A stretch of 33,727 bases of DNA, taken from positions 1-33,727 of the IMG/VR virus record IMGVR_UViG_3300022927_000066. One strand, written 5' to 3'. The translations under genes were made by a program, and so were the position numbers. The notes below the pieces were generated by a model. It was given only the letters and a program-made list of their open reading frames with translations. It was not told the origin of the DNA and searched no databases. Shown piece by piece: positions 1 to 33,727 of the stretch (position 1 is its first letter; each line of letters begins with the position of its first letter). The DNA is from a virus.

Positions 1-1863
1 AGCCATGACGCTTCTTGGACGGAATGGGCTCGCGGCTGTCTGCCCTAGGCTATTAGGGCGAGAGGCAGCAACCTGTTGACGGCGGGTCATTCCCGACGTT
101 TCAGGGGTAGGTGCTGGTGATGCTGGCGCTGGTGATGCTGGCGCTGGTGACGATGGCGCTGGTGGGCCAAATGCTTCTGGCGCTAGTGGGCGAGCGGTAT
201 TACCACGACGGCCTCCCGGTCGGTTAGGTAAGGTACGTCCGCTACTCTCAGGGCGTCCCGGTACGGTCCTACCGCTTGACTCAGGACGTACTCCGTCTGG
301 GGCGGTGCCCGCAACTGCTTCTAATGTTGACATAGTATCTGGATACTGCTCTTGGTTAGCGTAGTCGTCAATAGTAACTGGCTGTGGTGCGCTACCCGGT
401 CGACCGGGTACTGTCCTACCACTCGGCGCTGGTCGTCCCGGCACCTGACGGCCAGTGCTATCAGGACGGAACAACAACTGACGCTGTCCGGGGATTTGAC
501 CGCTAGGTTCTTGCGGGGCATCTGCTTGTGGGGCCTGCTGTGCTACTGGGCCTGCATCAAACAACTGCCCTTGGTCTCCTTGGTAGAAACCTGAAGTATC
601 AGGTGTTGGAGGGGTCGCACCGGTTGGGCGTCCCGGTACCTGACGGCCAGTACTTTGTGGACGAGAAGCAGCAACCTGCTCCCGCCTAGTCATGCCAGAT
701 GTTTCAGGGGTAGGTGCTGGGGCGCTCGGCTGACCACCTGCAAACTCTGTGCCCTGACCAGAGAACCAAGGATTAGGGTTAGCAGCAATACGGCGACCAC
801 CGGGGCGGTTGGGTAGAGTGCGGCCAGAACTTTCTGGGCGACCGGGGGCAACCTGACCACCAGAGTCTGGTCGTCGTGCAGCCACATCCTGACGTCGAAT
901 GGCCCCTTCCTCTTCAGCAGACAGAGGCGTACCTAGGCTGTAAGTATCGGGAAACTCTTCCTGATTAGCGAAGTCGTCAATAAATACAGAAGGACGTCCT
1001 TGTGTACGTGATGCTGGGGGTGCTGCAAACTGCTCGCTAGAAGGTGGAGCAGCAGGAGCAGGAGACTGCTCTCCTGCTGGGCGACGCTGTGTGCGGCTAG
1101 TTGGAGGAGCCGTTGCAGGTCTTGGCTGTTCTGGGCCACCGCCACTTTCTGTGGTGTAGATAGGACCGTGCTTAGGAGGACCAGTTGGAGGTCCCCATGG
1201 CTGTCCACCCTGATTACCACCAGTATTCTTTATCGGCCTACCCCACTCATCAGTGTCTGCCCCAACAAATGGGTCGTCCCCCAAAGTAAAGGGAGTGTTA
1301 CCCGTAGTATAAGTAAGGTTTTCCGATGCTTTGGGAGGTCCCCAAGGCTGCGGACCCGGCTGCGCTGGCCCGGTAGGGGGAGGCAAAGGTTGCCCGGTAG
1401 GTGCTGCGCTAGGTGCAGCGCTCTGTGGCTGCTTAGGTGCTTTGTCTGCTGCTTTTGCTTTACGTGCCCCAATGGCACCGCCGACTTGGGCGGCTAGATT
1501 CCCAATTTTGTCAAGAGTAGGGAAGTTCATACCTCCGGAACCGGGGCTAGGACGATCAAAGTTAGGTGCTACGCCTTCGGCCTTAGGGTATCTGATAGTT
1601 TCAGTCTTCTGTGAGGAAGGGTCTGTGGTGCTGAGGGGGGCGGGACCCTGAGTGTTGTACCGAGCGGTCTTTGCTACTCCACCACCAGTTTGTGGGCCGG
1701 GGCCCGACGGGACGTGCAGGAACGAGCCACCACGGGTACGACGCAACTGTCGTCCAGTACCGACGAGACCTGAGGCACCATAGCCTCCCATACTGCTGTC
1801 GCCACCGTCCCATTGACGCTGCTGATCTCTTGCTGCAAAGTAGTCGTTTGATGGATCTGCCAT
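1..1863 (-). CDS. Pro/Arg-rich disordered protein, partial (3' end beyond window)
   Basis: The frame is open for all 621 codons from an ATG at 1863 to the left edge, with no stop, so the C-terminus is missing. The protein is almost entirely low complexity: Pro, Gly, Ser, Ala, Gln and Arg dominate and no globular domain is visible. Recurrent units of the form RPxSxGRxxPGRP or RPxSxGRTLPNRPGGRR appear many times. A larger block is present twice about 600 bases apart: IDDFANQEEFPDT and IDDYANQEQYPDT, each followed by RPGGRR and by PETSGMTRR. Codons vary between copies, so selection looks to be on the protein. The start overlaps the previous stop by one base (TAATG). I do not recognise a family. 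A virion-associated, scaffold or nucleic-acid-binding role is possible, but the sequence only shows disorder and repeats. Confidence 0.85.
   Translation of the reverse strand, partial: MADPSNDYFAARDQQRQWDGGDSSMGGYGASGLVGTGRQLRRTRGGSFLHVPSGPGPQTGGGVAKTARYNTQGPAPLSTTDPSSQKTETIRYPKAEGVAPNFDRPSPGSGGMNFPTLDKIGNLAAQVGGAIGARKAKAADKAPKQPQSAAPSAAPTGQPLPPPTGPAQPGPQPWGPPKASENLTYTTGNTPFTLGDDPFVGADTDEWGRPIKNTGGNQGGQPWGPPTGPPKHGPIYTTESGGGPEQPRPATAPPTSRTQRRPAGEQSPAPAAPPSSEQFAAPPASRTQGRPSVFIDDFANQEEFPDTYSLGTPLSAEEEGAIRRQDVAARRPDSGGQVAPGRPESSGRTLPNRPGGRRIAANPNPWFSGQGTEFAGGQPSAPAPTPETSGMTRREQVAASRPQSTGRQVPGRPTGATPPTPDTSGFYQGDQGQLFDAGPVAQQAPQADAPQEPSGQIPGQRQLLFRPDSTGRQVPGRPAPSGRTVPGRPGSAPQPVTIDDYANQEQYPDTMSTLEAVAGTAPDGVRPESSGRTVPGRPESSGRTLPNRPGGRRGNTARPLAPEAFGPPAPSSPAPASPAPASPAPTPETSGMTRRQQVAASRPNSLGQTAASPFRPRSVMA
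81..983 (-). repeat. Diverged internal duplication of about 600 bases in the Pro/Arg-rich gene
   Basis: Three landmarks recur in the same order and at similar spacing: IDDxANQExxPDT (near 969-983 and 359-373), RPxSxGRTLPNRPGGRR (near 793-830 and 205-240), and PETSGMTRRxQVAASRP (near 670-710 and 65-110). The copies are diverged at DNA level, so the duplication is old or was kept by selection on protein. Confidence 0.72.
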
Positions 1864-2162
1864 TACCAAGTACCTTCACTCATAGAGTTTCTGGCTGTAC
1901 CAGACCAACTCTGATCGGACATGACGCTAGGCATGACTGGCATACCACTAACCCAAGAGCGATATGAAGGTGTATACCTATCGATATTCATAACTTCCAT
2001 AATATCCCATTCGTTCTTAGCGTAACCGCGACGTTCAGGAAATGGATTCTGGGGCGCGGCAGCGGGACGCATAACGCGCAACTCATCAGGAGTAGCGGCG
2101 AGAGCGTTCTCAAGAGCGATGTCGACTAGGTACTCGCTACGTGTCTGCCACGGTCCAGCCAT
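1863..2162 (-). CDS. Hypothetical protein, 99 aa
   Basis: The ATG at 2162 lies four bases after the TGA of the upstream gene, and the stop overlaps the next ATG by one base, which fits translational coupling. A longer upstream reading exists but would overlap the neighbour heavily, so I prefer this start. The protein is polar, with Arg/Pro in the middle and a Trp/Met/Ser-rich C-terminal half containing WVSGMPVMPSVMSD. No signal peptide, membrane segment or known motif is visible. It belongs to the run of unrecognised small proteins at the left end. Confidence 0.75.
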   Translation of the reverse strand: MAGPWQTRSEYLVDIALENALAATPDELRVMRPAAAPQNPFPERRGYAKNEWDIMEVMNIDRYTPSYRSWVSGMPVMPSVMSDQSWSGTARNSMSEGTW

Positions 2163-2166
2163 TGGT

Positions 2167-2466
2167 TCAGATTTCTTCCCAACCAGAACCAGCCATGCGA
2201 TCTTTACTGAACATCTTGTCCAGAAGTGGCTTTGAGTCGTAGAGACCGCTCTCGTCTGGCGTAGACATTTGCTCATGCTCTTCAGCGGTGCGGGCATGTG
2301 TCATACCCTGAGCCGCTCGGGCCATGGCTTGGCCTAAGTTACGTCCATGTACAGAAGTCATAGCACGACGGGTTACGGGGTCGTCCTGATACACCTGCTT
2401 ACGGGCAAGTTTTGAGGTAGGACGTGGGATACCCTGTGGGTTAGCGGGGTCTTGTTCGTTATACAT
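2167..2466 (-). CDS. Hypothetical protein, 99 aa
   Basis: It starts MYNEQDPANPQG from an ATG at 2466 with a GAGGTAACTAACTA leader. The leader and first codons closely match those of the neighbouring gene that starts at 2733. The protein is charged and Met/Gln/Ala-rich in the middle (GRNLGQAMARAAQGMTHAR), which could form a helix, and ends in an acidic GSGWEEI tail. No catalytic motif or membrane segment is seen, and the family is not recognised. Confidence 0.75.
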   Translation of the reverse strand: MYNEQDPANPQGIPRPTSKLARKQVYQDDPVTRRAMTSVHGRNLGQAMARAAQGMTHARTAEEHEQMSTPDESGLYDSKPLLDKMFSKDRMAGSGWEEI

Positions 2467-2469
2467 TAG

Positions 2470-2733
2470 TTAGTTACCTCTCTTACGCGGGACGCGACCA
2501 CCGTATGCCTGCTGCGCCTCGTAGCGACGTGTAGCGAGAGTCTTGTTAGGAACCCTACGGCGGCTAGAGTCGATGCGGCTATCGATGTAGCCGATATTAC
2601 GCCTTCCCGGCGATTCTGCTGGGAGGTTATTAGTTCCCGGCGACTCTGCTGGAAGGTTGTTTGTTCCACGCGATTCCGCTGGGAGGTTGTTCGGTTCCCT
2701 GTCTTGGTCGTACGGGTTTGCTTGGTTATACAT
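2470..2733 (-). CDS. Hypothetical basic protein with three NNLPAES repeats, 87 aa
   Basis: The ATG at 2733 follows GGAGGTAACTA, a strong ribosome binding site. Residues about 14-43 are three ten-residue repeats of NNLPAES followed by RGT, PGT or PGR. The C-terminal half is strongly basic (SSRRRVPNKTLATRRYEAQQ, then GGRVPRKRGN), which could bind nucleic acid or an acidic partner. There is no membrane segment. It sits three bases after the previous stop. Function unknown. Confidence 0.75.
   Translation of the reverse strand: MYNQANPYDQDREPNNLPAESRGTNNLPAESPGTNNLPAESPGRRNIGYIDSRIDSSRRRVPNKTLATRRYEAQQAYGGRVPRKRGN
2611..2700 (-). repeat. Three tandem 30-base units (NNLPAES repeats)
   Basis: Units at 2611-2640, 2641-2670 and 2671-2700 are similar 30-base copies in phase with the codons, each encoding NNLPAES plus three residues. 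Differences among copies are mostly synonymous or conservative, so the unit seems kept at protein level. Slippage or unequal crossing-over could change copy number. Confidence 0.8.
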
Positions 2734-2736
2734 TAG

Positions 2737-3228
2737 TTACCTCCAACCGGGTGCAAGCGTCTTCAACATTGACCGACGCTGCATATCGATCTGTTCTTGT
2801 TGAGGGCGGTCAAGTCCTCGTGGAATACCACGGGGGCCTGCCTTACCGTCATTTGTGAGTCTAATAGGTTCCGCTCCGGGGGGAGCGAACTTTAGACCTT
2901 GTGCTTGAAGTTCTAAACCAGTAGTAAGATTGAACTCTTCAGGCCACAAGTAATCACCGGGGTTAACTCGTTCACCCTTGTGCACACCACGACTGTATGA
3001 CCTATGGTTCTGCCGCTTGACGGCATTGAGCAACTTGTCCTGACGGCGGTTGCTGGACATCGTACCCAAGTAACCATCGGGGTGCTGGGTGTCGGGGGTC
3101 GCACCAAATGCGGCAAGACGTTGATCCTTGGCGTCTCGGAACATGGGGGAAGGTCCCAGCACTGGCTGGGACTCACCGCCAGCGGGGTCGTAGCCCCCTG
3201 ACCAGTTACTGAATGTGTAATTGTTCAT
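2737..3228 (-). CDS. Hypothetical protein, 163 aa
   Basis: It starts at the ATG at 3228, whose ATGA overlaps the stop of the 54-codon gene upstream. The N-terminus MNNYTFSNWSGGYDPAGG is Gly/Asn/aromatic-rich. The middle (SSNRRQDKLLNAVKRQNHRSY) is basic, and the C-terminal third is Pro/Arg/Gln-rich. No domain, signal peptide or membrane helix is visible. It is the largest of the small proteins in the left-end block, and its polar, disordered composition matches its neighbours. Not recognised. Confidence 0.78.
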   Translation of the reverse strand: MNNYTFSNWSGGYDPAGGESQPVLGPSPMFRDAKDQRLAAFGATPDTQHPDGYLGTMSSNRRQDKLLNAVKRQNHRSYSRGVHKGERVNPGDYLWPEEFNLTTGLELQAQGLKFAPPGAEPIRLTNDGKAGPRGIPRGLDRPQQEQIDMQRRSMLKTLAPGWR

Positions 3229-3389
3229 CGCCCACTCGCAACTTGAGTACCAGCCGTGAATGCCATAAGTTGGCCTGCCCTACCGTATCCGATCATAGAT
3301 ATGGGGCGAGGTCCTTCGCTGTTCTCTTGAGCCTGCTCCGCGCGTTCCTTCTCAGTTTTCATTGGATCTTGCGGGCGCTCTACCAGCAT
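3225..3389 (-). CDS. Small hypothetical protein, 54 aa
   Basis: A short frame from the ATG at 3389 to the TGA at 3225-3227. Its stop overlaps the ATG of the next gene (ATGA), which is the main reason to believe it. It also fills what would otherwise be a gap in a tightly packed run. The product begins MLVERPQDPMKTEKERAEQ, is charged in its first half, then has a Gly/Ala/Met-rich stretch (MIGYGRAGQLMAFTAGTQ). Not recognised. Confidence 0.7.
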   Translation of the reverse strand: MLVERPQDPMKTEKERAEQAQENSEGPRPISMIGYGRAGQLMAFTAGTQVASGR

Positions 3390-3392
3390 AAG

Positions 3393-3620
3393 TTACCTCA
3401 AACTATCAATAAACTCTTCGGCTGCGGTGGGATGGATGGGACCGATAAAGTCGGACTCTTCCATTCCCGTGTAGTTTCCATCCTCCGTAAGAACTGAGGG
3501 AAGAAGTCCCCTCTGCTGTGCGTCCTCAACGATGCTTTCGGCCCTGCCATGTACTGCGGCGTGGACTTGCTGAAACATATTGCTGCGTGACTCGTACGGG
3601 TTGTTCATAGTGTGCTCCAT
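3393..3620 (-). CDS. Hypothetical acidic protein, 75 aa
   Basis: Two starts are possible. The ATG at 3620 is three bases after the previous TAA. The ATG at 3608 (MNNPYESRSN) is preceded by GGAG at six-base spacing and may be the true one. The protein contains a likely helix (QQVHAAVHGRAESIVEDAQQ) and ends HPTAAEEFIDSLR. It is acidic, unlike its basic neighbours. No known domain. Confidence 0.72.
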   Translation of the reverse strand: MEHTMNNPYESRSNMFQQVHAAVHGRAESIVEDAQQRGLLPSVLTEDGNYTGMEESDFIGPIHPTAAEEFIDSLR

Positions 3621-3623
3621 TTC

Positions 3624-3761
3624 TTAGTCTTCCCAACCTTTGCGATACGTAAACTTCTCAAAGTTATCTGAATCGTATAGGTCCTGATATCTGGCAGGAA
3701 CCTTAGACAAGTAATCGTCCTCTGGTTCCTTGGTTTCCGTGTTGTTACTATCGGGTTCCAT
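3624..3761 (-). CDS. Small acidic hypothetical protein, 45 aa
   Basis: A short frame from the ATG at 3761 to the TAA at 3624-3626, ending three bases before the next ATG. The product starts MEPDSNNTETKEPEDDY and contains RYQDLYDSDNFEKF, so it is strongly acidic and aromatic. The ribosome binding site is weak. Support comes from packing and from amino-acid composition similar to neighbouring genes. Not recognised. Confidence 0.62.
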   Translation of the reverse strand: MEPDSNNTETKEPEDDYLSKVPARYQDLYDSDNFEKFTYRKGWED

Positions 3762-3796
3762 ATATGTATGTTACACCATACTAGCGGTTGATGGGG

Positions 3797-5806
3797 TTAC
3801 TGTTGGCGTCGACCGCCGCCACGCCGCTCTTCTACTGAACGAGGAGCGGGGACGGTACCACCGCCGGGGCCAGCAAGACCAAGAGCCCTGTTAGCCGCTT
3901 CGTTTGATTCACGTTCCCGCTGTGCTTGGTTCGCAGTAAAGGCTTGACGAGAGTTAGTAACTCGTCGGCCTTCACGTCCCTGCTCACCAGACTGTGTTGG
4001 GAACGATCCTTCAGCCTGACTGCGTCGCGCACGCTCCTTACCTACGGCTGCCTCAACGTTCTCCCTAGTCATAGGTAGTACTGGGCCCGCGATGCCTGGC
4101 TTCAACTTCTTGAACTGAGTAGCCGTCATTTCAAAAGCCTGATTGCGTGCCTCTCTGGCCCGTGCTGCCTCATCTCCGCCCTTTTGGATCTTACGAACCT
4201 CAGTGACACCGGTGGTTCCAGAGGTACCAACCTGCCCTGAGACACTAGTACCAATGAGGTCAGGACGCATCAAGTCTCTAATGGAATCGTCGGTCTGTTC
4301 TGACAACGCAGTAAGGGCAGCAATGTCCATGTCTCCTACAGGAACTCCCTGAACAGCAGCCTCATTCTTGATACGCCCAACGTCGGAGATTGTACCTCTA
4401 ACGCCCGGAATATCGATAATAGCGGACCTTGCCTCTGTCTCCCCTTCCGCAGGAGGACGGGGGGTTTCCAGACTTTGACCCGATGCGGCGGCACCGGCAA
4501 GGATACCGGCCCCTCCCATACGAAGGATTGCTTCGTCTTGTGTCTTGGGGGCTTCTACCTCTTCTCCCTCTGGCGCGCTAACTCCGGGGGTACCCGCGCC
4601 CTCTCCGGGCATCATGTACTTAGGCATAGAAATGCCACCCTTATCAGCACCGCCTGCCGCAGCGCGATAGAAACGACGCCCACCACGCTCCAGATTCTCT
4701 GGATCGCGGGGTTCAAAGCCCACACCAGATGCAGAGTCTTGAAGAGCAGCCACTGGGTCTTCGGTGAACATCTCTGCACGCTCAATTTCTGCTCTTACGG
4801 GCTCACGAACGTTTTTGATAGCGGGGGCGGCTTCTTCCATACGAGCACGGATGGCACGATGACCACCACGAGGATCTGATGCGGGTGCACGATCTGTGAG
4901 AGGACCGCTATCAACTGTGGTATCAGGCTCATTTTCCTCAGCGAACTGAATACGGCTAACCTTTCTAGTACGGAAAGGTGACGGGAGAATAGAGACAGGA
5001 GAACCACGCATAGGCGTACCAGTTGGAGCAGGCCCCCGGCTCGAACTATCTGCTGGAGGTTCTGCGTAAACAGAACGAGTTAGGCCCTCTTTCTCTAGTT
5101 CTTCAGGGGACATATCGTACTTAGACCTGCCGCTTTCGAGTACACCCGGCGCTACAGGATTTCCAGCCTCTCGCGTATACGCCCTACCATTCGGGAACTC
5201 TTCAGTAGGTTTAGCAGCCTGTTTAACAGCCTGCTGTACGACAACGTCGTCTGGTCCTACTACGTGCTCTTTGCGGGAAGAGCCTGATCCTGTGGCGATA
5301 GTCTCTGTGCGGTCAAACACCTCAACGTTTTCGGCGTTAAACTGTGACTTACTAATGTTAGTAAGCGGTAGTACTGGCCCCTGAGTACCACTTGGCAGTC
5401 TTTCAGTAGAACGAGCCAGCGTGGTTCCCGGCTTAAAACGTACGTCAGTAATAGCGCCGCCCCGAGCGGCCTTTTCCGTATTCCATTTTGGACCCATTCG
5501 ACCGGTCTTGGGGTCCATGGTTTCCCTAATGTTACCGGGGGCCAGACCCATGCGAGTAGCGATAGTCCGTGGACTCTGGTCTTCAAGACTACTCTGATAC
5601 AGTGAGTCGCTGGCTTTAGGTTTAGGTACCTTATCTAGCGCCGCTGTGACTGCCTTCTCGGTGTAGGAACCTACTGAAGAATCCCCAGATGGATTATCGG
5701 AGTCGTCTTCGTGTTCTCCAGACTCTGACGTCACTCTGGATAGGTCACTAGTCAGGCCCACACTTTCTGTTTCTGGGACGTCTAGGATGTCTTTTTCCTT
5801 GGCCAT
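3797..5806 (-). CDS. Large disordered hypothetical protein, 669 aa
   Basis: It starts at an ATG preceded by CGGAGG at five-base spacing, a strong site after a 71-base gap. The N-terminus is acidic and Ser-rich; the rest is rich in Glu, Arg, Gly, Pro and Ala with few hydrophobic clusters, so most of it is probably disordered. The motif GPVLPxT occurs twice, once in the first third and once near the C-terminus (GPVLPMTRENVEAAV). Clusters of positive charge occur near the end (SVEERRGGGRRQQ). There is no signal peptide or membrane helix. It heads the left-end block of unrecognised genes. A structural, internal-virion or scaffold protein is conceivable, but no family evidence supports that. Confidence 0.85.
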   Translation of the reverse strand: MAKEKDILDVPETESVGLTSDLSRVTSESGEHEDDSDNPSGDSSVGSYTEKAVTAALDKVPKPKASDSLYQSSLEDQSPRTIATRMGLAPGNIRETMDPKTGRMGPKWNTEKAARGGAITDVRFKPGTTLARSTERLPSGTQGPVLPLTNISKSQFNAENVEVFDRTETIATGSGSSRKEHVVGPDDVVVQQAVKQAAKPTEEFPNGRAYTREAGNPVAPGVLESGRSKYDMSPEELEKEGLTRSVYAEPPADSSSRGPAPTGTPMRGSPVSILPSPFRTRKVSRIQFAEENEPDTTVDSGPLTDRAPASDPRGGHRAIRARMEEAAPAIKNVREPVRAEIERAEMFTEDPVAALQDSASGVGFEPRDPENLERGGRRFYRAAAGGADKGGISMPKYMMPGEGAGTPGVSAPEGEEVEAPKTQDEAILRMGGAGILAGAAASGQSLETPRPPAEGETEARSAIIDIPGVRGTISDVGRIKNEAAVQGVPVGDMDIAALTALSEQTDDSIRDLMRPDLIGTSVSGQVGTSGTTGVTEVRKIQKGGDEAARAREARNQAFEMTATQFKKLKPGIAGPVLPMTRENVEAAVGKERARRSQAEGSFPTQSGEQGREGRRVTNSRQAFTANQAQRERESNEAANRALGLAGPGGGTVPAPRSVEERRGGGRRQQ

Positions 5807-5877
5807 GGGTACCTCCGTACACGTTACACAACAAAATTACCACACAGAATGTATGTGATATCTAGGTTTTGTGCTTG

Positions 5878-6153
5878 TTATCGTGTTACGGGTTTCCAAG
5901 TCATGGAGGAGATGGTCTCTCCTGTATCACCCTCAATGTCATCAAAACCGATGATGAAAGTGAGATCCAGACCTCTAGGGGCCACAAAACCACGTGCAAT
6001 AGCGCACGCCTTTGTAGCCTGATTCACAGCGGAAGCGCCGATAGCCCTGATCTTGGGTGATTGCCCAGCCACTACAGCGCGGGCCACAATGGAACCCACA
6101 GACGATGGGTTACTAGATCCGGACACCTTGATTACTTCTTCTTGCTCAGCCAT
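5878..6153 (-). CDS. spoVS: SpoVS-family protein
   Basis: The 91-residue length and the core match the stage V sporulation protein S family. The signature VIKVSGSSNPSSVGSIVARA is followed by IRAIGASAVNQATKACAIAR, then GFVAPRGLDLTFIIGF, in the family order. SpoVS proteins are small, Alba-like in fold, and linked to sporulation or cell-division control in bacteria; the molecular role is not well defined. Here the gene stands between a resolvase-like nuclease gene and the disordered-protein block, with an AAAGG ribosome binding site and its own possible -10 element. In a phage it might alter host division or bind nucleic acid, which is inference. Identity is confident, function is not. Confidence 0.9.
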   Translation of the reverse strand: MAEQEEVIKVSGSSNPSSVGSIVARAVVAGQSPKIRAIGASAVNQATKACAIARGFVAPRGLDLTFIIGFDDIEGDTGETISSMTWKPVTR

Positions 6154-6162
6154 TAGTACAAC

Positions 6163-6189
6163 CTTTCGTATAACAGAGTATTACGAAAG
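6163..6189 (-). promoter_or_regulatory. Inverted repeat in the spoVS leader
   Basis: CTTTCGTA and TACGAAAG form an eight-base stem with an 11-base loop, directly upstream of the spoVS ATG. The second arm on the minus strand (TACGAAAGG) includes the AAAGG ribosome binding site, so folding would hide it. Could instead be an operator. Confidence 0.42.
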
Positions 6190-6192
6190 TAT

Positions 6193-6198
6193 ATTATA
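6193..6198 (-). promoter_or_regulatory. Possible -10 element before spoVS
   Basis: TATAAT on the minus strand overlaps the stop codon of the resolvase-like gene and lies about 40 bases before the spoVS start. No good -35 is seen at 16-18 bases, so the element may be fortuitous or need an activator. The hairpin listed at 6163-6189 falls immediately downstream. Confidence 0.28.
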
Positions 6199-6562
6199 CG
6201 TATCCGGCTTCCTTGAGGAGGCTAGTTATGTCCTCTAAACGTATTATTGCGTAAGTCTCACCAAGTGACTTTTCGCCCACTCCGGGGCGTTTTACTACCA
6301 GAATTGGGAGAGCGTTCCCCCCGACTTCCTCCTGCTGTGCCTGCGATACAGCATCATTGAGCCAGCCTGAGAGGTCGAACTTGCGCTGGTTCTTGCACTG
6401 AATGATTGCTTGGCGACGAGGGCTAGCAATGCCGTTGATGTCACCGCTGTCATACTTACCAGACAAACTAGGCCGAAAAGCCTTCTTAAAACTACGAGAT
6501 CGTAAATACCTGACGATAAGCGTCTCAAACGATGTGCCTTTAGCCTTGTTCTTGTTACCCAT
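6194..6562 (-). CDS. Holliday-junction-resolvase-like nuclease (Hjc-like PD-(D/E)XK)
   Basis: The protein has 122 residues. The N-terminus KNKAKGTSFETLIVRYLR supplies the conserved Glu13 of the Hjc-like fold. KYDSGDINGI gives Asp41 and AIIQCKNQRKFDLSGWLNDA gives the QxK form (Gln55, Lys57) of the ExK motif. Hjc-type enzymes cut four-way DNA junctions and would help resolve recombination or replication intermediates before packaging. It is the last recognisable gene of the replication and recombination block. The Gln in place of Glu is seen in some phage members. A different PD-(D/E)XK specificity cannot be excluded. Confidence 0.8.
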   Translation of the reverse strand: MGNKNKAKGTSFETLIVRYLRSRSFKKAFRPSLSGKYDSGDINGIASPRRQAIIQCKNQRKFDLSGWLNDAVSQAQQEEVGGNALPILVVKRPGVGEKSLGETYAIIRLEDITSLLKEAGYV

Positions 6563-6591
6563 ATACCTGCCATCCTACTCCATAATAACTA

Positions 6592-7509
6592 CTAGGGGGC
6601 GCACTCTCCACGACCCGTGTCCAAGTACAAACCTGTGGTGGTCACGAACGCCCATGAATACCACCCTTCATACAAGTCGATAACCAGTATCCCAGCAGAC
6701 TCATCGTAGACAAACTCGGAGTCACTCTGACCTACAGATCGCAGACTCTTACCACCTGTCCCCACGACAAAGTGCGTGATACCGTCAACCGTAGCCCTTT
6801 CATAGTGGTGGTCATGGCCTGATAGGGCGATGGCACCCTCCGGTAGCAGGTCTACAAACGGAGCAACACCAGAGTAGTTACCGTGTACACCGGATGAGTA
6901 CCGGGGGCGATGCCAGTACGCAATAACACAATCAGTAGCATCTTCCAACTTGTTTCCCAAAAACTCTGTCTGGTCGTCAGTTACTACCTCAGAATCTAAT
7001 GCGATTAGGCTCCACATACCCATATCAAAGGCGTAGTAAAACTTAGACAGACCAAAATACTTCGCATAGCCCGCCGCAAGCCCGGTGTAGTACTCGTGGT
7101 TACCCGGCACCGGGTAGGTGATGTGCTTCAACTTACCCCAACTAAGGTCATACATACCCATAAAGGCGTCGTATGAGCCGTTCTCGTACTGAAGGTCTCC
7201 CAGTGCCAGCACAGCATCGGGGTTTACTAACTCTGCTAGTAGGGCAGTATCTTCGTGAACGCACATTGCCGTAGAACTGCTGGAGCAAACCATGTCTCCT
7301 ACAGCGACGATACGCCTGCGCCATACCTCAGGGATGGTGGTAGTGCTTGTAGTAGACGCAACTGTGGTAGTGGTAGTGGTCGTAGATACAGCAGTGGTCG
7401 TAGGGGCAACGGTAGTCGTAGTAGTGCTGACGACTTCAGCAGGAGTAGTTACGTCAGTCGTGCATGATGCCAGTAGCACCGGCAGTATTAGCCACTTCCG
7501 CTTGACCAT
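6592..7509 (-). CDS. Exported lipoprotein metallophosphoesterase, purple-acid-phosphatase-like
   Basis: The N-terminus MVKRKWLILPVLLASC is a lipoprotein signal with lipobox LASC and lipidated Cys16. A Thr-rich spacer follows (about 22-59), then a calcineurin-like phosphoesterase domain. Metal ligands are visible: Asp72 in VGDMV, Asp105 in GDLQY, GNHE (137-138), His200 in YWHRPR, and GHDHHYER (His232, His234). The product should sit on the outer face of the host membrane and release phosphate from organic phosphate, or cut another phosphoester. The ATG at 7509 is chosen over a GTG at 7515. It overlaps the preceding small gene, so it is co-transcribed with replication genes. The substrate is unknown; nutrient scavenging or surface modification are both plausible. 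Confidence 0.88.
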   Translation of the reverse strand: MVKRKWLILPVLLASCTTDVTTPAEVVSTTTTTVAPTTTAVSTTTTTTTVASTTSTTTIPEVWRRRIVAVGDMVCSSSSTAMCVHEDTALLAELVNPDAVLALGDLQYENGSYDAFMGMYDLSWGKLKHITYPVPGNHEYYTGLAAGYAKYFGLSKFYYAFDMGMWSLIALDSEVVTDDQTEFLGNKLEDATDCVIAYWHRPRYSSGVHGNYSGVAPFVDLLPEGAIALSGHDHHYERATVDGITHFVVGTGGKSLRSVGQSDSEFVYDESAGILVIDLYEGWYSWAFVTTTGLYLDTGRGECAP

Positions 7510-7682
7510 TCCCACTCATCTCCAGCAGGGTAAATGTTCTCGGGTCGCCCTTTGACGTACACCAACTTACTATCCCCCAGCATCAACTGGTGCTGTACAC
7601 CATCGACTATCCACGGGTAGTTGATGTCTTTGGTACCAGTACGGAACTCGGTACCAATCTCGGGGGCGCTACCGATTGCCAT
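7488..7682 (-). CDS. Small hypothetical protein, 64 aa
   Basis: It starts at an ATG at 7682 inside the end of the previous gene and ends in a TAA inside the start of the phosphatase gene. The product contains INYPWIVDGVQHQLMLGDSKLV and a Trp/Ser/Gly tail (EWEWSSGSG). No cysteine pairs, signal peptide or membrane helix are visible. The beta-rich look suggests a small folded domain, but it is not recognised. Confidence 0.7.
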   Translation of the reverse strand: MAIGSAPEIGTEFRTGTKDINYPWIVDGVQHQLMLGDSKLVYVKGRPENIYPAGDEWEWSSGSG

Positions 7683-7860
7683 GGATGCGGTTAATTGGTA
7701 GGTGGGCTTTCAACGGGGTGTAAGGGAGGAACGCCCCGCAGGTACCACACTTGTAGTACCTGAATGATTTACCGTTCTCTCCTAGCGAGAGATTGACGAA
7801 GCCGGGGGTACCTGACCCCTCGCAGACTACGTCCTTTGCATCATCATGTAAGAGATCCAT
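7669..7860 (-). CDS. Small putative zinc-finger protein, 63 aa
   Basis: GGAGGG precedes the ATG at 7860 by six bases. The product has Cys in VVCEGSG and a CGTCG pair (YYKCGTCGAFLPY). These resemble a small zinc ribbon, although the first pair is incomplete, so metal binding is uncertain. It overlaps both neighbours, as expected for an operon gene. Function unknown; a nucleic-acid or protein adaptor is possible. Confidence 0.75.
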   Translation of the reverse strand: MDLLHDDAKDVVCEGSGTPGFVNLSLGENGKSFRYYKCGTCGAFLPYTPLKAHLPINRIHGNR

Positions 7861-8063
7861 ATATAACCCTCCATCATAGTAATCAAATCATGCAACTGGT
7901 CGCTATCTAATTCTTTCCAAGATCCACCGCTGTCTTTGTCAACTCGCGGAAGCATTTGAGCGAGTTCGTAACGCTCATCGTTACTAAGACCTAACTGCTC
8001 CTTGAGAGCCATGGCCTTACGGTACCTATTGCGTACTGGATCTGATGTCATAATTGTCGTCAA
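7827..8063 (-). CDS. Small hypothetical protein, 78 aa, probable TTG start
   Basis: The TTG at 8063 is chosen because GGAGG lies five bases upstream and TTGA overlaps the preceding stop by four bases, the coupling pattern used across this operon. A downstream ATG at 8051 and an upstream GTG at 8075 are alternatives. The product has a helical region (YRKAMALKEQLGLSNDERYE) and a C-terminal part SWKELDSDQLHDLITMMEGY typical of small helical phage proteins near recombination genes. No catalytic motif is visible. Confidence 0.7.
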   Translation of the reverse strand: MTTIMTSDPVRNRYRKAMALKEQLGLSNDERYELAQMLPRVDKDSGGSWKELDSDQLHDLITMMEGYIWISYMMMQRT

Positions 8064-8293
8064 CTCTGCCTCCACCTACTAGGTGCGTGGTTATTTTCTA
8101 CTGAGAACTTATGTTCATCGCTGTCGTAGCGTCGGAAGATCCACTGGCAGGGGTCGCTACCGTCCTCCCAACCCTCTTCTTCTTCTTCAGAAATAGGAAT
8201 GCCGTCATGGGTAGCGCATACGAGTGGGCCAATCCAGCCCCTCTGCTGTCCGTAACGTACCCACTCTTCATAATCAACGTGATAGGTCATCAT
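8060..8293 (-). CDS. Small hypothetical protein, 77 aa (phage THDG/SEEEE type)
   Basis: The ATG at 8293 overlaps the exonuclease stop as ATGA. The pattern CATHDGIPISEEEEEGWEDG, followed by SDPCQWIFRRYD, resembles a small protein type that recurs in actinobacterial phages and has no known function. That resemblance is from memory, not a search. It has two Cys, is acidic, and has no membrane segment. Its position next to the Cas4-like exonuclease is the only functional hint. Confidence 0.75.
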   Translation of the reverse strand: MMTYHVDYEEWVRYGQQRGWIGPLVCATHDGIPISEEEEEGWEDGSDPCQWIFRRYDSDEHKFSVENNHAPSRWRQS

Positions 8294-9174
8294 TTCTTAC
8301 TCCAACAATGGCTCTTATAACTACAGAATTTACACATGCTGCAACTCTTGTGTGTTGCTACCACCGGCTTGGGCGGTACTACATTGGTCTCTAGGTACCC
8401 CTTGACATCCTTAATACCTTCAAGGATTGGCTCAATGAGTTCAGGAGTGTACTTAAGGTGGAACTCCTTGACCTCCTGTGAGGGCTTCCACTCGTACAAA
8501 ATGATGGCGTCTTCAATACCTAGACACATCATGTATAGGTTTACCTGACGACGGTGAGTAGTGAGAGGGCGCTTGATACGTTTCCATAGATCATCTAGGC
8601 TCAGGTCCCCGTTCTCGTAACCCTCATACAACTTAGGAGCATCCCAACGGATAGTACCCAGTCCTACAGACTTGATCTCCACAACAGCCTGACCCTTAGT
8701 GTCTTCCCAGACGCCGTCAGCGTGACCGATAATGCTGTACTCCTCACTACTCAAAGGTACTTCTTTGTACTTCAAGTCGGCAGAACCGCAGTGGTCGCAC
8801 CCCTCAGGAGAGGTACCAGCAAACTTGGCGTCACAAGAGTTGCACTGCCAGTTACCAAATAGACCTCCGGCTTTCCACATCCACCTCTGCCACTTGTCGT
8901 GGATGTTGTGGCCCTCAGCAAAGATGTTCATACGCCTAAGGTTCATAGACTGGGGATCACTCTCCTCAGTGTCCATGATCTTGTACCACGTTGAACGTGG
9001 GCACCAGTCGTCCTTGGCCATCTCGCTGGAGTGGAAGTGTTTGGTATCTCTATGGGAGTTGCGTTCAGCCTGCTCTATAGCGAGAGCCGCCTCTATCTTA
9101 GATAGGAGGCGATTAGTGGGCTTTGCCGTGAACTGCTCCTTGTAGTTCTTCATATACCACGGCTGTTCAGTCAT
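8290..9174 (-). CDS. Cas4/AddB-like Fe-S PD-(D/E)XK exonuclease with inserted zinc ribbon
   Basis: The 294-residue product has His92, IIGHADGVW (Asp153), VVEIKS (Glu167, Lys169) and a RRQVNLYMM motif, the active-site set of Cas4/RecB-type nucleases. Cys58 in DDWCPR plus Cys281, Cys284 and Cys290 in the C-terminal CKFCSYKSHC match the Fe-S cluster spacing of Cas4. Between them, CNSCDAK and CDHCGS (Cys111, 114, 126, 129) form an extra zinc ribbon. These enzymes resect DNA ends and feed a recombinase. The ATG at 9174 overlaps the previous gene by eight bases. Nearby RecA and two resolvase-like nucleases suggest a recombination module. There is no CRISPR context. Confidence 0.88.
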   Translation of the reverse strand: MTEQPWYMKNYKEQFTAKPTNRLLSKIEAALAIEQAERNSHRDTKHFHSSEMAKDDWCPRSTWYKIMDTEESDPQSMNLRRMNIFAEGHNIHDKWQRWMWKAGGLFGNWQCNSCDAKFAGTSPEGCDHCGSADLKYKEVPLSSEEYSIIGHADGVWEDTKGQAVVEIKSVGLGTIRWDAPKLYEGYENGDLSLDDLWKRIKRPLTTHRRQVNLYMMCLGIEDAIILYEWKPSQEVKEFHLKYTPELIEPILEGIKDVKGYLETNVVPPKPVVATHKSCSMCKFCSYKSHCWSKK

Positions 9175-9478
9175 CAATCATCTCCAGAAAATCGTCTTCG
9201 GTTAATACTACGTAGCGGTGACCCGCCAAGTCAATCTGCATCAGAGGGATACGCCCCTCCAACCTAGCCCTCTTAACTAAGTCGCGCATGTCAACGGACT
9301 TGATGCTGTAAGACTTAGCATCTGGGTCCATCTTGAGTTTGTTCTCAATCATGAACTCTTCTGTGCGCACGTCAGCCTTGCGTACCCACCCAGCACCAGA
9401 CATAGCGTTACGGCTACCTCTGTAAGCCTTGGCAGTACGCTCCTCTTGGCGTTTCGACTTCTTACCCGAGTCACTCAT
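9167..9478 (-). CDS. Small PD-(D/E)XK nuclease-like protein, 103 aa
   Basis: After a basic N-terminus come SGAGWVRKADVRTEEFMIEN and KLKMDPDAKSYSIK, giving Asp in KADV and the ENK version of ExK. A helix (DLVKRARLEGRIP) and a beta strand (LMQIDLAGHRYVVL) follow, as in compact phage Holliday-junction resolvases. It probably processes branched DNA with the neighbouring exonuclease and RecA. It overlaps genes on both sides. The family call rests on motif order only. It is distinct in sequence from the Hjc-like protein at 6194-6562. Confidence 0.68.
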   Translation of the reverse strand: MSDSGKKSKRQEERTAKAYRGSRNAMSGAGWVRKADVRTEEFMIENKLKMDPDAKSYSIKSVDMRDLVKRARLEGRIPLMQIDLAGHRYVVLTEDDFLEMIDD

Positions 9479-9729
9479 TGGTCAAACAGTACGTCAGCAA
9501 TTTCCTCAATAGTGTCGCTCTGCAATTCAATACGCTCTTCGACAACGTCAATCTTGTTAAGTATGACCTTAAGCAAGTCCTTAATCATACCGAGTTCGTG
9601 GGCGTACTGCTTGAGTTCGTCCCTCTTCTTAGGCATATCGTCGTACGGGTAACGACTAGGGTGGTATGCCCTACCGGAGTAGTCTTTAGGGTCGAACAAT
9701 CGCCCTTGCTGTGGCATGTTCTCACTCAT
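9475..9729 (-). CDS. Hypothetical coiled-coil protein, 84 aa
   Basis: The ATG at 9729 has GGGAG nine bases upstream and overlaps the recA stop by eight bases. A longer frame starting inside recA is rejected. The N-terminal part is Tyr/Pro/Arg-rich (DYSGRAYHPSRYPYDDMP). The C-terminal half is a likely coiled coil (IKDLLKVILNKIDVVEERIE, then LQSDTIEEIADVLFD). Function unknown; placement suggests a recombination accessory protein. Confidence 0.75.
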   Translation of the reverse strand: MSENMPQQGRLFDPKDYSGRAYHPSRYPYDDMPKKRDELKQYAHELGMIKDLLKVILNKIDVVEERIELQSDTIEEIADVLFDQ

Positions 9730-10777
9730 CAGATACTGCTCCCTCTGGTTCAACGCCTTCTCCCAAGACTGCTGAGACTGCTGCTTCTTTGAGGCGTTTC
9801 TGGAGCCCCAGATCCTGTCGAACCATGTCATAGAGTTCTTCCTTCTTGCTGGCTATTCGTTCTCCCTCAAACTTATAACGTCCCTCAAACAATTCCAGAG
9901 CGAGGGCAACGTTGACGATATCTTTGGCAACATCAAAGTCACCCTTTCGATAACCGCCTGAGTTTGCAAAGTAGAAGTCAGCCACAGCAACCTGCTGGGG
10001 GCGGTAGGTCTTGTTCTTCATGACACGCATCTTGATGCTCTGTCCGACACGGGTGTCCAACTTGGAACCCTCAGCAATCCACTCGTCACGACGTACCTCA
10101 ACACGGGTGAAGTAATAATAGTTCTTTGCCTTACCACCGGGAGTTGTGCGAGGATCGCCGTACATGACACCAATCTTGTCACGCCACTGGTTGATGGCGA
10201 TGAGGGTACATGACCTCTCCTCCTCAGTCAACGAACGGCGCTGAGCCTTAGCGCACTTCTTGAAGAACCGGCTGAGGATCTGAGCACCAGTAGCGACGCT
10301 GGACTCATCCATAGCCTTGTTGACCTCAGTCTCTGTGACTAGGGCGGGCAGAGAGTCGATTACGACACAATCAACAGCCCTGTTCTCTACGGCCTTGAGT
10401 ACGAGTTCCAGAGCGGACTCCATCTCGTTAGTCTCAACCACCCAAAGCCGTTCAAGGTCTACCCCAAACGAAGCGGCATACTCAGGAACATACTCTTCTG
10501 CGGCTACCCACAGTGCCAGCCACTCTGGGTCTTTGGCCTGATTAGCGGCAATGGTCTTGTAAGCAATAGCAGTCTTACCTGACGACTCCTCACCCACAAT
10601 CTCATTCCACTGATTAGCGGCCCAACCCCCACCAAGAGCGAGGTCAAAAGCCAGTAGCCCAGTGGACGTATGAGGTACTTCTACCTTTGCGTCGCTACCC
10701 CTGATGAGTAGATCTTCTCCGTACTTCTTGTTGATTTCGGCTGCTAGTTCTTCAATTATTGACAGTTTGTCGTTCAC
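9722..10777 (-). CDS. recA: RecA/UvsX-type recombinase
   Basis: The product has 351 residues, about RecA length. Walker A is GEESSGKT at 62-69, Walker B is CVVIDS near 138-142, and the L2-type region includes INQWRDKIGVMYGDPRTTPG. It forms filaments on single-stranded DNA and drives strand exchange, supporting repair and recombination-dependent replication. The start is a GTG at 10777 with AAGGA seven bases upstream. The C-terminus is acidic (EGVEPEGAVSDE), typical of RecA. Its neighbours include a Cas4-like exonuclease, two resolvase-like nucleases, a polymerase and an SSB. Confidence 0.95.
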   Translation of the reverse strand: MNDKLSIIEELAAEINKKYGEDLLIRGSDAKVEVPHTSTGLLAFDLALGGGWAANQWNEIVGEESSGKTAIAYKTIAANQAKDPEWLALWVAAEEYVPEYAASFGVDLERLWVVETNEMESALELVLKAVENRAVDCVVIDSLPALVTETEVNKAMDESSVATGAQILSRFFKKCAKAQRRSLTEEERSCTLIAINQWRDKIGVMYGDPRTTPGGKAKNYYYFTRVEVRRDEWIAEGSKLDTRVGQSIKMRVMKNKTYRPQQVAVADFYFANSGGYRKGDFDVAKDIVNVALALELFEGRYKFEGERIASKKEELYDMVRQDLGLQKRLKEAAVSAVLGEGVEPEGAVSDE

Positions 10778-10794
10778 TTTGTTCCTTGTTGTTG

Positions 10795-11238
10795 TTATGA
10801 CCAGTTAGTTTCCAAACCTTGAGCGAAGGCTCCGTTGTATCCACATTCAAAGCAGTGTGGGCGTGGCTGTTGACCATTGACCCTAGCCGCACCGGCACCC
10901 ATACCCGAGTATGCCGTGTATCCGGTTTTACTACCGCAAGCAGGGCACTGCATGTTGCCTTCCGTACGGTGTGCTTCCCCACCTCTCCAAAGGCGCATAG
11001 CATCGCTCATACTCACCTCGGCATTAGCGTCACGGTTAGGGTCTAGGACCTGCTGACGCTCCCCCTGCTGAAGAGGTACACCTTCCATAGAGGGCTGTGG
11101 TGCCGCCTGCTGTTGTGGTACAGGCTGAGGCTGTTGAACCTGTTGGACTGGGGGCTGTGCAGGGGGCAACTTGATGCCGTACTGAGGCTGTGTGTTGCCA
11201 AGTTTCTTAGCCCACCAAGACGTACTATCGTTACTCAT
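10795..11238 (-). CDS. Zinc-ribbon protein with Pro/Gln-rich N-terminus
   Basis: The ATG at 11238 (MSNDSTSWWAKKLG) follows GGTGAAG; an ATG at 11247 is possible but poorly spaced. Residues about 25-65 are Pro/Gln-rich (PPAQPPVQQVQQPQPVPQQQ). The C-terminal part holds two CxxC pairs, CPACGS and CFECGYNG, about 32 residues apart, forming a zinc ribbon. The domain may bind DNA or a replication protein, with the Pro/Gln segment as a flexible linker. It lies between recA and polA. The specific family is not recognised. Confidence 0.82.
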   Translation of the reverse strand: MSNDSTSWWAKKLGNTQPQYGIKLPPAQPPVQQVQQPQPVPQQQAAPQPSMEGVPLQQGERQQVLDPNRDANAEVSMSDAMRLWRGGEAHRTEGNMQCPACGSKTGYTAYSGMGAGAARVNGQQPRPHCFECGYNGAFAQGLETNWS

Positions 11239-11680
11239 CTTCACCATTCTCCCGCATGATGTCTTCTAAGTTTTTAAGAAAGTCCAACTGAAGGGCGTCA
11301 AACGCCGTTTCAGATGACAACCTGATATCAGGAAGTTCTATATCTTCTACCATCTTTAAAACCTCGCTGTCAATAAGGCAACCGATAACTGAGACTGCAA
11401 AAGAGGTCAACTTGTCCAAAGTCTCAACGCCCTCATTGGCGTCGAACTTACGCTCAGGGTCCATGTACTGAGTCATCCACCACGAACAGTTAGCGATGGT
11501 CTCCCCACCCTTGCCCTGCTGTAGGGTCATCCACAGTTTGAGAGTGTCTCTAATATCATGTTCTAGAGCCTCTTCGGAGGGGGTAACGAACCCCCCTTCT
11601 TCCTCCGCAATCTCATGACCGTTCAGGGGCGACAACCTCATGTAGAAATTACGCTGTTGCATTCTGGTTTCGTCGTTCAT
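11231..11680 (-). CDS. Hypothetical protein, 149 aa
   Basis: It starts at the ATG at 11680 just after the polymerase stop (TGATATG). The sequence is acidic and mainly helical, with LEHDIRDTLKLWMTLQQGKG, SWWMTQYMD and a C-terminal LDFLKNLEDIMRENGEDE. No motif or membrane segment is evident. Its position between polymerase and recA suggests a replication or recombination accessory role, but I do not recognise it. Confidence 0.75.
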   Translation of the reverse strand: MNDETRMQQRNFYMRLSPLNGHEIAEEEGGFVTPSEEALEHDIRDTLKLWMTLQQGKGGETIANCSWWMTQYMDPERKFDANEGVETLDKLTSFAVSVIGCLIDSEVLKMVEDIELPDIRLSSETAFDALQLDFLKNLEDIMRENGEDE

Positions 11681-11681
11681 A

Positions 11682-13775
11682 TCAGCCTTTCGCCTCTGCC
11701 CATGAACCTGCGAAATGGGCTTCTACTTCTAGTTCTACTCCCATAATCGATGTACCGTTTCCCATGGCAGTCTCAATAATGGGTACCCAGTTGTTAACCT
11801 CATCAGTAGGAACCGATGTTACCAGTTCGTCGTGTACCTGTACCAGCAGTTTACACTTGGGGTACTCCAATGCTGAAGACACTTTCAACATCGCTTCTTT
11901 GCATATCTCAGATGCAGTACCCTGAACTATGGCGTTAATTGCCTGACGCTCAGCCCTAGCACGTTCTGCGAAGTCAGTGGATGACAGACCCGGAACTCTG
12001 CGCCGTCTACCATTAAGCGTCTCAACGTAACCTACTTTGGTGGCTTTGGTTATAACTTTGTTCTTCCAGTCTGTAAGACCGGCGTAGCCCTTGTTGTAGT
12101 TATCTACGACAACACGAGCCTCATCAAGAGATAACTGACCACCGGTAGAATCAACGAGACGCTTAGGACCACCACCATATCCCATGAGAAAGTTTGGCGT
12201 TTTCCCATAAATGTTGCGCTCCTCGCTAGTGATTTCCTCTGGGGGTTTGCCTAGAATAACACTGGCAGTACCAGCGTGTACGTCAATGTTCTCCTGAAAG
12301 ATGTGTAATAGTGCGGGGTCCCGACTGTACATAGCCATGATTCTCATCTCAATCTGACTGTAGTCAGCCACTATAAGACTGTTCCCCGGCTCCGCTACAA
12401 ACAAGCCACGCACACGCCCATCTCTAGGTATGTTCTGGAGGTTGGGGTCGCTTGCAGAAAGCCTTCCAGTAGCGGTACGGTGAAGGTGAAACTGAGGGTG
12501 CAATCTACCACTATGAAGCAGAGGGAGTAACCCCTCTACGTACGTGGACTTCATCTTCTTGAGTTCTGAATACTTCATCAGTAAGTCAATTACAGGATGC
12601 TGCCCCTGCAATGACTTAAGTGAATCCTCGTCAACACTGGGCTTACCCTTAGCAGTAGTCTTCTTGGGCTTAAGCCCGAGACCCCCCTCACGCTTCTTGT
12701 TGAAGAGAAGTTCTGCCTTGTGGACGTTACTGTCTGGGCTAAAGCCTATGGGAGCGTACTGTGATATCTCAGCCAACGTATTGTTAATATCAAGGTCTAG
12801 AGACTTACCAAGTTTGACAAGTTCCCTTTTGTTAACTTGGATGCCATTCATCTCCATCTGAGCCAGTACGCCCAGAGTATCCATGTCCAAGAACGTGGCC
12901 GGAATAAGTGACTCGTTGTTCTGTATGTACCTGTACAGACGCTTGTACGCCAGCCAAGCCCACCTCACGTCGTAGTGTACGTACCTTGCCGCCTTACTGA
13001 ACGGCTCTGTGGTGATCGTCTTGCCGATCTTCCCATCACGATGGTAGGGGTCGAACTTGAATACACGATCAAGGATTGACGTAAGGCGGTAACTCGTCAA
13101 GTTCTCATCAACGATGTGCATGAGTACCTGAGTATCGATGTACCTACCTTTAGGCAACTGTCCACCGTAGTACTTCGCTACCGACTTACAATCGAACTTT
13201 ATATTCTGATTGACCTTGACGATGTTGGGGTCCATGAACAGAGGTTCAAGGGCAGTAAACACCTGCTCTTGAGTCAACTGCTCTGGGGGCTCGGTGAAGG
13301 TAGCAGGGATGAAGTACTTAGCCTTAGCCATGCTCTCCTTACCGCTGGCCAACACCGCACGGTATCCCTCTGGTGGAACGGTCGTACCGTCTCCACGCTC
13401 CTCAGGAACCAAGACCTCACCGTTGGGGTGACCCATGGGGATAGCCCATGACCTACCTGATACGGCTATACCAATCCAGAACACGTCATTACGAAGAGTG
13501 TCAAGTGCTACGTTGCCGCGCCACTTATCCTCAATGGCCTGACGTGACCGCTGGACAACTGTCGGATGCGTGCTCTTGAGTGATGTGGACTTCTCTTTCC
13601 ACTCCGCCTCTACGATGTCCATGACTTCGCTGTGTCGGTGAATGTTTCCACGTGTCTCAACGTCAAAGCAGAAGATACCCTCTTCCTTGACGGCATCGAC
13701 AATTGTCGATAATTCGTCTAGAGACAGAACGACGGGGGCATAGTACCCCCGTCGCTCCGTTGTGAGATTGTCCAT
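11682..13775 (-). CDS. polA: Family A DNA polymerase with 3'-5' exonuclease
   Basis: The product is 697 residues from the ATG at 13775, five bases after the SSB stop; an upstream in-frame start lies inside SSB and is rejected. The exonuclease motifs are complete: FCFDVET (Asp38, Glu40), NQNIKFD (Asp195) and YVHYD (Tyr265/Asp269). Polymerase motif A is DYSQIEMR (Asp471), motif B is ERNIYGKTPNFLMGYG (Lys525, Phe529, Tyr533) and motif C is VQVHDELV (His648, Asp649, Glu650). No 5'-3' nuclease domain is present, as in other phage replicative enzymes. Motif B has the Arg five residues before the Lys rather than four. It copies the phage genome with the DnaB-like helicase and primase. Confidence 0.96.
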   Translation of the reverse strand: MDNLTTERRGYYAPVVLSLDELSTIVDAVKEEGIFCFDVETRGNIHRHSEVMDIVEAEWKEKSTSLKSTHPTVVQRSRQAIEDKWRGNVALDTLRNDVFWIGIAVSGRSWAIPMGHPNGEVLVPEERGDGTTVPPEGYRAVLASGKESMAKAKYFIPATFTEPPEQLTQEQVFTALEPLFMDPNIVKVNQNIKFDCKSVAKYYGGQLPKGRYIDTQVLMHIVDENLTSYRLTSILDRVFKFDPYHRDGKIGKTITTEPFSKAARYVHYDVRWAWLAYKRLYRYIQNNESLIPATFLDMDTLGVLAQMEMNGIQVNKRELVKLGKSLDLDINNTLAEISQYAPIGFSPDSNVHKAELLFNKKREGGLGLKPKKTTAKGKPSVDEDSLKSLQGQHPVIDLLMKYSELKKMKSTYVEGLLPLLHSGRLHPQFHLHRTATGRLSASDPNLQNIPRDGRVRGLFVAEPGNSLIVADYSQIEMRIMAMYSRDPALLHIFQENIDVHAGTASVILGKPPEEITSEERNIYGKTPNFLMGYGGGPKRLVDSTGGQLSLDEARVVVDNYNKGYAGLTDWKNKVITKATKVGYVETLNGRRRRVPGLSSTDFAERARAERQAINAIVQGTASEICKEAMLKVSSALEYPKCKLLVQVHDELVTSVPTDEVNNWVPIIETAMGNGTSIMGVELEVEAHFAGSWAEAKG

Positions 13776-13779
13776 GGAC

Positions 13780-14460
13780 TCAGTTGTAGTCCATTTCCTC
13801 AGTGGCGATGTCCACGAGAGTCTTACGGTTAGGGATAGGTACGATACTTTCATCGTAAGCCTGACCATTGATTGACTCAAGTTCGGAATCAGTCAGAGGA
13901 GTAATGTTCCACTCCTCATCCAGATCACGATCACGTACCATCTGGTGGTTGGTCTGTGAGGTCGGACCCTTACCACTGCGGGAGATTGCCCAGTAGTGCT
14001 TGGGGAGTGGGCCCTGACGTGGGTCCTGATGGAAGTTCTTAAGGGAGTCGATGACCCGTGGGCCGACCTCGTAAGAACGCACAACAGTCTCACCATCTTC
14101 GCTCATTAGAGCGACGTTGAACGCAAAGCGAGCGCTAGGACGATGCCCAGCATCACACAGCGGACAACCCTGAGGGTGAATGTCGGCAAGGCACGTAAAG
14201 GACTTCTGTCCCTGACGCTCTACCCAGTGCTGTCGATAGGAGGTGTACGGCTCATCCTCAAGGAACTTGACGATGACAGGCTTTTCTTCAATCTTCAGAC
14301 GCTGTGCGTAGGGGCTGTCAGCCTGCTTCGTGGTATCCACGTTGCCCCACCCACGACGAATGACCCTGCGGGCATTCGTGCGGTCCAAGTCGTCGTCGGC
14401 TGGTGCCGAGGTGACGACGTCATCAATGTCGGTGTCGTTATCTGTGTCGAAACGTCCCAT
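13780..14460 (-). CDS. Zinc-binding single-stranded-DNA-binding protein (gp32-like)
   Basis: The 226-residue product has an acidic N-terminus, a beta-rich core (KPVIVKFLEDEPYTSYRQHW) and a zinc motif CLADIHPQGCPLC (Cys90, His95, Cys99, Cys102). This arrangement is typical of phage proteins annotated as ssDNA-binding and resembles the zinc-stabilised core of T4 gp32. The tail is acidic (ATEEMDYN), as expected for binding replication partners. It directly precedes the polymerase gene. The name rests on motif pattern and neighbours, not on a full alignment. Confidence 0.82.
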   Translation of the reverse strand: MGRFDTDNDTDIDDVVTSAPADDDLDRTNARRVIRRGWGNVDTTKQADSPYAQRLKIEEKPVIVKFLEDEPYTSYRQHWVERQGQKSFTCLADIHPQGCPLCDAGHRPSARFAFNVALMSEDGETVVRSYEVGPRVIDSLKNFHQDPRQGPLPKHYWAISRSGKGPTSQTNHQMVRDRDLDEEWNITPLTDSELESINGQAYDESIVPIPNRKTLVDIATEEMDYN

Positions 14461-14480
14461 GTCTTTAACTCTATTCTTTG

Positions 14481-14954
14481 TCAGTGTGTTGGATAATTGT
14501 CAGCGATTTCTTTGCGGAACCGCTTCCAGTCAGAGTTCTTCTGACTGTTGAGGTTGCACGCTATCGCTGTTTCTACTAGAAACACAACCTGTGCTTCCGT
14601 GTAGAGCCTGCGCCCCTTGATATCCGCTCCGGGTATCTGCTCCTTGCGAGGAGGGGGCGTACGAAATGCTGCTCCGGGAATCCATCCTTTGGCTTCCCAC
14701 GACCTGATAGTGACTGGCTTTCTTCCTAGCGCAGTAGCCAGAGCACCGATGCTGTAGAACTTCTTCTCTACTCCCTTGACGTTGTATACCTGATGTGAGA
14801 GTCCATTTAACCACTCGTGGGAGGCTCTGTCAATAGAGGCTCCACGATTTTTAGGCTTTGTGTTACCCGGAAAGTCCTGTACATTTTCTTCATGCTTCTG
14901 CCGCTTGCTCTTGATGTCTGGCATCTCGTTGAACAGGTCTAGTGGATCTTTCAT
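14481..14954 (-). CDS. MerR/excisionase-like HTH protein
   Basis: The core FYSIGALATALGRKPVTIRS continues WEAKGWIPGAAF and, after a loop, GRRLYTEAQVVFLVE. This is the winged helix-turn-helix layout of MerR-type and excisionase-type DNA-binding proteins (about residues 66-130 of 157). The N-terminus is charged and probably flexible. In phages this fold serves as transcription regulator, excisionase or replication-origin binder. No integrase is visible, which favours the last two less than regulation, but this is not decisive. The ATG overlaps the preceding stop as ATGA. Confidence 0.8.
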   Translation of the reverse strand: MKDPLDLFNEMPDIKSKRQKHEENVQDFPGNTKPKNRGASIDRASHEWLNGLSHQVYNVKGVEKKFYSIGALATALGRKPVTIRSWEAKGWIPGAAFRTPPPRKEQIPGADIKGRRLYTEAQVVFLVETAIACNLNSQKNSDWKRFRKEIADNYPTH

Positions 14955-15112
14955 CTGGTATCTCCAATGTGAATGCTACGCATACATTTGACAACCTTTT
15001 TGGTAGCACGGTTACGTGTCAAGCCAGTAGCGGTGAACTGCACGTTACCAACAATAGTCTTAGCCTCCCACTTAGCCAGTGACAGGCGACACGTTGATAC
15101 CTCAGTAGTCAT
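14951..15112 (-). CDS. Small hypothetical protein, 53 aa
   Basis: A short frame from the ATG at 15112, overlapping the upstream gene by 11 bases and ending with ATGA shared with the HTH gene. This double overlap supports it as a real gene. The product (MTTEVSTCRLSLAKWEAKTI, then VGNVQFTATGLTRNRATKKV) looks like a small basic alpha/beta fold. It has two Cys that are not a zinc pair. Not recognised. Confidence 0.72.
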   Translation of the reverse strand: MTTEVSTCRLSLAKWEAKTIVGNVQFTATGLTRNRATKKVVKCMRSIHIGDTR

Positions 15113-15536
15113 ACGAGTCTTCTTCCGCAGGCTTGATAAAGGCGTAACTGACGGGGGCTTCCTTGTACAGAGACTGTACCTCTGCCTCTACATCCTCATC
15201 GTCACGATGCTCGTAGGCATAGGCCATAAGTGCATCCTCGTCTAGAACCTCTACCACTTTTGAAACCTTGTCCCAGATGCCGCGCTCCTTGGCCCACTGC
15301 TCTGCCGCATCACGGTCAAGAGACGATGCTCCCTGACGGCGCTGACGCTGTAGCAGGTAGGGGCCTACCTTGAGCCAACGGTGTCCTTTGTCGTCTTCCT
15401 CGCCGTCGGAGTCAACGTCCTTGGAGAGGGCAGACTTGATTGACTCAATCTGCTTCTTCAACGTGTCCATTAGGTTCAGGTTGTTGAGGTACTCCTGCAC
15501 CAGACGTTCTTTGTTTTCAATGTCTTCGTAAGTCAT
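15102..15536 (-). CDS. Hypothetical protein with N-terminal coiled coil, 144 aa
   Basis: The start at 15536 shares ATGA with the helicase stop. Residues 1-40 form a likely coiled coil (IENKERLVQEYLNNLNLMDT, then LKKQIESIKSAL). The middle has a basic segment (RQRRQGASSLDRDAAEQWAK) and the end is acidic and Tyr-rich. The layout is that of a nucleic-acid-associated accessory protein, but no family is recognised. It is translationally coupled to the SNF2-like helicase. Confidence 0.78.
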   Translation of the reverse strand: MTYEDIENKERLVQEYLNNLNLMDTLKKQIESIKSALSKDVDSDGEEDDKGHRWLKVGPYLLQRQRRQGASSLDRDAAEQWAKERGIWDKVSKVVEVLDEDALMAYAYEHRDDEDVEAEVQSLYKEAPVSYAFIKPAEEDSYDY

Positions 15537-17068
15537 AGTTGTGATTCTCTCAGAAACGAACTGAGCGTGTCAAGGGTGATGGACATATTTCCTTCGGCAT
15601 CTACGTTATTGCCGTCGATAAACGCTTCGTTGACGGACTTCTTCATCTGTAGCATCTCATACTGACGCTCCTCAATGCTGCCCTGCATCACGAAGGTGGC
15701 GATGGTAACGTGGGGAAACTCAGACGACAACCTGATGATGCGTGCTTCTCGCTGTTCCAACTTACCGCTGCTCCATGGTAGGTCGTACGAGATGAGATAG
15801 TTAGCCATGGGTAAGTCGACCCCGTAACCTCCAGCATCAGACGACAAGAACAGACGACAATCTGGGTTGTTGGCAAACTCCTGCTTGGATGCGTCCCTCT
15901 CCTCGGCAGACATGCCACCCATAAACAACACGCTACTAGTCATCTTGCTTGTGGCCTTCTGAATGAGGCGCAGGTTCTCTTTGAAGAACGAGAATAGGAC
16001 TACCTTGTTAGCGGGGTCTTCTCCTAGAACGTCCTCAATGTAGGAGAGGCAGGCGTCTAACTTCGGAGTCTGACGTGTGGCCTCTAGCCAACCTTGTGCG
16101 CAAATCTCTGATGCGTACTGACTACCGGATGCTGTGTCAGCGTTCTGGTATTCCAGCGCAGACTTTCTAACCAGTTCTGGGTTATCGCAAAGCATACGCA
16201 ATACCGTGAGGCGAGCCATGATCTGACCCTGAGCCTCGTTGTCTGCGCCACCGTTGTAGTGCGACCACAGGTTGAAACCAGACTTCCCTTTGGTAGCGCT
16301 GGCTATCTGGTTGAGCAGGTCATTGGCGATACTTCTGTATACCTTTGCCCCGGAGGTATCAAAGGGAACGGGTATAACTTGGTGGATAATAGTAGGCAAC
16401 TGATCCTTGATATCTTCCCGCGTCTTGCGTACCATGCACTCGCGCATAGTCTTGTTCATGCGGTCAAGGTTTCTATACCTGATAGGTTTGCCCCAACTAT
16501 CGCGCACTATGAAGGTGCGGTCGAACAACTTAAAATCCCCGAGAACATCCTTATCTACGAACTCCATGATGCTGAACAGTTCTTCGGGGCGGTTCTCAAT
16601 AGGTTGACCTGTCAGCGCGTACCTGAATGGGATGGTCTTGCCTAACTTCTTCAGCAACTTAGAACGCTTGGCTACCCTGTTCTTGATCATGGTACTCTCG
16701 TCAATGACCATGGCTTGGAATCTGCCCATCTCTGAGACGTCGTGTACCAGAGTTTCAGCGTTGACAATGACGTAGTGAGAATCCCTAGACATCTTCCATT
16801 GCTTGGACCGCTTTGCCTTGGACCCGTCTATCACGGTCAACTTAGCGTCAGTGAATTTGCCTATCTCTCTAGCCCACTGGTACTTCAGAGAGGCGGGGAC
16901 CACTACTAGACAGCGGTCTACGTCACCGTACTCCTTCAACTGCTCAATGGCCCCCAAGGTAGTCGGAGTCTTACCGGCACCCATAACCATGCCCAGCAGC
17001 ATCTGACCGCGCTCTACCATGCGGTCAACTGCTTCCTTCTGGTATGGCCAGAGCGTACCTTTAAACAT
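15533..17068 (-). CDS. SNF2-like superfamily 2 helicase
   Basis: The 511-residue product starts LWPYQKEAV, the Q-like entry of SNF2 enzymes. Walker A is MGAGKT (residues 29-34), motif Ia is VVVPASLKYQW, and the DEAH-equivalent is VIDESTMIKN (Asp123-Glu124). Motif III is ALTGQPIENR, and the C-terminal lobe has SSDAGGYGVDLPMANYLI and EQREARIIRLSS. It uses ATP to translocate on double-stranded DNA. Phage members are replication or recombination accessory enzymes. It lies between primase and a coiled-coil gene, with overlaps on both sides. Confidence 0.92.
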   Translation of the reverse strand: MFKGTLWPYQKEAVDRMVERGQMLLGMVMGAGKTPTTLGAIEQLKEYGDVDRCLVVVPASLKYQWAREIGKFTDAKLTVIDGSKAKRSKQWKMSRDSHYVIVNAETLVHDVSEMGRFQAMVIDESTMIKNRVAKRSKLLKKLGKTIPFRYALTGQPIENRPEELFSIMEFVDKDVLGDFKLFDRTFIVRDSWGKPIRYRNLDRMNKTMRECMVRKTREDIKDQLPTIIHQVIPVPFDTSGAKVYRSIANDLLNQIASATKGKSGFNLWSHYNGGADNEAQGQIMARLTVLRMLCDNPELVRKSALEYQNADTASGSQYASEICAQGWLEATRQTPKLDACLSYIEDVLGEDPANKVVLFSFFKENLRLIQKATSKMTSSVLFMGGMSAEERDASKQEFANNPDCRLFLSSDAGGYGVDLPMANYLISYDLPWSSGKLEQREARIIRLSSEFPHVTIATFVMQGSIEERQYEMLQMKKSVNEAFIDGNNVDAEGNMSITLDTLSSFLRESQL

Positions 17069-17966
17069 ACAATGAACTAACTGTTTCCACTCCTGAGACT
17101 ATCTGAGATGTGCTCAGGTCCCCAATATCCTTAGTGTTCTCTGGATACTTCCAGTACCTAATGCCCCGTCTAAACGAGGGTAAGGCTTTCGCAAGTCTCC
17201 TAGTCTCAATTTCCCCAGCCTTGTCGTTATCTAAGGCCACGATGATGCCGTCAAACCTATCAGTAATGATATTGATCTGTCTGCTAGATATGTTAGCACC
17301 AAACGACGCGACTGCCGAGTACTCGTCTGAGCCCATAACGCTGTGGAACCTGACTACGTCTAAGGGGGACTCCACCAGTACCGCTACGGGGGCATGTGCT
17401 CTTTCTATGCCAAAAAGGGTGTCTCCTTTATGCACTCCCTCTGGATAATTACGCACCCATCCGACCTTCTTCAACTGCCACCCCCACAACTCTCCTAGGG
17501 GGGACACGATAGGTATTACGGTTGCCTTGTTCTCTGAGTCCCACCTGATGCCGTAACGGTTAGCGGTTTCCCTGTCTAACCTCCTGTTGTGTAACAACGA
17601 GTCAGGCAACATTGACATACGACTGTACTGACCCCAGTCAACATGGGGGCGTTCCTCCCTAGTCTCCTGTTCTTCCGATGTAAGACGCTGTAGACCACTG
17701 GTAATGAGGTGGCTCTGGATAGTCCAGAGGGCGGAAGGGTCGTCGGTAAGTTGACTAATCAGCATTGACAGGTTGCCACGAGCACCACATGAGAAGCAAT
17801 ACCACAGGCCGCTGTCGGAGTTGAGGTACCACGAATAACGAGAACTCTCGCGACCCTTGGTCAGGTGGTGTACAGGACAGCGACCATTTATCTCGTCGTT
17901 CTGTACTCGCCGTACCTCTACGCCTATACCAGTCAATACCTCAGTCAGATCGTCCGTGTGACTCAT
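17061..17966 (-). CDS. DnaG-type primase (zinc finger + TOPRIM)
   Basis: The ATG at 17966 follows AAGGAAA; an upstream GTG at 17984 is possible. The N-terminus has a zinc finger with Cys30, His33, Cys57 and Cys60 (CPVHH and CFSCGARG), the DNA-reading module of bacterial-type primases. The TOPRIM part carries VLVESPLD (Glu199) and VALDNDKAGE (Asp246, Asp248), which bind metal for RNA primer synthesis. At 301 residues it is shorter than bacterial DnaG because the helicase-binding region is absent. The separate DnaB-like gene is nearby. A role as primase is well supported. Confidence 0.92.
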   Translation of the reverse strand: MSHTDDLTEVLTGIGVEVRRVQNDEINGRCPVHHLTKGRESSRYSWYLNSDSGLWYCFSCGARGNLSMLISQLTDDPSALWTIQSHLITSGLQRLTSEEQETREERPHVDWGQYSRMSMLPDSLLHNRRLDRETANRYGIRWDSENKATVIPIVSPLGELWGWQLKKVGWVRNYPEGVHKGDTLFGIERAHAPVAVLVESPLDVVRFHSVMGSDEYSAVASFGANISSRQINIITDRFDGIIVALDNDKAGEIETRRLAKALPSFRRGIRYWKYPENTKDIGDLSTSQIVSGVETVSSLYV

Positions 17967-18075
17967 TTTCCTTGATTTCCTCACGAAGTTTCCTGATGTA
18001 CTGAGCCGCTTCTCTCAATAGGGCAATCTCTGGGGTACTCATCGATGCGTACTCCAGACGCTCAACTATGTCCAT
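17941..18075 (-). CDS. Small coiled-coil hypothetical protein, 44 aa
   Basis: The ATG at 18075 lies one base after the helicase stop (TGACATG). An upstream ATG at 18102 has a better GGAG site but would overlap the helicase. The product MDIVERLEYASMSTPEIALL, then REAAQYIRKLREEIKENES, is a compact helical protein of a kind often seen in actinobacterial phages. Function unknown. It overlaps the primase start. Confidence 0.72.
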   Translation of the reverse strand: MDIVERLEYASMSTPEIALLREAAQYIRKLREEIKENESHGRSD

Positions 18076-18076
18076 G

Positions 18077-19327
18077 TCAGTCGAATGATGGGTCAACTTC
18101 ATCAATCTCCGATACCTCTTCAAACTCCATTGTCTGCCAGTCCCACTTTACGTGGATTTCAGCGTGGGGGGCAGTACGCGCCTCCACCACACGAATGATA
18201 GCCTGATCGTCAAGGTCAGGGTTGCGTTCCACACCGAGCACCAAGTCAGCGTCCTGTACAAACGATGACGTATAACCGATGGAGTCGGCAGTAATGGCTC
18301 TTGTGCGCTTGTTGTTCAACTTCCACGACAGTACCTGAGATGTACCTACGACTGGTATGTCAAACCTTTGAGCCAGCCTCTTCACCCCACGAGTGATGTT
18401 CGTGAGTGCCTGAGGGGAGCCTTTGGGTTCACCATTCTCGTCATCCATCAAATACATACCGTCGATAAAAACGGCATCAGGCTGGTACTCCTGAATCTTG
18501 CTAGAAATGGCACTCACTGTAGTGAGGCTGCTTGAATCCTCAGACATCATAAATGGGTGCATGTTCTTCATCATCCGCATGGACTTCTCTAGCCTGTTGA
18601 ACTCTGCCTCTGACATCTGTCCGCTAAGGATGCGTTCATATGGGATCTTCGCAACCAAAGAGTAGAAGCGGGATCGCTGTTCAGCCACTGACATTTCAAA
18701 CGATATGAACAGAGGCGTGAGACCGTGACGGTGACAGGCGTTAGCCATAATCAACTCAAACAAAGATTTACCACGCTTAGGCTCTCCAACCATAACGACG
18801 AACTGCTGGGGGCGCAGACCGTAAGTAACTCGGTCAAGTCCAGTAAACCCAGTTGGGATACCACGTAGAGCATTGGGGTTGTCTCTCATATCCCGATACA
18901 TCTTGAGTTGCTCTTCCCAACCCTCAATGATGTTGAAGTCGCGCATACGAGCAGTCTCTGTGCTGGCAGACTGGAGTCCTTTGGAAAGTAACTCCATAGC
19001 CTTAGAGACATCGCCCTTATCAAGGGGTCCCATAGCGTCGGACACAGCAGACACCACAGTCCTGTTCCTGTATGCGTCAAGAAGTTCAGCGAGCAAGCCA
19101 CTAAACGTTTCTCCTGAGGTGTCCTCAATAGAGATGTCACCATACGCTGTATGGAAAGCGCGCTCAGTCGGTACCGACCCGTGCTCATTGTTGTAGGAGA
19201 CAACCCACTGGTAAACGTCTTCCCAGTCGCCAGAGAAGTAGACAGGTTTGAGACCCTGCTTGACTGCCTGCTCAAGAGACTGATCTTCAATTATCTTGCT
19301 GATTACCAGATGCTCAATAGATGCCAT
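18077..19327 (-). CDS. dnaB: DnaB-type replicative helicase
   Basis: The 416-residue product has a short N-terminal domain, a linker, and a RecA-fold C-terminal domain starting at GIPTGFTGLDRVTYGLRPQQ. Walker A is GEPKRGKS at 181-188, the catalytic Glu211 is in FISFEMS, Walker B is AVFIDGMYLM, and the DNA-loop region includes VGTSQVLSWK. It forms the hexamer that unwinds the replication fork. The DnaC-like ATPase upstream is its likely loader and the primase downstream its partner. The start overlaps the preceding stop by one base (TAATG). Confidence 0.95.
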   Translation of the reverse strand: MASIEHLVISKIIEDQSLEQAVKQGLKPVYFSGDWEDVYQWVVSYNNEHGSVPTERAFHTAYGDISIEDTSGETFSGLLAELLDAYRNRTVVSAVSDAMGPLDKGDVSKAMELLSKGLQSASTETARMRDFNIIEGWEEQLKMYRDMRDNPNALRGIPTGFTGLDRVTYGLRPQQFVVMVGEPKRGKSLFELIMANACHRHGLTPLFISFEMSVAEQRSRFYSLVAKIPYERILSGQMSEAEFNRLEKSMRMMKNMHPFMMSEDSSSLTTVSAISSKIQEYQPDAVFIDGMYLMDDENGEPKGSPQALTNITRGVKRLAQRFDIPVVGTSQVLSWKLNNKRTRAITADSIGYTSSFVQDADLVLGVERNPDLDDQAIIRVVEARTAPHAEIHVKWDWQTMEFEEVSEIDEVDPSFD

Positions 19328-19794
19328 TAGATACCAAACGTCCCGTCTGTCCGGACAACGGTAGCCCGGAACCCTAAAAATGCCGCATCGTCTTCGTACG
19401 GCGTAAACAATGTGTGTACGTCACGGTTGTATTTAAACTCGTCACGTAGCATTTCAAGATCCTCAAAGGGGAATACCGAAACGGATATTCCCTTTCTGGC
19501 AAGCCAGTGCTCAGCGGCTTCAGCCAACTCAGGCTCCATGTAGGTGTACACCTCCACGCCCAGTTCCAACTGGTTAACCATGTGATACAGCGACTTCAGT
19601 GGCATTTCGTTGGTCCTCCATCGACGTACCTCTGACCTAACCCAGTCGTCTTCTTCATGCTCTTTGCCACGTCGGAAGAAAGAGCGCCTGCTTTCCTTCC
19701 GCTCCTGTCTGTTTATAATCAGGTCTTCAAACCAACAGGCAATGTGCTTCTGCACGGTGGGGGCGATGTCACCTTTTTCCACGGATGACCTCAT
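19327..19794 (-). CDS. Hypothetical protein, 155 aa
   Basis: The start is uncertain: ATG at 19794 is used here, while GTG at 19782 and TTG at 19821 are also in frame. The first part is charged (RQERKESRRSFFRRGKEHEE). The second half (MVNQLELGVEVYTYMEPELA, then LARKGISVSVFPFEDLEMLR) looks like an alternating alpha/beta domain. It ends NRDVHTLFTPYEDDAAFLGF, a pattern reminiscent of HAD-fold cores but without clear catalytic Asp motifs. It sits between the helicase loader and the helicase, so a replication role is likely but unproven. Confidence 0.72.
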   Translation of the reverse strand: MRSSVEKGDIAPTVQKHIACWFEDLIINRQERKESRRSFFRRGKEHEEDDWVRSEVRRWRTNEMPLKSLYHMVNQLELGVEVYTYMEPELAEAAEHWLARKGISVSVFPFEDLEMLRDEFKYNRDVHTLFTPYEDDAAFLGFRATVVRTDGTFGI

Positions 19795-20341
19795 GGGAAA
19801 AGTCAGCAAGAGGATTGGCAAGGCGAGACCCGTATCTACCCTTGATGTCCTGAATGGACAGTCTAGACGTGATAATAGTCGCCTTGCTCTTATCGTAACG
19901 CTTGCGAATTAGGCTCCCCAACTCATGGCTAGCGAACTCTGTCATGCGCTCTTCACCAAGACCGTCAATGACTACGATATCGAACACGCCCTTAACGTAC
20001 TTCACAATATGCGGGCTGGAGTACATCTCAGGAAGCACCCCTTCATTATCAAACGAGTCCTTGATCATCTCAATGTAGTCGTCGGCCTCTAACCAACGTC
20101 CTGAGCATGAGTGTTCTGAAACGAGATGCTTGAGAGTACTAGCAGCGATGAGGGACTTACCGCATCCCGATGGACCCTGAATAAACAGGTTGGGAAGTTC
20201 ATTGTTGTGGGGGCAGTGGTGCCAGCCATCCATGTTCTCCCTAATACGCTTAGGGATGTGGGTATGGAACAGCCGTTCTTCCGTCGGCCTATTCCTCCAC
20301 CAAGCCTCACTCTTCCACTCTAGTGGTGTGCTGTAGTTCAC
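19769..20341 (-). CDS. DnaC-like AAA+ ATPase, probable helicase loader
   Basis: The start is a GTG at 20341 overlapping the previous stop as GTGA; a TTG at 20344 is less likely. The product has 190 residues. Walker A is GPSGCGKS at 56-63, Walker B is DIVVIDGLGEER (Asp126), sensor I is TIITSRLS, and YGSRLANPL contains the likely arginine finger. This is the DnaC/IstB layout. It most likely loads the DnaB-type helicase, encoded one gene downstream, onto origin or single-stranded DNA. The gene order loader-unknown-helicase-primase supports this. Confidence 0.88.
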   Translation of the reverse strand: MNYSTPLEWKSEAWWRNRPTEERLFHTHIPKRIRENMDGWHHCPHNNELPNLFIQGPSGCGKSLIAASTLKHLVSEHSCSGRWLEADDYIEMIKDSFDNEGVLPEMYSSPHIVKYVKGVFDIVVIDGLGEERMTEFASHELGSLIRKRYDKSKATIITSRLSIQDIKGRYGSRLANPLADFSHEVIRGKR

Positions 20342-21060
20342 CAAGACTCCTTTTTCTTCGTGGGTACTGCCAAAACTGCCTGTTTAACTGTCTCGTGCTT
20401 GTCTCTAATACTTTTAGGAGAACGTAATGACGACGACAGTTCTTTTGGAAGTTCGATGTTAGCCAAAGAACCCCGCTGGTGTCCAGTACTGTCGTCATTG
20501 TTTCCCAAGTTCCATAGGATGAGATCCTCTAGCGCAGACAGGCGCTCGGACAAATATGGCTCAGGATCATCTAATGCAAGAATGCTTGCCACAACGTCGG
20601 GATATCTAAACAGAGATTCATCTGAATTTAGCAGGAGTGCCTTTCGACATTCACGTGGGTCGGTAAGTGAGTCACAGTCGTTTGGCATACCGTCAAGCAA
20701 CCACTGAATGATGGGGTCGTCCTTGTCCACGTCGTGATCAACCATAAGCGACTTCTGTACCTCTCCTTTACAAAACAACATAGCGGGAAAGTCGGACTGC
20801 CCTGCTGGTGTTTGATAGAAGCGGTCAATCATAGATTTCAATGTAGGAACTGTGAACCCTTGCTTCAGCCTTCTAGACAGGTGGTTCGCTAGAACTGCCC
20901 TGTCTTGGTCGTTGAATCTCTGACTCATCTGCATGTTTTTGTGGTATCCGAAATAGTTCAGGAGTTCATTGATAGTCCTGTTACCTCGGGGACGTGGGGT
21001 GGGGGGAGCGTCCTCCCACACACTTGTCGGTGAGTCTGGATCTGCGCCGAATACCGGCAT
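20338..21060 (-). CDS. Hypothetical protein, 240 aa, possible replication initiator
   Basis: The ATG at 21060 has AGGAG five bases upstream, better than the GTG at 21066. The N-terminus is Pro-rich. A helical region follows (NRTINELLNYFGYHKNMQMS, then DRAVLANHLSRRLKQGFTVP), which could be a DNA-binding helical domain. The end is basic (VKQAVLAVPTKKKESW). It precedes the DnaC-like loader with a GTGA overlap. In many phages the gene before the loader encodes an initiator; here that is inference. No known family is recognised. Confidence 0.78.
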   Translation of the reverse strand: MPVFGADPDSPTSVWEDAPPTPRPRGNRTINELLNYFGYHKNMQMSQRFNDQDRAVLANHLSRRLKQGFTVPTLKSMIDRFYQTPAGQSDFPAMLFCKGEVQKSLMVDHDVDKDDPIIQWLLDGMPNDCDSLTDPRECRKALLLNSDESLFRYPDVVASILALDDPEPYLSERLSALEDLILWNLGNNDDSTGHQRGSLANIELPKELSSSLRSPKSIRDKHETVKQAVLAVPTKKKESW

Positions 21061-21081
21061 TGTCACTCCTGTTCTAGTGGG

Positions 21082-21119
21082 GAGTGGCCCCCTGTCCTGT
21101 TACGTTCAAGGGGCCACTC
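21082..21119 (-). promoter_or_regulatory. GC-rich hairpin between the first two replication genes
   Basis: GAGTGGCCCC and GGGGCCACTC are perfect ten-base arms with an 18-base loop, in the 136-base gap after the 260-residue gene. No T-run follows on either strand, so it is not a classic intrinsic terminator. It could be a processing, attenuation or protein-binding site. Confidence 0.5.
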
Positions 21120-21174
21120 TACCCAACCATGAGGAGACACCACGTGCGTGATGCACTCGTAAATATACACCAAT

Positions 21175-21191
21175 ACTTTGTTAGACAAAGT
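21175..21191 (-). terminator. Hairpin just after the 260-aa gene
   Basis: ACTTTGT and ACAAAGT form a perfect seven-base stem with a three-base loop, six bases after the stop codon. The position suits a terminator or an RNA end-protection element, but no clear T-run follows on the minus strand, so the call is weak. Together with the hairpin at 21082-21119 it makes this the most structured gap in the operon. Confidence 0.3.
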
Positions 21192-21196
21192 GATAC

Positions 21197-21979
21197 TCAG
21201 TCTTCCATACGTGCGAGAGACTTGAGCATCCACAGGCGCGCCTGCCCCAACGCAAGATGTGCCATGTCAGACTCAAACCCCGGTTCGTGAAACTGCATAA
21301 AGTTGTTGATCAAGTTGATGATCTCCTGATCCCAGTTGGGGGCACTGACACTCTTTGAGTCGTCTGCTACGACTGGAGTGTCTTCTTCAGTAGGAGCCTC
21401 AACCCCAAACAGTTCTTCAATGATCCCAGACTTTGTTGAGCCCTCGCAACCACGGCGCTTGCCGTAGCGGACTACAGCCGCCTCGGCCATGCCGGACAAC
21501 TGGTCCTTTGAAAAGGACATATCGTCATCCTCTTCCGGTACAGGACTGGGGGCTGGGGCGTCTGTTGTCTCCAATACGATTGGCGCAAGTCCGTTAGTAA
21601 GTTCCAACACCTCTACGTCTGGGCATGAATCGAAGATGCGGTCGATAAGACCTCCCTCTTCATTCTCCCCGTCATCCCACAGCAATAGAACTTTGCCGTC
21701 GAAGTTCTTCAGAAGACTCTGCTCGGGGTCACGTACTTTCTGCACTACCCCGGACTCGGAGTCACGGAACGCACCGGGAATCTTCTGACCATCTACGTAC
21801 AGCATGGTAAACGGAATCTCATTATCCAGAACGTAACCGTAGACGGCCTCGTAACTTTCTGGAACTGGTGAACCAGTCCATCGAAACGACAACTCATCTC
21901 CGGACTTTAGTAGATCCCGCAGGCTTTCAGTGATGGCCGTGGCTGGGGCAGACCCTGATCCAATTACTACGTGCTTCAT
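21197..21979 (-). CDS. Hypothetical protein, 260 aa, first gene of the replication operon
   Basis: It starts at an ATG with AAGGAGG about four bases upstream, directly after a candidate promoter at 22.0 kb. The first half is an alternating strand-helix region (MKHVVIGSGSAPATAITESL, then later GKVLLLWDDGENEEGGLIDR) that could be a Rossmann-like domain. A Pro/Glu/Asp linker follows. The C-terminal part (SFSKDQLSGMAEAAVVRYGK, then INLINNFMQFHEPGFESDMA) is helical. No catalytic motif is recognised. As the first early gene it might be regulatory, but nothing in the sequence proves it. Confidence 0.82.
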   Translation of the reverse strand: MKHVVIGSGSAPATAITESLRDLLKSGDELSFRWTGSPVPESYEAVYGYVLDNEIPFTMLYVDGQKIPGAFRDSESGVVQKVRDPEQSLLKNFDGKVLLLWDDGENEEGGLIDRIFDSCPDVEVLELTNGLAPIVLETTDAPAPSPVPEEDDDMSFSKDQLSGMAEAAVVRYGKRRGCEGSTKSGIIEELFGVEAPTEEDTPVVADDSKSVSAPNWDQEIINLINNFMQFHEPGFESDMAHLALGQARLWMLKSLARMED

Positions 21980-22003
21980 TGCTCCTCCTTGGTTGAGAGG
22001 GCA

Positions 22004-22034
22004 ACTATAGCATCACACCCGGTAAACCGGTCAA
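22004..22034 (-). promoter_or_regulatory. Candidate promoter for the replication operon
   Basis: Minus strand reads TTGACC (22029-22034), a 19-base spacer, and TATAGT (22004-22009) preceded by TGC, an extended -10. The spacer is two bases longer than the sigma70 optimum. Inside it, CCGGT-TT-ACCGG forms an inverted repeat that could be an operator. It lies in the 61-base gap between the tail gene and the first replication gene, 25 bases before the start codon. Inference from sequence only. Confidence 0.5.
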
Positions 22035-22040
22035 GGGGGG

Positions 22041-24038
22041 TTACGGGGTGTAGTCTGTGGTGTTAGGCGCTAGGGCCTCAATCAAGTCCTTACCGCCGAC
22101 GTAGGAGTAGTCGTTTACAGTAAACCTGCTTACCTGAGTAATAGGCAGTGAGTAGGAGATGTAAGAACTAATTGTGGATCTGGTCCTACCGAAGTCCTCT
22201 GTGTACACAGACAATGATGTGTCTGCGTTTTTTAGCCATCGATAGTCCTTGATGCTTGACGAAGCACCAAAGATCCAGTTACCCAATGCTTTGTCTCCGT
22301 CAAAGTAAGAGCCAACATGATTTCTTTCAATCAGGACTTTAGACACTTTGAACGGTCCGATATTTCGGTCATCCACCAGTTCCATGTCAACCAAAAACTC
22401 TAAATAGCCAACGGTCCAGTTAGTTTCAGAAGCGTTACTGGTTATCTTAACCTCAAAGGTACTTGTGCCCCCATACGGCGTGGCGTTGCTAACCCACCCC
22501 ATGTGGTTACCGCTGGCGTCGACTACTCTCGCAGAGTGAATCGTAGAATAAACAACGTCACCAACACGGTAGTTAACTCCTTGCGTGCTGTGTACGGAGA
22601 AACACACTTTGTCGCCAAGTTTTACAGGTACAGGGCTGTCGATGCGCATCAGAGCGTGGGTTATACCTACAGAGGCACCAGTGTTACTATAGGTAAACTC
22701 GTTGGTGCTTTGAGTGTAGGAAATGCTAGATCCATAGTTTGTGGCGCTGATACCGTTGGCATACACGTGAAACTCAATGGTGTCCCAAGTAGTGCCCGTA
22801 CCGTAGGCCATCACGATGTCTCCGATACCAACAGAGAACCCACCAAAGGTACCGCTGGCGGAGCACGTCCACCACATACCTGACCGGTAAGTAGTACCAG
22901 TTGCAGGCTGTGGGTAGGTGCCTGAGTTACCTTGCACGAATGCCGTTGGGTCGAATGTTCCCTGTTCACGTATCGGCTGTAGACGCTCACGCTCCACGTA
23001 ATGGGCTGGGCGAGCAGTTAGACCTAGCGGTGACCCGATCATCTTGGGGTCAGGAACGTAATTGACCCTCTGTGCGTAAATGTTTATCTCACCATTGGTG
23101 TAGTCGATGTCGACGTCGCTATTCGCTACCGCTTTTGTTATGTGAGACAAAGCATTTGACGTCCCCTTGGACCTGTTGTAGTACCCAATATCGTTTAGGA
23201 TATTCCGTAGACGCTCTGCACCTAGATCGCTAGCCAGCAAGTTAACACCGGTTTCGATTGACAGAGCAGTCAATGCTTCGCTGTCGGCAATCATTGGGTC
23301 TTTAGATACCTCAATGTAGTCGACAATAGTCCTAACCCTATCCATCTCAAATCCAAACACTGAGAGGAAGCGGTACAGGGGACCCACCTTAGAAACGTAG
23401 GAAGGTAAGCCGCCTAGAACGTTTTCTACGTAGTCGTCCTCGTACCCGTTGACGCTGCCGAAGTAGTCAATGGCGTACCCTAAGTCCGCGTCTTGTGAGC
23501 GGTAAAACTCAGGAATACGGTTCCACAGGACCTCTGTTGAACCGTAGTTCTTAGGGGGCAAGATCTTGAGAGAAGCAAGACGAGTGTAGTAGTTATCGTT
23601 GTAGTCGGTTGAGGCGTAATGAGCAAACAGAGAATAGTAAGCCCACTTACCCTCAACAACTTGGTGAGAGTAATTAAATGTAGTACGTGACTCACTAAAC
23701 AAAGAAACACCAGATTCCACAGTCTCGGGCTCTCCGTAGGGAGAATACCTTATAGAGATACCTATGATTGTGGGTGTGGCGGGAATGTTGGCAGGAACAA
23801 TAATTCCTCCGAGTTCTCCCTGATAAATATCGCTAACATTCCATCGAAGATCGACAGTACCGTACTTAGTAGCAGTTGCCTCTAAGAAGTTGTCACCCTG
23901 TTGCGCAGGGGGGAACTGCAACCCGTCTTGACGCAAGTAGTAGTCAGTATCAGTACGGGTACCGATACTGGACTCGTACTGTAGGTAAGAGCCTTTATCT
24001 GCGTCTGTCTTACGTAGAGTAAACGATACGCGAGCCAT
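22041..24038 (-). CDS. Baseplate/tail protein with P2 I-like region
   Basis: The 665-residue product has an N-terminal beta-rich part. A helical region follows, about residues 170-340: VLWNRIPEFYRSQD, then LYRFLSVFGFEMDRV, SKDPMIADSEAL and RLRNILNDIGYYNRSKGTSN. It resembles the tail protein I family, which links the baseplate to fibres or spikes. The C-terminal half is beta-rich with Ser/Thr/Tyr/Gly and looks like a fibre-attachment or carbohydrate-binding region. It overlaps the J-like wedge gene by one base (TAATG). The name rests on the helical signature and on its place in the baseplate cluster. Confidence 0.82.
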   Translation of the reverse strand: MARVSFTLRKTDADKGSYLQYESSIGTRTDTDYYLRQDGLQFPPAQQGDNFLEATATKYGTVDLRWNVSDIYQGELGGIIVPANIPATPTIIGISIRYSPYGEPETVESGVSLFSESRTTFNYSHQVVEGKWAYYSLFAHYASTDYNDNYYTRLASLKILPPKNYGSTEVLWNRIPEFYRSQDADLGYAIDYFGSVNGYEDDYVENVLGGLPSYVSKVGPLYRFLSVFGFEMDRVRTIVDYIEVSKDPMIADSEALTALSIETGVNLLASDLGAERLRNILNDIGYYNRSKGTSNALSHITKAVANSDVDIDYTNGEINIYAQRVNYVPDPKMIGSPLGLTARPAHYVERERLQPIREQGTFDPTAFVQGNSGTYPQPATGTTYRSGMWWTCSASGTFGGFSVGIGDIVMAYGTGTTWDTIEFHVYANGISATNYGSSISYTQSTNEFTYSNTGASVGITHALMRIDSPVPVKLGDKVCFSVHSTQGVNYRVGDVVYSTIHSARVVDASGNHMGWVSNATPYGGTSTFEVKITSNASETNWTVGYLEFLVDMELVDDRNIGPFKVSKVLIERNHVGSYFDGDKALGNWIFGASSSIKDYRWLKNADTSLSVYTEDFGRTRSTISSYISYSLPITQVSRFTVNDYSYVGGKDLIEALAPNTTDYTP

Positions 24039-25543
24039 TAGGTGCTGACCACCCCACCGGCCATGTTGATAGTGAAATATCCCTTTCTAGGCAACTTCAC
24101 GGAGTCAACGGCAATGGAGGATTGTAGCGAGGCTGAGCCGTCTGAGTCTTTATAAAAAGCGGTAATCGATGCGTAGTCGACACCGCGAACATTAAGAATT
24201 GTCCTGTAAATTTGCCCTACGTTTACTGTCTGGCCAAATGTCACTCTGTCAAACGAGAATAGTGAGTCAAGGGCAGCGATTACATCGTCCTCAACCCACG
24301 ATTGTACGAACCTAGCGGACACGTTAACATCTACTACTAAGTTTATAAGTTCCCAGTCGATAGTCGTTGCCGCAACAACGTCAACTCCGATCATGGACTT
24401 ATTAGAAACCTCGGTTTCTACCGATTCCTGAGTGGACGCAGGGACTGCTATAGAGGTGGATAGGCCAGTAGCACCCTGCTCTGGAACAAATTGGTCGTCA
24501 GAGATTGGTGGGTGAGCGTAGATGGTTACAGTTGCGTTGTCGTTAGCAGTAGGGGGTGAAGCGTAGGCAACAGCGGCTTTACTTACACCGTCAATCCTCA
24601 AAGCAGTGTTGATGTAATCGCGACGTGTTACGGCCCTGTTCTGAGAACTAATCACAGAAGGAACTGAAGTTCTCATTGATGCTAGGGATTCTTCGTTTGC
24701 ACCACCTGTAAATGCACCACTGCTGGAGATCGAAATGTTAGTGGGAGTCTGATTTAGAAAATCTGTTACCGAGTTCGACGGTAGGTTACCGGCAGCACCA
24801 CTAGAGTAGGCGTAAGTAGCCTTGATTAGAGAGTTGGTGGGGGGAGGAAAGCCGCTTACGCCGCTACCAAAGATGATTTCAGACTCACCGTCTGGATTAA
24901 TGCTGACTGAGAATACTCTGTCTCCCGGATTAGCGGTTGACAGACGTTCAACACGAGTGTACTTAATAGGCGAAGCGCCAGACTCGTTGACAGTGATCTC
25001 AATAGACCCAGTAACTACCTTGCCGTTAGCCAAGGTGTAAGACTGCCCGTCTACACCACTAGACAGGGTAGAAAGGATCTCGTCTACAACGATAGTTCCC
25101 TCATACAAGTCCACAACACCTGATCCGGGGGCAGATACAGAACCACCTGAAACGGTACCACCTAGACGGGTGTACACCTGATAGGTCTTGTTGTCGTAGC
25201 GGGCTACAAACCTCGTATAAGGAGCGATGTCGTAATCGCTGGCTCCGGTGTTAGCGAGAGTTAGTGAACCGACGGCGCTAGTACGACCACTAGGAGTGTA
25301 ATCAAACAAGTTAGCCAACGCTAATACGGATTCTCTTTGGGTTGCAGTAACCAAAAAGTGCTCGTTGGCAGCACGGTCGACGTAATAATGTAGAACGTCA
25401 CCCATCTGTGCCCACAAATCAACCATCAACATACCAAAGTCAGACGAGTCACGACTCGTCCACTCGGGCAGGACTCTAGTAGCGCGAGCCAACAAGTCTG
25501 CCTTGATAGTATCGTAATCTCGGCTGGCGTAGTCAAAAGCCAT
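24038..25543 (-). CDS. Baseplate wedge protein, J/gp6-like
   Basis: The 501-residue product starts MAFDYASRDYDTIKADLLAR and continues with SDFGMLMVDLWAQMGDVLHY, YVDRAANEHFLVTATQRESV and LANLFDYTPSG, the typical opening of Baseplate_J/gp6 proteins. The centre is beta-rich (EIIFGSGVSGFPPPTNSLIK). The C-terminal part has VDVNVSARFVQSWVEDDVIA and VTFGQTVNVGQIYRTILNVR, seen in the family. It builds the inner baseplate ring of contractile tails and contacts the gp25-like wedge encoded immediately upstream. This supports a contractile-tailed phage. Confidence 0.92.
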   Translation of the reverse strand: MAFDYASRDYDTIKADLLARATRVLPEWTSRDSSDFGMLMVDLWAQMGDVLHYYVDRAANEHFLVTATQRESVLALANLFDYTPSGRTSAVGSLTLANTGASDYDIAPYTRFVARYDNKTYQVYTRLGGTVSGGSVSAPGSGVVDLYEGTIVVDEILSTLSSGVDGQSYTLANGKVVTGSIEITVNESGASPIKYTRVERLSTANPGDRVFSVSINPDGESEIIFGSGVSGFPPPTNSLIKATYAYSSGAAGNLPSNSVTDFLNQTPTNISISSSGAFTGGANEESLASMRTSVPSVISSQNRAVTRRDYINTALRIDGVSKAAVAYASPPTANDNATVTIYAHPPISDDQFVPEQGATGLSTSIAVPASTQESVETEVSNKSMIGVDVVAATTIDWELINLVVDVNVSARFVQSWVEDDVIAALDSLFSFDRVTFGQTVNVGQIYRTILNVRGVDYASITAFYKDSDGSASLQSSIAVDSVKLPRKGYFTINMAGGVVST

Positions 25544-25932
25544 TAGAACCCAGTCTCCTCTGTAAGTGTGCCGTAGTTTATCTCGTAAGTAGAGGACTGT
25601 ACGGTCGACAGCGGTGTTTTATAGTATACGGTAACTTTCAAAGCGCTGGCATTAAGTGGGTCCTGCCGGAAAGTAATGTCCACCACATCCACACCAGATA
25701 TCTGGCTGGATATGTTTAGAACGGCATCTGTCTTAATGTCAGCCTCAATGAGTTCGTCAATGGGTTCAAACAGCAATCCCTGTATCCCTAGTCCGTAACC
25801 CTGAACGCCTATGCGTTCAATTGGCATAGTAACAAGGACGTTAAGTATCTTCTGCTCAATGTCTTTAGAGACACTGGTTACAGAAGACACCTTACCATTG
25901 GCGATGTTAAACGGCGCAGCAATTGTATACAC
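25543..25932 (-). CDS. gp25-like baseplate wedge protein
   Basis: The 129-residue product matches the gp25/GPW family in length and order: an N-terminal strand, a helix (SVSKDIEQKILNVLVTMPIE), then GVQGYGLGIQGLLFEPIDEL and a C-terminal beta region (VVDITFRQDPLNASALKVTV). gp25 joins the sheath and the wedge in contractile tails. The start is a GTG at 25932 with GAGG at about seven bases. It overlaps the J-like gene by one base, the usual partner. High confidence. Confidence 0.9.
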   Translation of the reverse strand: MYTIAAPFNIANGKVSSVTSVSKDIEQKILNVLVTMPIERIGVQGYGLGIQGLLFEPIDELIEADIKTDAVLNISSQISGVDVVDITFRQDPLNASALKVTVYYKTPLSTVQSSTYEINYGTLTEETGF

Positions 25933-25947
25933 CGGTCACCTCATATC

Positions 25948-26904
25948 TCACCACATCTTTGCCCAAGTTTTGGGTCCCACGATACCGTCTGCGGTAAGTC
26001 CATTACTTCTCTGCCACTTCTTCACGCGACTTTCGGTTCCGGGGCCAAACCAACCATCTGCTTTGGCTCCTACCTTTTTCTGCACCAATTCGACCATGTC
26101 CCCACGAGAACCCTTCTTAATTGGGCTTCCCGGATATACGGGGGTAGTGGACGAGGCAACCTCGGGCTCGGCCTTGGGGGCTGTGCCGTGGTCGCAATCT
26201 TTAACATGACCATCTGAGCCGGGACCCCAAATACCATCAACGTGGAGGTCGTGCTCTGCCTGCCAGTTCTTTACAGCCTGCTCAGTCTTAGGACCATAAT
26301 CACCGTCTGCTGTAGCACCGACGATCTCTTGAACCTTCTTGACTTCTGCACCCTTGCTGCCTACTTGAAGCCATGGCTTCTTTCCAGCGGGGGCTTTGGG
26401 GGTCTTCTTTGCAGGCACCTTTACCTCTTCAGGTGCAGGACCAAGAGCATCTTCAAACACCTTGACGATACGATCTGGGTCGTCCGCAGCGGCGTTGTCA
26501 ATCTCCCAGTGAATCCAATCTCCTCCGGGAGCGCCACTGACGGTTTTCTTGGTGTAGTCCTGCCAAGCGTTGCGGTCACAGCGCCATCCACGACCGTACG
26601 GCTTTGGGTAGTAGTCACACAAGAATTCAAGACCTAACTCGTCTGCGTGCTCCACAAGGAAGTCACAAGCGGCCTTAGCACTGTCATAGTTACCAGTACC
26701 ACGGTAAGGTTCGCCACGCCAAGAGTTGTCCCCCGCACGGCCTGTGCCGTGGACTGAGGGCTTACCTTTACCGCGCATGTTGCGGACACCCCAAGTACCG
26801 TTATTCCACACACCGAAGTACGCTTCCAAACACTTAGTCAGAGCCTCCGCACCAGCACGCTTACCGGTGGCGTTGTAATCCCAACCGGTGTAATCGCGGG
26901 ACAT
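25948..26904 (-). CDS. Endolysin: M15/VanY-like peptidase with two peptidoglycan-binding domains
   Basis: Residues 1-150 hold the metal site SVHGTGRAGD (Ser50, His52, Asp59), the SxHxxGxAxD pattern of M15/VanY-like and related phage peptidases. DWIHWEID (His132, Glu134) is the second half of the site. Residues about 176-236 and 258-318 are two PG_binding_1 domains (VGSKGAEVKKVQEIVGATAD and KKGSRGDMVELVQKKVGAKA, each followed by DGxxGPxT-type repeats). It cuts peptide bonds in host cell wall at lysis. No signal peptide is present, so holin-dependent release is expected; the r1t holin gene directly precedes it and its stop overlaps this start. Confidence 0.9.
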   Translation of the reverse strand: MSRDYTGWDYNATGKRAGAEALTKCLEAYFGVWNNGTWGVRNMRGKGKPSVHGTGRAGDNSWRGEPYRGTGNYDSAKAACDFLVEHADELGLEFLCDYYPKPYGRGWRCDRNAWQDYTKKTVSGAPGGDWIHWEIDNAAADDPDRIVKVFEDALGPAPEEVKVPAKKTPKAPAGKKPWLQVGSKGAEVKKVQEIVGATADGDYGPKTEQAVKNWQAEHDLHVDGIWGPGSDGHVKDCDHGTAPKAEPEVASSTTPVYPGSPIKKGSRGDMVELVQKKVGAKADGWFGPGTESRVKKWQRSNGLTADGIVGPKTWAKMW

Positions 26905-27137
26905 CAGTTACCTCCGAGGTTAACCGCCGATGCTGAGGTGTCACCGACTGGGCCTTTAGCCGCAGCAACGCTCTTCACGACGGAAAGGCCAGCAGCAACA
27001 GCAGCGGCCTTCAACGAGTCACCAATACCAACTGACAAGATGTCGACGGCGTTGGTACCAACCAGCGCAACGAGCGTCTGTGCAAAGGTTGCAACTGCGC
27101 GCTCAGCGACGTCTTTAAGGAACTTTGGTTCAAACAT
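26904..27137 (-). CDS. r1t-type holin
   Basis: The ATG at 27137 has GGAGG five bases upstream and gives 77 residues, typical for this family. An in-frame extension to 27164 is less likely. The start MFEPKFLKDVAERAVATFAQ, then LVALVG and DSLKAAAVAAGLSVVKSVAA, matches the r1t holin pattern: two hydrophobic segments with a short loop, then GDTSASAV at the end. Holins open the membrane at lysis time. The gene directly precedes the endolysin. A hairpin lies in its short leader. Confidence 0.92.
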   Translation of the reverse strand: MFEPKFLKDVAERAVATFAQTLVALVGTNAVDILSVGIGDSLKAAAVAAGLSVVKSVAAAKGPVGDTSASAVNLGGN

Positions 27138-27151
27138 GGATACCTCCATAG

Positions 27152-27168
27152 ATGTATCGGACATACAT
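27152..27168 (-). promoter_or_regulatory. Small hairpin in the holin leader
   Basis: ATGTAT and ATACAT with a five-base loop lie just upstream of the GGAGG of the holin gene, inside a 65-base intergenic region. The stem is AT-rich and weak. It might affect holin translation or be part of an operator; either is speculative. Confidence 0.28.
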
Positions 27169-27202
27169 ACCCTACCATACCGGTAAGCGGTTAGTGCGAT
27201 AT

Positions 27203-27454
27203 CTAGTTTCTGGTTATCTTTGCTCCCAGAAATGCTTCGTCAATCTCTTCCGACGTCAGATCACCGTCGATAGCGGCGGCGGCTAAACGCTGAGCGACAT
27301 TGGCTACAGCCACGAATCCGGCAAGCAATGCGGCTTTGTACATAGGGATATCGCCAATAATGGCCGCACCGGAGATAATACTGAGGGCTGAGGCAGTGAA
27401 AGTAGCGAATAAGCGAATACCGATGTCGCCAGCAATACGCACTTTACTCTTCAT
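27203..27454 (-). CDS. Small two-helix membrane protein, holin-like accessory
   Basis: The ATG at 27454 follows GGGGTGG; a TTG at 27475 is less likely. The 83-residue product has hydrophobic segments LFATFTASALSIISGAAIIG and YKAALLAGFVAVANVAQRLA, then an acidic tail DGDLTSEEIDEAF. Size, topology and place between the other lysis genes suggest a second holin or antiholin. Similar tails occur in small membrane proteins of actinobacterial phages. Role inferred. Confidence 0.8.
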   Translation of the reverse strand: MKSKVRIAGDIGIRLFATFTASALSIISGAAIIGDIPMYKAALLAGFVAVANVAQRLAAAAIDGDLTSEEIDEAFLGAKITRN

Positions 27455-27620
27455 CTGAGCCACCCCAGATGGCAAAGCCGATCATGTGAGCCACAATGGA
27501 TGCGCCGCTGATCCACAGGGCGTATTTCAGGACATCTCCTGAGAGCGTAATTAGTACTAAAGCCGTACCGGATACCGTCCATACGAGGGCATATCCCTCT
27601 TTGAATAGTTTCTTAAACAT
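27444..27620 (-). CDS. Small membrane protein, 58 aa
   Basis: A short frame from ATG 27620, whose TGATG overlap joins it to the exported FN3-like gene. The product MFKKLFKEGYALVWTVSGTA, then LVLITLSGDVLKYALWISGA, has a basic start, two hydrophobic segments and an acidic end (GGSDEE), giving a holin-like topology. It overlaps the next gene by 11 bases. It might be a third lysis-membrane protein or an antiholin. No family recognised. Confidence 0.75.
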   Translation of the reverse strand: MFKKLFKEGYALVWTVSGTALVLITLSGDVLKYALWISGASIVAHMIGFAIWGGSDEE

Positions 27621-29182
27621 CAGCGTCTCCTTCTGCCGCCTCCTGCGGGGGCGGCGGCGACTGCCGACATGGAGGCTGTTACAGCGACAACAGTTCTTCT
27701 GGTCCCTACATCAATCTTTGAGCCAGTGGGGACGTACGTATCAAACGATCCCTCAAACACGTTTACTTCGCTCTCAAATTCCTCTTTAACCTCGTCTGGA
27801 GCCTCGGATATAGCCGCACTGACGGCCTCTAGAGTCCCCTCATCAAGGCTGTCGAAGTCCTCATTGTCGATCACTTGGTGAAGTACTTCTACAGTTATTT
27901 CGTCTTCGTCACTCAACAACTCGCCCATTGACTCGGCAAGTTCTTCGTTCTGTATACGAGTAATAATAGCCGCCACAGCAGGAGCGGGGGCTGGTTTAGG
28001 GGGTTCAGTCGTAGTTGTGGTGCTTGTTGACGAGGTGGTTGTCGTTGACGGCACCGTCGTGGAAGTGGTCGAAGTAGAAGTCGTCGTAGAAGTCGTCGTC
28101 TGGGGGGCTGTCGTAGTCGTGGTTGTTGACGTAGTCGATGGCGGCGGCGGTGGAAGCGTTGTCGTCGTCGTGGTTGTAGTGCTTGTTGAACTCGTCGTAG
28201 AAGTTGTCGAAGAGGTCGTCGGGGGCACCGTTGTTGTTGAACTTGTGGTGGTTGTAGTCGGAGGCACCGTCGTCGTGGTGGTAGCGACGGTGGTCGTCGT
28301 CGTAGAGGAGGGGACAGGTTGAACCACCGGTACAGGAACCGAGGTGGTGGTTGTCGTGGTAGAAGTTGTAGATGTTTCCCATATCGTAGTTGTGGTGGTA
28401 GTCGGCGGCGGTGTGGGTACTGATACTAGCAGTTCTACTTGCGTAGACCAGCCTGAATACAGGCTCAAAGTGTCGTTATCTGACCGTACGTCAAATACGT
28501 ACGTGCTGTCCAGACCGCCAGTATTCTCAAAGATACTGAAGGGTAGAGTGTACTCAGTATTTAGGGCTGTCTCGTCACCTACATTCCCCGTTGCTACGCC
28601 CCAACCGCCTCCGGGTGGTATGCGGAAGGATATGGCATACCTTTCAGGTTCGACGTTACCTGTGTTGGGGGCGTCCCAATCTAGGTAAACACCGTCTTCA
28701 GTCACCTCTCCGGTCAGGTTCATGGGAGGACCGATACTTTGGGGGACAGTGGTGGTGGTGGTGGTGGTCGATGCAGACGACAGGCCGAACTCGGTGATTA
28801 GTTCGTACTCACCATTGCCCCATTCCGGGGTGTTACCCAGTCCTAACTGGGTACAGCAGTACCCTGCGCGCAACTTGTAGTCACCAGCATCCAGCGTCGT
28901 GTAGATCTTCGACGAGACGCACTGGTCATTCGAGTTGTGATTTCCGTCGTCATCCGCGACGATGAGCGTGTCGCTGTCGTCATACAGCCACAGATATGGG
29001 TCAGCCATAACAGTCTCGCAGTTTGCGTTACTGTTACCATAGATAGTGACAAGGGTCGTCTCTTCTAGGGTGAAATACCAGTCAGATTCTTCGGTGACGG
29101 TGTAATTAGTGGCGCTCGTAACTCCCCCGTACAACAGAGAAAATACCCATATAAATAAAGGTAAAAAGGATATCTTACGCAT
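27620..29182 (-). CDS. Exported Thr-rich protein with FN3-like domain and basic C-terminal tail
   Basis: Residues 1-24 are a signal peptide (MRKISFLPLFIWVFSLLYGG). A beta-rich Cys-containing domain (25-135) includes TVMADPYLWLYDDSDTLIVAD, then a Thr run. A fibronectin-III-like domain follows (about 150-250: PPMNLTGEVTEDGVYLDWDA). A long Thr/Ser/Pro-rich stalk covers about 258-395. The C-terminal part is acidic and helical, then hydrophobic (TVVAVTASMSAVAAAPA) and ends GGGRRRR. That end resembles a sorting or anchoring tail: short hydrophobic stretch plus Arg cluster. The start codon lies in a perfect hairpin. It is likely displayed on the host or virion surface; role unknown. Confidence 0.85.
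   Translation of the reverse strand: MRKISFLPLFIWVFSLLYGGVTSATNYTVTEESDWYFTLEETTLVTIYGNSNANCETVMADPYLWLYDDSDTLIVADDDGNHNSNDQCVSSKIYTTLDAGDYKLRAGYCCTQLGLGNTPEWGNGEYELITEFGLSSASTTTTTTTVPQSIGPPMNLTGEVTEDGVYLDWDAPNTGNVEPERYAISFRIPPGGGWGVATGNVGDETALNTEYTLPFSIFENTGGLDSTYVFDVRSDNDTLSLYSGWSTQVELLVSVPTPPPTTTTTTIWETSTTSTTTTTTSVPVPVVQPVPSSTTTTTVATTTTTVPPTTTTTSSTTTVPPTTSSTTSTTSSTSTTTTTTTTLPPPPPSTTSTTTTTTAPQTTTSTTTSTSTTSTTVPSTTTTSSTSTTTTTEPPKPAPAPAVAAIITRIQNEELAESMGELLSDEDEITVEVLHQVIDNEDFDSLDEGTLEAVSAAISEAPDEVKEEFESEVNVFEGSFDTYVPTGSKIDVGTRRTVVAVTASMSAVAAAPAGGGRRRR
28005..28412 (-). repeat. Thr/Ser/Pro low-complexity stalk coding region
   Basis: A stretch coding mainly Thr with Ser, Pro and Val. Codons ACT, ACC, ACA and ACG are mixed, so this is not a simple nucleotide microsatellite but selection for a flexible, possibly glycosylated stalk. 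It creates long valine-rich false frames on the plus strand. Confidence 0.8.
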
Positions 29183-29200
29183 ACGGCCTCCGTATGCGTA
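29176..29200 (-). promoter_or_regulatory. Start-codon hairpin of the exported Thr-rich protein
   Basis: TACGCATACGG, loop AGG, CCGTATGCGTA: a perfect 11-base stem with a three-base loop. On the minus strand the GGAGG ribosome binding site spans the loop and the top two pairs, and the ATG at 29182-29180 lies within the 3' arm. The hairpin begins two bases after the upstream stop codon. It could repress translation until ribosomes or a factor open it. A terminator is less likely, because no T-run follows. Confidence 0.7.
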
Positions 29201-29202
29201 TA

Positions 29203-29844
29203 CTACCTCAATTCTCTAGGCGTAGAGCAGTAATAATTGCCGTAATTCCAAGGTCCTACGCCACATTCTGCCCACATCACAGCACACGACTCAGCGTTGT
29301 ACGCAAAGTCATCTGCAAAGGCGAAGCGGTCGTAGTCCTCTAGCAACTTGCCTTCATCAAACCAGCCAGACAGGTTGTTCTGCTGACACAGACCCCAAGA
29401 GTCATCACGGGTACGGGTGTTACCGTTATGTGCTGACGAATCACAGAGTGACTCACGGCTGATGATACGTAGCAGGTCCTTCACCGAGTCATCGCTGGCA
29501 CCACGATCCCACATGGCTCTGGCAATGATGTTGGCCTTGGCCTGAGAACAACCACTTCCTTCTCCATATACTTCTGGAATAGAGCCAGTCCATACCGGAA
29601 GCGGTACGGCAGTGGTAGTGGTAGTGGTAGTGGATAAGTAGTAAGGGGTTGGCTCAGGTCCCCCCTCGTAATGTGGCTCTACGGTTGTCGTGGTCGTAGT
29701 GGGCGCTTGCGAGGTGGTGGGTGCTGCCGCTTCCACACGGGGGCTTTCGGTTGCTGGGGTTGGTCCTGTGCTTGCTGCATCTACTACAGCAGATACTACT
29801 ATAGAAGTAGCGGCTAATAGGGCCAGAAACGTGAGACGACGCAT
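29203..29844 (-). CDS. Exported lytic-transglycosylase-like protein with Thr-rich linker
   Basis: Residues 1-24 are a signal peptide. A Thr/Pro/Ser-rich linker covers about 42-82. The C-terminal catalytic-like domain contains LLRIISRESLCDSSAHNGN (Glu131) and SWGLCQQN (150-156), matching the ESxxxxxA and GLxQxN signature of SLT-type muramidases. Four or more Cys suggest disulfides outside the cell. It would cut glycan strands outside the membrane, either in exit or in superinfection control. RBS is AAGGAGG at about eight bases. It is separate from the cytosolic endolysin, so the phage has two wall enzymes on opposite sides of the membrane. Confidence 0.85.
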   Translation of the reverse strand: MRRLTFLALLAATSIVVSAVVDAASTGPTPATESPRVEAAAPTTSQAPTTTTTTVEPHYEGGPEPTPYYLSTTTTTTTAVPLPVWTGSIPEVYGEGSGCSQAKANIIARAMWDRGASDDSVKDLLRIISRESLCDSSAHNGNTRTRDDSWGLCQQNNLSGWFDEGKLLEDYDRFAFADDFAYNAESCAVMWAECGVGPWNYGNYYCSTPRELR

Positions 29845-29881
29845 TGGGGGGCCTCCTTACTGGTGTCTCTTAGGTAGTTCT

Positions 29882-29912
29882 AGTATACCACAATGTTACG
29901 ATTGTGTGTCAG
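29882..29912 (-). promoter_or_regulatory. Candidate promoter for the exported-protein/lysis block
   Basis: Minus strand reads CTGACA (29907-29912), a 19-base spacer, then TATACT (29882-29887) preceded by TGG. The spacer contains the perfect inverted repeat CACAAT-CGTAAC-ATTGTG. The layout is the same as at 22.0 kb, including the 19-base spacer and the inverted repeat. The -35 box overlaps the end of the oxygenase gene. The downstream gene is the transglycosylase-like one. Confidence 0.42.
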
Positions 29913-30648
29913 AAACCTCTGGAACCTCTGGAACATCTACATCCGGTAATACTGCGCCTGTATCTACGATCTCAGAAGTAGGTGCTTCGTCGGTGTAAGT
30001 AGTGTCCACAGTAGGAGGGGGTGACGTGACAAACGTACTGATAATACACTTGTCGCTAGACCTAGGTACTAGGCCGCCGTGTAAGTGAACGAAGGTTGCA
30101 GGAAACGTCACGATACGGCCAACTCTTGCTTCGCAAGTGAAGTCGAAGTAATCAAAGTAAGTACCCCCACCTTCTTCCACGGTGTTCAGGTACATAACGG
30201 AAGCAAGAACTCGCTCAGCCCCTCCGGGTCCCGTGAATGGGGCACCATCGATGTGAGACTTATAAAAGCCCTCATTCTGCGTATACCTCTGGTACTGATA
30301 ACCCGTGTCCTCGCGTATGTGCCACTCGTTCGTTAAAGGGGCATACTGTGAGATGTATTCAGCGAGAGCGACTTTGTACAACTGGTAGATAGCGCCGTCT
30401 GCTTGATTCAGGAACTCATACTCTTCTTGGTTTTGGATGTACTCGTTTGCACCCGTAATGTGTGCATCCATAGAGTGCTTGGTGTTAGGTAGAACACCGC
30501 CAAACGTCTTCCCCGGATGGTTGAAATGGGGGCGATCTTCAAAGAACTTGATGATGCTCTTGCACAACTTTTGGGGAAGTACGTTGTCGTGAATGCAGAT
30601 ACCGGACCCCTTGCCGAGGGGCCATTCCATTTTAGCCTTCTTAGGCAT
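29896..30648 (-). CDS. 2-oxoglutarate/Fe(II) oxygenase, prolyl-4-hydroxylase-like
   Basis: The 250-residue product has the HxD...H facial triad: YKSHIDGAP (His132, Asp134) and HLHGGLVPRSSDK (His190), with Lys200 ten residues after the distal His for 2-oxoglutarate, the same spacing as in prolyl 4-hydroxylases. It should hydroxylate a protein or small molecule using oxygen. The C-terminal tail is Pro/Val/Asp-rich and probably disordered. GGAGG lies seven bases before the ATG. It is next to the spike/fibre operon; in marine phages such genes often lie near fibres, so a fibre or Pro-rich protein is a possible target. Confidence 0.9.
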   Translation of the reverse strand: MPKKAKMEWPLGKGSGICIHDNVLPQKLCKSIIKFFEDRPHFNHPGKTFGGVLPNTKHSMDAHITGANEYIQNQEEYEFLNQADGAIYQLYKVALAEYISQYAPLTNEWHIREDTGYQYQRYTQNEGFYKSHIDGAPFTGPGGAERVLASVMYLNTVEEGGGTYFDYFDFTCEARVGRIVTFPATFVHLHGGLVPRSSDKCIISTFVTSPPPTVDTTYTDEAPTSEIVDTGAVLPDVDVPEVPEVSDTQS

Positions 30649-30791
30649 CAGCCGTCCTCCGATACCGCCTCAGCAGGCTTATCAACCTGCTCCTGCAACT
30701 TGGCAATCTGGATTGCCTGTACGCAGATCGTGAACTCCTTGGGGAACTGGCGCTGGAATTCTTGGATGACTTCTTCTGGTGAAATGTTCAT
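30648..30791 (-). CDS. Small hypothetical protein, 47 aa
   Basis: A short frame from ATG 30791 to TGA 30648-30650, overlapping the oxygenase start by one base (TGATG). The product MNISPEEVIQEFQRQFPKEF, then TICVQAIQIAKLQEQVDKPA, is helical with a likely short coiled coil. The spacing to the fibre gene is 33 bases. It could be a fibre accessory or chaperone, as short ORFs next to fibres often are, but this is inference. Confidence 0.72.
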   Translation of the reverse strand: MNISPEEVIQEFQRQFPKEFTICVQAIQIAKLQEQVDKPAEAVSEDG

Positions 30792-30815
30792 GTTGTATAC
30801 CTTATCTGGTTGTAG

Positions 30816-30834
30816 GGGGTCCGGTCAAGACCCC
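30816..30834 (-). promoter_or_regulatory. Hairpin over the stop codon of the spike/fibre gene
   Basis: GGGGTC and GACCCC with a seven-base loop that includes the TGA stop of the spike/fibre gene. No T-run follows. It could moderate expression of the short downstream gene or protect the RNA end. Seen directly; the role is guesswork. Confidence 0.3.
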
Positions 30835-32984
30835 TCTAGTGTAGCGAGTCTGGCGGAAACCTCGTCTAACCTGTCGGCTAATTCCTTGATTGCGGAGATC
30901 ATAATGGCTTGAACGTCAGTCCCTAGTAACGAAATAGCACTCATGTCTGTGAATTCTTGTCCATCTGAATTGCGGACAAGTACTCTCCCATCTATGGCAC
31001 CTACCCACTCGGGTCGTACCGCTTCAACCTCCTGAGCGATCAAGCCAATTTTAGTATCACCAGAATCATCAATTTCATCGCAGTCCCAGACGTAAGTCAC
31101 AGGATTCAATTGTCTTACAAGTGACAGACCCCCGCTGTACTGTTCAATGTTCTTTTTCAGACGTTCATCTGATATGTTATAACTATAAACGGATCCGTCT
31201 ACTTGCACATTGCCACCAACGTGTAGTTGATAATTGGGGTAGGTCTTGTTGATGCCTACATAGCCGTTGTTACCGTTAATAACCATACGGTTTGAGCCGT
31301 TGACGTAGAACTCTATGTCATCATTGCGATCGGTTTCTATACGAATGGGGCCATCATCACTAAAGAGTGACAAGATAGCATTGGAAGTATTATTGTACCC
31401 CACCAACCCTCTGTCAATACCACCACTCTGAAACCACAGTTTGCTGTTGATGGAGTAACTGTTTCCCCCTGTGTCGTTGATGTGGACAACTGCTTCTGTA
31501 GAGTTGGCAACCTCAAGAAGTGCTGAAGGTGTCGTTGTACCGATACCGACATTGCCATCTTTGTTAATAATCATTTGGGTAGCGGGTATTGACGACGACG
31601 AGGCACTGGTTGTCTTGAATGTGATGCCACCATCGTTGTCGTTTGCACCACCAGCCGACCCAAGTCCGATAGCCGCAAGAATTGATTGGTCACCACGATC
31701 TACCGCTGTAATGTAAACTTCTTGATCGCCTGCGTTGAAGTTTGCTTCCAACCGAAGTGCTTCGGTATTGTTAGTTGTCGATATTTCCAGAGGGGCTGAA
31801 GGCGTATCTGTACCGATACCGACACGGGAGTTTGGAATATCAACCGTGAGAATATTTGTCCCGCTACTGTTTTCAAATGACCAAGCATTAGGAGTGGTGC
31901 GGTAGTACAACGCTGATTCCAGCGACCCGCTATCCCATACTTCCAGACCGTGAGGGCCACCCTCCGACTGTCGCCCGAACACAATTTGCCTGCCAGCGCC
32001 AACGATGTCGATATCACCATTCACGCCGAGAGGTGTCTGTGGTGTCGTTGTACCGATACCGACATTGCCCGTCGTGGTGAGTGTTGTTAAGTCCAGAGAA
32101 CTAGTGTTCTCAAATACTCCTGTAGTTGCGTTGTACGCAAGAACATCATTGTCAGCAAGGTTGGTGTAAACGATGCCTTCGTCGTTAAGAATGTTTGCTG
32201 CAAGTGTGGGGCGCACGAACAACTCACCGTTCTGGGCGTGTGAGTTGACTACTGCGGCTACAAGAATGATGTTGTTGGGGGCACTCGGCGTAGTACTAGT
32301 CAGACCGCCAGTAACAGTGGGCGAGGCATACACCACGTCACCAGCAGACCAGCCGGGAGTAGCAGTGTCAATGCCGCGTACGGCACCGAAGTGAACGACA
32401 TAACCGTCGTCCCCATCAGGAATATCGTGTGCAGTGATACCCATAATGTACTCAGATGGGTATGTACCGTCAGCGAGGAAGGGGGCCATCTTGAGGTGAC
32501 CAGACGCACCTAGAGCACCGTCAAAGCGAACAACTGTTCCCTTGTCGATCTGCGCCCCCGTCTGGTTCTTAGCATAGTAGTACACCTGCTGACCGACGTG
32601 AAGTACGGCGTTAGAACCATGCAGGCCAATATCTACTGTTCCCCAGTCCTCGTTCCACGCCAGCAAGCCCTCAGACTCAACGACAACCCCTGCATCTATG
32701 TCAAACTGCAATGAGTCTACGAATGAAGTGTCATCGCGATATGTGGGGGTTACGACAGCCGTCAACCACAGAAAGTCCAGACGGTCTCTAGAAACTGCTA
32801 CGAACACAGAAGACCCAACGTCAGGTACATTCCAAAACCCGTCTTCGTAGGTCAAACCTAGGCTGGGTACGTCTACGACACCGTCTGCACCCAACAGCGC
32901 TGGTATGCGCACCTTAGACAGACCCGTAGCAGGGTCGGAGTACTGTACTACGCCACGGTGTACTTCAAAATCAGGAGTAGACAT
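30825..32984 (-). CDS. Baseplate spike/fibre with gp5-like OB domain and self-cleaving S74 chaperone
   Basis: Residues about 1-110 (SDPATGLSKVRIPALLGADG, DGFWNVPDVGSSVFVAVSRD) match the OB-fold of gp5/base-plate-V proteins. A beta domain follows, about 150-260. Then come four GIGTTTP-type fibre repeats (GNVGIGTTTP, RVGIGTDTP, GNVGIGTTTP, VGINKTYP). The end is an intramolecular chaperone of the S74 family: SDERLKKNI with Ser605 and Lys610 in the S-x4-K spacing of its catalytic dyad, then KIGLIAQEVEAV. The trimeric fibre is cut before Ser605 once folded. One protein therefore joins the central baseplate hub and a receptor-binding fibre. RBS AGAGG at seven bases. Confidence 0.9.
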   Translation of the reverse strand: MSTPDFEVHRGVVQYSDPATGLSKVRIPALLGADGVVDVPSLGLTYEDGFWNVPDVGSSVFVAVSRDRLDFLWLTAVVTPTYRDDTSFVDSLQFDIDAGVVVESEGLLAWNEDWGTVDIGLHGSNAVLHVGQQVYYYAKNQTGAQIDKGTVVRFDGALGASGHLKMAPFLADGTYPSEYIMGITAHDIPDGDDGYVVHFGAVRGIDTATPGWSAGDVVYASPTVTGGLTSTTPSAPNNIILVAAVVNSHAQNGELFVRPTLAANILNDEGIVYTNLADNDVLAYNATTGVFENTSSLDLTTLTTTGNVGIGTTTPQTPLGVNGDIDIVGAGRQIVFGRQSEGGPHGLEVWDSGSLESALYYRTTPNAWSFENSSGTNILTVDIPNSRVGIGTDTPSAPLEISTTNNTEALRLEANFNAGDQEVYITAVDRGDQSILAAIGLGSAGGANDNDGGITFKTTSASSSSIPATQMIINKDGNVGIGTTTPSALLEVANSTEAVVHINDTGGNSYSINSKLWFQSGGIDRGLVGYNNTSNAILSLFSDDGPIRIETDRNDDIEFYVNGSNRMVINGNNGYVGINKTYPNYQLHVGGNVQVDGSVYSYNISDERLKKNIEQYSGGLSLVRQLNPVTYVWDCDEIDDSGDTKIGLIAQEVEAVRPEWVGAIDGRVLVRNSDGQEFTDMSAISLLGTDVQAIMISAIKELADRLDEVSARLATLEGS
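31528..31556 (-). repeat. 29-base direct repeat in the fibre gene (copy 1)
   Basis: This segment is identical to 32041-32069 over 29 bases and codes for GNVGIGTTTP. A related but diverged copy is at about 31801-31830. Exact identity at DNA level, about 510 bases apart, could allow recombination between fibre segments. Confidence 0.8.
32041..32069 (-). repeat. 29-base direct repeat in the fibre gene (copy 2)
   Basis: Exact match to 31528-31556, same frame, coding for GNVGIGTTTP. See the first copy for the interpretation. Confidence 0.8.
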
Positions 32985-33727
32985 TTACGTACCTCTTAGA
33001 CGGCTTCCACATGCCTAGATTGTATCTAGGAGTGGGGGGCGTTTGGAACGACTCTAAGTTGTAGAAGTCTAACTGTGAGTTAGTGTTCCTGACTATCTCC
33101 AGTTCAGACACAAACGCATCTGAATGGAGTTTGTGCTTAACTGACTTGACATACCAGAAACCATCAAACTCACCATTGTAGTTATCGATAGAAACTACTC
33201 CACCGGGGACGCAGCCTGCTACACCGAGCACCTCTACCGTAGCGAGGTAGTCGTAGTCCTGCTTATTGGATGACTCCATGATCCTGATGGCGTGCTCGTA
33301 ACTATTAGCGAACTCAGATATACGGTTCTCGTAGTAAGGAACACCGTTATCAGGACGAGTAATTTCCTTGGTTGTCACATCATAAGTCTGTAAGGTATCC
33401 GACAGTACTGCTACAACGGTATCCATGTATTGCCCATCCGCGTGCCTACGGGCGAATGACCCATCAAAAGAAAGGACCTGACCGGGGGTTGGGGAGATAT
33501 CTCCACGGTTGGCCGCGACAGTAGTCAGACGGTGGTAAGACGACTGCCTACCAACAGACTTGTATGGATCGTAAACATGCACGTGAGTACCGTGTGCGTT
33601 AATAGACAAGCCCAATAGATTGCTGTACCTTACCAAGAACTGCCAGTCAGATTCGTTCGTCTGCGTCAATGTTCCACTGGCTGGCTCGTAGTTAGGTACG
33701 TCAGCACTAAATCCGTAGTGAGACGAC
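32971..33727 (-). CDS. Tail hub protein, D/gp27-like, partial (5' end beyond window)
   Basis: The frame is open to the right edge without a start, so the N-terminus is missing; an internal TTG at 33669 is not the real start. The region ESDWQFLVRYSNLLGLSINA followed by HVHVYDP is a hallmark of D/gp27-type hub proteins (late control D family), which carry the spike. EFDGFWYVKSVKHKLHSDAF and SELEIVRN near the end match the typical C-terminal part. Its stop overlaps the start of the OB-fold spike gene, the natural partner. At least 252 residues are visible. Confidence 0.82.
   Translation of the reverse strand, partial: SSHYGFSADVPNYEPASGTLTQTNESDWQFLVRYSNLLGLSINAHGTHVHVYDPYKSVGRQSSYHRLTTVAANRGDISPTPGQVLSFDGSFARRHADGQYMDTVVAVLSDTLQTYDVTTKEITRPDNGVPYYENRISEFANSYEHAIRIMESSNKQDYDYLATVEVLGVAGCVPGGVVSIDNYNGEFDGFWYVKSVKHKLHSDAFVSELEIVRNTNSQLDFYNLESFQTPPTPRYNLGMWKPSKRYVNVYS

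Follow-up and report, generated by a model that had tools for sequence, protein, structure and literature searches.

A phage gene predicted to encode a surface lipoprotein with a purple acid phosphatase-type active site and its relatives in probable actinophages

Purple acid phosphatases (PAPs) combine an Fe(III)-M(II) centre, a purple colour and acid phosphatase activity, and their sequences are described by five blocks worded GDxG / GDxxY / GNH(D/E) / VxxH / GHxH. Most phosphatase genes reported so far from phages belong to alkaline phosphatase types, PhoD among them. A study of soil described 17 kinds of phage phosphorus-acquisition genes and demonstrated the activity of a phage alkaline phosphatase, which sets a precedent for a role in phosphorus acquisition; it mentions no purple acid phosphatase (PMC10987575). 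In the open-licence literature we found neither phage purple acid phosphatases nor a lipid-anchored PAP in actinophages.

Here we describe such a candidate in a virus record from IMG/VR (IMGVR_UViG_3300022927_000066, positions 1 to 33,727), the whole 33,727-nucleotide stretch analysed being called the window. A preliminary description of this DNA had proposed a phage-encoded, exported lipoprotein phosphatase. The prediction agrees with the lipobox, the Metallophos domain and the phage replication and tail genes of the record, and our analysis of the sequence confirms that the gene is predicted to code for a lipoprotein with a phosphatase domain, which we now assign to the PAP type (Table 1).

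Table 1. Features of the phosphatase gene, its product and its neighbours in the window
Feature	Position	Strand	Basis or remark
CDS, predicted surface purple acid phosphatase-like lipoprotein, 305 aa	6592..7509	-	ATG start at 7509
Stop codon of the PAP-like CDS	6592-6594	-	
Predicted lipoprotein signal peptide MVKRKWLILPVLLAS	7465..7509	-	sequence, rule test, shuffles
Cys16, predicted lipidation site, lipobox LASC	7462..7464	-	
Thr-rich spacer, residues 17-64	7318..7461	-	24/48 Thr; low pLDDT in models
Purple acid phosphatase-like catalytic domain, residues 65-305	6595..7317	-	profile, structure models
Metal ligand D72 (GDMV)	7294..7296	-	alignment
Metal ligands D105 and Y108 (GDLQY)	7186..7197	-	GDNFY in the pig PAP alignment
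Metal ligand N137 and active-site H138 (GNHE)	7096..7101	-	alignment
Metal ligand H200 (WHRPRYSSG)	6910..6912	-	alignment
Active-site-like H209 (SGVHG)	6883..6885	-	IAEHG in the pig PAP alignment
Metal ligands H232 and H234 (GHDHH)	6808..6816	-	alignment
Downstream gene, RusA-like / PDDEXK nuclease	6194..6562	-	domain matches
Upstream gene, 64 aa, no assigned function	7488..7682	-	22-nt overlap with phosphatase gene start
Cas4-domain exonuclease	8290..9177	-	domain matches; few small genes upstream of PAP-like gene
UvsX-like recombinase	9722..10777	-	context
Family A DNA polymerase	11682..13880	-	domain matches

The window protein matches Pfam Metallophos (PF00149) at E=4e-12, far beyond the cut-off, and gave no match at E 0.01 in a single-sequence search of the PDB. 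A profile built from five viral homologues retrieved mammalian PAPs first (E ~1e-15) and then plant PAPs, before other families. Structure models led to the same class: all eight best Foldseek matches of an AlphaFold model made from five sequences (pLDDT 73.5) are PAPs, and a model made from 41 viral and cellular sequences (pLDDT 85.9, with values >90 across most of the domain) has human, pig and rat PAP as its best structural matches. Against human PAP, this second model aligns 243 of the 245 residues spanned (Z 30.6, 2.2 A), with lower scores for plant PAPs (Z ~25-26), GpdQ (23.2), Rv0805 (22) and PhoD (20.4). Among the types named in the preliminary description for structural comparison, the PAP fold stands and the PhoD and UshA types do not. 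There is no PhoD Pfam match, Metallophos being the only family to pass the cut-off, and a UshA-type 5'-nucleotidase was rejected since the protein ends after the metallophosphoesterase (MPE) domain and has no C-terminal 5'-nucleotidase domain.

All seven PAP metal ligands (D72, D105, Y108, N137, H200, H232 and H234) are present in the window protein. The four motifs first listed as a full calcineurin-type set (GDMV, GDLQY, GNHE and GHDHH) are indeed there; that list omitted the H200 motif, and the generic calcineurin/MPE identity is replaced by PAP on the grounds of structure and ligand pattern. In particular, the usual MPE 'DxH' histidine is missing and the Tyr of GDLQY takes its place, which is the purple acid phosphatase pattern. 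Across the 41 viral and cellular homologues D105, N137, H138, H200, H232 and H234 are invariant, the position of D72 is Asp in every homologue that covers the column, and that of Y108 is Tyr in 39. Compared with the five-block wording, the metal-binding letters are present, with block 1 reading GDMV (not GDxG) and block 4 AYWH (not VxxH).

The N-terminus of the protein, MVKRKWLILPVLLASC, matches the pattern of a lipoprotein signal. We used a PROSITE-type rule of a positively charged N-terminus, a hydrophobic stretch and a lipobox Cys at 15-35. When the six-frame ORFs of the window that reach 50 aa (168 in all) are put to this rule, only two pass, the PAP-like ORF and a frame overlapping a helicase gene, and shuffled N-termini pass it in 0.3-0.7% of cases. 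Each distinct viral protein of the lipoprotein group described below, six with the window's, has a lipobox, whose Cys is invariant in alignment A1. The LASC lipobox with Cys16 and the Thr-rich spacer, both reported at the outset, are therefore upheld. From the models and the signal, it is very probable that the window protein is a lipoprotein of the cell surface and that its PAP-type active site is intact.

Runs of at least five Thr occur in only three ORFs of the window. Besides the PAP-like ORF these are 27620-29182 and 29203-29844, which have signal-like N-termini and long Thr runs, lie near the endolysin gene and have no Pfam or PHROG matches.

The sequence GGAG (7520-7523) lies 10 nt ahead of the ATG of the PAP-like gene, and the overlap with the 64-aa gene upstream makes co-transcription of the two likely. 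Farther upstream are genes for the UvsX-like recombinase, DNA polymerase A, an SSB-like protein, a helicase, a primase and DnaB. Replication genes thus surround the PAP gene as had been claimed, but its placement in an early operon gains no support: every plausible gene of the record, tail genes too, is on one strand, and promoter-like sites in the window are not above their frequency in shuffled sequence. Terminator-like sites number 6 (2.5 expected), none of them decisive. The idea of PHO-box-like motifs was not borne out, with 2 such repeats found in the window and 3.8 expected for a Streptomyces-type motif; Pho-regulon control of the gene was rejected because these sites are no commoner than chance. 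No nucleotide-making gene was recognised adjoining the window's PAP-like gene. A search of the window for terminase family phrog_2 gave no match, which suggests that the record lacks the head genes.

Elsewhere in the window, a minus-strand open frame of >620 residues (1-1869) that is rich in Pro, Ala, Gly and Ser and carries VPGRP-like repeats runs off the end of the record, and a 2OG-Fe(II) oxygenase is encoded near the tail genes (29896-30648). Some members of a gene run in another record, L114 (1033-12351), resemble this oxygenase.

We scanned IMG/VR five times for PAP-like relatives of the window protein. The lipobox-Thr-MPE layout recurs in 12 further records, where a lipobox and a Thr/Ser-rich spacer precede a PAP domain, and these represent five distinct protein types (L011/L012; L013/L014/L020; L016/L017/L006; L018; L140/L141/L142) with 53 to ~33% identity to the window protein. 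The five types all pass the lipoprotein rule, and ligands and lipobox are kept in 12/12 records, so that the loss of metal ligands in close homologues, named in the preliminary description as evidence against its reading, did not occur. Its statement that such genes are rare among phages also agrees with our searches, since 50,697 phage records gave no match to the window protein or to two of its relatives.

Four more records (L015, L019, L021 and L132) encode more distant PAP-like proteins without the lipobox-spacer layout. Three of these proteins are 680-775 aa long (L015 4438-6525, L019 2933-4978, L021 4555-6882) with the PAP-like domain on the C-terminal side; in L015 a GH99-like glycosidase domain precedes it, and a terminase is encoded in the records of L019 and L021. 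The PAP gene of L132 (4007-4861) has a signal-like N-terminus with no lipobox and is located between SU10-type portal and capsid genes. Support for the phage nature of the PAP-carrying records comes from the terminase of L119, the major head protein and ribonucleotide reductase of L116 and the portal and capsid of L132.

The neighbours of the PAP gene in these phages may point to a link with nucleotide and DNA synthesis. For example, dCMP deaminase is encoded 11 nt upstream of the PAP gene in L116, with ribonucleotide reductase ~5 kb on, and one small gene away in L114; the PAP gene is near ThyX (thymidylate synthase) in L117 and in L119/L018 immediately follows a DNA methyltransferase gene, with a Cas4-like exonuclease nearby. 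Nonetheless, nucleotide-making genes are common in phages generally, which tempers this reading. In one phage type the neighbour is of another kind: L140 has two adjacent lipoprotein genes, a phosphodiester glycosidase (NAGPA, PF09992; 3131-3928) and then the PAP (3995-4918).

Several observations bear on the hosts. The whiB gene is restricted to actinobacteria and serves as a host marker (PMC6802176). Of the nine lipoprotein-group records of >20 kb, seven carry whiB (G007, G009, G010, G011, G411, G412, G413), the search having covered all but the 24-kb L013; G006 (23 kb), which closely matches part of G007, is without it, as is the window record, a fragment with no recognised head genes. The DNA polymerase and baseplate protein of the window are nearest to BRock-type Streptomyces phages (~30% identity). 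Cellular homologues were confirmed at 490 places in GTDB genomes, and the best 80 of the 490 are mostly from Actinomycetota. Within the class of an Acidimicrobiales MAG, 30 of 395 genomes carry a homologue at E <1e-30, at no more than 49% identity, and no cellular sequence was found above ~49% identity over the matched part. Based on whiB, the Streptomyces-phage-like polymerase and baseplate and the Actinomycetota homologues, the hosts of the lipoprotein-group phages are probably actinobacterial; for the window virus itself, whose record is a fragment without whiB, the host is inferred.

In several of the cellular homologues, too, a signal and a low-complexity spacer come before the PAP-like domain. 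The frequency of homologues in Actinomycetota, some of them built in this way, marks this as an old host-derived gene. A tree of 41 viral and cellular PAP domains, in which many branches are weak, places the window protein and L011 in one clade (100/99) and the remaining four viral lipoprotein types in a second (100/100); imposing one shared ancestor on all six viral lipoproteins gives p-AU 0.33, which neither rejects nor establishes it. Viral PAPs outside the lipoprotein group branch elsewhere, which suggests that phages acquired PAP-like genes more than once. Codon differences in two close pairs (8 synonymous and 2 non-synonymous; 5 and 0; total 13 vs 2) show that the protein is under purifying selection.

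We slightly favour, as the reading of this locus, a phage auxiliary metabolic gene encoding a surface-tethered purple acid phosphatase, and give an even chance to the more specific proposal that the lipoprotein scavenges phosphate or nucleotides for the phage. During infection the host Sec machinery would export the protein; Cys16 would be lipidated, anchoring it to the outside of the cytoplasmic membrane in the probably actinobacterial host, and the Thr-rich spacer would keep the catalytic domain extended into the wall. There a two-metal centre, which by analogy with PAPs would pair Fe(III) with a divalent metal, would release phosphate from phosphomonoesters outside the cell, for instance nucleotides or sugar phosphates, and host transporters would import the phosphate (possibly also nucleosides), which would be limiting for phage DNA synthesis. 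A metabolic role is favoured by the nucleotide and DNA genes beside the PAP gene in other phages and by the replication genes in the window. The recurrence of the layout in several unrelated actinobacterial viruses likewise argues for a tool that probably feeds phosphate (or one that alters the surface). The chance-level PHO-box-like sites count against phosphate scavenging, as does the fact that a search of the PAP-carrying records for PstS and PhoH found neither.

The main alternative is that the enzyme remodels the surface, removing phosphate from host wall polymers, glycolipids or phosphoglycans and thereby blocking the adsorption of other phages or the trapping of progeny on debris. A membrane anchor and a long spacer suit a wall substrate, the NAGPA and PAP lipoproteins of three records could attack phosphodiester-linked sugars of the surface one after the other, and there are phages whose surface lipoproteins exclude other phages, as with Ltp (PMC3952083). 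However, the NAGPA-PAP pairing (genes ~66 nt apart, with NAGPA upstream, in L140-L142) is limited to one phage type and 3 of 16 records, is missing from the window, and would also fit scavenging from surface phosphodiester sugars. Ltp-like exclusion lipoproteins belong to temperate phages, whereas no integrase was matched in the window and 15 other records (fragments); together with the widely conserved catalytic residues, this makes a metabolic enzyme likelier than an exclusion protein of lysogens, as far as fragmentary records go. A complete catalytic set and common cellular homologues also favour a general phosphatase, and we regard surface remodelling as unlikely. A broader and slightly more doubtful idea is that lytic actinophages carry a small set of surface-lipoprotein ecto-enzymes (PAP, joined in some phages by a phosphodiester glycosidase). 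During infection these would act on the exterior of the cell and remove phosphate-linked groups from the host surface or surroundings, which would be a phage programme new to the literature.

Nucleotide salvage, in which an ecto-nucleotidase would supply nucleosides rather than phosphate to adjacent nucleotide-making genes, draws on the dCMP deaminase, ribonucleotide reductase and thymidylate synthase genes of the other phages. We consider it improbable, as the window gene has no such neighbour adjoining it, the C-terminal domain of 5'-nucleotidases is lacking, and PAPs are broad phosphomonoesterases. Finally, a passenger host gene with no part in infection could have been captured easily given the common homologues in Actinomycetota, but this is very hard to reconcile with the identity ceiling of cellular sequences, the several distinct viral lineages, the ligands intact everywhere and the dominance of synonymous changes between close copies.

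Genes for phosphorus acquisition are an established kind in phages, and a lipid-anchored PAP in actinophages, as predicted here from sequence, would be a new combination. With its recurrence across actinophage lineages, phage phosphorus acquisition would gain a further class of enzyme. If true, phages place enzymes on the exterior of infected cells, a point of relevance to actinobacterial phosphorus cycling; the claim of a surface PAP concerns a single gene and is easily testable.

Compared with known systems, the window protein resembles Ltp of Streptococcus thermophilus phage TP-J34 (PMC3952083) as a phage-encoded lipoprotein of the host surface; by its description Ltp is set apart, being borne by a temperate phage, whereas the window protein has a full phosphatase site and Metallophos as its only Pfam match. 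With the PhoD auxiliary genes of phages (PMC10987575) it shares a phage-encoded phosphatase and a presumed role in phosphorus acquisition, and it differs in family. Secreted or lipoprotein metallophosphoesterases of Actinomycetota (L025, L028, L103, L105) are ~40-46% identical to it and some share the whole signal-spacer-PAP layout, the difference being that they are cellular; in Streptomyces relatives, unlike the window protein, the PAP-like domain is fused behind other domains. The mammalian-type PAPs (TRAP/ACP5 and uteroferrin; PDB 2bq8, 1ute) have the same whole-domain fold, the seven metal ligands and the GNH and xxHG histidines, while the window protein, at ~21% identity to them, adds a predicted bacterial lipoprotein anchor and a Thr-rich spacer and is encoded by a phage.
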